From: Bryobacterales bacterium
GTDB taxonomy: Bacteria; Acidobacteriota; Terriglobia; Bryobacterales; Bryobacteraceae
Assembly (NCBI GenBank): GCA_026129915.1
Contig: JAHCHD010000001.1
Location: forward strand, 1 to 64,000
Length of the DNA stretch: 64,000 bases
Reading direction: 5' to 3'
The notes under the pieces were generated by a model. That model was not told the DNA's origin. It saw only the letters and a list, made by a program, of their open reading frames with translations, and did no database searches. Position numbers and translations under genes: made by a program. Shown piece by piece: positions 1-64,000 of this stretch. How positions within the stretch are numbered: the stretch's first letter is position 1; each line of letters opens with the position of its first letter.

Positions 1-470
1 GGCGCAGGTTAACAGTGTTAAGGCGCTACGCCGTTGCAAATAGGCGAGATAGAAATCGCAAACCGTGGAAAAGTGCATGGAGGGTGGTTCGCGTGTGGCC
101 GGAGATGGTGGGGTCGCAGGCGCAAATGGGCGCCTGCTCCATGGTCGCTGCGCGGCTGTTTGGCTGTCGGTATGGCTGGCCATGGGTTTGCTCGCGTTGC
201 TCGCTGCACCCATGGCAATAATTGTGTCGCCGCGTTGGGGCTGGGACGGGTGACGGCATGTTGGATTGCGTTCTTGTAGCTGACTGACATACCGAAGTGT
301 AGGAACCAGCGCGGGGATGGATGGACCTTGGCATGGGAATTGGCTTGGCCAATCGGCTAGGCCAGCGAAGCGGTCTTGCCTCGCTGGACCCTTCCGTGCC
401 CCGTGCCTGAAGATCCAGATGTGAAGGCCATAGCGCAACTCGCGGCACCATCCAGGAGTATTCTTTAAGC
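1..470. other. Non-coding left edge upstream of hicBA
   Basis: No convincing gene is seen. Most of the stretch is dispersed repeat copy A (99-277, listed separately). A small palindrome (ATTGGC-ttg-GCCAAT, 339-353) lies about 120 bases before hicB and could be an operator, but nothing else supports that. An AGGAG at 454-458 is the likely ribosome site of hicB. Open frames here overlap each other on both strands and show no family resemblance. Confidence 0.6.
99..277. repeat. Imperfect dispersed repeat, copy A (left of hicBA)
   Basis: This stretch matches 1281-1447 in the same orientation. It differs by one 12-base insertion and scattered substitutions; over the 96 bases after the insertion I count 15 mismatches, about 84% identity. 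The mismatches fall evenly over the three codon positions, so it is unlikely to be a conserved coding sequence even though both strands have open frames. Its identity as a mobile or structural element is unknown. Confidence 0.75.
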
Positions 471-680
471 ATGCGGACATTCCAGGTTGTGGTGGAGCGT
501 GATCCGGAAACGCGGCTGTACGTAGGGTACGTCCCTGGCTGGCCGGGCGCGCATAGCCAGGGCGAGTCGCTCGATGAACTGCAGAGTAATTTGCAGGAGG
601 TCGTGGATATGCTCCTTGAGGACGGCGAACCTGAGTTCGAGTCTGAATTCGTTGCGATTCAGACGATCCAGGTGGCCTAG
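471..680 (+). CDS. hicB: HicB-family antitoxin
   Basis: Short 69-residue antitoxin of the HicB family, a partial RNase H-like fold that binds and neutralises the HicA mRNA interferase. The family pattern is visible: strand-rich N-terminus (TFQVVVERD), the V-x-G-Y-V-P-x-x-P-G-A core at about residues 18-27, then a helix with SLDELQSNLQEVVDMLLEDG. It lacks the C-terminal DNA-binding extension of longer HicB proteins, so any autoregulation would need another contact. The stop codon overlaps the GTG start of hicA by one base (TAGTG), which implies translational coupling. AGGAG lies 12 bases before the ATG. The pair sits between two copies of a direct repeat. Family assignment is firm; function is by homology. 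Confidence 0.88.
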   Translation: MRTFQVVVERDPETRLYVGYVPGWPGAHSQGESLDELQSNLQEVVDMLLEDGEPEFESEFVAIQTIQVA

Positions 681-913
681 TGTCCGCGTTACCGGTACTC
701 AAGCCACGCGAGGTGGTCGCCCTGCTGGAATTCTTGGGGTTCAACGAAGTCCGCCAGCGGGGTTCCCACAAGCAGTTCCGGCATCGGGACGGGCGGGGAA
801 CAACCGTTCCGTTTCACTCCGGACGTGACATCTCTCCAACGCTGCTGCGCAAGATCGCAAAAGATATCGGAATGACGGCAGAACAGTTTGTGGGGAGCCA
901 CCGTAGCACCTGA
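680..913 (+). CDS. hicA: HicA-family mRNA interferase toxin
   Basis: A 77-residue HicA toxin with a double-stranded-RNA-binding-like fold that cleaves mRNA when free of HicB. The typical layout is present: a helix (PREVVALLEFLGF), the catalytic G-S-H at residues 28-30, then KQFRH, the TTVPFH strand and ISPTLLRKIAKDIGM. Translation starts at a GTG that overlaps the last base of the hicB stop, so the toxin depends on antitoxin translation. The length is normal and the catalytic His is intact, so the module looks functional. Gene order antitoxin-then-toxin is one of two known HicAB arrangements. Confidence 0.9.
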   Translation: MSALPVLKPREVVALLEFLGFNEVRQRGSHKQFRHRDGRGTTVPFHSGRDISPTLLRKIAKDIGMTAEQFVGSHRST

Positions 914-1280
914 CGACGGGATGCCGGCGCATCGACTTTGCTGCGCTTGGTGGAAGTCCTCAACGCACAAACACAGTACGCCGTTGGGCTTCGCCCTTCG
1001 CGCTCCTTGTGGAGACGGCCATTGAATTGTCTTGCGGGAACCCTGGTGAAGGAAGCGGGCTAGCAATTTCGAGGGTCTCCCGGCGCCTCCCCCTACTCGC
1101 CAGCAGCTGTTTTACGAGAGACCGACTGCCCGAGAGAAGCGGAAATCTGGGCGGTAGCGCGCTGAGGGGAGTTGGTTGTCCGGTTCCCGTTTCCCGGGAC
1201 GCATCGGCGCTTTCGACAACAATGTGCGCTGGCGGCCGTGAACAGGGGAAGCCCCGAGTTGGCACGTCAACGCCCGTGAG

Positions 1281-1447
1281 GCCGGGATGGTGGGGTCGCG
1301 GGCGCAACTGGGCACCTGCTCCATGGTGGCTTCGCCGCTGTTTGGCTGTCCACGGGTTTGCTCGCGTTGCTCGCGTCACCCATGGCAACGATTCTGTCGC
1401 CCCGTTTGGGCTGGAACGGGCAACGGCATGTGGGTTTGCGTTCGTCA
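1281..1447. repeat. Imperfect dispersed repeat, copy B (right of hicBA)
   Basis: Direct-orientation partner of 99-277, lacking a 12-base segment found in copy A. The alignment can be followed from the shared GATGGTGGGGTCGC start to the GCGTT near the end. The two copies are about 1 kb apart and enclose hicBA. No terminal inverted repeats or target-site duplications were recognised. Confidence 0.75.
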
Positions 1448-1730
1448 GGCTGCATGCGTGTAGCGGCCGGCGCGCGGGAGTTCTGGCGTGCTGGCGCAAG
1501 ATGGGCCTGAGGCTGGGGCTGTAGGTGCCTTGTTGTCAGAATGTTGCAGGAACTTTGGAAATTTCTGGCAGTGGCGTGACGGGTGGCGCGACGGGCCGCA
1601 TGAATTGGCACGAAGGTCGCGAGATTCGGTCCGGGAGGCTGCTGCAGGTGCAGAGGTGCCGACTCAGAAACCCGGAAACACGGAGGCTGTCACCAACGCG
1701 CAGTCACCAACGCGCGCCAATGCAAACGGC

Positions 1731-1856
1731 AGGGACCGCACCTTCGAATGGCTGCGTCGCGGTATCGAGGAATGCGCCAGAGAGCCCATCTCCTTGGTCC
1801 AGCAGCCCGCGCTAAACGATCTGCGTGCAGACCCGCGCTTCGGCCAACTTGGATGA
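1731..1856 (+). pseudogene. Relic of a TPR-type protein C-terminus
   Basis: In this frame the sequence reads DRTFEWLRRGIEEC, then LNDLRADPRFGQLG and a stop. That resembles the last repeat of tetratricopeptide proteins and TPR-tailed serine/threonine kinases common in Acidobacteriota (a ...AFEWLE-x-A... helix followed by ...L-x-x-DPRF-x-x-L...). The open frame upstream of it has no recognisable domain. I infer a decayed gene of which only the tail survives. A short unrelated protein cannot be excluded. Confidence 0.35.
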
Positions 1857-1947
1857 TAAATCTGGGGCCAACCCGGGGCTTTCGAGAACGCAGCCTTTGC
1901 CGATGCGTACCGGATAGCCCTTGCCTGGCTGGCCCCTCAGATGCCCG

Positions 1948-4900
1948 CTAGAACTCCAGCCGGAGCGCAAGCTGAATGGATCGCGGACCACCCACCTGGA
2001 ACAAGGGGTTGGGTCCGCTCACCGCGCCTACACTGCGAATCTGTGTGGAGACTCCAAAGTTCGGACTGGTGAGCACCCCTGTGGGGTTGGCGAAGTTTGT
2101 CGTGTTGGCGAGGTTGAAGGCTTCGGCCCGAAAGCTGAGGGCTATAGTATCGGTGATGGCAAAACGACGGCGCAGCGCCAAATCCACCTGGGATAAACCG
2201 AACCCACGCACCACATTGCGGCCTAGTGTTCCTTGACGGGCCTGCGCCAAGGGGGTGGCTGCATCGAAGGCCGCGGGGTTAATGCGCCAGCCACCGGGCA
2301 GCGTGTCGCTTTCGATGTAGAGCGGCTGGCCAGGAACCAGGTCAGGACGGGACACGTTGGTGAGACCAAGGCCAAGCACATCGCGCCCGCTAATGATGTT
2401 CACGGGCAGCGCGGAAGTGAAGCGCACCACAGAGTCGAACGCGAAGCCACCGGTGACGGACTGCAGGAAGCGGCTGTTACCCAGTGCGGGCAGCTCCCAG
2501 GTTGCTGACCCAGTGAAGGCATGACGGATATCAAACTCAGAGGGACCTCGGTCCGCCCTTGGGTCTGAGCGCAAGACAGGCGTCTGGAAATTGGAGATGG
2601 ACTCATCCGAAGCAGTATCCAGGCTCTTGCCCCAGGTGTAGGCAAGCAGAGCCTGGAAGTTGCGGGTCATGCGGCGCTTGAACTGCACCTGAAGGGCATC
2701 GTAATCAGAGAAGGCTGCGTTGGTGACGTAGTCAATGCGGGTGAAGGCAGGGTTTTGCAACACAGAGGGACGCAGACTCTCGACACGCGCCAGCATTCTG
2801 CCCGCTGCGCCGACGTAGCTGATGGACAATGAGTTTGCCGCACCGAGTGGCTGTTCCACGGCAAGGCTGTACTGCCGGGTACGAGGTAACTGGTAGCCCT
2901 CCTCGAAGGCAAACAGTCTGGGGTACGGCGGCTGCATGGACACGGGAGGCACTGGCTCGAAGAACAACGGATCCTCGATGCTCGTGTTGGGCAGTACACG
3001 CTGCCTGGAGTTGGGGAAGAAGCCTGGGCTCTGCGCGGTTCCCGCGAAGGCGTTACCCAGATCGTAGAAGACACCGAAGCCTGCGCGGATGACGGTAGCC
3101 AGGGAGTTGAAGGGCTGCCAGGCTACGCCCACGCGCGGCGCCACGTTGCCCCAGGTGGTGTCGTAGAGACGGGTCCCGGCGGGATCCAGTGTGGCCGTCT
3201 GCGGGGTGTCGAGCCCGCGCACGGTCAATGGGGGATCCCCCCCGGCATCGCCCGGTGCGGGATTCACCTCCCAGCGTGCGCCATAGGTGAGCGTGAGGCG
3301 AGGCGCAATCCGCCAGGCGTCCTGCACGAACGCGGAGAAGTTATCGTAGCGCGGCTCCAGAAAGCGATCCACTTCGGTCACGCTACCCGTAGGCACAATG
3401 CCGGTAATCAGGTTAGTGATGCTCGTGAAGGTGAGCGTCTTGCCATACAGCCTGCCCCCGATGTTCGGCGCAAGCCGTCGGTAATCGGCGCCAAACTTCC
3501 AGGCATGCGCACCGGTGGTCCAGTTGGTGGTGTTGACGAAGTTCCACTGTTGTTGGCTGTTCAAACTGAAGGTTCCCGGGCTGAGGGTGTTGTCGTCATT
3601 CGGGTCAACCTGCAGGTAGAGGAGCGCTGTTGGTCCAGCGGCATAGCCGGGAATGAGGATGTTCTCCGGCAACAGCTTGGCGCCGCCGAAGGTGTCCTGC
3701 TGGTAGATCTGCCCTGCCCGGGAGCGGCTCCAGTTCACGCGGAAATCGTTGTTCACGGCGGGCGAGAGCACGGCGGTTGCGCCGACAGTGGCGGTTTCCG
3801 TGAGCGCCGGCAACACCGCCACAAAACTGGCGGCGGCATAGCGCGCCCGTTCGCGACTCTCCGACGGGGCGTAGTTGTAACGCCCGAAGAGCGTCACGCG
3901 ATCGTTGAAGGCATGATCCAGCCGGACACTGGTGGCATCCAGCGTGGAAGGGTTTGAGAAGCTGGCCAGAAACGGGGCCTCCAACGGGGCATCGGCAAAG
4001 GCAGGCCCGGTAGGCAGCGGGTAAGCCTCCAGCAGATTGCGCAGGATGCCCGTCGCCTGTGCGCGCGCTTCTACGGTTGGCACACGCAGCGGCCGGGAGA
4101 TGACAGGCTGCACCAAACGCAGACCCTCATGCGACACAAAGAAGAACGTGCGGTTGCGGCCATCATAGAACTTGGGTACGAACACGGGCCCGCCCAGCGT
4201 GAAGCCGTAGTTATTTTGACGGAGCGCCGCGCGGGGAAGCCGGTTGCGGTTGCCAAACCAACTGTTGGCATCCAGCTTGTCGTTGCGCAGATAGTTGAAC
4301 AGGACACCGTGGAGTTCATTGGTGCCAGAGCGGGTCACGATGGCTACCTGGCCGCCGGGCTGCCGACCATACTCCGGGGCATAGGTGGAGGTTTGGATGG
4401 TGAACTCCTGCACGGCGTCCACGCTGGCCAGGGTGTTTGTGCCACCCAGCGCGGAGAAAGAGGGAATAGAGCCTGAGGCGCCCTCGTAGGGCGTCGTCGC
4501 GAACACCATCCCGAAGTTCGCGCTGACGCCATCCACCGTGAAGTAGTTGGCGGCGGTGCGCTGGCCGTTCACTGAGAACTGCCCGTTGTTGACGATGCTG
4601 GAGTTGGTGAGCACCACACCCGGAGAGAGATTGATGAGCGTTTGAAAACTGCGGCCGTTCAGGGGTTGGTTTTCAATGAAGCCGCGATCCACGGCAGTGG
4701 CAACGGCCGGGGCCAGACTTACCAAAGGCAATTCCCCCACCACATTCACGGCATCGGACTGGGCGGCAATGGCAAGCTGGAGGCGCAGCGTGCGCTGGTC
4801 TTTCGCATTCAGCACCAGTGACTCCACGCGCTCTGCGCGAAAGCCCGGTTTGGCCACGGTGAGCTCATAGTTGCTGGGCGCCAGTTGCGGCAACGTGAAA

Positions 4901-5091
4901 TAGCCGCTGTCGTTGGTGAGGGTCTCGCGGACCAGGCCGCGCACGGGATCCTTCAACGTCACGGTGGCGCCCGACACGCTGGCGTTCTGTTCATCCAGAA
5001 CAACACCCGTTAGCGTGGCCAGCGTGCTTTGGCCGAGGAGCGCCAGGCTCCCCAGCACAACAAGGACAAATGATCGGAAGTACAAGTTCAT
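1948..5091 (-). CDS. Oar-like TonB-dependent receptor with carboxypeptidase-regulatory domain
   Basis: Large (1047 residue) outer-membrane protein of the Acidobacterial TonB-receptor/Oar type. It has a signal peptide (residues 1-25), an N-terminal carboxypeptidase-regulatory-like beta-sandwich (about 25-105, TGVVLDEQNASVSGATVTLKD), a plug-like region with LNGRSFQTLINLSPGV, and a long beta-barrel ending in the aromatic terminus ALRLEF. I chose the ATG at 5091 rather than 5097: it overlaps the upstream stop as ATGA and has AGGA six bases before it. It is therefore co-translated with the sialidase-fold gene upstream. The ligand is unknown; the neighbouring MbnP/MbnH/CusF genes suggest a metal or metal chelate, which is inference. 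No TonB box was identified. Confidence 0.88.
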   Translation of the reverse strand: MNLYFRSFVLVVLGSLALLGQSTLATLTGVVLDEQNASVSGATVTLKDPVRGLVRETLTNDSGYFTLPQLAPSNYELTVAKPGFRAERVESLVLNAKDQRTLRLQLAIAAQSDAVNVVGELPLVSLAPAVATAVDRGFIENQPLNGRSFQTLINLSPGVVLTNSSIVNNGQFSVNGQRTAANYFTVDGVSANFGMVFATTPYEGASGSIPSFSALGGTNTLASVDAVQEFTIQTSTYAPEYGRQPGGQVAIVTRSGTNELHGVLFNYLRNDKLDANSWFGNRNRLPRAALRQNNYGFTLGGPVFVPKFYDGRNRTFFFVSHEGLRLVQPVISRPLRVPTVEARAQATGILRNLLEAYPLPTGPAFADAPLEAPFLASFSNPSTLDATSVRLDHAFNDRVTLFGRYNYAPSESRERARYAAASFVAVLPALTETATVGATAVLSPAVNNDFRVNWSRSRAGQIYQQDTFGGAKLLPENILIPGYAAGPTALLYLQVDPNDDNTLSPGTFSLNSQQQWNFVNTTNWTTGAHAWKFGADYRRLAPNIGGRLYGKTLTFTSITNLITGIVPTGSVTEVDRFLEPRYDNFSAFVQDAWRIAPRLTLTYGARWEVNPAPGDAGGDPPLTVRGLDTPQTATLDPAGTRLYDTTWGNVAPRVGVAWQPFNSLATVIRAGFGVFYDLGNAFAGTAQSPGFFPNSRQRVLPNTSIEDPLFFEPVPPVSMQPPYPRLFAFEEGYQLPRTRQYSLAVEQPLGAANSLSISYVGAAGRMLARVESLRPSVLQNPAFTRIDYVTNAAFSDYDALQVQFKRRMTRNFQALLAYTWGKSLDTASDESISNFQTPVLRSDPRADRGPSEFDIRHAFTGSATWELPALGNSRFLQSVTGGFAFDSVVRFTSALPVNIISGRDVLGLGLTNVSRPDLVPGQPLYIESDTLPGGWRINPAAFDAATPLAQARQGTLGRNVVRGFGLSQVDLALRRRFAITDTIALSFRAEAFNLANTTNFANPTGVLTSPNFGVSTQIRSVGAVSGPNPLFQVGGPRSIQLALRLEF

Positions 5092-6362
5092 TTCCATTCC
5101 TTTGGGATGATGGCGGACAAAGGCATTCGTTGAACACGAATGCCGTCTTCCCGCCAGGCGACAAATAGCTCTTGGTGGGCAACCAGCAACTGTGGGAAGC
5201 CGGTGGTGCGGGCGGCAGGGACGGTGGCCAGCGTGGCGGCAATCCCGCGGCCTTCCGTGCGGTGGACGGCACGCACGCGCAGGGTGGCCTTGCCTTCGCC
5301 CAAGGATTCCAGCCAGACGATGACGTAGCGGCCTTCGCCTGCCGCGCGCAGGCTGGCGCGTCCAAGCGGATTCCCATCGTCCACCCGGACAGGCGCGCCA
5401 AAGGACGGCGCATCCAGGGGAGAGAACGCGACCTGCACCTTCGCGCCACCGCCGCGAGTGAACCAGACGATGGCGGCATGTGTCTCGTCGCGGTCCATGG
5501 CTGGGCCATCCGTGGGGCAGCCGTTAATCTGCCATCCATCCGGGTGTACGGTGCGCGGTTCCCCGGGCACCCCATCGCGAACGGCGATGACGGAGATGTC
5601 GCGAATCTCTCCAGGGCGGTGGTCGCGATAGGCTACCCAGATGGCGTTGCTGGTGGCCAGGGCGGCGGTCTGACAGCACGAGCAGACGTCGTCGTCCAGC
5701 AAGGTGTCGCGGTGGACCCTGCCCGCGGCATTCAGTTCCAGAAGGCGCAGCGTCTTGCGATGGTCGTGGTTGTCGTGACCGCCGTGACCGGGATGCGCTG
5801 CCTGGTGTTGTGGCACTGCGGGCTCTGGCGGCGCCAGGTAGGCAGCGCCCATTCCTTGGGGAAGTGGAACAAAGCTGAGGAAGCCCGCATAGTCTTCCTT
5901 CTCATCGCGACAAATCGCGTGGATCTCGCGCCACCGTCCATCCTTGCCTTGCTGCCCAATGCGGATGCCGTAGCCGTACTTGCCACCCTCGGGGGCACGT
6001 GCCAGCCAATGGGCATAGCGCTGCCCGGCGCCGTCGAAGGCCATGCTGCCGAAGTCGGCCCAGTTCACGAACCACTTCGCACCTTGGGCGGCGATTTGCG
6101 GCGGTTCCCACTGCTTGCCCCGCCACAAGGAATACAGCAGCGCGTGCTGTCCCTCGGCCGCTGGCTGAGTCCAGGCCAACAGCACCTCCCCGCGCAGACC
6201 CAACGTGAAGAACGGCATGCCACTGCCCGCGGCCGCATTCGGTTGTTGGTCCAGCGCTTCAGCCGAGGGTGAAGCTCCAGCCCCCAGGCCCATTGCGGAG
6301 CTCAGCAGAATGGGTAGCGCGCGGACAGAGAATTCACGACGACCGAGAGTGTGGTGCAGCAT
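5088..6362 (-). CDS. Exported sialidase-fold (BNR-like) protein with CxCC and His-rich motifs
   Basis: A 424-residue exported protein. The N-terminus has a twin-arginine-like signal (GRREFSV, then a hydrophobic run to about residue 32). The body resembles exo-alpha-sialidase-like beta-propeller proteins, with repeated strands ending in aromatic residues (HALLYSLWRGKQW, ETHAAIVWF, GRYVIVWLE). Characteristic Cys motifs are present: D-V-C-S-C-C at 225-230 and N-G-C-P-T-D-G-P around 280-287. A His-rich stretch (about 186-201) carries seven His. These look like metal ligands. The gene is the first of a two-gene unit with the TonB receptor (ATGA overlap) and diverges from the sensor-kinase gene. 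A RegA-like site lies in the shared 176-base promoter gap. True sialidase activity is doubtful; a metal-binding role is inferred from motifs and context. Confidence 0.7.
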   Translation of the reverse strand: MLHHTLGRREFSVRALPILLSSAMGLGAGASPSAEALDQQPNAAAGSGMPFFTLGLRGEVLLAWTQPAAEGQHALLYSLWRGKQWEPPQIAAQGAKWFVNWADFGSMAFDGAGQRYAHWLARAPEGGKYGYGIRIGQQGKDGRWREIHAICRDEKEDYAGFLSFVPLPQGMGAAYLAPPEPAVPQHQAAHPGHGGHDNHDHRKTLRLLELNAAGRVHRDTLLDDDVCSCCQTAALATSNAIWVAYRDHRPGEIRDISVIAVRDGVPGEPRTVHPDGWQINGCPTDGPAMDRDETHAAIVWFTRGGGAKVQVAFSPLDAPSFGAPVRVDDGNPLGRASLRAAGEGRYVIVWLESLGEGKATLRVRAVHRTEGRGIAATLATVPAARTTGFPQLLVAHQELFVAWREDGIRVQRMPLSAIIPKEWK

Positions 6363-6441
6363 ATCTTTTCGAAAGGCCCAGGGATGAAGGCGATGGGATC
6401 GCCTACTGCTTTCAGCTTAGGGGCGCGGGCTCAAGCTGTCG

Positions 6442-6457
6442 CGCGGCAAATTGTCGC
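6442..6457. promoter_or_regulatory. Candidate RegA/PrrA-type operator, site 1
   Basis: CGCGGCA-AATT-GTCGC, an imperfect palindrome in the divergent gap between the sialidase-fold gene and the regB-like gene. It fits the GCGRC...GNCGC half-site pattern described for RegA/PrrA regulators and shares 11 of 16 bases with site 3 (8798-8813). It is placed to control both divergent units. No matching -35/-10 pair was recognised. Confidence 0.5.
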
Positions 6458-6538
6458 AGGCACGCCGTGGGAGGGCTCGCGGCGTCACAATGGGAATATG
6501 CGGAACTGTGCGCAGTGGCGCCGCCTTCCCGGAATGCG

Positions 6539-7966
6539 ATGAGCACCAACAATCACCCCTCGGCCAAGCTTCCCGCGGACCCAGGCGCCACGCATGGTAG
6601 CCCCGACCGTGCGGCCATGCAGAGCCAGCAGGCCCAGCTTTCCGAACGGCTGCTGGCGCTCAGCAGCACGCCGGACCCTGACTTGGCGCTGCCTTCCGTA
6701 GTGCAATTGCGCTTCGTGCTGCTAGCGGCGGAAGCGCTGCTGCTGCTGCGTTATGGCCCGTTGGAATTGGCCGGCCCGTGGCTGTTTGCGGCAGTGGCGG
6801 CATGGACCGTTCAACTGCTGGCCAATGGCTGGTTGCTGATGCCTACCAGCCTTCGCCGCCAGCAGCCCCAGCACTTGATGGGCGTGGTGTGTGTGCTGGA
6901 TGTGCTGGCCTTCTCCTGCATTCTGGCGGCCACCGGGGGTGCGTCGAACCCCTTCAGCATCTGCTATCTGGTGCTCATCACGCTCTCCGCGGTCTTGCTG
7001 CATCAGGCCTGGACCTGGTGCCTGGGCGGGTTGGCTGCTGTTTGCTATGGCGCCCTGTTCTGGTTGCCGGGGACGGCCCCTGTAGGTTCTGCCGGCATCG
7101 ATCACGCTGCGATGGATCACGCAGCCATGAAGCACGCGGTGGAGGGCGGCTACCAGCAGCACCTCACCGAGATGTGGGTTGCCTTTCTAGTGGCTGCGGG
7201 CATCATCACCTTCTTCATTGCACGGGTTTCGCACATCCTTAGCCAGAGGCAGAAGGAGGTCCTGCGCCTACAGCGGGAACTGGCCAGCCACGAACGGCTG
7301 GCATCGATTGCTGCCTTGGCCGCCGGCGCGGCGCACGAGATCAACACGCCGCTCGGCACCATCGCGGTGGCGGCGCGGGAAATGGAGCGCGTCGCGGTGA
7401 GCAGCCATCCGGATGTCGCCGAAGACGCGCGCCTCATCCGCGCCGAGGTAGACCGCTGCCGCCGCATCGTCGAGCGCATGTCCCTGCGAGGAGGCGAACT
7501 GGCCGGCGAGGCGCTGCGGACCGTGCAGTTGGAAACGCTCATCCAGTGCGCCCTGGATGAATTGCCGGACGCTGACCGGCCCCGGGTGCGCGTCACCATC
7601 CACCATCCGGATGTGGTGCTTCGTTTGCCCCTCATCGCGGCAGCTAAGTCCCTGGGCGCCTTGCTGCAGAATGCTGTGCAGGCTGCCGGTGCACGGGAGG
7701 ACGTCACGCTTACGGCAAGCGTGTCCAACGGGCGATTGGAATTCCATGTGCAGAACCAGGGACCCGGGCTGGACGCGGCCGCGCTGCAGCGTATTGGGGA
7801 GCCTTTCTATTCCACCAAGGCGGCAGCGGAAGGCATGGGGCTGGGCGCCTATTTGGCCCGGCTCTTCGCCATGCGAATGGGCGGCAACCTGGAGTACTTC
7901 TCTTCGCCAGGCCAAGGCGTTACCGCGCTGCTCACGCTGCGCACAGGGAAGGAACGCCCATGGTAG
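6539..7966 (+). CDS. regB: RegB/PrrB-type redox sensor histidine kinase with His/Met-rich periplasmic loop
   Basis: A 475-residue six-helix membrane kinase. RegB hallmarks are present: GGASNPF at 133-139 (the quinone-site heptapeptide GGxxNPF), the phospho-acceptor His266 in AAHEINTPLG, a Cys at 307 in VDRCRRI that aligns within one residue of the redox-active Cys of RegB, and ATPase boxes NAVQAA and GMGLGAYLA. Unlike classical RegB, the loop between helices 5 and 6 (about 178-210) contains DHAAMDHAAMKH (188-199), alternating His and Met. The usual RegB topology puts this loop in the periplasm, where it looks like a copper site. I chose the ATG at 6539 because upstream in-frame sequence overlaps the divergent gene and has no homology. 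It overlaps the regulator gene by seven bases. The signal sensed (redox, copper or both) is inferred. Confidence 0.85.
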   Translation: MSTNNHPSAKLPADPGATHGSPDRAAMQSQQAQLSERLLALSSTPDPDLALPSVVQLRFVLLAAEALLLLRYGPLELAGPWLFAAVAAWTVQLLANGWLLMPTSLRRQQPQHLMGVVCVLDVLAFSCILAATGGASNPFSICYLVLITLSAVLLHQAWTWCLGGLAAVCYGALFWLPGTAPVGSAGIDHAAMDHAAMKHAVEGGYQQHLTEMWVAFLVAAGIITFFIARVSHILSQRQKEVLRLQRELASHERLASIAALAAGAAHEINTPLGTIAVAAREMERVAVSSHPDVAEDARLIRAEVDRCRRIVERMSLRGGELAGEALRTVQLETLIQCALDELPDADRPRVRVTIHHPDVVLRLPLIAAAKSLGALLQNAVQAAGAREDVTLTASVSNGRLEFHVQNQGPGLDAAALQRIGEPFYSTKAAAEGMGLGAYLARLFAMRMGGNLEYFSSPGQGVTALLTLRTGKERPW

Positions 7967-8514
7967 CGGGGTTGGAAGCCACCCTCAGCGTGCTGATTGT
8001 GGATGACGACGCCACGTTTCGCCAACGTCTGCTGAGGGCTTTCGTGGCTCGCGGCTGGGAAGCCCACGCGGCAGCTAGCGCTCAGGAAGCGATGGCCATG
8101 GCTTCGGAGCACAGCCCGGACCTGGTGCTGCTGGACCTGCGCCTGCGCGAGGATGACGGCTTGGAACTGCTGCCCTCCCTGCGCGCTCTGGACGATTCCT
8201 CCGCCATCTTCATCCTCACCGGATACGGCAGCATTCCCACAGCGCTTACCGCAGCCAAACGAGGGGCGGATCACTACCTCTCCAAGCCCACCGATGTGGA
8301 CGAGATCACTCGCGCCTACACACGCTTTCGCGGCGCGGAGGACTCCGCCGCCCAGGAACCCCATGAGGTGCCCAGCCTGGCCCGCGTGGAGTGGGAGCAT
8401 ATCCAGCGTGTGCTGGCTGACTGCAACGGCAACATCTCACAAACCGCCAAGCTGCTGGGCATTCACCGGCGCTCCCTGCAGCGCAAACTCATCAAGTATC
8501 CGCCCCGGCGTTAA
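7960..8514 (+). CDS. regA: RegA/PrrA-type response regulator
   Basis: A 184-residue two-domain regulator. The receiver domain (about 10-125) has the acidic pair D15-D16, the phospho-acceptor Asp59 in LVLLDLRL, Thr in ILTGYGS and Lys in YLSKPTD. The C-terminal Fis-type helix-turn-helix (about 140-184) reads ISQTAKLLGIHRRSLQRKL, very close to the RegA/ActR/PrrA family. Its start overlaps the kinase stop, so the two are co-translated. Three GCGRC-N6-GNCGC-like palindromes in the gaps of this locus are plausible targets, including autoregulation from 6442-6457. Family assignment is confident; the regulon is inferred. Confidence 0.9.
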   Translation: MVAGLEATLSVLIVDDDATFRQRLLRAFVARGWEAHAAASAQEAMAMASEHSPDLVLLDLRLREDDGLELLPSLRALDDSSAIFILTGYGSIPTALTAAKRGADHYLSKPTDVDEITRAYTRFRGAEDSAAQEPHEVPSLARVEWEHIQRVLADCNGNISQTAKLLGIHRRSLQRKLIKYPPRR

Positions 8515-8626
8515 GCGCACCCCGGCACGCGCCCCGTTGCCTGCGACCATTTGCCACATTTCGCGGCGCGACCGCGCATGGCACTCTAGGCCGCGGAGCC
8601 CTTAATGCTCTGGAGTAGCCCTTTCC
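8515..8626. promoter_or_regulatory. Gap after regA containing RegA-like site 2
   Basis: The 112 bases between regA and the small membrane-protein gene contain TGCGACC-ATTT-GCCAC at 8542-8557. It differs from site 3 (8798-8813) at only two of 16 positions. A GGAG at about 8612 precedes the ATG at 8627. This suggests that the small gene has its own regulated promoter. No clear -10 element was recognised. Confidence 0.45.
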
Positions 8627-8761
8627 ATGACAACCCGTCCCTTTCGCATTTACGATCCCCTGTATGCGCTGGCGCTATGCCTAAGTCTGACGTTGAACTT
8701 CGCGGTGCTCTACGTGCTCATCGAGGCATGGAGCAACTGGTTTGGGGCCTTCTCCCGGTAG
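8627..8761 (+). CDS. 44-residue single-span membrane protein in the copper/redox locus
   Basis: A 45-codon frame (ATG 8627, TAG 8759-8761) too short for routine gene calling. The product starts MTTRPFRIYDPLYALAL and has one hydrophobic span of about 23 residues (LYALALCLSLTLNFAVLYVLIEA), followed by an aromatic/basic end (WSNWFGAFSR). It has a GGAG about 11 bases before the start, and a RegA-like palindrome 70 bases upstream. It lies between regA and mbnP on the same strand. I do not recognise the family. A role as a small partner of the kinase, of the receptor system or of a cytochrome is only a guess from context. Confidence 0.5.
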   Translation: MTTRPFRIYDPLYALALCLSLTLNFAVLYVLIEAWSNWFGAFSR

Positions 8762-8916
8762 CGCGGTTGCCCATTCCGGGTTGGCAGGCGATGGCGGTGC
8801 GACGATTTGCCGCACCGGGTTTCGCGCGCCTGGCGCCTATCCTGAAGGCAGGGATGCTCATCCGAAAAGCAGGGTACCTGCCCTGCTGGCGCCCGCGACG
8901 TTCCAGGAGATCCTTC
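8762..8916. promoter_or_regulatory. mbnP leader region with RegA-like site 3 and a hairpin
   Basis: This gap holds a strong palindrome GGTGCGACGATTTGCCGCACC (about 8797-8816) whose core TGCGACG-ATTT-GCCGC (8798-8813) is RegA-like site 3. Downstream is a GC hairpin GCAGGG-tacctg-CCCTGC (8869-8886) without a T-tract, so it is not an intrinsic terminator. AGGAGA at about 8905-8910 is the mbnP ribosome site. The palindrome could act as operator DNA or as an RNA hairpin; its similarity to two other sites favours an operator. Confidence 0.5.
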
Positions 8917-9786
8917 ATGACTCGATGCTTAGTCCTCGCCGTCTTCGCTCTTACCCTGGCCGCAAGCCTGGGGGCCAGCCAGCCCGTATCCATTCGCTTT
9001 GCCGCGCAGGTAGGCGACCGTCCGCTTGCCTGCGGTGCGGAGTATCCCGGTATCGGAAGCACCGGTTCCACCATCCGCCCGCGCGACTTTCGCTTCTACG
9101 TCTCGAACCTCCGGCTGGTGGACCAGCAAGGCAACGAGACCCCCGTAGAGCTGGAACAGGATGGTCTCTGGCAGTTGGATGATGTCGCCTTGCTGGACTT
9201 CGAGGATGCCACCGCAGGCTGCTCCAATGGCACCCCCCAAACCAATACCACCGTGCGCGGCGCCGTGCCCGAGGGGAACTACGTGGGGCTCCGTTTCGAG
9301 TTGGGAATCCCCTTCCACAAGAACCACCTCGACGTGACCGCGCAGCCGTCGCCCCTGAACCTCACCGCGCTGTACTGGGCCTGGAACAGTGGGCACAAGT
9401 TCGCGCGCCTGGATTTCTCCAGCACCGGGCAGCCGCGCGGATTCGCCATCCACCTGGGTAGCACTGGCTGTACTCCCGGCGACACGAGCTCCACCATTCC
9501 CACCGCCTGTGCCAACCTCAACCGCCCCGCAGTGGAGATTGCTGGCTTTCAGGTGGACCGCGATGTGGTGGTAGCCGACTTGGCGGCACTGTTGCGGCAT
9601 GCCAATGTCGACATCCGCGGCGAGCGCTTCGCCGGGTGCATGTCTGGCCCCGCTGACCCTAACTGCGCACCCTTGTTTCAGGCTTGGGGTCTGCCCTTTG
9701 GGGATGCTCCCGCGGGTGAGCAATCCTTCTTTCGGAAAGTCTCCCCCGGCGTTGCGCGCGATCAGGAAAGCGCAGTGGTGCAGTAG
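8917..9786 (+). CDS. mbnP: MbnP-family periplasmic copper-binding protein (four-Cys metallo-mystery family)
   Basis: A 289-residue exported protein with a signal peptide of about 20 residues. It matches the MbnP family, formerly the four-Cys partner of the metallo-mystery pair. The hallmarks are VSIRFAAQVGDRPLACG (Cys39), DFRFYVSNLRLVD, LELG-type FELGIPFHKNHLD, and the signature LYWAWNSGHKFARLDF (about 152-167). Mature cysteines are at 39, 102, 185, 198, 241 and 250. In characterised MbnP, a Trp is oxidised to kynurenine by the diheme partner MbnH to build a copper site. Trp154/Trp156 in the signature are candidates here. The next gene, three bases away, encodes that partner. ATG 8917 has AGGAGA upstream. 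Copper binding itself is inferred from the family. Confidence 0.88.
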   Translation: MTRCLVLAVFALTLAASLGASQPVSIRFAAQVGDRPLACGAEYPGIGSTGSTIRPRDFRFYVSNLRLVDQQGNETPVELEQDGLWQLDDVALLDFEDATAGCSNGTPQTNTTVRGAVPEGNYVGLRFELGIPFHKNHLDVTAQPSPLNLTALYWAWNSGHKFARLDFSSTGQPRGFAIHLGSTGCTPGDTSSTIPTACANLNRPAVEIAGFQVDRDVVVADLAALLRHANVDIRGERFAGCMSGPADPNCAPLFQAWGLPFGDAPAGEQSFFRKVSPGVARDQESAVVQ

Positions 9787-9789
9787 CGC

Positions 9790-11580
9790 ATGCGACTGTG
9801 GATTGCGGTTGCGCTGTTCTTGACTTTGGCTGCAGTGGCGGTGATGCGCGCGCACGACGCCCATGGGCGATCCACCGCTCCGCTGGAAGCAAGGCGGCTG
9901 CGCAGCCCCCTTCCGCAAGACGCACACCATGCCCAGGCGGGCCAGGCGCCCTACCAGCGCTATTGCCTGTACTGCCACGGCGAGGATGGTCGCGCCCGGA
10001 CACCACTGGCCGGCAAGCTGCCCCAACGCCCCACCGATCTCGCGAACTTTCTGATGGACTCCATGCGGGATGGCGAGATCTATTGGGTGATCACCCATGG
10101 CATTGACACCGCCATGCCAGGCTTCGCGCAGCAACTGTCTGATACCGAACGCTGGCAACTGGTACAGTACGTCCGGCTGCTACGGCAACGTCAGGCCGTG
10201 ATTGATCGCAGCCGTTTGGGCGACTACCAGTGGAACCTGCCGCCGGGCTTCCCGTTGCCCAACGTGCCGACGCCCAATCCCATGACCGCCGCCAAGGTGG
10301 AACTGGGCCGCCACCTGTTTTACGACCGTCGCCTGTCGGCCAACCGCACTCAGTCCTGCGCCTCCTGTCACCTGCAAGAGCTGGCCTTCACCGATGGCCG
10401 CGCGCGCAGCGTGGGTTCGACCGGAGAAGCTCACCCAAGGTCTGCGATGAGCCTTGCCAACGTCGCCTACAGTCCCGTGCTCACCTGGGCCAACCCCCTG
10501 CTGCGGAGCCTGGAATCCCAAATGGCCGTTCCCCTCTTTGGAGAGCATCCCGTGGAAATGGGCATGGCGGGCATGGAGGCCGAACTGCTTGAACGCCTGC
10601 GCACGGAATCACGCTACGGCCCCCTCTTCACCAAAGCCTACCCGGCAAGTCCACAGCCTTTCAGCATCGAACACGTCATTCAGGCCATCGCCAGCTTTCA
10701 ACGGACCATCCTCTCCGGCGACTCCGCCTACGACCGCTACCGGCGCGGCGATGACCCGAATGCCGTTTCCGCTGCCGCGATTCGAGGAGAGAAGCTCTTC
10801 TTCAGCGAAGAGCTGGAGTGCTTCCATTGCCACGGTGGGTTTGCCTTCTCAGGCACCGTGGATTACTACGAGAAGGGCTTCGCCGAGGTGGAGTTCCACA
10901 ACACCGGCCTGTACCATCTGACGGGTGAACTCTCTTATCCACAGCCCAACCTTGGCTTGTACGAGTTCACGCGCAACCCCGATGACGTGGGCAAGTTCAA
11001 AGCGCCGACATTGCGCAACATCGCCGTCACCGCGCCATACATGCACGACGGCAGCGTGGCCACTCTGGAAGACGCGGTAGACCATTACGCCGCGGGCGGA
11101 CGCACCATCGCCACCGGACCCCACGCCGGGGATGGATCCCGCAACCCCAATCGCAGTGAGTTCGTGAAGGGCTTCACCCTCAGCGTGGAGCAGAAGGCAG
11201 ACCTGATCGAGTTCCTGAAAAGCCTCACCGACGAGACCCTGCTGACGGACCCGGCACTCAGTGACCCGTGGATCCCCGCAGCCCGATCGCATACTGGCGC
11301 CAGACCTCGACACGCCGTAACCGGAAAGGTGTTGCGCGTGTACGCGGAGGATGGGTCAATCTCGATGGCGCATGGAGAGATTCCCGGCTTGATGGCGGCG
11401 ATGCCGGAACCAGCCGGGATGGAGTTTCTGGTTCCCGATGAGCAGACCCTGCAACAGATGCGGGCGGGAGCCTGCCTGCAGGCGCAGGTGCGGAGACAAG
11501 GTATGGACTATCTGTTGGAGCACGTGCGCATTCTGCCGCCCATGGAGGGAGCAGCGCCATGCGCCGTAGGTCCGCGCTGA
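9790..11580 (+). CDS. mbnH: MbnH-like diheme enzyme fused to an extra N-terminal cytochrome c and a C-terminal CusF-like domain
   Basis: A 596-residue exported multidomain protein. Residues 1-20 form a signal. An extra class-I-like cytochrome c domain (about 45-140) has C59-LY-C62-H63 and a Met-containing AMPGF. The central part (about 165-485) is the MbnH/MXAN_0977-type diheme domain of the cytochrome c peroxidase/MauG superfamily, with C190-AS-C193-H194, C344-FH-C347-H348, the family segment SLANVAYSPVLTWANPLLRSLE and APYMHDGS. The C-terminal part (about 508-582) resembles CusF (GKVLRVYAEDGSISMAHGEIPGLMAAM), with His/Met ligands. It should use periplasmic electron transfer to oxidise a Trp in MbnP. 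It starts three bases after mbnP. The extra heme may deliver or remove electrons and the CusF part may deliver copper; both are inference. Confidence 0.85.
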   Translation: MRLWIAVALFLTLAAVAVMRAHDAHGRSTAPLEARRLRSPLPQDAHHAQAGQAPYQRYCLYCHGEDGRARTPLAGKLPQRPTDLANFLMDSMRDGEIYWVITHGIDTAMPGFAQQLSDTERWQLVQYVRLLRQRQAVIDRSRLGDYQWNLPPGFPLPNVPTPNPMTAAKVELGRHLFYDRRLSANRTQSCASCHLQELAFTDGRARSVGSTGEAHPRSAMSLANVAYSPVLTWANPLLRSLESQMAVPLFGEHPVEMGMAGMEAELLERLRTESRYGPLFTKAYPASPQPFSIEHVIQAIASFQRTILSGDSAYDRYRRGDDPNAVSAAAIRGEKLFFSEELECFHCHGGFAFSGTVDYYEKGFAEVEFHNTGLYHLTGELSYPQPNLGLYEFTRNPDDVGKFKAPTLRNIAVTAPYMHDGSVATLEDAVDHYAAGGRTIATGPHAGDGSRNPNRSEFVKGFTLSVEQKADLIEFLKSLTDETLLTDPALSDPWIPAARSHTGARPRHAVTGKVLRVYAEDGSISMAHGEIPGLMAAMPEPAGMEFLVPDEQTLQQMRAGACLQAQVRRQGMDYLLEHVRILPPMEGAAPCAVGPR

Positions 11581-11915
11581 TGGGGATCCTGGCTGCGTGG
11601 CTGGCTGGCGCTGGGTGGTCTGTAACTGGCGCCGGAGCTGCGCTTCCCAGCGATGGCAACAAGGGCAAGACCGCCAGCGGCAAACACCGGCGTTATCCGC
11701 TCACGGGTGTGGTGCGATCCCTCGTGAAGGAAGAACGGCTAGCCATGATCCGTCACCAGGAAATCCCCGGATGGATGCCCGCGATGACGATGGAGTTTGA
11801 GATTCGCTCAGCCGCTGAGTTCGCGGGTCTGGACAAGGGCATGACCATCCGGGCCACTGTGGTCGTGACCGAATCGGGCGCCTACTGGTTGGAGAACGTG
11901 ACGCTCGTGGAGTGA
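11559..11915 (+). CDS. Exported CusF-like copper-binding protein
   Basis: A 118-residue protein with a signal peptide (RRRSALMGILAAWLAGAGWSVTGAGA). It is followed by one CusF-type beta-barrel (about residues 45-118): YPLTGVVRSLVKEERLAMIRHQEIPGWMPAMTMEF. The H-x-x-I-P-G-W-M-x-x-M-x-M pattern supplies the His, Trp and two Met that bind Cu(I) in CusF proteins. The start overlaps the mbnH stop by 22 bases, so it is the third gene of the mbnP-mbnH unit. It is closely similar in motif to the C-terminal domain of MbnH, but has the full MTM ligand set that the fused domain lacks. It likely acts as periplasmic copper chaperone of the system. Confidence 0.82.
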   Translation: MRRRSALMGILAAWLAGAGWSVTGAGAALPSDGNKGKTASGKHRRYPLTGVVRSLVKEERLAMIRHQEIPGWMPAMTMEFEIRSAAEFAGLDKGMTIRATVVVTESGAYWLENVTLVE

Positions 11916-12262
11916 TGCCTGCCCAACGCACGCATGACGGCGGTTGGCAAATCCCCGGATTAACCCGTTGGTGGCTTTCCAGGGGGCCACAGGGTTTGAG
12001 GTCGCGGCCGGGATGCGAGTCACCTTGCACCCCTCGCACAGATCCGTACGGGCACTGCTAGCGCATACGGCTCATAGCTTGGATACTTGGCGCCAAAGCG
12101 CTCTTGCGGATAAGGATGCGGGATTCTCGAGAGCGGAATGTGGCACGCGGCCCGTTGCTTGATCGGGTCAAACTTTGGGAGTCCCCGTTGGCAGCTAGCC
12201 TTGCTTGCGAGAGGTCATCGCGGTTGCGCATCGTCCGCACCCACCTTCGGCTGCATTGGCGC
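11916..12262. other. Convergent gap between cusF-like gene and aminotransferase
   Basis: No intact gene is seen. A minus-strand stretch (about 12040-12130) reads QERFGAKYPSYEPYA, faintly like the tail of isoprenylcysteine/phospholipid methyltransferases, and may be a relic; the match is too short to call. A weak five-pair hairpin (GTGGC/GCCAC, 11971-11990) is the only terminator-like structure noted. Confidence 0.4.
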
Positions 12263-13606
12263 CTACACCTTGGCCAGTTCCGCAGCGTGCTTGTGAACTT
12301 TTCGGACCGCTTCGGCAATGCGGTCCATCACGCTGCGTTCCGACAGCAGGACTGCTTGCCCGAACCAGACATGCTCGTCGAAGACCTGTTCGCTGCGCGG
12401 CAGGTTGAAACTCTGCGTTTCCCACTGCTTCAGCCGGTCTTCGCCGAACAGCGCCTTGTAGGCGCGATCCTGGGGCAGGTTGCGCAGGAAGCCGAAATTG
12501 CGGTGTGACCCATAGCTCGAGCGGAAGGGCGCCCCCTCCGCGGCAAGTGCCTTCAGAAACTTCTCGCGGGGCATGCCCGCGAAGTGCGCCTTATCGTAAT
12601 GCGCCATGTAGATGTGATAGGAGTTCCGCGTGCAGCCGTCATAGATTTTTGCCGGGCGGATGCCGGGGATGTCTTTCAGCAGGCTGCTGAGATAGGCGGC
12701 ATTCTGCTCGCGCGTCCGCTGATGCTCCTCCATGCGGGATAGCTGCACCAGCAGCACAGCAGCCTGAAACTCCGTCAGTCGCAGGTTGGTGCCACTCATC
12801 GACTCGCCGGCAGAATAGCGGGGCCGGCCTCTGAAGAAACCCTGATTGTGAAAGGCGTAGCAGCGCTCGAGGAAGTCGCGGTCGTCGGAGATGATGGCGC
12901 CACCTTCGCCACAGTTCAAGTTTTTCGTTGCCTGGAAGCTGAAGCAACCGGCGTTGCCGATGCGCCCCACGTTCTTGCCCCGCCATTGGGCCATCCATGC
13001 CTGGCAGGCGTCCTCAACGACGGCCAGCTTGTGCTTGCGTGCGACGCTCATTATGCCGTCCATGTCCACCGCGGAGCCGCCGATGTGGACGGGCATGATG
13101 GCCTTGGTGCGCTCGTTCACCAGAGCGTCGAGCTCTTTGGGGTCCATCAGGTAGGACTCCGGATCGGTGTCGACGAACACGGGCAGCGCATGCTGCCGAA
13201 GGATCACATTGAAGGAGGCCACAAAGGTGAAGGGCGTCACCAGTACTTCGTCACCGGCCTTCACATCCATTACGTTCAGCGCGGTGTATAGCGCGTTCGA
13301 ACCGTTCACCACGCTCAGGCATCCAGCGGCCCCGGTCATCTTGGCGAAGGCTTCCTCAAAGGCATCGACCTTGCTTCCATTCAGCCGGCCCCAGGCCGCA
13401 CTGCGGATCACTTCCGTAAGCGCTTCCTCTTCCTGCTTGCCGAACATAGGCCATGACGGGTAGGTGACCTTGCAGACCGGGGTACCGCCGAGCAGCGCGG
13501 GTGTATCCGCACTGGCCATCGCGAGAGACGGCGCAACCGCCCCCGCAGCCGAAGCGGCCACAAAAGTCCTGCGTGTCACTGCACTCTGTTTGTTCGTTTG
13601 GTCCAT
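12263..13606 (-). CDS. Tat-tagged DegT/DnrJ/EryC1/StrS-family aminotransferase
   Basis: A 447-residue PLP enzyme of the sugar-aminotransferase family. The fold markers are VVNGSNALYTAL, TPFTFVAS, PVHIGGSAVDMD, VVEDACQAWM (Asp199 for the pyridine nitrogen) and the PLP lysine Lys228 in CFSFQATKNLNCGEGG. The N-terminus carries a twin-arginine signal (TRRTFVAASAAGAVAPSLAMASA, residues 11-33), unusual for a family that normally works in the cytoplasm on nucleotide sugars. I start at 13606, where GGGAG precedes the ATG by seven bases; a longer frame to 13666 has no support. It stands alone, convergent to the copper genes. The substrate is unknown. Export of a folded PLP enzyme is compatible with Tat. 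Confidence 0.82.
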   Translation of the reverse strand: MDQTNKQSAVTRRTFVAASAAGAVAPSLAMASADTPALLGGTPVCKVTYPSWPMFGKQEEEALTEVIRSAAWGRLNGSKVDAFEEAFAKMTGAAGCLSVVNGSNALYTALNVMDVKAGDEVLVTPFTFVASFNVILRQHALPVFVDTDPESYLMDPKELDALVNERTKAIMPVHIGGSAVDMDGIMSVARKHKLAVVEDACQAWMAQWRGKNVGRIGNAGCFSFQATKNLNCGEGGAIISDDRDFLERCYAFHNQGFFRGRPRYSAGESMSGTNLRLTEFQAAVLLVQLSRMEEHQRTREQNAAYLSSLLKDIPGIRPAKIYDGCTRNSYHIYMAHYDKAHFAGMPREKFLKALAAEGAPFRSSYGSHRNFGFLRNLPQDRAYKALFGEDRLKQWETQSFNLPRSEQVFDEHVWFGQAVLLSERSVMDRIAEAVRKVHKHAAELAKV

Positions 13607-14035
13607 GCCCGGTCTCCCGCATCCGCGCCAGCCTGAAACTATCAGCAACGGCCTGTCGATGCCCACTAGTCATATCTCAGTTTGCCGCCCTGTTCAAGAC
13701 GGAACGGCGATGGAGGCGGGCTGGAAACCTTGATGTCCCGACCAACACGCGTGCAAGAATTGGGCCGCTGACGCCAGCGAGTTTGTCCACATTCCTTGAA
13801 GCACTCATATTCTGGAATCGCCGTTGCGAACATGGCCGCAAAGTGTGGCCGGCAGCACTGCGTCTGGAGACCAGCCAGATGTGGCTTGCGAATCCCATTC
13901 AGAGGTTTCGGGGACAGGAGAAGAGTGCTACGTCCCCTTCGCGACAAGTTTCAAGGTCGCAAGCCCGGGCTTTCCCTTGGCGTTCCTGGCGTAGTGGAGA
14001 AGCTGACTACGGTGTCCCCTTGCCGCTCGTGTGCC
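13607..14035. other. Intergenic stretch before the aminotransferase
   Basis: 429 bases between the beta-helix gene end and the aminotransferase start, both on the minus strand. Overlapping open frames on both strands have no recognisable family or ribosome site. The ribosome site of the aminotransferase lies at about 13614-13618. I see no repeats or clear terminator. Confidence 0.5.
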
Positions 14036-14860
14036 TTACGGGCAGGCGCTGGCGCCGCACACGTTTTGGCCCAACGGAATGCCCCCGCTCACTTGAGCAC
14101 CGCCCGCGTTGTTGCCTGCGAAGAAGTTGCCACGGTATCCCGCTGCTGGGATGGGTGTGCCAACGGAAACGGCATTCAGGCTCTGGAAGCCAAAGCCGGT
14201 GTTGTTTTCCGACGTATTGTCCATCGCCGTACCCCGGAACAGGAAAATACCATCGCCGGCGTTCTCCGTGGTGCTGTTGTTCCTTACCACGGCGCCGAAG
14301 CTGATGATCCCCACCCCGCCATTTCTTGTGGCGATGTTGTCGTGGATCAGCCCCGTAACCTGGATTCCTATCTTGCAGTTCATTACCGTCATTTCGCGGA
14401 TGGTGTTGCCGAAGCCAAGCATCCCCACCCCGATCCGGCCGAAGCCAGTCACTGCACCCCCATAGACCGTGGATCCGTTTGTGTTTGTTCCCGTGGCGAC
14501 ATCGGTTTCAATGCCACTCCCGCTGTCGATGGACTCGCAGCCACCAGGGTAGTTCTTGCCGCATCGGTTTGGCCCTCGGACCGTGAAGCCGTTCAGGTTG
14601 ATGGTTACCGGGTCAGGGGTCCTTATCAGAATTCCTCCCGTATTCAGGGTGGGCACGTCGAGGTCACTCGTCAGCAGATAACTGCCCCCCTTCGTGATCA
14701 GAACCGGGAAGCCCGGAGCGTCGCCGGGCGTGACACCCCCCGTCAGCGCCTTGGCTTGATTGATGGTCACGCGCGCTTCGGTGGCGAACGGCGGCCCTTG
14801 GGCAGCCAAACTCAGAACGGCGATTAGCGCGAGCGCGGAGAGTCGGTGCGGAATCTTCAT
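14036..14860 (-). CDS. Secreted right-handed beta-helix repeat protein
   Basis: A 274-residue protein with a Sec signal (MKIPHRLSALALIAVLSLAAQG). The body shows parallel beta-helix rungs: INLNGFTVRG, STVYGGAVTGFGRIGVGMLGFGNTIREMTVMNCKIGIQVTG, LIHDNIATRNGGVGIISFGAVVRNNSTTENAGDGIFLF and so on. Such NosD/CASH-type solenoids often bind or cleave polysaccharide, but no catalytic triad is evident here. Two Cys near the C-terminus (VCGASACP) and two in the RCGKN...GGCES insert may form disulfides. There is no operon partner. Function is unassigned beyond the fold. Confidence 0.75.
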   Translation of the reverse strand: MKIPHRLSALALIAVLSLAAQGPPFATEARVTINQAKALTGGVTPGDAPGFPVLITKGGSYLLTSDLDVPTLNTGGILIRTPDPVTINLNGFTVRGPNRCGKNYPGGCESIDSGSGIETDVATGTNTNGSTVYGGAVTGFGRIGVGMLGFGNTIREMTVMNCKIGIQVTGLIHDNIATRNGGVGIISFGAVVRNNSTTENAGDGIFLFRGTAMDNTSENNTGFGFQSLNAVSVGTPIPAAGYRGNFFAGNNAGGAQVSGGIPLGQNVCGASACP

Positions 14861-15390
14861 GAGGTTTTCCCTTTCGTGTCAGACACGCGCGCAATCCTGC
14901 CGCGGTGGACCAGGGGCGTCCTCGAAAACTTGGTTCTTTCCTTAGCCCGCTGCAAGTAACGGGCTCTGGAGCCACCCGCGAAGCATGCCAACTTGCGGCT
15001 CAGCTGCGGCCCTCCACCTTTCCAGCAACGACGCTAGGCATGCTGTTTGAGCAAGCCTCTGCCCGTCCCCGGCAATTCACAGTCCTGTCCGGTTCACCAC
15101 GGCCCGCGCTGCATGAACGCGACGAAGAGAGGATGCAACCTGTGCTTCGGTAGGCACCCTGTCGCGGCGTTTGCCTTGGCATCTCATGAATTGGAATGGA
15201 CCCCTTAGCGCCCTTGCAAGACTCTGGGGTCTGGATGGTTGGCTATTCTTTTCCTGCAGGACTCGTTCATTCCCAACGACGTGCCGGTTGATCCCGGCGC
15301 TCGGCCAGCGGGCAATTCGGAAGAGGGTTAAATGAAATTTGTGGCTTAGGGTGACCGAGTCGAGGCAGGCGCCCAGTTTTCAGCACGCCG
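14861..15390. other. 530-base intergenic stretch with small hairpins
   Basis: It lies downstream of the his/glycerophosphodiesterase unit and upstream of the beta-helix gene (both minus). It holds a hairpin AGCCCG-ctgcaagtaa-CGGGCT (14944-14965) and a smaller one (GCCGG/CCGGC, about 15287-15302). Neither has a convincing T-tract. Short open frames show no family. The promoter of the beta-helix gene must lie here but was not recognised. Confidence 0.45.
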
Positions 15391-16239
15391 TTAGTGCAGC
15401 TTCCGTTCTGCCAGGAACTGCACCAGGGCCTTTGGGTTGTCCGTGATGATCCCGTCCACATTGGCGTCGATGAGCTTCTGCCATTCGTCGGGGCGGTTTG
15501 CCGTCCAGGGAATCACTTTCAATCCGGCGGCATGCGCCTCTCGTACGTTCGCTGGAGTCACGAGGCTTAGATGCGGCGAGAGCACTGGCACATCGCCCGC
15601 GCGCTTGGCCACCTCCAGAAATCCCTCGCCTTTCGTGTTCCACAACGCCGCCCTAGGGATCTCCGGCGCCAGTTGCTTCAACGCGTGCAGTGTACGGAAG
15701 TCGAAGCTCTGCACAATCACTCGTCCTTCGATCTTGTGCTTGCGGATCTGCTGCAGCACCAGGCTGGCAAGCTCCTCCGGCGAGGGCGTCAACTCGGGAC
15801 GCTCTGGATTGGTCTTGATCTCGATATTGAAATGGAAGTTACCCAAAGGAGCCAGATCTGCGATCGCCTCCTCCAGGGTTGGCATTCGCGTGCCGGGGAG
15901 CGCCTGCTGTGCGGGAAAATCTTTGTTCGGCGCCCAGCCGCAGTCGAAGCGTTTCGTCTCCGCCACTGTAAGCTGGCGAATCGTCCGCGTGAGCCCCTGC
16001 GGGCCGCTGCAAATTTCCGGCTTGATCTCCAGGTCGTGCGAGATCACAAGCACGTTGTCCTTCGTCGCGACGACGTCCAGTTCCAGGAAGTCCGCCCCTG
16101 CGTCGATCGCATGGCGAAACCCAGGGAGCGTATTCTCTGGGAGCACCCACCGCGCGCCACGGTGCCCCTCTACGAGGATCTTCTTCGATTGCGCCACCAG
16201 GGGAACCGCGAGCAACAGGGCAAACAGCAGCCACTTCAT
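15391..16239 (-). CDS. glpQ: Exported glycerophosphodiester phosphodiesterase
   Basis: A 282-residue phosphodiesterase of the GDPD/TIM-barrel family, with signal peptide MKWLLFALLLAVPLVAQ. Catalytic residues are visible: H26-R27-G-A, E35-N-T, E53-x-D55 and H68 (ISHDLEIK). The later EIKT strand, TANRPDEWQKLIDANVDGIITDNP and the C-terminus are standard. It hydrolyses glycerophosphodiesters to glycerol-3-phosphate and an alcohol, probably in the periplasm. The start at 16239 is chosen because the signal peptide begins there; the longer open frame upstream runs into hisA. It lies 113 bases after hisA on the same strand and may be read through from the his operon, although it has no link to histidine synthesis. 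Confidence 0.85.
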   Translation of the reverse strand: MKWLLFALLLAVPLVAQSKKILVEGHRGARWVLPENTLPGFRHAIDAGADFLELDVVATKDNVLVISHDLEIKPEICSGPQGLTRTIRQLTVAETKRFDCGWAPNKDFPAQQALPGTRMPTLEEAIADLAPLGNFHFNIEIKTNPERPELTPSPEELASLVLQQIRKHKIEGRVIVQSFDFRTLHALKQLAPEIPRAALWNTKGEGFLEVAKRAGDVPVLSPHLSLVTPANVREAHAAGLKVIPWTANRPDEWQKLIDANVDGIITDNPKALVQFLAERKLH

Positions 16240-16352
16240 AACTGCCAGCGTAGCGCGCGTCCGCACGTGTTCGGTAATGCGGGCAATGCGCACTCGGCAC
16301 CGAGCCCGTGCTGGCTCTGGCTTCTGCCTTGCCTGTTCCTTGCCTGAGTGGC

Positions 16353-17063
16353 TTACCGGGGCTCGGCGGGCAGCATGGCGCGGAGGGATTCCAGGCTGAG
16401 GTGACCGGTGTAGATAGCCATACCTAGGGCGGCGTGGACGTTCATGTCCAGAAGGGACTTCACGTCGTCGAGGGTGGTGATGCCGCCCGCGGCGGTGATT
16501 TCTTTGCTGGTGGCGGCGCGCAATTGCCGGAACCACGCGAGGTCAGTCCCCTGCATCATGCCCTCTTTGTCGACGTACGTGCACAGGAAGCCGGAACAGT
16601 AGGGCTCCAATTGCCGCAGAACGTCGGCCGCCTGCAGGCTGGTGCTTTCCTTCCAGCCGCGGACGACGATGCGGCCGTGTTTGGAATCGACGGCAATCGT
16701 GATGCGCTCAGGCCCTACGCGCGCGGCAAGCTGGCTGAGGAAATCTTCGCGGATGCCATCGGCGCTAAAGGCAGCAGTTCCCACGATGATGCGGTCTGCG
16801 CCCAGAGTGGCCAGCGTTTCCGCGCGCTCCACGGTGCGGACGCCGCCGCCCACGCGGATGCGGGCGCGAGGAGCGAGGTCCTCCACGATGGCGTTGTTCT
16901 CGCCCTGCTCCATGGCAGCGTCGAGGTCGATTACCTGGATTACGGGGAAGCCGGTGAACCGCCGCAGCATGACGTGGGGGTGCTCGCCCTCCAGCGCTTT
17001 TTCGCGGCCCTGGACGAGTTGCACTACTTTACCGTCCAGCAGGTCAATACAGGGAATAATCAC
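16353..17063 (-). CDS. hisA: ProFAR isomerase HisA
   Basis: The 236-residue phosphoribosyl-formimino-AICAR-P isomerase, a (beta/alpha)8 barrel catalysing the fourth step of histidine synthesis. The two catalytic Asp are Asp7 (IPCIDLLDG) and Asp126 (ITIAVDSKHG). The phosphate-binding loops RVGGGVRT and TAAGGITT mark the two half-barrels. Length is normal. It is the last his gene, 27 bases after hisF, at the end of a tightly packed operon. Confidence 0.95.
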   Translation of the reverse strand: MIIPCIDLLDGKVVQLVQGREKALEGEHPHVMLRRFTGFPVIQVIDLDAAMEQGENNAIVEDLAPRARIRVGGGVRTVERAETLATLGADRIIVGTAAFSADGIREDFLSQLAARVGPERITIAVDSKHGRIVVRGWKESTSLQAADVLRQLEPYCSGFLCTYVDKEGMMQGTDLAWFRQLRAATSKEITAAGGITTLDDVKSLLDMNVHAALGMAIYTGHLSLESLRAMLPAEPR

Positions 17064-17090
17064 ATGGGCTCCGTTTTGTGCGAGACGCGG

Positions 17091-17873
17091 CTACTCGCTG
17101 GGGACTGGCACCGCGGGGCGCACCGGCACGCCCTGCGCTTCGAGGTATTGCTTCAGGTCACTCACCGTGTAGGTGCCGTAGTGGAAGATGGAGGCCGCCA
17201 GGGCCGCATCCGCCTTGCCCTCCGTAAGGACGCGTGCAAAATCCTCTGGCTTTCCCGCGCCGCCTGAGGCAATCACGGGGATGCGCGTGGCCTCAGAGAC
17301 GGCGGCGGTGAGGGCGCAATCGAAGCCCTCCTGGACGCCGTCGCGATCCATGGAAGTAAGCAGGATCTCCCCGGCGCCGAGGGCCTCGCCGCGCTGCGCC
17401 CATTCCACACAATCGATGCCGGTGTCGTCGCGCCCGCCACGCACATAGATCGTCCAACCCTCGGCTTGTTTGCGGCGCTTGGCGTCGATGGCCAGTACGA
17501 CTGCCTGTGCTCCGAACTCCTGGCTGAGTTCGGTGATGAGCTCGGGGCGGCGAATCGCGGCGGTATTCACGCTGACTTTGTCAGCGCCCGCCATCAGAAT
17601 CGCGCGGGCATCGGCCACGCTGCGGATGCCGCCGCCCACCGTAAGGGGGATAAACACCTTGCGGGCCGTGCGGGCCACAACGTCAGCCATGATGTCGCGG
17701 GCATCGGATGAGGCAGTGATGTCCAGAAACACCAGCTCGTCGGCGCCTTGCTGGTTGTAGCGGTCCGCAAGTTCCACCGGGTCGCCCGCGTCACGCAGGT
17801 TTACGAAATTTACACCCTTCACCACTCGTCCGGCGGTAACGTCGAGGCACGGAATGATTCGGCGTGCGAGCAT
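17091..17873 (-). CDS. hisF: Imidazole glycerol phosphate synthase, cyclase subunit HisF
   Basis: A 260-residue barrel subunit that uses ammonia from HisH to close the imidazole ring, giving IGP and AICAR. The general acid/base pair Asp11 ([10 protein letters not shown]) and Asp130 (VLAIDAKR) is in place, as are the phosphate loops LTVGGGIRS and IASGGAGK. The start at 17873 overlaps the hisH stop (TGATG). The longer frame to 17999 is only read-through into hisH. The tight coupling suits a 1:1 HisHF complex. Confidence 0.95.
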
Positions 17874-18469
17874 CAGGCAAACTCCACAAAGTTCTTCACC
17901 ACTTGCATGCCGATGGGTCCGGATTTCTCCGGATGGAACTGGACCCCATAGACGTTGCTTTCTTCGAGCAACGCGGTATACGGCACGCCATATTCGCATC
18001 GCGCACCGGTGGCGCCAATGATGGGCGCATAGTAGCTGTGGGCGAAGTATACGTACGGCCTGGGCGCCACTCCTCGCAGCAACAAACAGTCCTTCGTCGG
18101 CACAATCTCGTTCCAGCCCATGTGGGGCACGCGCAAGTCCCTCGAAAAGCGCTTGACGATTCCGGGAAAGAGATGGAAGCCCTCCACCGCCTCGTCCTCT
18201 TCACTGCGCGTAAACAGGCTCTGCATGCCAATGCAGATGCCGAGAAAGGGGATCCCCTGGCGGATACGAGCGATTAGCGGCTCGCGCAAACCCGAACTCA
18301 CCAGAGAACGCATGATCTGGCCGTAATGGCCGACGCCGGGAAGGATGATCTTCCCTGCCGCCTCGATCTGCGCTTCGGTACGGGCGATTTCGTACGGACA
18401 GCCAATCGCGCCCAGTGTATTCTCCACGCTGCGCAAATTGCCCGCACCGTAGTCGAGGATGCTGATCAT
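17873..18469 (-). CDS. hisH: Imidazole glycerol phosphate synthase, glutaminase subunit HisH
   Basis: A 198-residue class-I glutamine amidotransferase that supplies ammonia to HisF. The triad is Cys79 in FLGICIGMQ, His179 and Glu181 in VQFHPEKSG. The oxyanion strand PGVGHYG is normal. Its start overlaps the hisB stop as ATGA and its stop overlaps the hisF start, so synthesis of both synthase subunits is coupled. Confidence 0.95.
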
Positions 18470-19053
18470 AGGAGACCCTTGGTGGAAGGAAGCTGATCCT
18501 TCAGCCGCTCATCGGTTGAGCAGGCATAACGCATGGCCCGCGCGAAGCCTTTGAAGATGGCCTCCACCTTGTGGTGATTAGAGCGCCCGTACATCGTCTT
18601 CAGATGCAAGTTGGCAAGCGCATGGGCGGTGAAGCCGTGGAAGAAGTCTTCGAGCAATTCGCTTTGCAGATCCCCCACCATACGAGTTCGTACTTTGTCG
18701 TCAAGCACGAGGTAGGGGCGCCCGCCGAGATCGACAGCCACCACGGCGAGTGTCTCGTCCATCGCCTGCACGAAGTAGCCGGCACGATTGATGCCCTTGC
18801 GATCCCCCAGTGCCTGATTGAACAGTTGCCCAAGCACAATGCCCACGTCTTCCACCGTGTGGTGCTGGTCAACATCCAGGTCGCCGGTGGCGCGCAAGGC
18901 AAGGTCAAAGGCGCCGTGCTTGGTGAACAGCTCCAGCATGTGATCAAGGAAGCGCACGCCGGTGCTGACTTCGTAGGAGCCTGTACCTTCAATCGTAAGA
19001 CTGGCCTGAATTTGTGTTTCGCGTGTAATGCGGTTGATATCCGCGGCTCTCAT
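18466..19053 (-). CDS. hisB: Imidazoleglycerol-phosphate dehydratase HisB
   Basis: A 195-residue monofunctional dehydratase converting IGP to imidazole-acetol phosphate. The metal-binding motifs of the family are visible: [26 protein letters not shown] and the C-terminal [26 protein letters not shown]. It lacks the N-terminal histidinol-phosphatase domain of the bifunctional enterobacterial HisB. This makes the adjacent HAD protein, overlapping by ATGA, the natural candidate for that step. Confidence 0.95.
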
Positions 19054-19748
19054 GAAATTACTCCTGGCTCGCCATAGAGCGCCGGCTCGAGTTCGTTGAG
19101 ATTGGCAGCCACGGCTTCCGCGCCTTCCGCGATCAAGAGGGCGCGAAGTTCCGCTGCCCGGGGATTCCCGGGGTCTGCCACTCCCAGAAATCGCACACCG
19201 GCGGCTTTCGCGGATCGCGCGTCGTCTACCGTGTCGCCCACGTAGGTGAGTGCTTCACCGGGATACATCGCAGCGATGCGCTGCAGCCCTTCCGGGTGGG
19301 GCTTCTTGTGGGCGACGTCTTCATCACCCAACACCCCCTGAAACACCACCGTGGGCGCAAATCGCTGGAGGGTGTGGAAAGCCTCGGCGCGCTCGCGTCC
19401 GGTGAAGATGGCCAGGCGGAAGCGCAATTCCAGGTCTTCGAGCAAACCTCCGCGGGGAATCCACTGCTCGCGCTGGATTAACCCGTTGAAGTTATTCCCC
19501 AGGAAGATCCGCTGGAAATGCTCGACTACGTTGTCGTACTCGACCGCAACTTCGCGGTCGAGGCAGATGCGATGGCTTAGCGCCCAGTCGTTGTTCCAGC
19601 CGCCTGCGTTTTTGTAGTCCTGGATTTCACCTGGGTTTACGGGCATACCCGTGAAGTGCTCCACCGTTTGGCGGATGGCCTCCCGGTAGGAGGCAGTTAC
19701 GTCCACCAGGACGCCATCCATGTCAAAGACGATGACGCCTTCGGTCAT
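19050..19748 (-). CDS. HAD-superfamily hydrolase embedded in the his operon, candidate histidinol-phosphatase
   Basis: A 232-residue HAD subfamily IA phosphatase. Motif I is [10 protein letters not shown] (Asp9 nucleophile, Asp11 acid), motif II is AIFTGR, motif III the Lys in HKKPHPEG, and motif [19 protein letters not shown] helical cap (about 20-100, with NAGGWNNDW) lies after motif I; this cap type matches the HAD IA group found beside his genes in several phyla. It overlaps hisC upstream and hisB downstream by ATGA, so it is an integral his operon member. No other histidinol-phosphatase is in the operon, which supports this role; that is inference, not shown by sequence alone. Confidence 0.8.
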
Positions 19749-20821
19749 GCCAGCACCTCGCGCAGGGAGGTAAGAAATCGAGTCATTTGCTCGCGGGTGC
19801 CGATGGTGACACGCACGGCGCCTGGAATCTCATGGCTGCGGTCGCGCACCAGAATTCCCTTCGCTCGCAAGCCCTCTACAACTTTCCGGGAGCGGTCGCC
19901 GAACTGGATCAGCAGGAAGTTGCCATCGCTTGCAAAGTAAGGCAGGTGCAACTTGTCGAGGCCCACCTCAGTGAGTTCCCGGGCGGCCAAGACTTCCGTG
20001 ACGTAACGCGTTACGAAGTCCTGGTCCTGGATGGCCACGCGGGCCGCCGCCGCACCGACGGCATTGACGCTATAGGGTGACTGGCCCTTGCGCAGGAAAG
20101 CGACGTTGGCAGGCTGCGTAAACAGGCAGCCCACACGCAGCCCCGCCAAGCCGTATACCTTCGAGAATGTGCGTGAAACGAGCAGGTGCGGGTAGTCCTT
20201 GATGAGCGGAAGCGCGGTCACGCCGGAGAACTCGAAATAGGCTTCGTCGATAAGCACCATCGCGTGCGTGGCCCGTTCCAGAATCCGTACGATGGCGTGA
20301 CGGGTGATTCCGCCCCCAGTGGGGTTGTTGGGGTTCGCCAGCATCACCAGCCTGGTGTTTCTGGAAATGGTTTCCAGCATCTGTTCCAGCGGAAATGCCA
20401 GCGTGTCTGGGTTGAAGTCCAGTTCGTAGACCTCTGCGCCGGCCACCTGGGCGTAGAAGCGGTACATGGCGTAGGAGGGCCGCATCAGAAGGCACTCCTG
20501 ATTGACATCGAGGTAGGTGTTCACCACAAGCTGGATGGCCTCGTCGGTGCCGTTGGTCAGCACCAGTTCCTCTTCCGAGACGCCGAAAAATGCAGCCAGT
20601 TCCGTGCGAGCCGCCGCGTACTCAGGGTAGCTGGGCAACTGGGCGGCGGAGAACCCTTGCTGCAAGAATTCGGTCACCCGCGGTGAGCAACCCACCGTGT
20701 TTTCGTTGAAGTCCAGGCGCAGCAGGTCAGTGCGCCCCGCCGTGGGAGGACGATACGGCTCCATGCGCTCGATCGCGCGGCGCGGGCGCACGTGCGCACC
20801 ATTCTTAAAAGTCTCAGACAT
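19745..20821 (-). CDS. hisC: Histidinol-phosphate aminotransferase HisC
   Basis: A 358-residue fold-type I PLP aminotransferase converting imidazole-acetol phosphate to histidinol phosphate. Markers are RLDFNENTVGCSP, LTNGTDEAI, the ANPNNPTGG loop, VLIDEAYFEF, the PLP lysine Lys221 in SRTFSKVYGLAGLRVG, and the C-terminal Arg in AVRVTIGT. I start at 20821, overlapping the hisD stop by eight bases; the frame to 20848 adds nothing recognised. Confidence 0.93.
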   Translation of the reverse strand: MSETFKNGAHVRPRRAIERMEPYRPPTAGRTDLLRLDFNENTVGCSPRVTEFLQQGFSAAQLPSYPEYAAARTELAAFFGVSEEELVLTNGTDEAIQLVVNTYLDVNQECLLMRPSYAMYRFYAQVAGAEVYELDFNPDTLAFPLEQMLETISRNTRLVMLANPNNPTGGGITRHAIVRILERATHAMVLIDEAYFEFSGVTALPLIKDYPHLLVSRTFSKVYGLAGLRVGCLFTQPANVAFLRKGQSPYSVNAVGAAAARVAIQDQDFVTRYVTEVLAARELTEVGLDKLHLPYFASDGNFLLIQFGDRSRKVVEGLRAKGILVRDRSHEIPGAVRVTIGTREQMTRFLTSLREVLA

Positions 20822-22064
20822 CGAAGCGTACCTCCGCGGAGCGCGCATGGGCCTCGAGGCCCTCGGCCCGGGCCAGTGTAGTGACGGCGGGCAGGATACG
20901 TTCCAGCCCTTGGCGCGACAACTCCTGCACTGAAATCACCTTCACGTAGTCCGCGGCGGAAAGACCGCCGCGCAGTCGCGCCGCGCCGTTGGTGGGGAGG
21001 ACGTGGTTTGGGCCGGCGGCGTAATCGCCGGCCGCCTCAGGGCTATGCGGCCCCACGAAGACGCTGCCCGCGTGACGGATCTTTTTCAGAAGTGAACGTG
21101 ACGGGATACTCAGGTGCTCTGGTGCAAACTCATTGGAAAGCTCCACCGCCTGGTCAAGGGAGTCCACCACCAGGATGGCGCTGTTCTTCTGGATGGCCAA
21201 GCGCGCGGTGCCAGCCGTGGGCAAGGTCTCAAGCTGCGTGGCAATCTCAGCGGCCACCGCCTCAGCCAGTGAACGGGAGGGGGTTAGCAGAATGGCGCTT
21301 GCGTCGGTATCGTGCTCCGCTTGCGCCAGCATGTCGGCAGCCAGGAAGCGAGGGTTACCCTCCGCGGCAATCAGGAGGATCTCAGTGGGCCCAGCCACAA
21401 AGTCGATGCCCACTTCGCCCGCCAGGAGCTTCTTCGCCGCGGCTACATAGATGCTGCCTGGGCCCACGATGCGGTCTGCCCTGGGTACAGTGCGGGTGCC
21501 GAAGGCAAAGGCCGCGATGGCGTGTGCGCCGCCCATCTGGAATACATGCGAAACGCCCAACAAATGCGCGGTGCCGAAGATCTCGTCCACCGCCCGGGGA
21601 GTGGCCGCACATACCGTAGGGACCCCCGCCACCTGCGCGGGAATTGCGGTCATCAGCAGCGTGGAGGGCAGCGGGTAGCGGCCGGACGGGATGTATGCCG
21701 CCACTGTGTCGAGCGGTCGCACAATCTGCCCGAGTGCCACGCCCTCAGCAACCTGTTGCTTGCGTTCCGCTGGCAGTTGCATCCTGGCATAGGCACGGAT
21801 GTTCGCGGAAGCCACTTTCACGGCGCTACGAAATTCACGGCCTAGCCGTTTTGCGGCCGCTTGACGTTCCTTCGCCGGCACCGCCACGCTCTTCCGTTCC
21901 AGCCCGTCGAACTTGCGCGCATACTCCATTAGCGCCTTGTCGCCGCGTTTCCGTACGTCCTCCAGGATGGGGCGCACAACGGCCTCGGCCTCTTCCAGCC
22001 GGGCTGCCTTGCGCCGCAACAGGCGCTTGGCCTGCGAGGCCTCCAGGATCCGAATGATTGCCAT
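20814..22064 (-). CDS. hisD: Histidinol dehydrogenase HisD
   Basis: A 416-residue zinc enzyme making the last two NAD-linked oxidations, histidinol to histidine. Recognisable blocks are YIPSGRYPLPSTLLMTAIPAQVAGV, MGGAHAIAAFAFGT, VGPGSIYVAAAKKLL, DFVAGPTEILLIA, DMLAQAEHDTDASAILLT, NEFAPEHLSI and AGPNHVLPTNGAAR. These contain the Zn and substrate ligands. The length is normal. It follows hisG after 36 bases and overlaps hisC. Confidence 0.95.
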   Translation of the reverse strand: MAIIRILEASQAKRLLRRKAARLEEAEAVVRPILEDVRKRGDKALMEYARKFDGLERKSVAVPAKERQAAAKRLGREFRSAVKVASANIRAYARMQLPAERKQQVAEGVALGQIVRPLDTVAAYIPSGRYPLPSTLLMTAIPAQVAGVPTVCAATPRAVDEIFGTAHLLGVSHVFQMGGAHAIAAFAFGTRTVPRADRIVGPGSIYVAAAKKLLAGEVGIDFVAGPTEILLIAAEGNPRFLAADMLAQAEHDTDASAILLTPSRSLAEAVAAEIATQLETLPTAGTARLAIQKNSAILVVDSLDQAVELSNEFAPEHLSIPSRSLLKKIRHAGSVFVGPHSPEAAGDYAAGPNHVLPTNGAARLRGGLSAADYVKVISVQELSRQGLERILPAVTTLARAEGLEAHARSAEVRFDV

Positions 22065-22100
22065 GTCCTCTGCCTTCCCTCTCCGCGGCCCGTGCGGCCT

Positions 22101-22973
22101 CTACACCACAATCTTATTGAGGGGATACTCCACGATGCCCTGCGCACCGGCTTCCTTTAGCCGCGGAATGATGGAGCGCACGGTAACTTCCTCCACGATC
22201 GTGTTAATGGCTACCCATGCGTCATCACTAAGGCTTGAGATTGTGGGTTGCTTCAGCGCCGGCAGCACCTCGAGTACGCGCGACAGGTTGGCGCGCTCCA
22301 CGTTCATCATGAGCCCCACTTTGCTAAGAGCGTTGATGGCTCCTTCGAGCAGCAGGAGCAGATCCTGCAGTTTCCGGTGTTTCCACTCGTCCTGCCAGGC
22401 AGCGGTATTGGCAATAAATTGCGTGTTCGATTCGAGCATCGTCTCCACAATGCGCAACTTGTTGGCGCGGAGCGACGACCCGGTCTCCGTCACTTCCACA
22501 ATCGCGTCGGCCAAGTCTGGCGGCTTCACTTCCGTCGCGCCCCAACTGAACTCCACCTGGGCCGTTACCCCGTGCGACGCCAGCCAGCGCTTGGTGGTAT
22601 TCACCAGTTCGGTAGCCACGCGCTTGCCTTCGAGATCTTTCACCCCGTGGATGTCTGATGATTCCGGCACCGCCAGCACCCAGCGCACATTACGGAAGCT
22701 CTGCTTCGAATACACGAGGTTGCTGAGCACCTCGACTTTCGCATCGTTTTCCTGCACCCAGTCGTGCCCGGTGAGCCCAGCGTCAAGGATGCCGTTCTCC
22801 ACGTAGCGCGCCATCTCCTGGGCGCGAATCAGCATGCACTGGATCTCAGAGTCATCAATCCCCGGATAGTAGGACCGTGAATTCACGGTGATGTTGAAGC
22901 CTGCTCGCCGGAACAGGTCCACCGTCGCATCCTGCAGACTACCCTTGGGAATCCCCAGCTTCAGTACGCTCAC
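22101..22973 (-). CDS. hisG: ATP phosphoribosyltransferase HisG, long form
   Basis: A 290-residue first enzyme of the pathway (PRPP + ATP). The N-terminal lobes show [19 protein letters not shown], and a PRPP-type loop [13 protein letters not shown]. The C-terminal 75 residues ([44 protein letters not shown]) form the ACT-like domain of long-form HisG, used for histidine feedback inhibition, so no HisZ partner is needed. I place the start at the GTG at 22973, which overlaps the hisI stop as GTGA. The first in-frame ATG is far upstream inside hisI and cannot be right. Confidence 0.93.
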
Positions 22974-23350
22974 TGCTTGCCTCCATACACCGCGGACTCG
23001 TCGTAGACCTTGTCGTCCACCACTTTCCATTCCACGTCGTCGAGCTTGCGGAAGAAACAGCTCTCGTAACCCTCGTGGCAAACTCCGGGGCCATGCGCCA
23101 CGACCTTCAGCACCAGGCTGTCGACGTCACAATCCGTGTAGATTTCCTTTACTTCGAGGCGATGCCCGGAAGTCTCGCCCTTCATCCACAACTTGTTGCG
23201 GGTGCGGCTGAAGAAGGTGGCGTAGCCGGTGTCGACTGTCTTTCGCCAGGCCTCTTCATTCATGAAGCCGAGCATCAGGATTCGCCCGCTGGCTGCATCC
23301 TGAATGATAGCGGGCACCAGGCCGTCCAATTTTCCAAAATCGAGTTTCAT
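22970..23350 (-). CDS. hisI: Phosphoribosyl-AMP cyclohydrolase HisI
   Basis: A 126-residue zinc-dependent cyclohydrolase. Family blocks are visible: [49 protein letters not shown], the Mg-binding DCDVDSLV, and Zn ligands in [16 protein letters not shown]. It has no fused HisE (PR-ATP pyrophosphatase) domain and no hisE is in this operon, so that gene must lie elsewhere. The start at 23350 is chosen because homology begins there; the longer frame reads back through the attenuator terminator. It is the first structural gene after the leader. Confidence 0.93.
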
Positions 23351-23390
23351 GCTATGCCCCAAAGGCCTTCCCGGGTCGCTGCCGGTTGGC

Positions 23391-23422
23391 TCAAAGAAAA
23401 AGCCCGCCTTGTTCAGGCGGGC
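23391..23422 (-). terminator. Intrinsic terminator of the his attenuator
   Basis: On the minus strand an eight-pair GC stem (GCCCGCCT / AGGCGGGC, plus positions 23402-23422, five-base loop) is followed directly by TTTTTCTTT. It lies between the His-codon leader peptide and hisI, 41 bases before the hisI start. The upstream GCGGGC within leader codons can pair with the GCCCGC of the terminator arm, giving an alternative antiterminator. A second small hairpin (AATCAG/CTGATT) lies between the two. Confidence 0.85.
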
Positions 23423-23448
23423 CGTGAACTGGAAATCAGGAATCTGAT

Positions 23449-23520
23449 TTAGACACACGCCCGCGCACACGGATGGCGATGATGCCTATGGCTAGCAACC
23501 GTGTTCCGTGGACGCCGCAT
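23449..23520 (-). CDS. hisL: his operon leader peptide (attenuator, four His codons in six)
   Basis: A 23-codon frame on the minus strand, ATG at 23520 and TAA at 23449, with an in-frame TGA three codons before the ATG. Its centre reads S-H-R-H-H-R-H-P, four CAT codons within six (plus positions about 23473-23490). It ends 27 bases before the terminator stem. Ribosome stalling at these codons under histidine shortage would free downstream sequence to pair with the terminator arm, the classic attenuation logic of enteric his operons. No strong Shine-Dalgarno sequence is visible. The coincidence of His run, terminator and operon position makes the call strong despite the small size. Confidence 0.85.
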   Translation of the reverse strand: MRRPRNTVASHRHHRHPCARACV

Positions 23521-23669
23521 AAAGAATCAGAATACCAGAATTGCGCGGGTGCTTCGGAGCTCGCTTCGGCGTTCGGCCTCCCGGCTGCCCTCCCGTGCTT
23601 CTCCTCCCAGGGTAAGCTGGAGATACCTGGACGCGGGTTACCGGCCCGCGTGGTTACTGAAGGAGCTTT

Positions 23670-24413
23670 ATGCAGCGAATATCACGCAGACATGCGCTTG
23701 CCGCCACACTTGCCCCGCTTGCCCTGCCTGCCCAGGCCGATGCCCAATCTGATTCCGCGGTCCTTTTGGAATGGCGAGACCTTTTCAATGGCCGCGACCT
23801 TTCGGGCTGGGTGAACGTAAATTGCGCCGAGGATACCTGGAGCGTACGTAACGGTTTGCTGGTTTGCACTGGCCACCCCATCGGAGTGATGCGGAGTGAC
23901 CGCCAGTACGAAAATTTCCTGCTTCATATCGAGTGGATGCATCTTGAGCCCGGCGGCAACTCTGGCGTCTTCATCTGGAGCAACGCCGTGCCCGGTGAGC
24001 GCAATCGCCTACCGAATGGCGTGGAGGTGCAGATGCTTGATCTCGACTGGGTGAAACTCAACACCAAGCCCGGACAGGAACCGCCCCCCGTTGCTTATGT
24101 TCACGGGGAGCTCTTTGGTGTGGGCGGCGTGGAGACCAGCCCCGACAATCCTCGCGGCACGCGGAGCAAGTCCATTGAGAACCGGTGCCTGGGGCGTGGC
24201 GAATGGAACACTTACGTCGTTTCGGCGGTGGATGGAGTGGTAAAGCTTTCGGTGAATGGGAAGTTCGTGAACGGCGTCTCAGAGGCTACCCAGAAGAAAG
24301 GCTATCTTTGCATGGAATCCGAGGGCGCCGAGATTCACTTTCGCAAGGTTCGCATTCTTGAGTTGCCGCCTGGAGTGACTGACGCATCGCAGGTTGCGCC
24401 ACTGTTGGGTTGA
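23670..24413 (+). CDS. Exported DUF1080 (3-keto-disaccharide hydrolase-like) protein
   Basis: A 247-residue protein with a twin-arginine-like signal ([23 protein letters not shown]). The rest is a single DUF1080 concanavalin-like sandwich: [105 protein letters not shown]. The family includes 3-keto-glycoside hydrolases and is expanded in soil Acidobacteriota and Planctomycetes. It is transcribed away from the his operon with a 149-base shared gap. The substrate is unknown. Confidence 0.85.
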
Positions 24414-24565
24414 CGATTTTTTGCTTTTGGCTGTCACCCTCTCACGGCCAGATGCATCCACCTGCTTGAGGAGTGCAAGCCAGGCTGACCCGGCCGGTAA
24501 AGCGAGTTATCCCTCGGGAACTCCCTAACCTGAGGTACACTCAAGAGAATTCTGGAGGAAAACAC

Positions 24566-24781
24566 ATGAACCAGCTCACCAAACTATTTGTCGCCCTGCT
24601 TCCCGCATTGGCGGTATTGATGATGTGGTCCATACCAGCTTCAGCGGATCCTGAGATGGCAAAGAAGACCAAGAAGGAATGTACGACGTGCCACGTTAGC
24701 GAGGATTCTCCGGAATTGAACGAGACGGGCGAGTACTACCTGAAGAACAAGAAGCTGCCCCCGGAGCCCAAGAAGAAATAG
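24566..24781 (+). CDS. Small monoheme c-type cytochrome-like protein
   Basis: A 71-residue protein with signal peptide MNQLTKLFVALLPALAVLMMWSIPASA. The mature part is only about 44 residues and has one heme-binding C39-TT-C42-H43 followed by an acidic then very basic tail (ending PEPKKK). GGAGG lies nine bases before the ATG. A TACACT box (24536-24541) may be the -10. No distal Met is seen, so the sixth ligand is unclear. It resembles tiny cytochrome c family proteins seen in Acidobacteriota, but I cannot name the family. Confidence 0.75.
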   Translation: MNQLTKLFVALLPALAVLMMWSIPASADPEMAKKTKKECTTCHVSEDSPELNETGEYYLKNKKLPPEPKKK

Positions 24782-24830
24782 CCTGGCTCCTCTGTGCGAG
24801 GTCGCGCATCGTCACACGCTTCCCGGGCCG

Positions 24831-25559
24831 CTAGTGTCTTGGTGGCCTGGGAACAAATCTGGCCTTCGCCACGATGGCGTCAAACATCCTGTCGACGTGC
24901 GCGCATTCACTGTCGATGGTGGTCATGGAAACCACGCCCGCGATTCCCAGGCGACTCACGTACAGCTGGCGCTGTTGCGCCGACACTCCGCCCGCCGCCT
25001 CAAAACGGGCGCGCGCGAGGTAAGCTTCATCCGCACCCAACGCATTCACCGGCATGGGTACCTGGAATTCCGCGCGCGGCAAAGCCTCACGGGCTACCAG
25101 TTGCTGACGCCGAAGGTATTCGGGAAGCGGAATATCCAAAGGATGGTGTTCTTCGGTGAACAGGATATTTGTGGGGAATCTCCCTGTCTGGGCAATCTGG
25201 ATGCCATGCCCCGGAAGTTCGGTCCATCCCGGAGGGATGGCGGGTATCATCCAGCTACCGAACGAGGGGAAGAACCTCACCAGGAACTCTGATCGTCCCG
25301 CCCGAAAGCTCCTACCCGGCCGAATCCGTTCCGCATGCACGCGGGTTCCCTCGACATAGGTTCCGTTCGAGGAACCTTCGTCTGTGAGCACCAGTACGCC
25401 GTGTTTCACCGCCACCGTGCAATGGGTTCCAGAAAGTGTGGAATCGCCGGAGATTGCAAACTCCGTGTGTCGCTGCCGTCCGATGGTCACGCTCTCTCCT
25501 TCGCGAACGAGGATTTGTTCGCCCTTGCGTGGCCCGTCGGTGATATCCAGCGCATACAT
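24831..25559 (-). CDS. FHA-domain protein with a DcrB-like C-terminal domain
   Basis: A 242-residue protein. Residues about 3-95 form an FHA phosphothreonine-binding domain (VTIGRQRHTEFAISGDSTLSGTHCTV ... LTDEGSSNGTYVEG), with the conserved Gly-Arg, Ser-Gly-x-His and Ser-x-Asn-Gly. The remainder (about 110-242, ending VDRMFDAIVAKARF) resembles the DcrB/DUF1795 fold, which often ends in a final helix with FDxIVxSFRF. No signal peptide is present. It probably reads Ser/Thr phosphorylation, with no kinase adjacent here. Confidence 0.75.
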   Translation of the reverse strand: MYALDITDGPRKGEQILVREGESVTIGRQRHTEFAISGDSTLSGTHCTVAVKHGVLVLTDEGSSNGTYVEGTRVHAERIRPGRSFRAGRSEFLVRFFPSFGSWMIPAIPPGWTELPGHGIQIAQTGRFPTNILFTEEHHPLDIPLPEYLRRQQLVAREALPRAEFQVPMPVNALGADEAYLARARFEAAGGVSAQQRQLYVSRLGIAGVVSMTTIDSECAHVDRMFDAIVAKARFVPRPPRH

Positions 25560-25723
25560 AAGCGTTTTGTTTTCGGCGGCGCTACTTACGGCCGGGACCT
25601 CTCTATCGTACTGTCGCCTTCACTCCTGCGTAGTGGCACGATCACTACAGCGTACCGCCGCGCGGTGGCGGCGTGGAACCCCTGCTTGCCACTTCGTTGC
25701 GACCCAGGTACAAGATAGTAATC

Positions 25724-26671
25724 ATGTGGTTTGCGTTGGCTTCCATTCTGCTGAGCGTTTCCCTGGGAGATCTTCCGCTGCAAACGGGCGGTACGCTCCC
25801 TGATTGCCGCATCACCTACCGGGCCTATGGCCAGTTAAACGCAGAGAAGTCAAACGTAATCCTCATCCCCACCTGGTACAACGGGCGATCAGAGGATCTG
25901 GCCCGATTTATGGGGCCCGGACGTCTTGTGGATGATAACGACTACTACGTGATTGTGGTGGATGCCCTGGGCAACGGGAGTTCCAGCTCGCCGTCGAACG
26001 CCATGCATCTCTGCGTGGTAATGGCTTCCAACACCATTCGCGACATGGTGGAATCGCAGCACCAGTTGCTCACTCGGCACCTTGGCATTCAGCGTGTGCA
26101 TGCAATCATTGGCATCTCGATGGGGGGGATGCAAGTGTATGAGTGGATGGCGGCCTACCCCAATTTCATGAACAAGGCGGTGCCCATCGTGGCGACGCCC
26201 GAAATGTCAGAAAAGGACATCAAGCTTTGGACGTCGCACTTCAAGATCTTCAATCGCGCCGGTGGCGGGGTGGATGTGGGTAGTGACGAGATGGGAGAAG
26301 AGGTTCCCAAAGAACCTGAAGCGAAGCAGACTATCGTGGAGCAGGTGATGGGAATGGCGCGACAGGGCATGGGCATGTACCGCCGCTTTCGAGACCCGTT
26401 CAACCCCCTGAAACAGTTCGAGGCCATTCGCAGCCACAGTATTGGCAGGCCGTTCAATAATTCCCTTGCCGAGGCAAGTAAACGGGTCCGGGTGCCTTTC
26501 CTGACGATCATTGCGTCGTCGGATACGGCCGTTTCCCCGGACACCCCTCGCTCCTTTTCCGACGGACTTGGCATGCCGGTGATCGAACTCGACAGCAAGT
26601 GCGGGCACGCCGCGTTCAAGTGCGAGCACTACGAGATTGGAGCGGCTATCGCTAAGTTTCTAGCGGAATAG
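25724..26671 (+). CDS. Exported alpha/beta hydrolase of the homoserine acetyltransferase-like group
   Basis: A 315-residue alpha/beta-hydrolase with signal-like N-terminus MWFALASILLSVSLG. Layout follows MetX-type proteins: ITYRAYGQLNAEKSNVILIPTWYNG, VIVVDALGNGSSSSPSN, nucleophile Ser132 in GISMGGMQVYEW, acid Asp in IIASSDTAVSP, and His in KCGHAAFKCEH. A signal peptide and lack of met-gene neighbours argue against a true methionine-pathway enzyme; an exported esterase/acyl-hydrolase is likelier. The ATG at 25724 is preferred over 25673 because the signal starts there. Confidence 0.72.
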   Translation: MWFALASILLSVSLGDLPLQTGGTLPDCRITYRAYGQLNAEKSNVILIPTWYNGRSEDLARFMGPGRLVDDNDYYVIVVDALGNGSSSSPSNAMHLCVVMASNTIRDMVESQHQLLTRHLGIQRVHAIIGISMGGMQVYEWMAAYPNFMNKAVPIVATPEMSEKDIKLWTSHFKIFNRAGGGVDVGSDEMGEEVPKEPEAKQTIVEQVMGMARQGMGMYRRFRDPFNPLKQFEAIRSHSIGRPFNNSLAEASKRVRVPFLTIIASSDTAVSPDTPRSFSDGLGMPVIELDSKCGHAAFKCEHYEIGAAIAKFLAE

Positions 26672-26864
26672 CGCCCGTGTGAGCCACGGAACGTACAGTT
26701 TCCAGGTGGCAAAAGAAATCCATCGCGGATATAATTGCGCGCAGTTCTGTACAATTTAGGATAGTATAGTCTTGATTGTGATATAGTGATTGTCTTCAGG
26801 CTCTGCCTTGTGCTGCAAGCCGGCCGGCAGAGCGATACTACGGATCATGCAGCCGGGATGAGCG

Positions 26865-27554
26865 ATGGACGAGAAGCAGCAACCCCAGGAAGCTCCGGAA
26901 AAGAAGGTTGTCCCAACGGCAGCCTCTGATACCCCATCCGACGCATCAGCCAAAGCCGTCCCTCCGGCAGCCGCAGAAGCCGCCAAGCCGGCTGCCCCCG
27001 CGGCGAAACCGGCACCCAAAGCGGCGCCCCCGAAAGCGCCCGCGGTTATGCAGGCCACCCCTTGGGAAGGTGAAATTCCGACCGCGATCCAGGGGGAGTT
27101 CGGCGATGCCTTTCTGCGAGCCGCCACCTACCGCGGACAGGACTTCCTGGAGGTGGTTCCCTCTGCCGTACCAGACTTGCTGGAGACTCTGCGTGAGGTA
27201 TTCGACTACGACTACCTTGTGGAAGAAACAGCCGTGGACTATCCCAAGGACGACAGGCGCTTCGAGTTGGTGTACGTGCTCTACAGCTTCCACCGTAACC
27301 ACCGTATCCGTGTGAAGGCGCGCATTGCCGAGGGCGAGAGGATGCCTACGGTGGTTCCGCTGTTTGAGTCGGCTAACTGGATGGAGAGGGAAATTTTCGA
27401 TATGTTTGGCATTGAGTTTGCCGGGCATCCCGATCTGCGGCGCATCCTAATGCCTGACGAGTGGGAGGGATTTCCCTTGCGAAAGGACTACGGCATCATC
27501 CAGCAGGACACCCGTTGGGTGCGGGAGAACCTCGAAATCGAAAGCGGGCAGTAA
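26865..27554 (+). CDS. nuoC: NADH-quinone oxidoreductase subunit C
   Basis: A 229-residue peripheral subunit of complex I. The conserved C-terminal two-thirds (about 95-229) carries YLVEETAVDYPKDDRRFELVYVLYSFHRNHRIRVKARI, NWMEREIFDMFGIEFAGHPDLRRILMPDEWEGFPLRKDYG. The first about 65 residues are a low-complexity Ala/Pro/Lys extension not seen in typical NuoC. It is the first gene of the cluster; a TACAAT (26750-26755) upstream may be the -10. NuoA and NuoB, which usually precede it, are absent from the window. Confidence 0.93.
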   Translation: MDEKQQPQEAPEKKVVPTAASDTPSDASAKAVPPAAAEAAKPAAPAAKPAPKAAPPKAPAVMQATPWEGEIPTAIQGEFGDAFLRAATYRGQDFLEVVPSAVPDLLETLREVFDYDYLVEETAVDYPKDDRRFELVYVLYSFHRNHRIRVKARIAEGERMPTVVPLFESANWMEREIFDMFGIEFAGHPDLRRILMPDEWEGFPLRKDYGIIQQDTRWVRENLEIESGQ

Positions 27555-27557
27555 GCA

Positions 27558-28679
27558 ATGGCGGAAATGGCTGAAGCAACGTTTTTGGATTCGAACGAGC
27601 TTGTGCTCAATATGGGTCCGCAGCACCCGTCCACCCACGGGGTGCTGCGCGTGATTCTCAAGCTGGATGGCGAGCGGGTGCTGGGCGCCGACTGCGTGAT
27701 TGGCTACCTGCACCGAGGCGTGGAAAAGATCGGCGAAAACCGCACTTATGTGCAATTCAGCCCCTATGTCGATCGCATGGACTACGTGGCGTCGGTGAGC
27801 AATGGCCTGGGCTACTGCTTAGCGGTGGAGAAACTGCTGGACGCCGAAGCACCGCCGCGGGCGCGGGTTGTGCGGGTGATCCTTACCGAACTCAACCGGA
27901 TTGCCAGTCACCTGGTTTGGCTGGGCACACACGCCCTTGACGTGGGCGCTATCAGTCCAGTGTTTTATACCTTCCGAGAACGCGAAGAGATCCTCAACAT
28001 TTTTGAGGAGTACTGCGGCGCACGCCTCACCACGCACGCCTTTCGTATCGGCGGACTGCAGTATGAGGCTTACGAGGAACTGGCTGAGGATACCCTTACG
28101 TTCTGCGACCGGTTCGCGAAGCGCATCGACGAGTATGAGCGCCTGCTAACGTCTAACCGCATCTGGGTCTCGCGCCTGCGTGATGTAGGCATTCTGAAGG
28201 AGGAGGACTGTAAGCGCTACGGGGTGACCGGCCCCATACTTCGGGCCGCGGGCGTGAAGTGGGATATTCGCAAGGCTATGCCTTATTCCGGCTACGAGGA
28301 ATACGACTTCGACATTCCAACTGGCACGAACGCTGACACCTACGACCGTTATCTGGTGCGCATGGAAGAAATGCGTCAATCGATTCGCATTTTGCGACAG
28401 GCGGCGGCAAACATACCAGACGGACCAATCATGGCCAAGGTGCCCAAGGTGATGAAACCACCCGTGGGCGAAGTTTATGTTTCGATTGAAGCGCCAAAGG
28501 GCGAGCTGGGCTATTTCATTGTGAGCGACGGCTCCACGCAGCCCTACAGGCTGCGCGTGCGGCCGCCGTCGTTCATCAACCTGCAGGCTCTGGACCACAT
28601 GGTGCGTGGCACACTGATCGCCGATGTGGTGGCTGTTATTGGCACGATCGACATCGTGCTGGGTGAAGTGGATCGCTAA
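27558..28679 (+). CDS. nuoD: NADH-quinone oxidoreductase subunit D
   Basis: A 373-residue 49-kDa-type subunit that forms the quinone pocket with NuoB. Blocks include [18 protein letters not shown] (quinone His), [40 protein letters not shown], and the C-terminal [39 protein letters not shown]...[18 protein letters not shown]. Length is normal. It begins four bases after nuoC. Confidence 0.95.
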
Positions 28680-28698
28680 TCAGGGGAGATATACGACG

Positions 28699-29151
28699 AT
28701 GCGATTCCTGGACAAGTTCTTATTCACTGACCTCATCAAGGGACTGCTGACCACCTTCCGGCAGCAAGACCCCCGTGAGATCGTCACCGAGCAATATCCG
28801 TCCCAGCGCCCCCGGATCGCCGAGCGCTACCGGGGCGCGCCGCGGCTGAACGTCGACCCTGAATCTGGCGAGACGCTGTGCATTGGATGCAACTTGTGCG
28901 CCTTGGCTTGTCCGGAAAACCTGATTGTTGTTAGCACCGAACGCAATCCGGAGACCAAGAAGAAGGAACTCACCACATTCACCTACGACACCTCGCGCTG
29001 CATGTTCTGCGGCCTATGCGAGGACGCCTGTCCGGTGGACGCGCTCGAGCTTACACAAGATTTCGAGCTAGCCAGCTTCAGCCGTGATGGCGCCATCTGG
29101 GATCGCCAGATGCTTGAGGAGGGGCCCAAGCCCGCCAACTATGAATATTGA
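28699..29151 (+). CDS. nuoI: NADH-quinone oxidoreductase subunit I (2x 4Fe-4S)
   Basis: A 150-residue ferredoxin-like subunit carrying clusters N6a and N6b. The two motifs are C61-IG-C64-NL-C67-ALA-C71-P and C101-MF-C104-GL-C107-EDA-C111-P. The N-terminal amphipathic part (DLIKGLLTTFRQ) is typical. ATG 28699 has GGGGAGA upstream; the longer frame begins inside nuoD. The genes for NuoG and NuoH that often precede nuoI are not here. Confidence 0.95.
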   Translation: MRFLDKFLFTDLIKGLLTTFRQQDPREIVTEQYPSQRPRIAERYRGAPRLNVDPESGETLCIGCNLCALACPENLIVVSTERNPETKKKELTTFTYDTSRCMFCGLCEDACPVDALELTQDFELASFSRDGAIWDRQMLEEGPKPANYEY

Positions 29152-29184
29152 TGTCAGGCACTCGGGCTGTGCGGAGGGAACGCG

Positions 29185-30036
29185 ATGACGGACGCGATTT
29201 TCTTTTACGTCTTTGGGGTGATGGCGCTCGCGGGCGCGGTGCTCACCATCACTCGAAGCAATGCTGTCCACAGCGCCCTCGCCTTGATTGCTTCGCTGAT
29301 CGGAGTTGCAGGCCTCTTTCTGCTTCAGCAGGCGGAGTTCCTCTTCGCCGTGCAGATTCTTCTGTATGTGGGGGGCGTTACCGTCTTGTTTCTGTTCGTG
29401 ATCATGCTGGTGAACCTCGACGAAGCTGCAAAGCTCCGCCAGTTTAACGGGCAGGTGTGGGTTTCGCTGGCGGCCGTGGTGAGCACTGGGGTGCTGGCGC
29501 TGTTGGCGTTTCGGGGGGCCTTTTCCATGCCCGCCGGGCGCAGCATCCCTGCAGATGCCCCTGACGGCAACACCCAGCGGATCGCCGACGTGCTGTTTTC
29601 CGAGTACCTGGTGCCGTTCGAACTTGCGTCGCTGGTGCTGATTGTGGCCGTCATTGGCGCGGTGATGCTGATTCGCAAGCGCGAATCCAACGAAACAGAA
29701 GGAGGCCTAGACGAAGTGAAGGCATTCAGTATCCAGATCACCACGGTTCACTATGTGGTGTTGGGCGCGGCGCTGTTTCTTATTGGCGCGTTGGGCGTAC
29801 TTGTCCGGCGAAACCTTGTGATTGTGCTGATGTCTATCGAGCTGATGATGAACGGCGTGAACGTCAACCTCATCGCCTTTTCGCACCTGTGGGGTGATGT
29901 ACAGGGCCAGATATTCGGTATTTTCATCATTGCGATCGCGGTGGCGGAAGCCGCCATCGGTCTCGGCATCTTGATTGCACTTTTCCGCAACAAGATGTCT
30001 GTGCAGGCCGACGAAATGGAGATCCTCAAGTGGTGA
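29185..30036 (+). CDS. nuoJK: Fused NADH-quinone oxidoreductase subunits J and K
   Basis: A single 283-residue frame. Residues 1-165 are NuoJ (IFFYVFGVMALAGAVLTITRSNAVHSALALIA, LFAVQILLYVGGVTVLFLFVIMLVN). Residues about 183-283 are NuoK (TTVHYVVLGAALFLIGALGVLVRRNLVIVLMSIELMMNGVNVNLIAFS, FIIAIAVAEAAIGLGI), including the membrane Glu residues of the proton path. Normally nuoJ and nuoK are separate overlapping genes. Here the junction (RKRESNETEGGLDEVKAFSIQITTVHY) has no stop and no internal Met start. The product would have eight or so helices. The frame is clean throughout, so a sequencing slip seems unlikely. Confidence 0.92.
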   Translation: MTDAIFFYVFGVMALAGAVLTITRSNAVHSALALIASLIGVAGLFLLQQAEFLFAVQILLYVGGVTVLFLFVIMLVNLDEAAKLRQFNGQVWVSLAAVVSTGVLALLAFRGAFSMPAGRSIPADAPDGNTQRIADVLFSEYLVPFELASLVLIVAVIGAVMLIRKRESNETEGGLDEVKAFSIQITTVHYVVLGAALFLIGALGVLVRRNLVIVLMSIELMMNGVNVNLIAFSHLWGDVQGQIFGIFIIAIAVAEAAIGLGILIALFRNKMSVQADEMEILKW

Positions 30037-30047
30037 GGCGGTAACCC

Positions 30048-32237
30048 ATGAACTTCCTCGATCTCATCTGGCTGATCCCGCTCTTCCCGCTTGCCGGAGC
30101 CGCGGTAATGCTGTTAGTGGGCCGCCGGCTCGATCCGCAAGGAATCTCCCCGCATGCGCTGGACGAGAGCCTGCGCGAGGAACTTGCGCAGGAAGCACAC
30201 GGGCATGCGAACCATGGGCACGACGACCATGACGGCCACCATCCTGCTCCGCCCACCCGCAAGCTGGTGGGCGTCCTCTGTTCCGGCTTCGTACTGCTGA
30301 GTGTGCTGCTGAGCATTGCGGCCACTCTGCAACTGGCGGGTCTCTCGACACGCAGCCACGAAGTGGTGCTCTACGACTGGATTGCAGCGCTTCCCATGGT
30401 GCTCACCAACGGAACCATCGCCACGCTGAATGCGCAGTTGGGATTTCTGCTGGACCCGCTCAGTGCCGTGATGATTCTTACCGTCTCGGGCATCAGCTTC
30501 CTTATCCACATTTACTCCATAGGCTATATGGAGCACGACGGCGGCTACTACCGTTTCTTCGGCTACCTGAACCTTTTCGTGTTCTTCATGCTGCTGCTGG
30601 TGCTGGCCAACAACTATCTGCTGCTTTTTGTGGGGTGGGAGGGCGTTGGCCTGTGCAGCTATCTGCTGATTGGCTTCTATTTTCACAAGAAGTCGGCAGG
30701 CGATGCGGGCAATAAGGCGTTCCTGGTGAACCGCATCGGCGACGCCGGGTTCCTGCTAGCCACCATGTTGTTGTTCGTCACGTTTGGCACTGTCCGCTTT
30801 ACGGAAGTGAACGCCGCGGTGGCTAGCCCAGGCGAGCCGCTTGCCGCATGGGGTGCAGTGGCAGTGATTTGCTTCCTGTATTTCTTTGCCAGCACTGGAA
30901 AGTCGGCACAGTTTCCATTGTTTGTTTGGCTGCCGGATGCGATGGAAGGGCCCACTCCGGTTTCCGCCCTCATCCATGCGGCCACGATGGTGACAGCGGG
31001 TGTGTACCTGATCGCTCGCTCGAACGCCCTCTTCCAGCTAGCTCCCGAGGTTTCCATCATTGTGGCCACTGTGGGCGCAGCGACGGCCCTGCTGGCTGCC
31101 ACTATCGCCCTTGTGCAGATGGATATCAAGCGCGTGCTGGCCTATTCCACGGTTAGCCAACTCGGCTTCATGTTCCTTGCGCTGGGCGTGGGTGCGTATT
31201 GGGTGGCCGTATTCCATCTGTTCACTCACGCTTTCTTCAAGGCACTGCTCTTCCTTGGTTCCGGCTCAGTGATTCACGCCATGGGTGGCGAGCAGGACAT
31301 GCGGAATATGGGTGCGTTGCGCGATAAGATCCCGGTGACGTTCCGCACGATGTTCGTAGGCTCGCTGGCCATCGCCGGCATCCCTGGGTTGGCCGGATTC
31401 TTCTCAAAAGACGAGATTCTCTGGCAGACCGTCAGTTCTCCGCTGGGCTCGCAATTGCTCTATGGTGTGGGGCTTGCCACCGCCGCGCTCACCGCCTTCT
31501 ACATGTGGCGGATGATGTTCCTGACGTTCTACGGGGAGCCTCGCATGGATGCGCACACCGCGGCCCATGTGCACGAATCGCCGGCCGTGATGACGGTCCC
31601 CTTGGTGATTCTTGCCGCGGGCAGCATCCTGGTAGGGTGGCTGGGTGTCCCCAAGGTTTGGAGCGCGTTACCTGCGCTCTTCCACAGCTTTGAACACTGG
31701 CTCGAGCCCGTCACTGCTCCTACCATCCAAGCCGTGGGGGAAGCGCACTCACACGGAGACGACCATGGCCACGAAGTGCTTGAGTGGAGCCTGATGGCTC
31801 TTAGTGTGGCCATTGCCCTGGCAGGCATCGCCGTGGCTAGATGGGTTTACCTTGTCAACCAGGCAGTGCCGGAACGCCTGCAGGCCAAAGCTCCCGCGCT
31901 GTATCGCTTCCTCTGGAACAAGTGGTATCTCGACGACTTCTACAATGCCTTTTTTGTGCGCGGCCTCGCGCTTGGCGGGGGGCGCCTGATGAGCGCCATG
32001 GACCGCCAGGTAGTTGATGGTGGCGTGAATGGCGCGGGCTGGCTGACGAAGGCAATCTCGTCAGTCTCCATCTGGTGGGACACCTACGTCGTGGATGGCG
32101 CAGTGCGGCTGACTGCCTTCACGCTAAGGGTTGTCTCCATCCCGGTGCGGCTTGCACAAACCGGCTCGTTGCAGGGTTACGCGCTGATGATCGTGGTGGG
32201 CATCCTGGTTCTGATGGGGATCTTTGGAAGGAACTGA
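30048..32237 (+). CDS. nuoL: NADH-quinone oxidoreductase subunit L with His-rich loops
   Basis: A 729-residue antiporter-like subunit. Conserved pump motifs include GWEGVGLCSYLLIGFYF, the Lys-containing GKSAQFPLFVWLPDAMEGPTPVSALIHAATM (from about residue 284), KRVLAYSTVSQLGFMFLALGVGAY and HAFFKALLFLGSGSVIHA. It ends with the long lateral helix and anchor expected for NuoL. Two loops are unusual: residues 49-66, with seven His within 15 residues, and a second AHSHGDDHGHE at about 565-576. It starts 11 bases after nuoJK. Confidence 0.94.
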   Translation: MNFLDLIWLIPLFPLAGAAVMLLVGRRLDPQGISPHALDESLREELAQEAHGHANHGHDDHDGHHPAPPTRKLVGVLCSGFVLLSVLLSIAATLQLAGLSTRSHEVVLYDWIAALPMVLTNGTIATLNAQLGFLLDPLSAVMILTVSGISFLIHIYSIGYMEHDGGYYRFFGYLNLFVFFMLLLVLANNYLLLFVGWEGVGLCSYLLIGFYFHKKSAGDAGNKAFLVNRIGDAGFLLATMLLFVTFGTVRFTEVNAAVASPGEPLAAWGAVAVICFLYFFASTGKSAQFPLFVWLPDAMEGPTPVSALIHAATMVTAGVYLIARSNALFQLAPEVSIIVATVGAATALLAATIALVQMDIKRVLAYSTVSQLGFMFLALGVGAYWVAVFHLFTHAFFKALLFLGSGSVIHAMGGEQDMRNMGALRDKIPVTFRTMFVGSLAIAGIPGLAGFFSKDEILWQTVSSPLGSQLLYGVGLATAALTAFYMWRMMFLTFYGEPRMDAHTAAHVHESPAVMTVPLVILAAGSILVGWLGVPKVWSALPALFHSFEHWLEPVTAPTIQAVGEAHSHGDDHGHEVLEWSLMALSVAIALAGIAVARWVYLVNQAVPERLQAKAPALYRFLWNKWYLDDFYNAFFVRGLALGGGRLMSAMDRQVVDGGVNGAGWLTKAISSVSIWWDTYVVDGAVRLTAFTLRVVSIPVRLAQTGSLQGYALMIVVGILVLMGIFGRN

Positions 32238-32240
32238 CGC

Positions 32241-33779
32241 ATGACGGACAACCTGCTAAGCATCATCCTTCTCACTCCGCTGGCCGGGTTGCTGGCGCTG
32301 CTATTCATCCCATCCGCCAATAAGCAGGCCTTGCGGCTAACCGCCAACATCGCGGGCTTCCTGGGATTCCTGGTATCGCTGCCGTTGGTGTTTGGCTTCG
32401 ACCGTTTTGCGGAAGGCTACCAGTTCGTGGAGAACTTCGAGTGGATTCCCTTTCTGGGCGCCCGGTACCACCTGGGGCTTGATGGCATCAGCCTCCTGCT
32501 GGTGATGCTAACCACCCTGATGGGCTTTCTAGCCATATTGTCATCCTGGAATGCTATCACTGACCGCACCAAGAGCTACTACGCCATGTTGCTGTTGCTG
32601 CAGACCGGCATGATTGGAGTATTCCTGGCCCTCGACTTTTTCCTGTTTTACGTGTTCTGGGAAATCGTTCTCGTTCCCATGTACTTCCTGATTGGGGTAT
32701 GGGGCGGACCGCGGAAGCTCTATGCGGCAATCAAGTTTTTCCTTTACACGTTAACAGGCAGCGTGCTGATGCTTATCGCGATCCTGGTGCTTTACTTCCA
32801 GTACCACCAGGAATTTGGCGTCTACACCTTTGGCATTCAAGAGCTGTTGCGCATCTCCTTACCCGTGGCCACCCAGCATTGGGTGTTCTGGCTCCTTTTC
32901 GTGGCTTTCGCCATCAAGGTGCCCATGTTCCCCTTCCATACCTGGCTGCCCGATGCGCATACCGAAGCGCCTACGGCAGGTAGCGTGATTCTGGCCGCGG
33001 TTTTGCTGAAGATGGGCACCTACGGCTTCGTCCGGTTCTCGCTACCTCTTCTGCCGGATGCGTCCAACACCGCCACCATCGTGCAAGTGGTTGTAGCGCT
33101 CTCGCTGGTGGGCATCCTCTACGGGGCCTTCGTGAGCCTGGTGCAGCAGGACTGGAAGAAGCTGGTTGCCTATTCCTCAGTGAGCCACCTTGGTTTCTGC
33201 ACGCTGGGTATCTTTGCCCTGAACCCTAACGGAATCGCCGGCAGCATTATCCAGCAGGTGAACCATGGCATCTCCACCGGGATGCTCTTTCTGATTGTCG
33301 GCGTGATCTACGAGCGGCGTCACACACGCGAGATTGCCGAGTACGGCGGGCTTGCACATGTGATGCCTAAGTTCGCTACTGTTTTTGCATTTGCGATGCT
33401 TAGTTCGGCGGGGCTGCCAATGCTGAATGGATTTGTGGGTGAATTCACTATCCTGCAAGGCGCGTTTGAGCGAAATCCGTTGTGGGCCGCGCTTGGCGTT
33501 ATCGGCATCGTGCTGGGTGCTGCTTACCTTCTATGGCTCTATCAACGGACGATGCTGGGGAAGGTGACGAACCGCAAGAATCTCGGGCTGGCAGACCTTA
33601 GCTGGCGTGAGATGGCCATCTTCGCTCCCCTGATTGTTTGGGCGCTTTGGATCGGCATTTACCCCAAGCCCTACTTTGAGGTGCTTGAACAACCCGTCGC
33701 GCGAATCGTGGAACGGGTGCGCCCCGGTGTTTATCCGCCCGTGCCCCCCGCCCGGAATGTGGAGGCTGCAACCCGATGA
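32241..33779 (+). CDS. nuoM: NADH-quinone oxidoreductase subunit M
   Basis: A 512-residue antiporter-like membrane subunit. Proton-path residues lie in the conserved segments: Glu in FLFYVFWEIVLVPMYFLIG and Lys226 in AIKVPMFPFHTWLPDAHTEAPTAGSVILAAVLLKMGTYGFVRFSLP, plus KKLVAYSSVSHLGFCTLGIF. Length is normal. It starts three bases after nuoL and its last codon overlaps nuoN (ATGA). Confidence 0.95.
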   Translation: MTDNLLSIILLTPLAGLLALLFIPSANKQALRLTANIAGFLGFLVSLPLVFGFDRFAEGYQFVENFEWIPFLGARYHLGLDGISLLLVMLTTLMGFLAILSSWNAITDRTKSYYAMLLLLQTGMIGVFLALDFFLFYVFWEIVLVPMYFLIGVWGGPRKLYAAIKFFLYTLTGSVLMLIAILVLYFQYHQEFGVYTFGIQELLRISLPVATQHWVFWLLFVAFAIKVPMFPFHTWLPDAHTEAPTAGSVILAAVLLKMGTYGFVRFSLPLLPDASNTATIVQVVVALSLVGILYGAFVSLVQQDWKKLVAYSSVSHLGFCTLGIFALNPNGIAGSIIQQVNHGISTGMLFLIVGVIYERRHTREIAEYGGLAHVMPKFATVFAFAMLSSAGLPMLNGFVGEFTILQGAFERNPLWAALGVIGIVLGAAYLLWLYQRTMLGKVTNRKNLGLADLSWREMAIFAPLIVWALWIGIYPKPYFEVLEQPVARIVERVRPGVYPPVPPARNVEAATR

Positions 33780-35245
33780 GCGAGTACTACACGGCCCTTG
33801 ACCACCTGGCCTTGCTGCCAGCCATCCTGCTGGGGCTCTTCGGATGCGCCATTTTTCTGTTCGACTTCTGGCTATTCCCGAAGGCAAGCGACAAGAGCAA
33901 ACTCACCTGGTTTGTGATCCTGGCGGAAGGCTTCACGGCTGTCGCGCTGTGGCGGCAATTTTCTTACCTCCAGGAATCCGGACTGCCTGCGCTAGTGGCA
34001 TTTCGCGGGATGCTGAGCATTGATGGCTTCACACTGTTCTTCAATGCCATGTTTCTGGTGGCGGCACTGCTCACTGCATTGATTTCCTATCGCTACCTCG
34101 AACAGGAAGGCGAACACCAGGGCGAGTATTACGGCCTCCTCCTGATGGCCCAGTGCGGGATGTTCTTCATGGCAGCCAGCACGGAACTGGTGACGCTGTT
34201 TGTGGGGCTGGAACTGATGGCCCTTACCTTCTACGTACTTGTGGGCTTCCTGGCACGGGACAAGCGCTCGAACGAAGCGGCGATGAAGTACTTTGTACTC
34301 GGGTCGTTCTCAAGCGCGTTTCTCGCGTACGGCTTTTCGTTGCTTTACGGACTAACCGGATCCACCCGGATGGCCGACATTGGCGCGTTGCTCGAGACCC
34401 GCCCGATGACGGATCCGCTGCTAATGCTTGCGGTTGGCTGCACCATCGTGGGGGTGCTGTTCAAGCTAGGTGTGGCCCCTTTCCATATGTGGGTGCCGGA
34501 CATTTACGAGGGCGCTCCGACGCCGGTTACGGCGTATCTCTCGGTGGCTTCAAAAGCAGCCGCTGTTGCCATGCTCCTGAGGCTATTTGAAGGTCCGCTG
34601 GCGGGGAGCCGCGAACTGTGGGAACCGGTACTGGCCGCCGCTGCGATTCTGACAATCACCGTGGGCAATCTCGGCGCACTGAGCCAGAGTAGTGTGAAGC
34701 GGATGCTTGCATACAGCGCAATCGCCCATGCTGGATATATGTTGCTTGGGCTTGTGGCAGGCAACGCAACCGGTATCAAGGGCATTGTTTTGTATGCCTT
34801 CATCTACACTTTTATGAACCTGGGGGCTTTCCTGGTACTGATTGGGCTGCACCGGAAGGGCCTGCGTGGCGAGAACCTCGAGGACCTGAACGGCTTGATG
34901 CGCACCAATGGTTTCGCTTCCGTAGCCATGCTGATCTTCCTGGTGTCGCTGGCCGGTATCCCGCCCACGGCTGGTTTCCTGGCGAAGTACTACATTTTTC
35001 TAGCGCTGATCGAGAGCGGCCACTATTACCTGGCGCTGATTGGCGTGCTCTATGTAGCGGTGGCGATTTACTACTACTTCCGCGTCATCCGCGCGATGTT
35101 CTTCGAAGAGCCTGACGCCCTGCCGCAACTGCGGATGAGCCGCGGACTTAGGCTGGCGTTCGCGACCGCGGTGGTTGCCACCATCGGTATCGGCATCTTT
35201 GCTGAGCCGTTCGTGCGGCTGACAGGCATGACGCTTCTGCGCTGA
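33776..35245 (+). CDS. nuoN: NADH-quinone oxidoreductase subunit N
   Basis: A 489-residue antiporter-like subunit. Typical segments are LFVGLELMALTFYVLVGF, Lys230 in FKLGVAPFHMWVPDIYEGAPTPVTAYLSVASKAAAVAMLLR, SVKRMLAYSAIAHAGYMLLG and SLAGIPPTAGFLAKYYIF. It overlaps nuoM by four bases. In most bacteria nuoN ends the operon; here nuoH follows. Confidence 0.95.
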   Translation: MSEYYTALDHLALLPAILLGLFGCAIFLFDFWLFPKASDKSKLTWFVILAEGFTAVALWRQFSYLQESGLPALVAFRGMLSIDGFTLFFNAMFLVAALLTALISYRYLEQEGEHQGEYYGLLLMAQCGMFFMAASTELVTLFVGLELMALTFYVLVGFLARDKRSNEAAMKYFVLGSFSSAFLAYGFSLLYGLTGSTRMADIGALLETRPMTDPLLMLAVGCTIVGVLFKLGVAPFHMWVPDIYEGAPTPVTAYLSVASKAAAVAMLLRLFEGPLAGSRELWEPVLAAAAILTITVGNLGALSQSSVKRMLAYSAIAHAGYMLLGLVAGNATGIKGIVLYAFIYTFMNLGAFLVLIGLHRKGLRGENLEDLNGLMRTNGFASVAMLIFLVSLAGIPPTAGFLAKYYIFLALIESGHYYLALIGVLYVAVAIYYYFRVIRAMFFEEPDALPQLRMSRGLRLAFATAVVATIGIGIFAEPFVRLTGMTLLR

Positions 35246-35264
35246 CGGAGGGACCCTAAGCACC

Positions 35265-36443
35265 ATGCAACCCATCCTCGATCATCCCTGGTTCGTTCCA
35301 CTCCTCACCGGAGCCTGCATCATCGCGCTGTTCCCACTGGTGGCGGGCTACCTGGTGCTGGTGGAGCGGAAGGTGCTCGCGGATATGCAGGCGCGCCTTG
35401 GCCCGATGCGTGTGGGTCCTCATGGCTTCCTTCAGCCCATCGCCGACGCGCTGAAACTGCTTCTGAAAGAAGACACCATTCCCGCGGATGCCGACCGTCG
35501 GATCTTCTGGGTGGCGCCCGTCCTGGCGGCGCTGACGGCGCTTTCCGCACTTGGGTTTATCCCTTTCGGTGCAGGTATCTTTGTGGCGGATGTGAATGTA
35601 GGCATCCTGGCTGTTAGCGCGATGTCCTCTGTGGGAATCATCGGCATCATCCTAGGCGGGTGGAGTTCAAATTCGCACTATTCCCTACTGGGTTCGCTAC
35701 GCAGCGCCGCCCAGTTGGTTAGCTACGAAGTGGCCCTTGGCCTGGGGCTGCTCGCCGGCGTGATGGCGGTGGGCACCCTGAGTATGGTGGAAGCAGTGCA
35801 GAACCAGTTGGTTCGCGGGACGTGGGGCATTTTTGACAATTTCGGTCTGATGATCATCTCTTTCGTGGTTTACTTCATCGCATCCATCGCCGAAACCAAC
35901 CGTGCGCCCTTTGACCTTCCGGAAGCCGAGTCGGAGCTGGTGGCTGGGTATATGACCGAGTACAGCGGTTTCCGCTGGGCGCTGTTCTTCCTAGCCGAGT
36001 ACGCGGCGATATGCGTGGTGGCTGGAGTGGCTGTCACTGTGTTCTTTGGCGGTTGGCTGCGGCCTTTCCCCAGCTTCGCGTGGCTGGAATGGCCCATGAA
36101 TGCCGGATTTCCGGCCATAGTCTTCGTGGTGTCCGGGTTGGGCTGTCTCTACCTGCTGCCGCGGCTGAAACCCCTGGATCAGCGGCTGATCCTGCTGGCC
36201 ATCGCGTTCTTTCTGGTAGCCTGCGGAGCGCTGTTCCTCTGGCCCGTCGTGGCTGCCGCCCTTGCCGGGCCCTTCTGGTTCTTCTTCAAGATTGCGGTGA
36301 TCATCTACAGTATGGTCTGGATGCGGGCTACGTTCCCTCGCCTGCGCTATGACCAACTGATGAGCCTCGGCTGGTTCTATCTCATCCCCATTGGCATGCT
36401 GATGCTTCTGGTGCATGCGGTAGTAGGCGTGGCGCGCGGCTGA
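35265..36443 (+). CDS. nuoH: NADH-quinone oxidoreductase subunit H
   Basis: A 392-residue membrane subunit that forms the quinone entry site with NuoB/D. Motifs include YLVLVERKVLADMQARLGPMRVGPHGFLQPIADALKLLLKED and ETNRAPFDLPEAESELVAGYMTEYSGFRWALFFLAEY (from about residue 209). It is somewhat longer than the usual 320-350 residues, due to an extended C-terminal region with extra helices. Its place after nuoN, rather than between nuoG and nuoI, is unusual. Confidence 0.94.
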   Translation: MQPILDHPWFVPLLTGACIIALFPLVAGYLVLVERKVLADMQARLGPMRVGPHGFLQPIADALKLLLKEDTIPADADRRIFWVAPVLAALTALSALGFIPFGAGIFVADVNVGILAVSAMSSVGIIGIILGGWSSNSHYSLLGSLRSAAQLVSYEVALGLGLLAGVMAVGTLSMVEAVQNQLVRGTWGIFDNFGLMIISFVVYFIASIAETNRAPFDLPEAESELVAGYMTEYSGFRWALFFLAEYAAICVVAGVAVTVFFGGWLRPFPSFAWLEWPMNAGFPAIVFVVSGLGCLYLLPRLKPLDQRLILLAIAFFLVACGALFLWPVVAAALAGPFWFFFKIAVIIYSMVWMRATFPRLRYDQLMSLGWFYLIPIGMLMLLVHAVVGVARG

Positions 36444-36557
36444 GCCGTGACCTCTATTTGGAAGCTTCCGCGGACAACCGTACCTGCCGGTGATTGGCGG
36501 AGCGGTTCTATACAATTGCTCCAATTTCGGGTTTCCTCCCCTACACTGAGAACACCT

Positions 36558-37148
36558 ATGCGTGTACCGCTTCGCTTGCTCGTATTGCTGACAACCGCGC
36601 TCTGCCTATACTCGGCACTAGCCGGGGCTCAACAGTCTGGTGTTGTTGTGCTGGAGGAAAGCGACTTCGAGTCCACACCCAATGCGCCCCCACTGAGCCT
36701 GCCGCTGGACCCTCATGCGCCGCCACCTAGCCCTTCCGGCGGCACGGGTGAGGTGCACCATTTTGATCCTCGGCGAGATGCGAAGGCAGACATTCGATAT
36801 GCCCTCCAGGTGGCCGCCCGTGAGCGGAAGCACGTGCTGCTGGACGTTGGCGGAACTTGGTGCCCATTCTGCAAAGTGCTGGATGCGTTCTTTGACAACA
36901 ACGCCGACATTCTTGCGCTCCGCAGTCGGAGCTTCGTCTACGTAAAGGTGAACTTTAGCAAGGAGAATCAGAACGAAGCGGCCCTTCAGGACTATCCGCT
37001 TATCCGCGGATATCCGCACTTCTTTGTGCTGGACGCAACAGGCAAGCTCGTCACCAGCCAGCGCGTCGCTCTGCTGGGTACCCAGAGCGGTTACAGTCCG
37101 GATAGATTCCGGAATTTTCTGAGGTCAGCGGGGCCGAAAGGGAAGTAG
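36558..37148 (+). CDS. Exported thioredoxin-like protein, CPFC active site
   Basis: A 196-residue protein with a signal peptide (residues 1-24), a Pro-rich spacer (about 40-65), and a thioredoxin-fold domain (about 66-190): EVHHFDPRRDAKADIRYALQVA, HVLLDVGGTWCPFCKVLDAFF, VYVKVNFSKENQNE, GYPHFFVLDATGKLV. The redox motif W101-C102-P-F-C105 replaces the canonical CGPC and suits a thiol reductase or disulfide exchanger of the DUF255/DsbD-gamma kind. It is paralogous to 38284-38850. TACACT at 36542-36547, just before the start, may be a -10 element. Periplasmic location is inferred from the signal peptide. Confidence 0.85.
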   Translation: MRVPLRLLVLLTTALCLYSALAGAQQSGVVVLEESDFESTPNAPPLSLPLDPHAPPPSPSGGTGEVHHFDPRRDAKADIRYALQVAARERKHVLLDVGGTWCPFCKVLDAFFDNNADILALRSRSFVYVKVNFSKENQNEAALQDYPLIRGYPHFFVLDATGKLVTSQRVALLGTQSGYSPDRFRNFLRSAGPKGK

Positions 37149-37167
37149 CGGGGAGAGGGATAAAGAA

Positions 37168-37204
37168 AATGCCAGCCTGATCCCTATGGATGCTGGCTGG
37201 CATT
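37168..37204. terminator. Bidirectional intrinsic terminator
   Basis: Nine-pair stem AATGCCAGC/GCTGGCATT with a 19-base loop. It is followed by TTCTCT on the plus strand and by TTTTCTTT on the minus strand. It sits between the convergent thioredoxin-like gene and the hypothetical gene 37265-37699, and supports both being transcribed. Confidence 0.75.
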
Positions 37205-37264
37205 TCTCTGCTGAGGAAGTTCGAATCGGACTGGTAAATTCTCAATCGCGCGGTCGTGCGTCTT

Positions 37265-37699
37265 TCATTCCATACCGAAATGATGGCCGCGGCTCAACAA
37301 CTGGGGCAGCAACTTCTTTCCTTCATGGAGCCCAAGTTTGCGCACTGCTAAGGCTTCCACTGCGCGGGTACGCTCGCGCACAAACACCACCTGCCACGGG
37401 TTTGATTGCGCGCTGCTGGTGGTGGAGAACCCACGAGAAGACTGCACGGCATTTCCGCCCGCTGAGCCGATGCGGATCTTCGTGAAATCGAAACGTTTGC
37501 CTCCGCCCATTGGCTCGACAAAGCCTGCGAGGTGAAGGAGGTATTCCACGTCAAAGGTGTCTTCGGGTAGATATTTGGCCTTCTCTGCAAGAAACCTGGC
37601 TAAAGCCACCACCATGGGATTACGGTGCTCACCCATCTCCTGCAGAGAAATTCTGCCGATGCTGGGAAGGCCTAGGTCGAAGAAGGTCTTCACTCTCAT
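37265..37699 (-). CDS. Hypothetical protein
   Basis: A 144-residue protein I do not recognise. It is a soluble mixed alpha/beta sequence beginning MRVKTFFDLGLPSIGRISLQEMGEHRNPMVVALARFLAEKAKYLPED, with a basic C-terminus and no signal peptide or membrane span. Composition is not the Arg/Pro-heavy type of random antisense frames. AAAGG precedes the ATG and a two-way terminator lies just downstream. It is flanked by the two thioredoxin-like paralogues but transcribed oppositely. Confidence 0.55.
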   Translation of the reverse strand: MRVKTFFDLGLPSIGRISLQEMGEHRNPMVVALARFLAEKAKYLPEDTFDVEYLLHLAGFVEPMGGGKRFDFTKIRIGSAGGNAVQSSRGFSTTSSAQSNPWQVVFVRERTRAVEALAVRKLGLHEGKKLLPQLLSRGHHFGME

Positions 37700-38283
37700 C
37701 CCAATAGTACCTTTGAACTTATAGTATGCCAGTTGATTCTCTCAGATAAAACAGAAATTGCAATCTGATCGGAATTTTTCGGGAAACTGCGCATATCCGT
37801 CAAGGTTGGGAGACAGTCCAACCTTGGCATACGCTGTGTGAACGCGGATGGCAGAAGGGGGGCTGATACTCGTAAACTATTGAATTGTTGGAAGCACAGC
37901 CTGAGCATCACGAATTAATCCTAAAGGTGGTCCATTTCCCGCCAGGGATTGGTATGTGTCTGCTGGAATGCCGCCGTTGATCGGCTTCCACGACTTCCTC
38001 CTAGTACTTTATCCGTACTGATAGCGAAATCGGCCTGAGTCCTAATGCGATCGCCGACTCAGTCCTAAGCAACCGAAAAGTTTTTGTTCCGGCTTTCAGG
38101 TGGACGGAGACGGCAGCTTTCCAGACGGGTGGGTGGCGGAAACGGTTGCGATGCATTGCCCGTCGCAATTAAGGCATCGCACGTTCCAGGAACCGGCCAA
38201 GGAGCCCAGTGAAATCTGCCGTGGGAGCCGGCCGGCCACAGTCCGCGTCGCTTCGCCTACAATGTGAGGGGTTCTTCTTTTTC
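37700..38283. other. 584-base intergenic stretch with a strong hairpin
   Basis: The base composition is locally more AT-rich than the surroundings. A perfect nine-pair stem (CAAGGTTGG/CCAACCTTG, 37801-37809 and 37818-37826, eight-base loop) stands out; no T-tract follows. A short repeat (GAGTCCTAA ... CAGTCCTAA) lies at about 38035-38070. TACAAT (38258-38263) may be the -10 of the next gene. No gene was recognised; a small RNA cannot be excluded. Confidence 0.45.
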
Positions 38284-38850
38284 ATGCGAAATTCAATTTT
38301 GCTGACATCTGCTATCCTGCTCGGTCTTGGGTGGATTGCTACTCCATGGGCGGACGCTCAGGTTTTGACCGCGCGCGTTTTTGTGCTGGATGAAGCAGGC
38401 GGGAAGAGGGTGCCGCCGCAAGCTGCTCCCAAGGCCGCTGCTGATCCAGGCGAAGTGAATGTTTACGATCCGGGCCGCGACGCGGCCGCCGACATCCGGC
38501 AGGCCCTTGCCGCCGCCCGCAAGCAGGGCAAGCATGTGCTGCTTGAGGTTGGGGGAGTGTGGTGCATCTGGTGCAAGATCCTGGACCGGTATTTCGAGGA
38601 CAACCCAGACCTACTCGCTCTCCGCAAGGCGAGCTACGTTATGGTGAAGGTGAATTTCAGCAAGGAAAACGAGAACATTGCGGTCCTTCAAAGGTATCCG
38701 AAAGCGAGTGGCTATCCCCATTTCTACGTGCTGGACGCCCAGGGCGCACTGCTGAAGTCTCAGGATACCGGTGAGCTGGAAGAGGGGCGCAGCTACGATC
38801 ATGGCCGCATGCGAAATTTCCTGAAGTCGAATGCGCCTGCCAAGCAATAG
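38284..38850 (+). CDS. Exported thioredoxin-like protein, CIWC active site
   Basis: A 188-residue paralogue of 36558-37148. It has a signal peptide (1-25), a shorter spacer, then the same domain: GEVNVYDPGRDAAADIRQALAAA, HVLLEVGGVWCIWCKILDRYF, VMVKVNFSKENEN, SGYPHFYVLDAQGALL. The active site is W93-C94-I-W-C97. Conserved NFSKEN and GYPHF blocks show common descent by duplication. I start at 38284 because the signal begins there, not at an upstream in-frame codon. Confidence 0.85.
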   Translation: MRNSILLTSAILLGLGWIATPWADAQVLTARVFVLDEAGGKRVPPQAAPKAAADPGEVNVYDPGRDAAADIRQALAAARKQGKHVLLEVGGVWCIWCKILDRYFEDNPDLLALRKASYVMVKVNFSKENENIAVLQRYPKASGYPHFYVLDAQGALLKSQDTGELEEGRSYDHGRMRNFLKSNAPAKQ

Positions 38851-38925
38851 CGCTTGTGGAAGCTGTTCGACCGGATGGGAATTGGCGTCTCAACCTGTGT
38901 CCGGAACGGCGATACAATCAGGGCC

Positions 38926-40356
38926 ATGCTGACACGCCGCGCCTTCCTTGCCGCTTCGGCCGCCCCGATGGTCTGGTCGCAAACCTCCAGACCAGGCGGA
39001 CCCCGCAATGTGCTGTTCATTGCCGTGGATGACCTGAACGATTGGATAGGCTGCATGGGAGGGCACCCGCAGACCAAGACCCCGAACTTAGATCGCTTGG
39101 CTGCCCAAGGGGTGCTCTTCACCAACGCGCATTGTGCCGCTCCTCTTTGCAATCCGTCCCGCGCCGCCCTGATGACCGGCATTCGCCCCACCACCTCTGG
39201 TGTCTATGAGAACAACCAGCCCTTTCGGCAATCGCCGATCGTGAAGGACGCTGTTACGTTGCCTTCCCATCTCCGCGCCCACGGCTACCGGGCCATAGGA
39301 GCGGGGAAGATCTACCACGGCAGCTATCCGGACCCGCGGAGCTGGGATGACTACTGGCCTTCTCAGATTCGCAACCAGCCGCCGTCCCCTGTCCCACCAG
39401 TGTTACCTGCCAATGGAGTGCCCGGCTCGGGCAACCTCGACTGGGGTCCGGTGGACAACCCGGAAGAGGAAATGGGCGACCACGGTGTGGCGACCTGGAC
39501 CATTAATCAGCTCTCTCGAAAAGTCACTGAGCCACTGTTTCTTGCCTGCGGCATCTACCGCCCTCACTTGCCCTGGTACGTGCCAAAGAAATACTTCGAT
39601 CTCTTTCCGCTAAGTTCCATCGAGTTGCCTTCGGTGAACGAAAACGACCTCGAGGACGTGCCGCCGATAGCCCAGCAGATTGCTACCCGCCAAGGCGACC
39701 ACAAGCGGATTACCAGCGCGGGGAGGTGGCGCGAGGCCGTCCAGGGCTACCTAGCCTCGATTGCTTTCGCAGACGCACAGATCGGCAGGGTACTGCGCGC
39801 CCTCGAAACCGGGCCCAATGCCAGGGACTTCCATGTGGTGCTGTGGAGCGACCACGGCTGGCACTTAGGGGAAAAGCTACACTGGCGGAAGTTCGCCCTC
39901 TGGGAGGAGGCTACCCACAACGTGCTGATGATGGCCTCCCCCGGCGTAACCCGTCCGGGTGGGCGCTGCACCCGCGGGGTGAACCTGCTTGACGTCTATC
40001 CCACCCTGACCGAAGTGTTGGGTGTGCCAAAGCCCGCGGCGGTGGAAGGTGAAAGCCTGGTGCGGTTCCTTAAGAATCCGACGGCACCGAAGAGCACACC
40101 CACGCTTACCACGTATGGCCGCGGAAACCACTCGCTACGAGACGAACGGTGGCGTTACACCCGCTACAAGGACGGAACCGAGGAACTCTACGATCACCAG
40201 AGCGACCCGCTGGAATGGAAGAACCTCGCAAGCGAAGCGCGCCACGCGCCGGTGAAGCAGCGCATGGCGGGTTTTCTGCCGAAATCGGAAGCGGCGGAAT
40301 CCCCCGTTGCGCGCGGGAACGGAAACGAGGGCGGCGGAGAGCCCACCGCCCTGTGA
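38926..40356 (+). CDS. Exported type I sulfatase (iduronate-2-sulfatase-like)
   Basis: A 476-residue sulfatase with a Tat-like signal (LTRRAFLAASAAPMVWS). Metal ligands D35-D36 (FIAVDDLNDWIG) and the formylglycine motif C75-N-P-S-R79 are intact, followed by ALMTGIRPTTSGVY, YHG, and the C-terminal WSDHGWHLGEKLHWRKFALWEEATHNVLMM. The DDLNDWIG start and the CNPSR context resemble iduronate/choline sulfatase relatives. It would release sulfate from a sulfated sugar. An anaerobic or aerobic formylglycine-generating enzyme must be encoded elsewhere. The neighbouring epimerase and heparinase-like genes suggest glycan use. Confidence 0.87.
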   Translation: MLTRRAFLAASAAPMVWSQTSRPGGPRNVLFIAVDDLNDWIGCMGGHPQTKTPNLDRLAAQGVLFTNAHCAAPLCNPSRAALMTGIRPTTSGVYENNQPFRQSPIVKDAVTLPSHLRAHGYRAIGAGKIYHGSYPDPRSWDDYWPSQIRNQPPSPVPPVLPANGVPGSGNLDWGPVDNPEEEMGDHGVATWTINQLSRKVTEPLFLACGIYRPHLPWYVPKKYFDLFPLSSIELPSVNENDLEDVPPIAQQIATRQGDHKRITSAGRWREAVQGYLASIAFADAQIGRVLRALETGPNARDFHVVLWSDHGWHLGEKLHWRKFALWEEATHNVLMMASPGVTRPGGRCTRGVNLLDVYPTLTEVLGVPKPAAVEGESLVRFLKNPTAPKSTPTLTTYGRGNHSLRDERWRYTRYKDGTEELYDHQSDPLEWKNLASEARHAPVKQRMAGFLPKSEAAESPVARGNGNEGGGEPTAL

Positions 40357-40378
40357 CTCTGAGCCAGTACGAGGACCT

Positions 40379-41530
40379 CTAGCGCGATTCCGTAAGGAAA
40401 CGGTAGACCGTGGTGCTGGTAAAGGTATCCCCTGGCTTCAGCACGACAGAGGGAAACACCGCTCTGTTGGGTGAATCAGGGAAGTGTTGCGTTTCTAAGC
40501 AGAAGCCGAAGCGTTTGCCGTAGGCCGTCCCGCCCTTACCCGTAACGCTGCCGTCGAGGAAATTGCCCGTATAGAACTGCAACCCTGGCTGGTCAGTGAG
40601 CACTTCCAACACCCGACCACTCGTGTTCTCTTTCACACGCGCAGCCAGGCGCAGATTGCCGGTATCACCGTTGAGCACAAAGTTATGGTCGTAGCCGCCC
40701 CCGAGCTTGATCTGCTCCTCGTTGGCGTCGATGCGGGCCCCAATCGCCACGGGGGAACGGAAGTCAAATGGCGTGGCGTCTACTTGCCGCAACTCACCAG
40801 TAGGAATCAGGCCGCTATCGACAGGTGTGAAGCGGTCGGCGTTGATAGTCACCACATGGTCCAGGATGCTGCCCTTGCCTGCCCCGGCCAGGTTGAAATA
40901 GCTATGGTTGGTAACATTTAGCACGGTATCAGCATCGGTGGTGGCTCGGTAGTCAATCTGAATCTGGTTGTCCGCTTTCAAGGAGTAGGTGACACTGACG
41001 GTGAGCGTACCTGGGTAGCCTTCTTCGCCATCCGGACTTACATAAGTGAAGCGCACGGCCGGGCCGTCGTTGGTGGGCACCTCCTCAGCGCTCCACAGTT
41101 TCTTGTCGAAGCCCTCCAGGCCACCATGGAGCGCATTCGGCCCGTTGTTGGTTGCCAGGCGGTACTCCTTTTCGTTTAGGGTGAAGCGTCCCTTCGCGAT
41201 GCGGTTGGCGTAGCGTCCCACGGTGGCACCCATGTACGGGTGTTTGCCCAGATAGCCTTCCAGTGAATCGAAGCCGAGCACGACATCCGCCACATTGCCC
41301 TTCGCGTCAGGCGTCTTCACTCGCGTCAGGTGGGCGCCGTAGTTCGTAACGGCGATCTCCATTCCGTTTGTGTTTCGCAGCACATAGAGCTGCGCTGGCT
41401 TTCCATCTACAAGGCCAAACTCCGATTTTTCCAAGGTAACTGACACAGGGACCTCCTCTTTCTTCGCGGCACAGCCAGCCAGCATCGAAAGGGCCAATAC
41501 GGCTACGGCAAAACCAACGGGAATCTTCAT
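40379..41530 (-). CDS. galM: Lipoprotein aldose 1-epimerase (mutarotase)
   Basis: A 383-residue galactose mutarotase-family enzyme that interconverts alpha and beta anomers of aldoses. Residues include the general base/acid pair in NALHGG...FDKKLW, NVTNHSYFNLAG and YDHNFVL, and the Glu near the C-terminus (FCLETQHFPDSPN). The signal ends in a lipobox LAGC (Cys20), so it is a membrane-anchored periplasmic form. I start at 41530. Upstream, two copies of a 28-base repeat each contain a TACAAT -10-like box. Confidence 0.9.
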   Translation of the reverse strand: MKIPVGFAVAVLALSMLAGCAAKKEEVPVSVTLEKSEFGLVDGKPAQLYVLRNTNGMEIAVTNYGAHLTRVKTPDAKGNVADVVLGFDSLEGYLGKHPYMGATVGRYANRIAKGRFTLNEKEYRLATNNGPNALHGGLEGFDKKLWSAEEVPTNDGPAVRFTYVSPDGEEGYPGTLTVSVTYSLKADNQIQIDYRATTDADTVLNVTNHSYFNLAGAGKGSILDHVVTINADRFTPVDSGLIPTGELRQVDATPFDFRSPVAIGARIDANEEQIKLGGGYDHNFVLNGDTGNLRLAARVKENTSGRVLEVLTDQPGLQFYTGNFLDGSVTGKGGTAYGKRFGFCLETQHFPDSPNRAVFPSVVLKPGDTFTSTTVYRFLTESR

Positions 41531-41540
41531 GGACCTATTC

Positions 41541-41596
41541 TCGCTCAATTGGATTGTATTCGCGCCACTCGCTCAATTGGATTGTATTCGCGCCAT
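41541..41596. repeat. Two tandem 28-base repeats in the galM promoter region
   Basis: The unit TCGCTCAATTGGATTGTATT plus CGCGCCA(C/T) occurs twice back to back (41541-41568 and 41569-41596) with a single difference in the last base. Read on the minus strand each carries TACAAT (plus 41553-41558 and 41581-41586). It lies 11 bases before the galM start. It looks like a recent duplication of a promoter or operator. Confidence 0.9.
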
Positions 41597-41709
41597 TGGA
41601 AATGCCAGGCGGGGCGTTTGCGTGGTGAAATCCGGAGATCGTGGCCCAAGTAGAAAGGAACCGAAATCTGTCGCCGCGAGTCGAGCCTAAGCGGCGCATC
41701 AAGATAGGA

Positions 41710-43566
41710 TCAATCCCAAGCATCAAGGGGGCGGACGAAGCTGGCGCCCCGGGGAGCGTTTGGGTTTTCCAGCGGGTGCAACACTAATGTCACCGTACCG
41801 CGCTGTACGGGCTGGCGCGTGCGGATCACCAGCTTGCGGTATTCGGTGTTGGACTGCTCGAACGTGCCATCCGCACCGGCCGGGGTGGCCGCGCGTGGGG
41901 GCTCCTGAACAAAGTCGAGCGCCGTGCGTGCAATGCCGCGCACCTCCACCATCTTGTTGCCAAGGATTAGTCGCGCGCGGTCAATATCCACCTTTACCTC
42001 AGCCATGGTATGGATCTGGCATTGGTAGATGGCGGGCTTCTTGAGTTCAAACTCGTCCTGCACCAGTAAAATCCGCCGGTCCTCCATCAGACGGATACCG
42101 CGCCTGACCGAGGTTGCCACCTCAGCGTATCCGGGCGTGAGATCCGCGATGGCGTGGGCGCTGCCATTGGCCGCGCCTGACGACGTGATGATGCCGCGGG
42201 CAGGTGTTTGCTGGCCCTTCCCGTCGAATAGGATCACGTTCTGTCCGTGGCTATTCAGCCGGTAATAGTCCCACCGCTTGGCACCGAAGTAGCCGGGCAG
42301 GTCGTAGTCATCCACGCCGAGTTCCTCCACCCAACGCTCACCCATGGCATCGAACACAAAGGTTCCCATCTCCAATTGCGAATGCGCGACGCCATTGTGC
42401 CCCGCGTAGAACCCTACGTACGAGGCGCCCGGACTCCACGAGGAACGTAGCATGGCGGCGTGCATGCCAAGGAAGACCCGATCCCTGGGCGTACTTCCGT
42501 CGCGGGGCGGAAGTGGATCGGGCTGGTACCAAAGCAGGCTTAAAGGATGATCTCCGCTGGCATTGGCGGAAGCGGCCCAGTGCCACAACGGGCGGTGGAA
42601 CCGCCGCGCCATCCAGTGCAGCCACGGGAAACCCCGGTCCGTTTGACGGCGGCAGTCTGAGAAGTTGAAAAAGAGCCCGGTGGGTCCTGTGGCGTGCAGG
42701 TAGAAATCGCCCGTTTCGCTGAAGCCGCGGGCCTCGTCGATGCCAAAACGGTTACCCAGCGCGGTTTCGAGGCCCGCCAGCAAGGGCACCGTGTAGCGCA
42801 GCGTGTACTGCCAATAGCCGACACCCTCAAACCATCCGCCGTCCGGAGCGAATTCCTTCATCGCGGCAGGAAGTGACTTCAGGGCCGCCGGCAGAATCTT
42901 GTTCGTAAGGTCCGGTTCAGTTTCGGCGATGGCAAGCGCGCCCAGCACCATCCCGGCATTGCAGACCTGGTTCCAGTTATTGGTGCTGATAGCCCAGCGA
43001 GCGGGCACGCCGCCAGGGCCGCCTTCGTAGCCCGTCGCGATTCCGGGGCGCAGACCTTTCTCGACGATGGCTTCTCTGATCACGCGCCGGTCGTCCGCGC
43101 TGAGGGCATCGTGCAGCCAGTCGTAGGCAATTGCGAAGGCGTGCGTCATCTCTGCCACGTCGAGAAAATGCGAAGGGTTCCAGTTTGGAAAATTCGCGGC
43201 GGAACGAAGGTTGTTGCGGACGCCGTCGAGCCAGCGGGCCTCGGGGGCCAATAGGTAGAGCGTGGCGAACACATAGACGCGCTCCACGCAGTTTCTGCTC
43301 TGCGTCAGCAGGCGAGGACCGATCAACTGGTAATGGACGGGGGGTTCTTTCAGTAATGCTTCGCCGCGCGCCCGCAGCCGCGTGAGCAGAGCGCGGGCAC
43401 GTTCGTCGTCCGCTAGTAACTGCCGGGTTTGGCTGAGCGTATCGTCAGTGATGAGCAGTCGCGGATGTTCCGGCTTCAGGTTCGCTAGCAGGCCGGGGTC
43501 AGCGGCCAGCGAAGGCCAGGAGGTCGCCACGGCGGCGAGCAGCGAAGTAAAGGAGCGGCGCTGCAT
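41710..43566 (-). CDS. Exported heparinase II/III-like polysaccharide lyase
   Basis: A 618-residue protein. It has an N-terminal signal (MQRRSFTSLLAAVATSWPSLA), an alpha/alpha-toroid (about 25-330) with EMTHAFAIAYDWLHDAL, STNNWNQVCNAGMVLGALAIAE and APDGGWFEGVGYWQYTLRY, and a beta-sandwich heparinase II/III C-terminal domain with YAGHNGVAHSQLEMGTFVFDAMGERWVEELGVDDYDLPGYF. The His/Tyr catalytic residues of the family should lie in NNWN/GYWxY and HSQLEMG. It probably cleaves an acidic polysaccharide. Start at 43566 is chosen at the twin-Arg signal. Confidence 0.8.
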   Translation of the reverse strand: MQRRSFTSLLAAVATSWPSLAADPGLLANLKPEHPRLLITDDTLSQTRQLLADDERARALLTRLRARGEALLKEPPVHYQLIGPRLLTQSRNCVERVYVFATLYLLAPEARWLDGVRNNLRSAANFPNWNPSHFLDVAEMTHAFAIAYDWLHDALSADDRRVIREAIVEKGLRPGIATGYEGGPGGVPARWAISTNNWNQVCNAGMVLGALAIAETEPDLTNKILPAALKSLPAAMKEFAPDGGWFEGVGYWQYTLRYTVPLLAGLETALGNRFGIDEARGFSETGDFYLHATGPTGLFFNFSDCRRQTDRGFPWLHWMARRFHRPLWHWAASANASGDHPLSLLWYQPDPLPPRDGSTPRDRVFLGMHAAMLRSSWSPGASYVGFYAGHNGVAHSQLEMGTFVFDAMGERWVEELGVDDYDLPGYFGAKRWDYYRLNSHGQNVILFDGKGQQTPARGIITSSGAANGSAHAIADLTPGYAEVATSVRRGIRLMEDRRILLVQDEFELKKPAIYQCQIHTMAEVKVDIDRARLILGNKMVEVRGIARTALDFVQEPPRAATPAGADGTFEQSNTEYRKLVIRTRQPVQRGTVTLVLHPLENPNAPRGASFVRPLDAWD

Positions 43567-43699
43567 TCTGGTATGAGGATACCCCACCGGACACACGGAT
43601 TCGGCGGCGGTATGAGTATTTACAGGTGTAACTGCAGGGGCCGAGGTTCAAATGATCCGCAACTTTCCACTGGCTGTGGAGCTTAATCTGAAGGTAATC

Positions 43700-45577
43700 A
43701 TGCGAAATAGCACGAGTTCCGCGATTGGCGCACCAACGTTTCCGTGGCGAGGCCGCGTGTTGAGGCGGTTGCTGCTGTCGTTGTGCGTGTTGAGCGCCTT
43801 CGGCCCTCTCAACATGGCTTTCGCTCAGAGTGCAGACCCTTCGCAGGGTACAACCCCAGGCACTGGAGTGATTGCGGGGCGTGTGCTAGATGCCGCCAGC
43901 GGCGAGGTGCTTGGCAAGGCAGAGGTGCGGCTCTCCGGCGGACCCGCGGGGGGATCGCAGCCGGGTTCGCCGGCAGCACGGGCAGTGGTGGCTCGTACGG
44001 GAGCCGATGGGGCTTTTCTGTTGCAGGGGATTCAGGCAGGAGACTATGTACTGAGCGTAAGCCGCCGCGCCTACGCCGCATGTGGATCGGATGTGGATGG
44101 CCTTCCTGGCAGGCAGCAGGGGTGCTCCACGCGGTTTACGCTACACGCCGGGCAGAAACTGGGGAATGTACAGATCCGGCTGCTGCGCGCAGCAGTGGTA
44201 ACCGGCGAAGTGCGCGATGAAGACGGCGAGCCGATGGCGGGCGTGGTGGTGGAAGCCGAGCAGTACCGCTACCTGCGAGGCGCCAAGGTGCTTACGGCCA
44301 CCAGCCGGGCAACCTCGGACGATCGGGGCCAGTACCGCCTCTACAATCTCTCTCCCGGACGATATTTCGTGAAAGCGCAGGGGCGCGGGCTAATGGCGCG
44401 CCTGGCGGGAGCCATGATGGCAGGCGGTGGACCGGGCAGGATGGGCGGGGCTGGTGGACCGGGGGCAGCCGGTGGTATTGGCCGCGGGAGCATGATGGCG
44501 GGCCTCGATGACGCGATTACCTATCCACCCACCTACTACCCCAAGGCGGAGTTTCCGGAGGAAGCCATTCCCTTGCAGCTTGCCCCTGGCGCTGAGATGG
44601 GAGGCATCGATTTTCGCCTGACTCCTACAGCCACTTACTCCCTTAGTGGAGTCGTTGCAGGGGTAACCGGAGAACCGATGACCGGCATTACGGTGACGGC
44701 ACGGCGGGCGGGAAGTACCGTTTCGCTTGGTGGTCCCACTGCCTTTGCCTCGGCGGATGCCCGTACGGGAGCCTTCACGCTTCGAGGGCTTGCCCCAGGG
44801 CGATATGAACTGGTGGCCCGCTCGATGGGCATGCGCCGCGGCGCGGCGCAAGCGGCGGGAGCTTCCGGAATACTGATTGCTGACCTTGGTAATGCTCACC
44901 TGGAGGGGCTAACGATTCCACTTCGGCCAGACGTGCAAATTCAGGGCAGCGTGCTGCTGCCCCAAAACAATCAGGAAGCCCAGATCGAGCGCATGCGCGT
45001 TGTGATGGAAGGTGCGCTTCCGGGTCCGCAGCGCATGGCCCGGGTGGATGCCGAGGGGCGCTTCCAGTTGGCCCTGGCGGCGGCTGATCGGCCGAGCTTT
45101 AGCCTGGAAGGACTTCCCGAAGGTTTCTATGTGAAGGCGATGAAGCTTGGTGGAGTAGACGTGATGGCCCAGGGGGCGGAGGCTCCCTCGGAGGTTCTGG
45201 GTGAGTTCCAGATTCAACTTGCCGCTGACGGCGGCAAGGTTTCCGGTTTGACGCGCGACGGGACGGGCAAAGCCATCGCCAGCGCCCGTGTGGTTTTGAT
45301 GCCGGAACGCACTGGCCAGGCACGGCAGTTGTGGCGCAAGACAGCCATCAGCGGGGAAGATGGTACATTCCAATTCGATGCGGTGGCACCTGGGCGCTAC
45401 CGGGTGTACCTATTCGAAGAACTCGACAGCGGTCCGGCGCTGGATCCCGATTTCCTGACCAACTTCGGCCAGCGTTGGAGAGCATTGGAAGTGAAGCCCG
45501 GCGCCTCGGCCACCGCGGAAAGCCTGCTGATTCCTGTTTCCGACACCGCGATGCACCTTGGCGAGATGGCCCCCTAG
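43700..45577 (+). CDS. Exported carboxypeptidase-regulatory-like repeat protein
   Basis: A 625-residue exported protein built of at least four carboxypeptidase-regulatory-like (CNA-B/transthyretin) sandwiches: VIAGRVLDAASGEVLGKAEVRLSG, VVTGEVRDEDGEPMAGVVVEAEQ, SLSGVVAGVTGEPMTGITVTARR, and VSGLTRDGTGKAIASARVVLMPE. Each ends in a G-x-Y-x-L/V-type strand (AGDYVLSVSRR, PGRYFVKAQG, PGRYELVARS, PGRYRVYLFEE). A Gly/Met-rich linker lies around 225-270. It has a signal peptide at about 28-55. I prefer ATG 43700; 43652 is an alternative. Such proteins are abundant in Acidobacteriota; the function is unknown, probably cell-surface. Confidence 0.78.
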   Translation: MRNSTSSAIGAPTFPWRGRVLRRLLLSLCVLSAFGPLNMAFAQSADPSQGTTPGTGVIAGRVLDAASGEVLGKAEVRLSGGPAGGSQPGSPAARAVVARTGADGAFLLQGIQAGDYVLSVSRRAYAACGSDVDGLPGRQQGCSTRFTLHAGQKLGNVQIRLLRAAVVTGEVRDEDGEPMAGVVVEAEQYRYLRGAKVLTATSRATSDDRGQYRLYNLSPGRYFVKAQGRGLMARLAGAMMAGGGPGRMGGAGGPGAAGGIGRGSMMAGLDDAITYPPTYYPKAEFPEEAIPLQLAPGAEMGGIDFRLTPTATYSLSGVVAGVTGEPMTGITVTARRAGSTVSLGGPTAFASADARTGAFTLRGLAPGRYELVARSMGMRRGAAQAAGASGILIADLGNAHLEGLTIPLRPDVQIQGSVLLPQNNQEAQIERMRVVMEGALPGPQRMARVDAEGRFQLALAAADRPSFSLEGLPEGFYVKAMKLGGVDVMAQGAEAPSEVLGEFQIQLAADGGKVSGLTRDGTGKAIASARVVLMPERTGQARQLWRKTAISGEDGTFQFDAVAPGRYRVYLFEELDSGPALDPDFLTNFGQRWRALEVKPGASATAESLLIPVSDTAMHLGEMAP

Positions 45578-45723
45578 CGTTCGCGATTCCGTATCAGACG
45601 ACCAGGCACCCGATGGCGCGGCCCGCAATGTTCGCTTTGATCAATGGCTACGGAACGTGGCCCGGGAACATCTCACGGCCGCTTCCGCTTGGCGGAAACG
45701 GTGCGTTGGCGGACAATAGGAGC

Positions 45724-46263
45724 TTGCAGACCCCATGTCCACGACGGCATTTTCTGGCGGCGCTCCTGGTGCTGACCGCTGCCGTACTCGGGGGCTGCGG
45801 TTACCATGTAGCTGGCAAGGCCGATACCCTGCCAACGGACTTGACCACCATTGCCATTCCCGCCTTCGAAAACCTCACTACCCGTTACCGGCTCACCCAA
45901 TGGATGCCGGAGGCTCTGGGGGTGGAATTCCTGCGGCGGTCCCGTTACCGTGTGGTGAGCGAACCGGGAGAGGCGGACGCTGTTCTGCGCGGTTCGGTGC
46001 TGAGCCAGCAAGTGAGCCCGCTGATATTTGACCCCGGCAGCGGCCGGGCGAGCATGGTGCAGTTGTTTGTGCGCATGCAGATTCGCATGGAGGATCGCCG
46101 CACCGGGCGTGTGCTTTACCAGAACGACAACATGGAATACCGGGCCAGATATGAGATCGCGGTGGACCAGCGCGCCTATTTCGACGAGAGTGATGCCGGG
46201 CTGGAGCGGCTGAGCCAGGAAGTGGCCCGCAGCGTGGTGAGTCGCATTTTGGAGGGGTTCTAG
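45724..46263 (+). CDS. lptE: LPS-assembly lipoprotein LptE
   Basis: A lipoprotein of about 179 residues that plugs the LptD outer-membrane pore for LPS insertion. The lipobox AVLGGC is followed by GYHVAG, the near-universal LptE mature start. DLTTIAIPAFENLTTRYRLTQWMPEALGVEFLRRSRYRVV and VARSVVSRILEGF fit the family. The start is uncertain: TTG 45724 gives an ideal signal peptide but AGGAG is only one base away, while ATG 45628 or 45613 would add about 32-37 residues before it. holA follows after four bases, a frequent lptE-holA pairing. Confidence 0.82.
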   Translation: MQTPCPRRHFLAALLVLTAAVLGGCGYHVAGKADTLPTDLTTIAIPAFENLTTRYRLTQWMPEALGVEFLRRSRYRVVSEPGEADAVLRGSVLSQQVSPLIFDPGSGRASMVQLFVRMQIRMEDRRTGRVLYQNDNMEYRARYEIAVDQRAYFDESDAGLERLSQEVARSVVSRILEGF

Positions 46264-46267
46264 CGCA

Positions 46268-47317
46268 ATGAACGTCGCCGAATTCCGAAGGAAGCTCAGC
46301 ACCGGGAAACTGGCTCCGGTGATTCTTTTTGTTGGGCCGGACGGCTACGAACGCGATCGCTGCCGCCGTGAACTCATCGAGGCGGTGCTGCCACCGGAGG
46401 ACCGCGACAGCGGGCTAGCCCGGCATGATCTGGACAGCATGACACTAGCGGATGTGCTGGACGATGCCCGGAGCATGTCGCTTTTTTCGCCCACCCGACT
46501 GATTCACGCGACGGGCGCGGAAGCTGCCCTGCCCAGGGGCCGCGCGGGCAAGGACGACGAATCGCCCGCCGGCCAGGCGCTGGCTGCGTATCTCCAGCGC
46601 CCCACTGACGGTGCCACGGTGCTGCTCGAAAGTGGCCGCTATGAATTTGACAACGACGACAAGAGCAAAGTGGAGCGGCTGCTGAAGTTTTTTGCGCAAG
46701 TTCCCTGGGTAGTGGAGTTCCCTCGGTTTTCTGACGTCGCAGCATTGGAATTGGGGAGGGAACTGGCGAGGGCCAAGGGCCTTCGCATCGCCGAGACCAA
46801 GCTCACCGCTTTGGTGGAGGCACTAGGTGCGGACGCGTCCCGTCTATCCGCGGAAATCGAAAAGCTGGCGCTTTTTCTGGGGGAGGGCACCGAGGTAACC
46901 GACGATCACCTGGATTCGCTGGTGCCCGATGCGCGCGCAACCACAGTCTTCCGATTGGTGGCCGCCCTTGGCGAAGGGAATCGCCTGGAGGCGCTAGAGC
47001 AGCTCGACACGCTTTTCCGGCAGAACGAATACCTGCCCCTTGCGCTGAGTTTCCTCTCCTCTCTGTTCCGAATGGCGCTTGCGGCCCGTGAATCAGGCCT
47101 GCGCACGAGCCAACAGGTGCAGGCGCACTTCCAGCAGGCTGGCGTGTCCATTTGGCGATCCCGCGCGGACCAGGTACTAGCCACCGCCAGCGTGTTCTCC
47201 GCGGCAAAACTGCGGCGCGCTTTGCGGCTGATTGCCCTCGCCGATCGGATGGTGCGCGATACGAACCCCAGCGACCGCGTTGTGATGGAGAGCCTCGTGT
47301 TCCGGCTAACGGCCTGA
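46268..47317 (+). CDS. holA: DNA polymerase III delta subunit
   Basis: A 349-residue clamp-loader delta subunit that opens the beta clamp. It starts with LSTGKLAPVILFVGPDGYERDRCRRELIEAV, the delta-type P-loop relic without a functional Walker A. It continues with LARHDLDSMTLADVLDDARSMSLFSPTRLIHATGAE and the C-terminal AAA lid/collar LPLALSFLSSLFRMALAARE...LRRALRLIALADRMVRDTN. Length is normal. It follows lptE by four bases. Confidence 0.9.
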   Translation: MNVAEFRRKLSTGKLAPVILFVGPDGYERDRCRRELIEAVLPPEDRDSGLARHDLDSMTLADVLDDARSMSLFSPTRLIHATGAEAALPRGRAGKDDESPAGQALAAYLQRPTDGATVLLESGRYEFDNDDKSKVERLLKFFAQVPWVVEFPRFSDVAALELGRELARAKGLRIAETKLTALVEALGADASRLSAEIEKLALFLGEGTEVTDDHLDSLVPDARATTVFRLVAALGEGNRLEALEQLDTLFRQNEYLPLALSFLSSLFRMALAARESGLRTSQQVQAHFQQAGVSIWRSRADQVLATASVFSAAKLRRALRLIALADRMVRDTNPSDRVVMESLVFRLTA

Positions 47318-47414
47318 TTGGGAATCGGACCGACGCACTGGTAACTTTCGGGTCCGGAAACTTCCACGGCAGCACAACGGAAAGCGTCATACCCTAAAGG
47401 TGGAGGTGTGCGCG

Positions 47415-47939
47415 ATGGGTGTGATTGGCTTGAGACAGTTCAGCGGCAGTGGAGCTTTGGAGGGCCTATCCCGCCAGCGCCGCAACCGGCGCAGCCGCGG
47501 CTTCTCTCTGATTGAGCTGCTGATCGTGATCGCGATCATCCTGATCATCGTCACCATCGCGGTGCCCCGGTTGGGCCGAATGCGGAGTTCCGCCCAGGAG
47601 ATGGCCGCAATCCGGCATATCCAAACCATTCATACGGCGCAAGCCGGCTACTTCTCTCAGTTCGGCAAGTACGCCGAAAGCTTGGCGCAATTGGGTCCTT
47701 CGCCCTCTGGCCGTGTGGGGCCAGACGGCGCCGATCTGCTGCCTGAGGACCTCGCGGACGGAGAAAAGGGCGGCTACAAGTTTCAGGTGACCAAGGGCGA
47801 GATTGGTTACGTGGTTGCCGCGGAACCAACCGAGTACGGCAACACGGGTTCACGCACATTTTTCTCTGACCAAACGATGCTAATCAGGGAAAACTACGGA
47901 CCGGAGATGGCCACTATCGAGAGTCCACCGATCCAGTAG
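47415..47939 (+). CDS. Type IV prepilin-like / pseudopilin protein
   Basis: A 174-residue protein with a long basic leader (QRRNRRSRG, to residue 29). It has the class III signal G29|F30-SLIELLIVIAIILIIVTIAVPRL with the conserved Glu at +5. The mature domain (about 60-174) is unlike well-known major pilins and holds no obvious Cys pair. GGAGG lies eight bases before ATG 47415; a GTG at 47400 is less likely. No assembly genes are nearby, so it could be a minor pilin or a type II secretion pseudopilin. Confidence 0.8.
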   Translation: MGVIGLRQFSGSGALEGLSRQRRNRRSRGFSLIELLIVIAIILIIVTIAVPRLGRMRSSAQEMAAIRHIQTIHTAQAGYFSQFGKYAESLAQLGPSPSGRVGPDGADLLPEDLADGEKGGYKFQVTKGEIGYVVAAEPTEYGNTGSRTFFSDQTMLIRENYGPEMATIESPPIQ

Positions 47940-48054
47940 TATGCACGTTTCAGGTCTGTGAAGCTCTTCCTATCGCAATCCTGGAATCAACCGATAGGTT
48001 AGTATTCACCGGTGGATTGGTTTGTCGCCTGAAGAAACCGTCCACCGCTTAGCC

Positions 48055-49419
48055 ATGCCGAATGACAGCGATGAGTTGTGGAGCAGCCCCGATGCGGCGC
48101 TTCGTGTGGAAGCGCTGCTTGATGGGTTTGAAAGCAGCCGTGGCGCCGTGCAAGCTCGGTTGGAGCAACTGGATGGATGTCCACCGGAGCAGTTCCTGGG
48201 CTTCGCCTTTCGGTTTCTTGCGCGCCAGAAGAGGGATCCCGGTGCCGGAGCCAAGTTTCTCGCTGAATTGATACTCACTCATCCCCACTTATCGCGGCTG
48301 ATAAGCGATCCCCAACTCTTGTTTCGTGAAGAAGCGGAGCTCATCATGAAGGCAGTCACCAAGGTGACGCCGGGGCTTGAGGGTACACTACTGCAGCGAT
48401 TCCTCCACGAAGAGATTCGCGAGGACCGGCTTCCCCAGCTGTTTCGGGTACTTGATCTAACCGCTAGCGTGGATCCCGTGGGTCGCACCAACGGGCAGTT
48501 GACGCGCCTACTGAACAGCAAGAACCCCCGGGTGCGTGCAAAGATCGTGCAACTGCTGGTGGGTTCGACCGGCAGTGCGGGGGCGGCGATGAGCCTACTC
48601 GAAGACGAAGACCCGCGGGTGCAAGCAAATGTGATTGAGAGCCTATGGCCACAGGCGGCAAACCCCAATGCGATTTGGCTCTTTCGCAGCCGCATGGATA
48701 GCCCGGTGGTGAGGGTGACCACCAATGCTCTGGTTGGATTGGTGAAGGCAGGCGACTCCGATGCGCGGAAGCGGCTGGTAGCGAACCTGCGTGGTGACGA
48801 CGTGAATCTTGCACGGGCCGCGGCATGGGCCGTGGGATTTCTGGGAGACCAGCGATTCCGGGAGCCTCTGGAGGAAATGTTGCGCGAAGGAAACGTCGAG
48901 ATCCGCGGGGGAATCCTTCGCGCCCTTGTCCGGTTGAACCAGCTGCGGCAGGCGGAACGCGTCCCCGAAGTGACTTTCGATGTCTCCGAGAATCTCGAAG
49001 ACCTCGCGCTTGAGAAAGTGCGGGGCGGAGCAGCGGCCTGGAACGAGTGGCGCAGCGAACATCAGGATCCGATGCCAAACCTCGACTCCGCCAGCTTGCA
49101 GGGCGCCTTTCTGCTGGGTGCGGACTTCAGCTTCTGTTCGCTGCGGGATGTGAACCTCGAAGGGGCTCGCCTGAACCTTTGTAGCTTCTTCTGCGCGGAC
49201 CTGAGCGGGACGAACCTGAGGGAGGCACGGATGGAACGATGCGATTTGCGTGGCGTGGAAACTGACTCGTTGACTGACCTCAGCGACGCCCACCTAGCGG
49301 GTAGCACGCTCTACGGACTTGACCTTCGGGGAGTGCCGATGCGGGGGGTTCGGTGGGAAGGGGCTGACCTTGGCGCCGCCCACTTGGACGCGTCTTCACA
49401 AGAGCGCGGAGCTGCCTGA
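48055..49419 (+). CDS. HEAT-repeat protein with C-terminal pentapeptide repeats
   Basis: A protein of about 454 residues without a signal peptide. Residues about 110-320 form HEAT/Armadillo-like helical repeats (NPRVRAKIVQLLVGSTGSAGAAMSLLEDEDPRVQANVIESLW, DSDARKRLVANLRGDDVNLARAAAWAVGFLGD). After a linker, residues about 360-445 form pentapeptide repeats of the A(D/N)LxG type (LDSASLQGAFLLGADFSFCSLRDVNLEGARL, ADLSGTNLREARMERCDLRG). The combination suggests a scaffold or binding protein; no enzyme motif is seen. A TTG at 48022, with GGTGG upstream, is an alternative start. Confidence 0.72.
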   Translation: MPNDSDELWSSPDAALRVEALLDGFESSRGAVQARLEQLDGCPPEQFLGFAFRFLARQKRDPGAGAKFLAELILTHPHLSRLISDPQLLFREEAELIMKAVTKVTPGLEGTLLQRFLHEEIREDRLPQLFRVLDLTASVDPVGRTNGQLTRLLNSKNPRVRAKIVQLLVGSTGSAGAAMSLLEDEDPRVQANVIESLWPQAANPNAIWLFRSRMDSPVVRVTTNALVGLVKAGDSDARKRLVANLRGDDVNLARAAAWAVGFLGDQRFREPLEEMLREGNVEIRGGILRALVRLNQLRQAERVPEVTFDVSENLEDLALEKVRGGAAAWNEWRSEHQDPMPNLDSASLQGAFLLGADFSFCSLRDVNLEGARLNLCSFFCADLSGTNLREARMERCDLRGVETDSLTDLSDAHLAGSTLYGLDLRGVPMRGVRWEGADLGAAHLDASSQERGAA

Positions 49420-49476
49420 CGGCAATCGGCATCCGGCCAGGAGCGTGGACACTAAACGCCCCTGGCCGGAAGGTTG

Positions 49477-50805
49477 TTACGAGAGGCTCACGGCTCCGGA
49501 AACGCGATCCCAACTAGCCTTGCAGTTGTTCCGGAATGCCATGTTGGCAAGGTGCGCCCCAGCTGCCGCGTAGTGACCCTCCGTGGCGTTTTCCACACTG
49601 GGCTTGCCATTGCGCAGTGACAGGATGAAGTGCTCGTAGTGGGAAGGACCTGCCTCCACGGGAATTACCTGTTCCTTAGGTGCTTCGCGCTGTGGGAACT
49701 GCTCACCAGAGGCGCCCACGTTTACACCGTTCTTGCGCAGGTACTCATCCCGCATCGCCTTGGGCCATGCCCGGCTGCCATAGCGCTGCGCTTCCCCGAA
49801 GTCGGGCTCAGGGAAGATAGTCAACTGTCTGCCTTGGACGATCATGGTTGCCTTGTCGCCCATGATGGTGGTGGGTTCGCCGCTGCGGCTATTGCAAAGG
49901 TTCACGTACATGTCGATGACGAAGCCTTCTTCATATTCGAAGATAGAGTTCATGACGTCGGGTACCGTGCGCCCATCTTTCCATTTGTACAATCCACCCT
50001 GCGAGACGGCCGAAACGGGCGCGTTAACGTCCATCAGTTCGTTCATGTGGGTAAGCAGGTGGACGAAAAGGTCAGTGGCTACGCCGCCCGAATACTCCCA
50101 CCAGCAGCGCCAACGGAAGAACACTTCCGGATCGTAGGGGCGCTGAGGGTAGTGGCCGAGGAAGCGTGGCCAGTCGATGGTTTTGGTGCTGGCATCCGGT
50201 GGGATGGGATAGCGCCAAGCGCCTTCCGCCGAGTTGCGGTTGTTGGACATGCGTATCATGTTCACTTTGCCAAGGGCGCCGTCTTTGACGAGTTGCTTGG
50301 CCCTTGCGGTAAGGGCGGAACTTTTCGCCTGGCTGCCAACCTGCAGCAACTTGCCGGTGTTCTTTTCGGCGCGGATGATGTGGGTGCCTTCCTCCAGGCT
50401 CCAGGTAAGCGGCTTTTCGATGTACACGTGCTTACCGGCGTCCAGCGCATCAAGCACCATGCGGAAATGCAGGTGGTCTGGCGTGGCAATCACAACGGCA
50501 TCGATATCCTTGCGGTCCAGTACAGCGCGATAGTCCTTGGTGGTCTCCATCTTGCCGTTCACCGCCTCTTTGGCGTGCAACAGATAGCCGTCGTACAGGT
50601 CGCAAGCAACCGTGGGCGTTACGCCGGGCATCTTCTTGAACTCGTCAAGCAGGCCGCTGCCCTGCACCCCTAAGCCAATGAAGCCTAGGCGGATATTGTC
50701 ATTCGGCCCGTATTTCCAGGTTTGCCCCTGCGCGGAAGGAACCAGGGAATAGACGATGGCGGCGCCTGCGCTGCCAAGGAAGCTGCGTCGAAGAATATTG
50801 CTCAT
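49477..50805 (-). CDS. Tat-tagged Gfo/Idh/MocA-family oxidoreductase
   Basis: A 442-residue NAD(P)-dependent sugar oxidoreductase-like protein. The twin-Arg-like signal (ILRRSFLGSAGAAIVYSLVPSAQG) is followed by a Rossmann domain (LGFIGLGVQGSG; VVIATPDHLHF; the EKP of HVYIEKPLTW) and a C-terminal alpha/beta domain with VATDLFVHLLTHMNELMD. The EKP Lys and the His in the D-x-x-x-H segment are the usual catalytic residues. This exported form is common in Acidobacteriota and Planctomycetes, where it may act on sugars or glycosides in the periplasm. The substrate is unknown. Confidence 0.85.
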   Translation of the reverse strand: MSNILRRSFLGSAGAAIVYSLVPSAQGQTWKYGPNDNIRLGFIGLGVQGSGLLDEFKKMPGVTPTVACDLYDGYLLHAKEAVNGKMETTKDYRAVLDRKDIDAVVIATPDHLHFRMVLDALDAGKHVYIEKPLTWSLEEGTHIIRAEKNTGKLLQVGSQAKSSALTARAKQLVKDGALGKVNMIRMSNNRNSAEGAWRYPIPPDASTKTIDWPRFLGHYPQRPYDPEVFFRWRCWWEYSGGVATDLFVHLLTHMNELMDVNAPVSAVSQGGLYKWKDGRTVPDVMNSIFEYEEGFVIDMYVNLCNSRSGEPTTIMGDKATMIVQGRQLTIFPEPDFGEAQRYGSRAWPKAMRDEYLRKNGVNVGASGEQFPQREAPKEQVIPVEAGPSHYEHFILSLRNGKPSVENATEGHYAAAGAHLANMAFRNNCKASWDRVSGAVSLS

Positions 50806-50917
50806 GATGGTGCTCTCCGGGGCGGCGTCGGGTTACTGAAGACGCCCGCGTGGATTTGCCCTTAGTGTATGCGATGTTGGGCTACTTCGAGAAAAGGCTT
50901 GGATAATCCACTTCGGG

Positions 50918-51850
50918 TTACCGTGGTGCTCGCCGCCAGCCGCAATCGTTCAAGACGGTGACAGCCATCTTCCAAGTATTCACGTGGATCTCCACCGTGT
51001 CTTCCACCCGCGGCGCGTAGCCTCCGGCAAGCACCACAGCCACGGGAATGCCCATCAGCAGCGGGCGTTCCAACGCCAGCCGGTCACGAGCGAGGAGTCC
51101 TTGCTTACTGAGGTTGATGCCTCCGAGCTGGTCTTCAAGATAGGGGTCTGCGCCGGCAACATAGAAAACCAGGTCCGGCCGGAACAACTGCAGGGCGGGC
51201 ACGTAGGCGGCTCGCAACTTGTCGAGATACTCCACATCGCTTACGCCATCTTCCAAATGAATATCCAGGTTCGACAGAGGCTTCACCGCGGGATAGTTGT
51301 GAAGCTGATGGATGGAAAGCGTGAACACGCTATCGTCGTTGGCGAAAATGTCCGCAGTTCCGTTGCCGTGGTGAACGTCCACGTCAAGCACGAGTGCTTT
51401 TCGGATGAGCCCCTCGCGTTGTAGCACTCGAATCGCCACGGCGACGTCGTTGATGGCGCAGAAGCCTTCCCCGTGTCCCGCAAAGGCGTGGTGGAATCCC
51501 CCGCCGACGTTATAGGCGATACCGTGAAAAAAGGCCAGTCTGGCGGCGTAGATGCTGCCACCAGCGGCCAGCCAAAAGGCCTCCACCATCTGGCGGGAAT
51601 AAGGCACCTCCAGTTGGAGGATCTCCTGATAGGTGAGGGTGCCGTTGCGCAATTTGCGCACCCAGTCTTCCGTGTGAACCAGGCGAATCTCCCCGTCTTT
51701 CGCTGCCTTCGGTTGGTGGAAATCTTCGTCGGTGGCCAGCCCTTCGGCAATCAGACGATCACGGATCAGCCGGTATTTCTCAGTGGGGAAGACATGACGC
51801 CCGAAGTTCAGGTCGTAGCGTTCGTGATAGACGAGGGGTACTTTGTCCAT
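50918..51850 (-). CDS. Histone deacetylase/acetoin-utilisation-family hydrolase
   Basis: A 310-residue arginase-fold zinc amidohydrolase. Family motifs: YHERYDLNFGRHVFPTEKY, the catalytic His pair in VGGGFHHAFAGHGEGFCAINDVAVA, zinc ligands in LVLDVDVHHGNGTADIF, the Asp in VFYVAGADPYLEDQLGG, and LAGGYAP. The length and the YLEDQLGG segment match the bacterial class-IV-like group of small deacetylases rather than AcuC. It likely removes acetyl or other acyl groups from small amines or proteins. Start 51850 is chosen at the homology start; the gene diverges from the molybdoenzyme gene by 159 bases. Confidence 0.87.
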   Translation of the reverse strand: MDKVPLVYHERYDLNFGRHVFPTEKYRLIRDRLIAEGLATDEDFHQPKAAKDGEIRLVHTEDWVRKLRNGTLTYQEILQLEVPYSRQMVEAFWLAAGGSIYAARLAFFHGIAYNVGGGFHHAFAGHGEGFCAINDVAVAIRVLQREGLIRKALVLDVDVHHGNGTADIFANDDSVFTLSIHQLHNYPAVKPLSNLDIHLEDGVSDVEYLDKLRAAYVPALQLFRPDLVFYVAGADPYLEDQLGGINLSKQGLLARDRLALERPLLMGIPVAVVLAGGYAPRVEDTVEIHVNTWKMAVTVLNDCGWRRAPR

Positions 51851-52009
51851 GACACTGGGCTTGGTGGGACGACGCGGGTCACACCCGCTTCCATGATGAC
51901 GGATTCTGGCAGGTGCGGCGAGGGGCCTCCGGGGAACCTTGCGCGGAGCGCAAAGTTGCGGCTCCCGTTGATGTCCCGGCGCATCCAAGGAAAGGTCGAG
52001 GAGATGAGC

Positions 52010-52669
52010 ATGTTGTTCCAGGCAGACCCTAAGTTGCAAAGTGAACAGGCACCGGAGGCCACGGGTGCACCGCCCGATGCCATAGTAAGCTCAGACACTC
52101 TACGAGCGAACCGCATCCCGCCGGGCCAAAGCCGAACCCGCAAGTGGCCTGTGCTCGATGCGAGCGGCACGCCCGCGCTGGACCTTGCTCGCTGGCGTTT
52201 GCGTGTGGGTGGGCTGGTAAATCAGCCGCTCGATTTCAGCTTGGACGAAGTTCTGACGCTGCCGCGCGTGCGGGTATTCTCTGATTTTCATTGCGTCACC
52301 CGCTGGAGCCGCCTTGGCAATTTGTGGGAGGGAGTTTCTACTCGCGTCCTGGTGGATCTGGCAGGTGGCTTGCGGCCAGAAGCCAGCCACGTGGTGGCCC
52401 ACGGCTACGATCGCGGTTGGACCACAAATCTTCCTGTGGACGAGTTCCTTGCCGAAGATGCACTGATTGCAATCAGCCATGACGGCGAGCCTCTCAGTGC
52501 GGACCATGGCGGCCCGGTGCGGCTTATCGTCCCCCGGCTGTACGCATGGAAGAGCGCCAAGTGGTTGGCAGGGTTGGAGTTCCTGGATCACGACCAAGCT
52601 GGATTCTGGGAAGCCAACGGCTATCACATGCACGGTGATCCATGGCGAGAAGAACGATACGGTTACTAA
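52010..52669 (+). CDS. Sulfite-oxidase-like (YedY/MsrP-type) molybdopterin oxidoreductase
   Basis: A 219-residue Moco domain protein of the sulfite oxidase family. It has LARWRLRVGGLVNQPLDFSLDEVLTLPR, the Mo-ligating Cys95 in SDFHCVTRWS, YDRGWTTNLPVDEFL, ISHDGEPLSADHGGPVRLIVPRLYAWKSAKWLAGLEFLD and the W-x-x-NGYHMHGDPWREERY end. It lacks a Tat signal and a heme domain, unlike MsrP, matching the cytoplasmic short group. The partner reductase is not adjacent. ATG 52010 has AGGAG seven bases upstream; ATG 52004 is an alternative. Confidence 0.87.
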   Translation: MLFQADPKLQSEQAPEATGAPPDAIVSSDTLRANRIPPGQSRTRKWPVLDASGTPALDLARWRLRVGGLVNQPLDFSLDEVLTLPRVRVFSDFHCVTRWSRLGNLWEGVSTRVLVDLAGGLRPEASHVVAHGYDRGWTTNLPVDEFLAEDALIAISHDGEPLSADHGGPVRLIVPRLYAWKSAKWLAGLEFLDHDQAGFWEANGYHMHGDPWREERYGY

Positions 52670-52776
52670 ACAGTCCGCGGGCTTGGATCCGGTTTGGCAA
52701 GTCCGTTAGCCTAGTAGGAGGGTTGGTTTCGTGATGAGCACTTGTTCCAGACCGCCCAACCGGCACGCATTACCGA

Positions 52777-53772
52777 ATGAAGGACAGCTACCAGCCCGTT
52801 GGATCCGCCCCGCGTGGAAGATTGCGCCCCTCCCGGCTCTTCCGCCGTCGCACCATCCTCGGTTCGACGGGTACTGCGGTGGGACTGTCGGGCGCCGCCT
52901 ACGCTGCCTACCGGTCAGCACCTGGATTCTGGAAGAACTTCTACGATGATCTGGGTAGGGCCGTGCGACCTCCTGAAGCCATTCCGGACCCTGCGCTCTG
53001 GCCCGATGAAGGCCTACACGCGGCGTGGATTGGCCACAGCACCGTCCTGTTGAAGATCGACGGAGTAACGGTGTTGACGGATCCGATTTTCAGCCACCAC
53101 GCCGGCGTCCATGTGGGCGTGCTGTCGGTTGGCGTGAAACGGGTGGTGGAGGCGGCCCTGCAGCCCTCCGCCCTGCCACTGCTCGATGTGATTCTGCTGT
53201 CTCATGCACACATGGATCACATGGATCTGCCCTCTCTTCGCACGCTCGAAAGCGCAGTTACTACCGTGGTGGCGGCAAGGCATACCACTGACCTGCTCCG
53301 CATCCCGCGGTATCGCAATGTGCGGGAGATCGGGTGGGGAGAGAAGGTTCGTGTGGGACCGCTAACGATTCGCGCTGTGGAAGTGCGCCACTGGGGAGCG
53401 CGCATGCGTGTGGATACCTATCGCGGCTACAACGGGTACGTACTGGAGGCGGGACGCTATTCCGTGGTAATCGCCGGCGATACGGCCTATACCGATGCCT
53501 TTGCCGATCTTCGCCGCACGAAGCCACACGACCTGATCGTGATGCCGATTGGCGCCTATAATCCGTGGGTGAGCAATCACTGTACCCCCGAGCAAGCCTG
53601 GAAGATGTCGCAGCAGGCGGGCTTTGACCAACTGATGCCGGTCCATCATCAGACGTTCCCATTGAGCAGCGAGCCCTTTCTTGAGCCCATCGAACGGCTG
53701 GTTGGGGCCGCTGGGCGTCATGTGGGCGCGGTGGCGTTGCGCGGCATCGGCGAGGAAGTTCACATCCTTTAG
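52777..53772 (+). CDS. Metallo-beta-lactamase-fold hydrolase (NAPE-PLD/UlaG-like)
   Basis: A 331-residue MBL-fold protein. A basic, hydrophobic N-terminus (RRRTILGSTGTAVGLSGAAYAAY) suggests export or anchoring. The metal motif is H143-A-H145-M-D147-H148, followed by EVRHWGARM and a later VIAGDTAYT Asp and PVHHQTFPL His. The AAWIGHSTVLLKIDGVTVLTDPIFS block is typical of the N-acyl-phosphatidylethanolamine phospholipase D-like/RomA group. The substrate is unknown; a phospholipid is possible. Confidence 0.82.
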   Translation: MKDSYQPVGSAPRGRLRPSRLFRRRTILGSTGTAVGLSGAAYAAYRSAPGFWKNFYDDLGRAVRPPEAIPDPALWPDEGLHAAWIGHSTVLLKIDGVTVLTDPIFSHHAGVHVGVLSVGVKRVVEAALQPSALPLLDVILLSHAHMDHMDLPSLRTLESAVTTVVAARHTTDLLRIPRYRNVREIGWGEKVRVGPLTIRAVEVRHWGARMRVDTYRGYNGYVLEAGRYSVVIAGDTAYTDAFADLRRTKPHDLIVMPIGAYNPWVSNHCTPEQAWKMSQQAGFDQLMPVHHQTFPLSSEPFLEPIERLVGAAGRHVGAVALRGIGEEVHIL

Positions 53773-53845
53773 CGAGGACATCCAGCCGAGTGAACCCCGC
53801 AGGACGCTTCTGAAAACCTGCGGTATACTGATAGTTTGTTCGATT

Positions 53846-53922
<77 letters not shown>

Positions 53923-53980
53923 CTTTCTCCTTCCCTCCTTTGCTTGCATTGTTCCGCGATACCATCCGTGTGGGTAAGCG

Positions 53981-54721
53981 ATGATTTCCTTTGATCATGT
54001 GCACTTCCGCGTGGGGCAGACGCATATCCTTCGCGGGCTAAGCCTCCATGTGGAGGCTGGCGAGACACTGGTGTTGCTGGGTCGCAGCGGTTCCGGCAAG
54101 ACCACCGCCCTTCGGATGGTGAACGCCATGCGTATGCCCACTGAGGGCCAGGTGTTGGTGGATGGCAAGTGCACTCAAGCCTGGAACCCAGTGGACTTGC
54201 GGCGCGGCATCGGTTACGTGATCCAGGAGGTTGGCCTGTTTCCCCATCGCAGCGTGGCGGAAAACGTGGCCACGGTACCTCGCTTGCTCGGATGGACGCC
54301 AGAGCGTATGGCCGCCCGGGTGGATGTGCTGCTTACCGAGGTGGGTCTTCCGCCGGAGACATTTCGGAACCGCTTCCCCGACTCGCTTTCGGGTGGCCAG
54401 CGTCAGCGTGTGGGGGTGGCCCGGGCATTGGCTGCAGAGCCCAAACTGATGCTGCTGGATGAGCCTTTCGGAGCTCTCGACCCCATCACTCGCCTTGAAA
54501 TGCAGAACTTGTTCGTGGACCTGCGGCGGCGACACGGGGTAACGACAGTATTCGTAACCCATGACCTCCAGGAAGCGTTTCGGGTGGGTACGCGCATTGC
54601 CCTGTTGTGCGAGGGAGAGCTGGATACGGTGGCCGCGCCCCCTACCTTTGCCGCGGCGACCAGCCGCGAGGCCCGCGCCTTCCTCGCGACGCTGCCGCCT
54701 GAACCAGGAGGCGTGGCATGA
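53981..54721 (+). CDS. opuCA: Osmoprotectant (glycine betaine/choline) ABC transporter ATP-binding protein
   Basis: A 246-residue ABC ATPase. Walker A is GRSGSGKTT, the Q-loop YVIQEVGLFPHRSV, the signature LSGGQRQRVGVARAL, Walker B LMLLDEPFGALDP, and the switch His in VTHDLQEAF. It lacks the tandem CBS domains found in OpuA/OpuC-type ATPases that sense ionic strength, so osmotic gating, if present, works differently. It overlaps the permease gene by ATGA. Confidence 0.9.
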   Translation: MISFDHVHFRVGQTHILRGLSLHVEAGETLVLLGRSGSGKTTALRMVNAMRMPTEGQVLVDGKCTQAWNPVDLRRGIGYVIQEVGLFPHRSVAENVATVPRLLGWTPERMAARVDVLLTEVGLPPETFRNRFPDSLSGGQRQRVGVARALAAEPKLMLLDEPFGALDPITRLEMQNLFVDLRRRHGVTTVFVTHDLQEAFRVGTRIALLCEGELDTVAAPPTFAAATSREARAFLATLPPEPGGVA

Positions 54722-55353
54722 ACCCGCCGTGGAGCGAGATTGTGCGTTTGTTGGGGGAGCACATTCGACTGGTGGCCATAGCGATGGCCATCGCAATCTC
54801 CATTGCAATCCCCTTAGGCATTTGGATTTCCCGCGCAGCGCGACTACGGCCCTGGGCGCTGGGCTTCGCAAATGTGGTGCAGACTATTCCTTCGCTGGCC
54901 GTTTTGGGTTTTCTTGTTCCGGTTGCCTACATCGGAGGCGTGGGCGCGCGATCTGCGGTTGTGGCTCTGGTGCTGTATGCGCTGCTGCCCATCCTGCGGA
55001 ACACGCTCACGGGCATCCAGCAGGTGAACCCCGCCGTGCGCGATTCCGCAATCGCGCTGGGAATGACGAGCCGCCAATTGCTGTGGCAGGTGGAGCTTCC
55101 CCTGGCAGCGCCTACCATCCTGGCAGGCGTCCACATCGCCACCGTTGCCAGCATCGGCACGGCCACCATCGCCGCGGCGATCGGTGCCGGGGGGCTGGGG
55201 GTGCTGATTTTCCGGGGGATCGCCACCGTGAATACGGATCTGATCCTGGCGGGGGCCGTTCCGGCGGCGTTGCTATCCTTGGTGACAGATTGGATGCTGT
55301 CATGGATAGAAACACGTTTCTCGCATTCGCCGCCACCGCCATCCTCGCACTAA
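54718..55353 (+). CDS. opuCB: Osmoprotectant ABC transporter permease
   Basis: A 211-residue membrane protein with about six helices, of the BPD permease type. The ATPase-coupling loop is NTLTGIQQVNPAVRDSAIALGMTSRQLLWQVELPLAAPTILAGVHIATVASIGTATIAAAIGAGGLG. Only one permease is encoded, so it likely forms a homodimer. It overlaps the preceding gene by four bases and the next by 52. Confidence 0.9.
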   Translation: MNPPWSEIVRLLGEHIRLVAIAMAIAISIAIPLGIWISRAARLRPWALGFANVVQTIPSLAVLGFLVPVAYIGGVGARSAVVALVLYALLPILRNTLTGIQQVNPAVRDSAIALGMTSRQLLWQVELPLAAPTILAGVHIATVASIGTATIAAAIGAGGLGVLIFRGIATVNTDLILAGAVPAALLSLVTDWMLSWIETRFSHSPPPPSSH

Positions 55354-56177
55354 CCTGCGGCTGTGGAGGTGAACGGAAGATTGTCGTTGGATCCAAGAAC
55401 TTCACAGAGCAACTGATTCTGGGGGAGATGATCGCCCAACAGATCGAGCGATGCGCCGGCCAGCCCGCGGAGCGGCGCTTCCACCTCGGCGGTACGCTGC
55501 TCGCGCACCAGGCGATGCTGGCCGGTGAGATTGACATCTATCCCGAGTACACCGGCACCGCCCTAATGACGGTGCTAAAGGAATCGCCAACTGGCAGCGC
55601 ACAGGAAGTGTTTGAGCGAGTGCGGACAGCCTACCGGGAGCGCTTCGGCATCGAGTGGCTGGAGCCGCTGGGGTTTGAGAATACTTTTGCGATGGCGGTT
55701 CCAGTCGATCTGGCGGCGCGACTGGACCTGCAAACGCTGAGTGATGCCGCAGCTACCGGTTTTGCGTTTCGTCTGGGTGTGGGGTACGAATTTGAGCAGC
55801 GCGCGGATGGGTTGCCTGGGCTTTTGAAGACGTATCCGATTCGGTTGGAGGGCGCCCCTCGGTCGATGGACCTAGGGCTGCTGTACAAGGCTATCCAGCA
55901 AGGGCAGGTGGATATGGTGGCAGGCAATTCTACCGATGGCGCCATTACGCGCATGGGGCTGGTGGTGCTGGAGGATGACCGGAACTACTTTCCGCCCTAC
56001 GAAGCGGCAGTGCTTATTCGCCAGCATGTCGCTACGTGGTTCCCGGGAGTGCGAAGTTGCCTGGAACAGCTAACTAATCGTTTGGATGCGGCGGGGATGC
56101 GCCTAGCGAACGAAGGTGTGGAAGCCGGCCGTAGTTCGGTAGCTGAGGTCGCAAGTGAGAAGTTGCTGCGGCACTAA
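55302..56177 (+). CDS. opuCC: Osmoprotectant ABC transporter substrate-binding lipoprotein
   Basis: A 291-residue periplasmic binding protein with a lipoprotein-like signal ending ALTCGC (Cys21 most likely lipidated). The mature part is of the OpuAC/ProX type: IVVGSKNFTEQLILGEMIAQQIE, RRFHLGGTLLAHQAMLAGEIDIYPEYTGTALM, ENTFAMAVPVDLA, QGQVDMVAGNSTDGAI. These segments line the betaine/choline pocket. The start at 55302 lies inside the end of the permease gene; the long upstream frame is an artefact of overlap with opuCB. Confidence 0.88.
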   Translation: MDRNTFLAFAATAILALTCGCGGERKIVVGSKNFTEQLILGEMIAQQIERCAGQPAERRFHLGGTLLAHQAMLAGEIDIYPEYTGTALMTVLKESPTGSAQEVFERVRTAYRERFGIEWLEPLGFENTFAMAVPVDLAARLDLQTLSDAAATGFAFRLGVGYEFEQRADGLPGLLKTYPIRLEGAPRSMDLGLLYKAIQQGQVDMVAGNSTDGAITRMGLVVLEDDRNYFPPYEAAVLIRQHVATWFPGVRSCLEQLTNRLDAAGMRLANEGVEAGRSSVAEVASEKLLRH

Positions 56178-56192
56178 GTGGCAGAAACAGAT

Positions 56193-56222
56193 CGGGGCTG
56201 CCTCGTGAACGAGACAGCCCCG
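56193..56222. terminator. Strong stem-loop between convergent genes
   Basis: The arms CGGGGCTGCCTCGT and ACGAGACAGCCCCG pair at 13 of 14 positions around a tiny loop. It is placed between the opuC unit (plus) and the PEP-CTERM gene (minus). There is no clear T-tract on the plus side; ATCTGTTTCT follows on the minus side. A shared terminator or RNA-stability hairpin is likely. Confidence 0.6.
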
Positions 56223-56284
56223 GATTGGTGGTTATCGCAAAACCATACCCGGTGCGTTCCGGGTTATGCTTCTTCGCTAAGCCC

Positions 56285-57007
56285 TTAGGCAGCGCGGCGG
56301 CGGAGCAGGCCAAGGCCCAACAGGGCAACGGCGCTAAGTAGCATTGTGCCGGGTTCGGGAATTGGGGTGGTGTCTACAAAGCTGATCCGGGCATCGTAGG
56401 CAGCAGGTCCGTTAATGATCATCCGAACCGAAGTAATGTCGGAGAGATCGAGGGCACCTGGGGCGCTGGTGAAGCTTGCGAAGTCAAACGAGTAGTTGAT
56501 CGGGCCGGTCGGCGGAACTTGCGTGGAGGCGATTGCGAGGGACCTGGTCGCAGTATTTCCTCCTCCGTCCATCAGTTCGATCTCAATGTCCATACCCAGA
56601 TCGGCAAAGAATACCTGGACTACGATCGCGAGCGAGGTGGTGAAGTTCGCCGGAGGAGCCAAGCCCGGTCCAGGAATGCCTGGGCCATCCCAGCCGACCG
56701 TTACAGTGGAAGTGATTTCAAAGTCGTTGGAAATATTCAGAAATCCACCGAGAACGGAAGCGGAGGAGGTGGGGCTAGCACCGTTGTCTGCGGCTGCCGC
56801 GGTGATGGTGATGTCTCGGCAACCACCTAACATCGGACCGCCACAGACTTCCGAACTAACAGTTCCTCCGGTGGTGGATAGAAGTGCCTGGTCGAAAGTG
56901 AAGTCGTCAATAATTGTGGCAGAAGCACTCCCTGCCAGCCCGATTGCGAGGGTTAGGGCCAGTGCGAGTTTAGCGAGTCCACCACCCAGTATTTTTGAAA
57001 TGTTCAT
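56285..57007 (-). CDS. PEP-CTERM surface protein
   Basis: A 240-residue exported protein. It has a Sec signal (residues 1-30, LALALTLAIGLAGSASA), a beta-rich, Asp/Thr/Gly-rich body without known domain, and a PEP-CTERM sorting tail: P-E-P-G-T followed by MLLSAVALLGLGLL and RRRAA. The tail is removed by an exosortase (not in this window) during export, often together with exopolysaccharide. A Cys pair near residues 55-63 (VCGGPMLGGC) may form a disulfide. Confidence 0.88.
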   Translation of the reverse strand: MNISKILGGGLAKLALALTLAIGLAGSASATIIDDFTFDQALLSTTGGTVSSEVCGGPMLGGCRDITITAAAADNGASPTSSASVLGGFLNISNDFEITSTVTVGWDGPGIPGPGLAPPANFTTSLAIVVQVFFADLGMDIEIELMDGGGNTATRSLAIASTQVPPTGPINYSFDFASFTSAPGALDLSDITSVRMIINGPAAYDARISFVDTTPIPEPGTMLLSAVALLGLGLLRRRAA

Positions 57008-57775
57008 TTGTGTTACTCCCCAGAAGTTTTTCGTTCGAAGCTAATTGACTGCGATCACGCCTAGCCTCTCCCGCGAAGTGAGAACTTGAGTCCCCTGAGC
57101 CAGGGTTCTTCGCGGAACCGATTCGGGATAGCCAACTCCCAGTCCAAAGCCAGAACGCATCGATATCTACCGAGAAACTACTGAGTACTTTCTACGGTAG
57201 TCCTATGCTCGTACGACAGTTCTGATTATCCGGCGAAATCGTGATCTGCGCAAGACCAAATCCTGGTGTCTATTGGCGCACAGCGGTGAATGGTACATGT
57301 AAGTAGTTGTTAGGCAATCAGTTAGGACGACGACCGCCAGTTCTTCTGCAAGAGAGGGGATATGGTACTAGTAACCGTAGGGATGAGACGTTTTCAGTGT
57401 GATTTGTAACGAGAATAGCTAAATTTCTAACAACTGTGGCGTGATCGCGTTCGGCTATCGGCGTTTGTCACCAGTTTCGGCATCCTCCGAAGACGGATGG
57501 ATTCCCGTTCTCGAATTTCCGCACTTGCCTTCCGCAAAGCTTCGGCCGCTTGAAGGTTACCTAAGGCATGGTCCGCCAGATCTGCCAGCGGGACCCCCCA
57601 ATCGCAGATTTTGTGGAAACGCGGTGATCTCGCTCGCTCTCGCGCTGCCTAACGGGCCGTAAATGCAGTTGTGCACAAGGACAGGGCGCTACAATATAGG
57701 ATTCCGCCACTTTGCCGCCGCGAATTCGCTTTCTGGTGAGTGTGTGGCGACCGCATCACGGATTCGAACCCATCC
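57008..57775. other. 768-base gap between PEP-CTERM gene and ileS
   Basis: No intact gene was recognised; a 73-codon plus frame at 57441-57662 lacks a ribosome site and any family. A long imperfect hairpin (CCGCGAA/TTCGCGG outer arms, GAAC/GTTC inner, 57071-57115) lies in the upstream region of the PEP-CTERM gene. I looked for T-box elements before ileS and found none. A possible ileS promoter is listed at 57669-57695. Confidence 0.5.
57669..57695 (+). promoter_or_regulatory. Possible ileS promoter
   Basis: TTGTGC (57669-57674) and TACAAT (57690-57695) are separated by 15 bases, about 80 bases before the ileS start. The spacing is shorter than ideal, but TACAAT boxes recur before other genes in the window. 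Confidence 0.35.
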
Positions 57776-60700
57776 ATGCCTGAACCAATGTTCTTGAAAG
57801 CCGATACGCTTGTGGCATTCCCCGAGGCGGAGGCCAGGATTCTTGCCTTCTGGAAGGATCGCCGCATCTTCGAGAAGAGCCTGGAGCAGCGCAAGGGCTG
57901 TCCGCCCTTCGTGTTTTATGAAGGTCCCCCCACCGCTAACGGATTACCGCACAACGGCCACGTGCTCACCCGCGTGATCAAGGACCTGTTTCCGCGATAC
58001 CGAGCCATGCGCGGCTATTACGTACCGCGTAAGGCGGGTTGGGACACCCATGGACTGCCCGTGGAAGTGGAAGTGGAAAAGGAACTGGGTATCCACGGTA
58101 AGGCTGCCATCGAAGAGTATGGCGTTGAGGCCTTCGTGAAGCGCTGTATCGAGAGCGTCTTCCGCTACACCAACGAGTGGGAACGGCTGACGGAGCGCAT
58201 TGGCTTCTGGGTGGATTTGTCTGAGGCCTACGTCACGTTCCACAAGAGTTATATCGAGAGTGTGTGGTGGGCCCTTAGCGAACTGTTCAAGGCGGGGCTG
58301 CTCTATCGCGGCCACAAAGTGATCTGGTGGTGGCCGCAGGGCGGGACCGCGCTGTCGTCAGCAGAGGTGGGCCTTAACTATAAGACGGTGGACGACCCTT
58401 CGGTCTACGTCGCCTTTCCGTTCACGGACGACCCCGCCTCCGCCCTGCTCATCTGGACCACCACGCCCTGGACGCTTCCGTCGAATATGTACGCCGCCGT
58501 AGGCCCCGATGTGGATTACGTGGAAGTGCAGAGCGCCTCCCGAAAGCTGGTGCTGGCCGCCGCCCTGCGTGAACAGATCTCACAGAAGACGGGTGAAGAA
58601 CTGCCTGTCCTGCGGAGCTTCAAGGGCAAGGAACTGCTGGGCCGCACTTACCGCCCGCCCTTCGACATCTACTGGGATCACTACGCCGCCAAGACTGCCG
58701 ACTTTGCCGCCGGCGGAAGCACGCCGCTGTTTTGGAAGGTGCTTCCCGCCGACTTTGTGGAGCTGGACGCCGGTACCGGGATTGTACACATCGCTTCGGC
58801 CTTTGGGGAGGTGGACCACGACCTGCACCGCGCCCTTGTCCAGACGTACAAGGATCCCCTCAGTGTGCCGTTGCTCTGCGCCGTGGCGCCCGATGGCAGC
58901 TTCAACGCAGACTTCCCGAAGTACCAAGGCATCTGGGTGAAGGACGCCGACCGCGACCTGGTGCATGACCTGCGCGAGCGCGGCGTTCTGGTGCACCGCG
59001 AAACCTACCGGCACGAGTACCCCTTCTGTTGGCGAGCCGACGACGATCCGCTTATCCAGATGGCACGCCCGACGTGGTTCATCCGCACCACCGCTCTGCT
59101 CGAAAAGGCCAAGGCCAACAATCAGGCTTTCCACTGGCTGCCGGACCACATCAAGGACGGCCGTTTCGGCGATTTCCTGAATAACAACGTCGACTGGGCA
59201 CTCTCGCGCGAGCGTTACTGGGGTACCCCTCTGAACGTGTGGGTGAACGACGTGAGCGGCAAGATGATGGCGCCGTCTAGCGTGAACGAAATTCTTTCCT
59301 ATAACCCTCGCGCCTTTGATCACTGGCAGGAAGCCAAAGCCTCCGACCCTACTCTTTCCGATCACCTGATGGTACACAAGCCGTGGATCGACAAGGTTAC
59401 GTTCGCCGTCGAGGGCGAAGAAGGCGTCTACCGCCGCGTCACCGAGGTGATTGACTGCTGGTTCGACTCAGGCGCCATGCCTTTTGCCCAGTGGGGCTTC
59501 CCGCATACGGGCCACGAGGAGTTTAAGCAAGCCTTCCCGGCGGACTTTATCAGTGAAGCGATCGACCAGACCCGCGGCTGGTTCTACTCGCAGATGATGA
59601 TCGCCACGCTCGTTTTCCAGAAGGAAACGCAGGAGCGCCTGGGCCTGGAGCCGCAAACCTATCCCTTGCCGTTCAAGACCTGTATCGTGCTTGGGCACGT
59701 TACCGACGCCGAAGGGAAGAAGGAATCGAAGTCGAAAGGCAACTACACCCCACCCGAGGTGATTCTGGAGCGGGTGGCAATGGATTTCGCGGTGGTGGAT
59801 GGAACGCCTTTGGGCCTGCAAGCAGAACCGGCCACGGCCTTGATTGCGAGAGAAGACCTGGAGGGGCTCGACCTTAACCCCGGTGCTACCGTGCGCCTTA
59901 CCTGCTCCGCCACGGAGGGTGTGGCGATCGACGTTTCGCTGATTCCCGCCAAGAAGCTACCCCGTCGCGTGGTGGTGTTGGACGCGGCGACGCAACTCCA
60001 GTTGGGAGTTCACCCCAATGCCAAGGGGTTGCAGGTGATGCCGGTGGAGGTGCCGCGTGTCCCCGCAAGGGAACGTATCCGCGTGGAGAATGCATCCATG
60101 CCCGCACCTGGCGCGGACGCCTTCCGGTGGTTCTTCCTGGCTTCCAATCCGCCATGGAATTCCACGCGCCACAGCCTGAGCAACGTGCGAGGCCTGCAGA
60201 AGGAGTTCCCGCTTAAGCTACGCAACGTGTATTCGTTTTTTACTATTTACGCGAACATCGACGGTTACAGTCCGAAGGTTCACGGTGGGCGTCCGGTGGC
60301 GGAGCGCGCGCTTCTTGACCGTTGGATTCTCTCTGAGCTTTCGCGCGTCACCGATGTGGTAACGCGGCTGATGGACCACTACGCGTCATATGAAGCTACC
60401 CAAGAGCTTTCGAGCTTTGTGGAGAGCCTCTCGAACTGGTGGCTGCGCCGCAGCCGCGACCGCTTCTGGACGGGTGAGTTCACCGATTCGAAACGAGATG
60501 CCTACTCCACCCTCTATGAGTGCCTTACCACGCTGATTCAACTGGCCGCGCCATTTACGCCCTTCCAGACGGAGGAACTGTACCAGAATCTTGTGGTTCG
60601 CGCTTATGGCGGCGACATGCCGGTGAGTGTGCATCTGTGCAACTACCCAGTGGCGGACCTGGCGCGCATCGACCAGGCGCTGCTTGATGAAATGAGCCTG

Positions 60701-61429
60701 GTGAGGGATATCGTCACGCTTGGCTTGCGCGTGCGCAACGACCACAAGCTGAAGGTGCGGCAGCCGCTAGCCGAAGCCAAAGTGGTGGTGTCTACAGGAA
60801 ACCTGCGCCAGCGCGTGGCCGCTTATGCCAGCCTGATAGCGGACGAACTGAATGTGAAGGAAGTACATTTCCTCGAGAGTGCCGACGAGTTTGTGAACTA
60901 CAAGGCAAAGCCCAATTTCCGCCGGCTTGGCGCCCGCGTGGGCAAACAGATGCCGGCAGTGAAGAGGGCGCTGGAAACCGTAGACGTGGCGGCGCTGCGC
61001 CAGAGCTTGCTCGCCAGCGGCACGGCCACCGTTGAGGTGAACGGCGAGGTGCTGGCGCTCGATGCCGAGGATATCGAGATCCAGATTGTCGAGAAGCAGG
61101 GATTCGCGGCGGCAGGCGATTCATCGACCGTGCTGATCCTGCGCACCCAGCTTACCCCCGAGTTGTTAGATGAGGGCCTTTACCGCGACGTACTGAACCG
61201 TGTGCAGACTCTTCGTAAGGAGCTTGAACTTGAGTACACACAGCGGGTGGGCCTGGTGCTTTGCGGGTCAGAACGACTGCAGCGCGTGCTAGCTGAGCGC
61301 CGCGAGCACTTCATGACTGAAACCCTCTGTGTGGATCTCAGCACGGCTGGCGAGTGGAACGGTGAGGCGCCCTTGCGCGAGTACGAACTCGACGGGGAGA
61401 CCCTTAAGGTGGCGCTCCGCAAACAGTAG
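57776..61429 (+). CDS. ileS: Isoleucyl-tRNA synthetase with ~100-residue insertion after the KMSKS loop
   Basis: A 1218-residue class Ia synthetase of the long (eukaryote-like) type. The HIGH motif appears as PHNGH in PPTANGLPHNGHVLTRVIKDLFPRYRAMRGYYV. WDTHGLPVEVEVEKELGIHGK, the CP1 editing domain and the KMSKS variant KESKSKGN (649-656) follow. Between this and GADAFRWFFL (about 779) lie roughly 100 extra residues (about 668-774), where other IleS have about 15. The anticodon-binding domain (LSNVRGLQKEFPLKLRNVYSFFTIYANIDG, ESLSNWWLRRSRDRFW) and the C-terminal DUF5915-like end are present. ATG 57776 is chosen over GTG 57740. Confidence 0.93.
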   Translation: MPEPMFLKADTLVAFPEAEARILAFWKDRRIFEKSLEQRKGCPPFVFYEGPPTANGLPHNGHVLTRVIKDLFPRYRAMRGYYVPRKAGWDTHGLPVEVEVEKELGIHGKAAIEEYGVEAFVKRCIESVFRYTNEWERLTERIGFWVDLSEAYVTFHKSYIESVWWALSELFKAGLLYRGHKVIWWWPQGGTALSSAEVGLNYKTVDDPSVYVAFPFTDDPASALLIWTTTPWTLPSNMYAAVGPDVDYVEVQSASRKLVLAAALREQISQKTGEELPVLRSFKGKELLGRTYRPPFDIYWDHYAAKTADFAAGGSTPLFWKVLPADFVELDAGTGIVHIASAFGEVDHDLHRALVQTYKDPLSVPLLCAVAPDGSFNADFPKYQGIWVKDADRDLVHDLRERGVLVHRETYRHEYPFCWRADDDPLIQMARPTWFIRTTALLEKAKANNQAFHWLPDHIKDGRFGDFLNNNVDWALSRERYWGTPLNVWVNDVSGKMMAPSSVNEILSYNPRAFDHWQEAKASDPTLSDHLMVHKPWIDKVTFAVEGEEGVYRRVTEVIDCWFDSGAMPFAQWGFPHTGHEEFKQAFPADFISEAIDQTRGWFYSQMMIATLVFQKETQERLGLEPQTYPLPFKTCIVLGHVTDAEGKKESKSKGNYTPPEVILERVAMDFAVVDGTPLGLQAEPATALIAREDLEGLDLNPGATVRLTCSATEGVAIDVSLIPAKKLPRRVVVLDAATQLQLGVHPNAKGLQVMPVEVPRVPARERIRVENASMPAPGADAFRWFFLASNPPWNSTRHSLSNVRGLQKEFPLKLRNVYSFFTIYANIDGYSPKVHGGRPVAERALLDRWILSELSRVTDVVTRLMDHYASYEATQELSSFVESLSNWWLRRSRDRFWTGEFTDSKRDAYSTLYECLTTLIQLAAPFTPFQTEELYQNLVVRAYGGDMPVSVHLCNYPVADLARIDQALLDEMSLVRDIVTLGLRVRNDHKLKVRQPLAEAKVVVSTGNLRQRVAAYASLIADELNVKEVHFLESADEFVNYKAKPNFRRLGARVGKQMPAVKRALETVDVAALRQSLLASGTATVEVNGEVLALDAEDIEIQIVEKQGFAAAGDSSTVLILRTQLTPELLDEGLYRDVLNRVQTLRKELELEYTQRVGLVLCGSERLQRVLAERREHFMTETLCVDLSTAGEWNGEAPLREYELDGETLKVALRKQ

Positions 61430-61528
61430 TCCGAGGGGGAGATGCTGCTTGGCCTTGGGGCCAATTTGTTACACTGGGGCAACCCTCCCTGTTGCAGGCC
61501 TGCTTTCACTTACGGAGCGCAACGGCGC

Positions 61529-63016
61529 ATGACATTCCAATCCTATTCAACCGGCACAGGTTACGACGAGTACTTTGAATGCACAGGCACGCCCCGCATT
61601 GGCATCACCGGTCTGGTGCAGGCCATCAGCAATTTGGGTGAGCACGAATTGCGGCGACGGCAACAGGTGGCTGAGCGCGCGCTGTTGCATACCGGCATCA
61701 CCTTCCAGGTGTATAGCGACCGCGCGGGGCTGGAACGCATCTTCCCCCTGGATCTCATCCCGCGGGTGGTGCTGCCCGGGGAATGGCAGTGGATCGAAAA
61801 GGGGTTGAAACAGCGCATCTTCGCGTTGAACCTTTTCCTGCAGGACCTCTACGGCGATCGCAAGATTCTTCGCGACAATGTCATCCCTCCGCACGTGATC
61901 GAGAGCGCCAAGTGCTTTCGCGCCGCCTGCGCTGGCATCCAGCCACGGCATGGCATCTGGTGCCATATCACGGGCACAGACCTGGTTAGGCACAGCGATG
62001 GCCAGCTTTATGTGCTTGAGGACAATATGCGCTGCCCCTCGGGCGTGTCCTATGTGCTCGAGAACCGCCGCATCATGAAGCGGAGTTTTCCGCGCATCTT
62101 TGAGCGCTTTCCCGTCAGCCCGGTGGACGATTATCCCAGCCGACTGCTGGACCTGCTCCACCACATGGCCCCACCGGACGTCCAGGAACCCACTACGGTG
62201 GTGCTCAGCCCCGGCATTTACAACTCGGCTTATTTTGAGCACAGCTTCCTGGCGCAGCAGATGGGCGTGGAACTTGTGGAAGGCCGCGACCTGGTGGTGA
62301 TGAACGGCCTGGTACACATGCGCACCACCCGCGGGCTGAAACGGGTGGACGTGATCTACCGGCGGATTGACGACGATTTCCTTGACCCTCAGGCCTTCCG
62401 CCCGGACTCAATGATTGGCGTCCCGGGCCTGATGGAGGCGTTCAAGAACGGGCGTGTTTCTCTGGTGAATGCCCCAGGGACGGGTGTGGCTGACGATAAG
62501 GTGGTGTATGCCTACGTGCCCAAGATCATCAAGTACTACTTGGGCGAGGATGCCATCATTCCGAATGTCCCCACCTTCCTTTGCTGGGACGAGAGAGACC
62601 GCGCGTACGTGCTGGCGAATCTCGACAAGCTAGTAGTGAAGGCAGCGAATGAGGCAGGTGGCTACGGCATGATGATTGGTCCACACGCGACAAAGGCTGA
62701 CCATGCCCATTTTGCCGAACTCATTCAGGCCAGCCCGCGCAACTACATCGCCCAGCCCACGCTATCGCTTTCGACGGTGCCCACCACCATTGATGGCGTG
62801 TTTGAGCCACGCCACGTCGACCTTCGGCCTTACATCCTTTATGGGAGAGACATTCATGTGCATCCGGGCGGATTAACCCGCGTTGCGCTGCGCCGGGGCT
62901 CGCTGGTGGTGAATTCATCCCAAGGCGGCGGCAGTAAGGATACGTGGATCTTGAGCGAAGACCCGCCGGAAGTTCTGCCTGTGCCAACTGAGCCTGCCGC
63001 GGAGGCTTTGCGATGA
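61529..63016 (+). CDS. Circularly permuted ATP-grasp protein
   Basis: A 495-residue protein of the permuted ATP-grasp type 2 family (DUF404/DUF407). Blocks include [101 protein letters not shown], and [29 protein letters not shown]-like. It is probably an ATP-dependent ligase making a small peptide or amide; the product is unknown. It is paired with an alpha-E gene (ATGA overlap), as in very many bacteria. ATG 61529 is used; the frame from 61442 is without support. TACACT (61470-61475) may be the -10. Confidence 0.88.
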
Positions 63017-64000
63017 CCAACGCCCTCCTCAGCCGTGTGGCGGAATCAGTCTATTGGATGGCCCGCTACATTGAACGCGCAGAGAATGTGGCGCGCTTCG
63101 TCGATGTCAATTTGCAGTTGATGCTTGACCTTGCAGGCAACGCCAGTGAACAATGGGAGCCCCTGATCCAGATTGGGGCGGATGATGAGAATTTCCATAA
63201 GCTGCATGGTGCGGCGACGAAGGAAAACGTTATCCACTTTTTGACTTTTGATTCCGAGAACCCGAATTCCATCCTCTCCTGTCTTCGCCAGGCGCGAGAG
63301 GGCGCGCGCTCCATCCGGGAGACGATCTCCTCTGAGATGTACGAGCAGATTAACCGTGCATTTCTGATGGTGAAGGCGGCGTCGAGTGACCGCACGGTGA
63401 TGGAATCGCCCATCGACTTCTTCCAGGAAGTGCGCATGGCGGGCCATCTGTTTGAAGGGCTCACTGAAGCCACGATGACTCACGGCGAAGCTTGGCACTT
63501 TTGCCGGCTTGGCCGCATGATTGAGCGCGCTGACAAGACGACCCGCTTGCTGGATGTGAAGTACTTCATCCTGTTGCCATCGGTAGCCTACGTGGGTTCG
63601 ACCTTCGACGAGCTACAGTGGGTGGCATTGCTGAAGAGCGCCAGCGGCTTTGAAATGTACCGCAGGGTTTACGGACGCATTTCGCCGGACAGCGTAGTGG
63701 AGTTCCTGTTGCTTGACCGCGAGTTCCCGCGCTCAGTGCACTACTGTATTGCCGCAGCCCAGCAGTCACTGCATGCAGTATCAGGAACGCCTTTAGGCAC
63801 CTTCCGCTCACCCGCGGAACAGCAACTGGGCATGCTGCGTTCGGAGCTTGATTATTCTGACAACCGCCGAATCATTGAGGCGGGCCTTCATGAGATGCTG
63901 GATCTTTTGCAAGGAAAGCTGAACCGAATTGATGACGCGATCTTCGAGACATTCTTTGCGCTGCAGCCAAAGTTGCAGCAGAGACAGGTATCGATGAATG
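63013..64000 (+). CDS. Alpha-E (DUF403) protein, cut by the window edge
   Basis: At least 329 residues of an all-helical alpha-E domain protein, open to the last base of the window, so the 3' end is missing. It starts [31 protein letters not shown], and contains [25 protein letters not shown], both the E-R-A-(E/D) repeats that name the fold. It begins inside the stop of the ATP-grasp gene (ATGA). These partners usually come with a transglutaminase-like protease gene, which would lie just outside. Confidence 0.9.

Follow-up and report, generated by a model that had tools for sequence, protein, structure and literature searches.

The DNA upstream of the histidine operon in this acidobacterial sequence (a window of 64,000 nucleotides, by which we mean the whole stretch analysed) raises the question of whether a short, His-rich open reading frame and the hairpin behind it form a switch that controls the operon and, if so, how the ribosome would enter it. 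The His-rich ORF, its conservation, the pairing of the leader end with the terminator arm and the co-variation of the two support ribosome-mediated transcription attenuation, and we regard it as very likely that the locus is such an attenuator of the his operon, with its leader peptide translated from a leaderless transcript.

The operon lies on the minus strand in the order hisI-hisG-hisD-hisC-HAD-hisB-hisH-hisF-hisA. The first structural gene is hisI (phosphoribosyl-AMP cyclohydrolase, 22970..23350; NCBIfam NF000768, 145.9 bits, cutoff 126), followed by hisG (ATP phosphoribosyltransferase, 22101..22970; TIGR00070 and TIGR03455, both above cutoff), and the rest of the operon (hisD, hisC, a HAD-family hydrolase gene, hisB, hisH, hisF and hisA) occupies 16353..22064. 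An NCBIfam cutoff was passed by hisI, hisG, hisD, hisC, hisB, hisH and hisF; the best match of hisA, TIGR00007, was below its cutoff. The HAD-family hydrolase (19050-19748, minus strand), which is found between hisC and hisB here and at the same place in several relatives, has a HAD domain above the Pfam cutoff and a best NCBIfam match, TIGR01548, below cutoff; it may provide histidinol-phosphate phosphatase activity. A hisE gene was not seen within the his operon. The relatives of hisI (60-89% identity) are labelled mostly as Bryobacterales, Bryobacteraceae, Candidatus Solibacter and other Acidobacteria, so that the operon is acidobacterial, as first proposed, and belongs to the order Bryobacterales.

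The leader peptide ORF was located at 23449..23520 on the minus strand, where it runs from an ATG at 23520 through 23 codons to a TAA stop (23451-23449) and encodes MRRPRNTVASHRHHRHPCARACV. The regulatory His codons are found in the run CAT AGG CAT CAT CGC CAT (23473..23490), in which CAT forms four of the six codons. An in-frame TGA is located just 5' of the ATG (23529-23527), and the later leader codons contain GCGGGC (23464-23459), which pairs with the 5' arm of the terminator. Read 5' to 3' on the minus strand, the elements are an extended -10 box, 8 nt, the ATG, the 23-codon ORF, 25 nt and the terminator stem; the stem and T-run (23423-23393) are followed after about 40 nt by the hisI ATG at 23350. 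A direct reading of the strand therefore bears out what the initial annotation had described, namely the 23-codon leader with four CAT in six codons, the upstream in-frame stop, the complementarity of GCGGGC to the terminator arm and the position of leader and terminator just 5' of hisI. A short ORF rich in codons for the end product, placed before a biosynthetic operon, is the arrangement by which amino-acid attenuators are recognised.

A His-rich ORF could also arise by chance. Two ATG ORFs (8-60 aa) with at least four His per 8 codons were found in the window, the second of which, at 61579 on the plus strand, is unrelated. Among random 300-nt stretches, such an ORF occurs in 0.28% of those drawn from the window and in 0.43% of those from loci of the phylum (his leaders included); none was present in 139 stretches taken inside hisI. 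Upstream of hisI it was observed in 94 of 122 distinct regions (77%), and 30% of the 122 contain an ORF with at least six His in 8 codons; against the 0.3-0.4% of the random stretches, the His-rich leader is not explained by chance. The mean is 5.7 His per leader among 97 distinct leaders, in comparisons that use predicted sequences, many of them from MAGs.

Within the same family (f1), 28 of 34 genomes carry at least four His in 8 codons and three more carry three. The initial annotation had named conservation of the His run and stem in relatives as a check, and both were recovered in these genomes and in many other families. Of the remaining three f1 genomes, L008 has a leader truncated by the end of its contig, with HHGHHHPP still readable, and L027 has the -10 box with the leader absent. 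In the third, L041 (genome G005), the -10 box and the terminator are kept in the 210 nt before hisI and the leader ORF between them is gone; its short transcript would always run into the terminator, and the gap may reflect either a genuine deletion or an error of assembly. A TATGCT box was seen in the 210 nt before hisI in L035 (genome G047), followed by a His-containing frame (..RRHAHHG..) with no ATG where one is expected, possibly a decaying leader. Leader and terminator are absent in f3/g35, a genus within the same order (L033, L034, L042, L043, L049, L050 and L056-L059). Several members of this genus share another element (GAGCTTGATATTCTGAGATTCTGG...) upstream of hisI, and here the attenuator has probably been lost with the other element in its place.

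For some 40 additional families, the sequence surrounding hisI was read over about 10-19 kb. At least 17 of the sampled families, nearly all Acidobacteriota, have leaders, and these precede whichever his gene comes first: hisI in f8 (by its position in the class probably Acidobacteriaceae), f20, f29, f38, f49, f51, f81, f4, f6 and f7; hisG in f22, f26, f33 and f72 (hisG-first loci L192, L193, L199 and L207); and hisD in f10 (L180). They also occur in f1, f2 and part of f3. The weaker matches are f6, with three clustered His, and f26 and f33, with no terminator by the criteria used; a possible match in f23 (L186) was left out of the list. No leader was seen in many other families of those sampled around hisI. 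The leader thus tracks the front of the operon rather than one gene, which is the behaviour expected of a regulatory element.

Two loci under other-phylum labels, L110 (Chthoniobacterales) and L135 (Armatimonadetes), also have a His-rich leader ahead of hisI, together with a different terminator to which the leader is complementary; mislabelling or contamination of these MAG contigs is possible. In addition, TTGACA and TATAAA were observed upstream of hisG in L202 and L204 (f54 and f60). The short ORF that follows them in each locus has no His run (MDFVEKYFIKYCFIKSSLHRN and MIGKIEYYIKYCLTKTCLH), and the two ORFs resemble each other.

A feature absent from the initial annotation is that the transcript is predicted to have the leader ATG at its 5' end. 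The extended -10 box, TGG-TATTCT (TGGTATTCT), is located at 23529..23537 (minus strand) and places the predicted start at 23520 or no more than about 1-3 nt away. The 97 leaders were aligned on the best -10 box of each, which in itself biases the result towards TATACT. In this alignment, the T, A and final T were conserved at 99% and the extended TG at 79% and 90%, and the gap between the box (TGnTATACT, mostly TGcTATACT) and the leader start codon measured 8-9 nt in 79 of the 97. A -10 hexamer normally ends 6-8 nt ahead of the transcription start. With the box 8-9 nt before the ATG, the first nucleotide would therefore coincide with the AUG or lie no more than 1-3 nt from it, and the leader peptide is predicted to be leaderless, with its AUG at the 5' end of the transcript. 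In other families, among them L170, L172 and L218, inspection by eye shows a -10 box 8-10 nt upstream of the ATG, preceded at a distance of about 16-17 nt by TTGACA. One published survey takes a TA-like box about 10-12 bp ahead of the start codon as a mark of leaderless bacterial genes (PMC3160421).

The strongest alternative accepts the attenuator and gives it an ordinary leadered transcript, in which transcription would start further upstream, initiation would depend on a Shine-Dalgarno sequence and the -10-like box would be a coincidence. The start codon lies 10-12 nt from the box in a few relatives, and at the window locus the -35 is poor and no sigma-70 consensus promoter was found by scan, all of which would suit such a transcript. 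Against it stand the fixed spacing of the extended -10 in most of the 97 distinct leaders and the weak anti-SD pairing ahead of the leader start codons (median -1.7 kcal/mol, compared with -3.7 before hisI). Furthermore, TGSTATWCT-N8/9-ATG is very rare genome-wide, with four matches in the organism's own 5.28-Mb genome, one of which is the his leader, and none in the reversed control. We consider the leadered transcript improbable and retain the leaderless one.

The related pattern TGCTATACT-N8/9-ATG was found 31 times in 41 genomes of the family and 7 times in the reversed control; eight of the 31 matches are his leaders, three of them new to the set (L230, L243 and L249). An extended -10 box followed after 8-9 nt by an ATG was also seen before long ORFs (L232, L233, L238, L244, L250 and L259), some of which, judged by eye from the first residues, resemble aminoacyl-tRNA synthetases and response regulators. 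This suggests that other genes of the family might also be leaderless. A start of transcription downstream of the leader, which the initial annotation had regarded as evidence against attenuation, is unlikely, since the sole promoter-like element that is conserved precedes the leader ATG. A separate downstream promoter for hisI was considered and rejected because there is too little room 3' of the terminator in many relatives (8-25 nt from terminator to hisI ATG).

The terminator was observed at 23423-23401 (minus strand) as GGCCCGCCT-GAACA-AGGCGGGCT with the T-run next to it. Its 5' arm belongs to strand 3 of the proposed switch (CAC-GGCCCGCCT, 23415..23426), assigned from the terminator scan, the folds and the tests of pairing and co-variation; strand 4 (AGGCGGGCT) and the T-run (TTTTTCTTT), at 23393..23409, form the 3' half of an intrinsic terminator that was found by the scan and recurs as the same element in most relatives. 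Of the eight-pair terminator with T-run described initially, the terminator and the T-run hold and the pair count does not: the stem has nine pairs, counting one G-T and a closing T-A. A few relatives lack an intrinsic terminator between the leader stop and the first gene by the criteria used.

The hairpin could alternatively serve to end an upstream or antisense transcript constitutively, with the His-rich ORF incidental to it. G+C-rich hairpins followed by T are indeed common, and a scan for terminator-like hairpins returned two in 3 kb where 2.9 were expected from shuffles. However, the neighbouring gene (23670-24413, plus strand) is divergent from the his operon and is therefore not transcribed into the terminator, and the His run, the stop-to-terminator spacing (mostly 22-31 nt among relatives) and the complementarity of the last leader codons are all conserved, which makes a constitutive terminator very unlikely. 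A riboswitch or T-box type element that senses histidine or tRNA-His directly is less credible still: some structure is predicted between the stop and the terminator of the window (a AATCAGATTCCTGATT hairpin), yet the window contains no leader family, T-box or riboswitch at the Rfam gathering score, and the conserved features are the codons, start, stop and terminator, with the sequence between stop and terminator short and variable.

The attenuator is further supported by the folding of the leader RNA in its alternative states, a check that the initial annotation had proposed; the ribosome footprints used in these folds are standard assumptions. The antiterminator, strand 2 (GCGGGCGTG, 23456..23464, minus strand), is formed by the last leader codons, 5-13 nt 5' of the stop, which is where a terminating ribosome would cover it. 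The untranslated 128-nt leader is predicted to fold at -52.9 kcal/mol (shuffled mean -39.3, z -3.55) with the terminator formed and strand 1 (23505..23520, minus strand) paired to the end of the ORF; in this minimum-energy fold, a prediction, the partner of strand 1 is the region after the His codons (~23473-23457), and this pairing would allow the terminator to form. A ribosome placed at the stop codon leaves the terminator as the one structure that can still form (-19.2 kcal/mol). When the first His codon is occupied and strand 4 is not yet made, strand 2 pairs with strand 3, GCGGGC...GUG with CAC...GCCCGC (-23.7). A leader strand that is masked at the stop and competes with the terminator is therefore present in both the sequence and its predicted folding. 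When the His codons are masked and all the RNA is present, the terminator is thermodynamically favoured and forms (-32.7 kcal/mol). Antitermination would therefore have to be kinetic, as in classical attenuator models.

The pairing between leader end and terminator arm was compared with shuffled leader ends for 95 leaders. The mean z was -1.8, with z below -1 in 73% of them, and in about a quarter of the leaders the antiterminator pairing is little above shuffled. The terminator arm is usually GCCCGCC, so most of this excess is explained by shared ancestry. In the 29 cases with unusual arms, the arm tends to pair better with its own leader than with other leaders, at a mean rank of 0.34 against 0.5 expected (KS p = 0.0008, uncorrected for relatedness). 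As examples of compensatory change, we observed CCCGGC / GCCGGG in f4 (L037), CCCGCTGACA / TGTCAGCGG in L170, GCCCGCTGAC with TGTCAGCGG in f8, GCCCGCTGACAG with GGTCAGTGGGC in f6 (L226), and both CCCTCCGG / CCGGAGGG and GCCCTCCGGAG with CCGGAGGG in f10 (L180). A changed terminator arm thus tends to be accompanied by changed leader codons. The C-termini of the peptides differ by family, with RRA or ARACV in f1 and NVSAE or SVLAAVSG in f8, which is consistent with selection on the RNA.

From these features we infer a switch in which RNA polymerase would start at or a few nucleotides from the leader AUG, at the extended -10 box and with no Shine-Dalgarno sequence, and a ribosome would load on the 5' AUG and trail the polymerase. 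If charged tRNA-His is ample, the ribosome would reach the UAA and cover strand 2 (GCGGGCGUG, the last codons); strands 3 and 4 would then form the terminator, 25 nt past the stop, and transcription would end before hisI. If charged tRNA-His is short, the ribosome would stall in the CAT run and leave strand 2 free to pair with strand 3 (CACgGCCCGC) before strand 4 exists, no terminator would form and hisIGDC-HAD-BHFA would be transcribed under the control of histidine. If there is no translation, strands 1 and 2 would pair and the terminator would form.

Attenuation of his by a leader peptide is classical in enterics, where the his leader has a Shine-Dalgarno sequence and more alternating stems. 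The present locus shares with enterobacterial hisL (Rfam His_leader) a His-rich leader peptide, an intrinsic terminator and an alternative pairing gated by the ribosome, but its first gene is hisI, a leaderless leader is predicted for it and a plain three-strand switch is enough. The Rfam His leader covariance model had no match in the window at E up to 5; weak matches to anti-hemB, Trp_leader and suhB rest mainly on the terminator, far below threshold, and were set aside. The initial annotation had called the element a textbook his attenuator matching the enteric type. Its reading as his attenuation with a His-rich leader is supported by the ORF, terminator, conservation and folds; the comparison with enterics needs to be qualified by the predicted leaderless start, the three-strand switch and the lack of an Rfam leader at threshold.

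Leaderless leader-peptide attenuators have been reported in Actinobacteria, at ilvBNC of C. glutamicum (PMC11857589) and as TrpL1, IlvL and LeuL2 of S. lividans (PMC8079986). Their transcription starts at or one nucleotide from the leader start codon, as is predicted for the present locus, with no ribosome-binding site and with a downstream terminator, but they respond to other amino acids (ilv, leu, trp) in another phylum, and a 2005 actinobacterial survey reported no conserved RNA structure ahead of histidine operons (PMC1262725). His leader-peptide attenuators were predicted in Firmicutes (PMC9413887), including hisS/hisZ of bacilli (PMC2965389); as described, they resemble the present element in having His codon runs followed by attenuator or terminator hairpins upstream of his genes, and differ in phylum and in being described for only a few lineages. 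In 2010, leader-peptide systems were known from Proteobacteria, Actinobacteria and, by the finding of a genome-wide screen itself, some bacilli; almost no acidobacterial attenuator predicted by that screen had a known function (PMC2965389). No report of a his attenuator in Acidobacteria was found in the literature searched, and an earlier listing is possible. The mechanism is already known, and as far as we found, its combination of His control, a leaderless leader and Acidobacteriota is undescribed.

Taken across the families, we think it fairly likely that this is an ancient, phylum-wide leaderless His attenuator in Acidobacteriota, in which ribosomes would bind the nascent RNA directly at its 5' AUG. 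The device would have kept its place at the head of the his operon while the first gene changed, and would have preserved its codon bias and complementarity as its sequence diverged. It offers a concrete and testable histidine switch for a large and poorly studied phylum, and the natural losses and compensatory changes within the leader family provide material for studying how attenuators evolve. If leaderless initiation is true, the coupling of transcription and translation can begin at the first nucleotides of the RNA.
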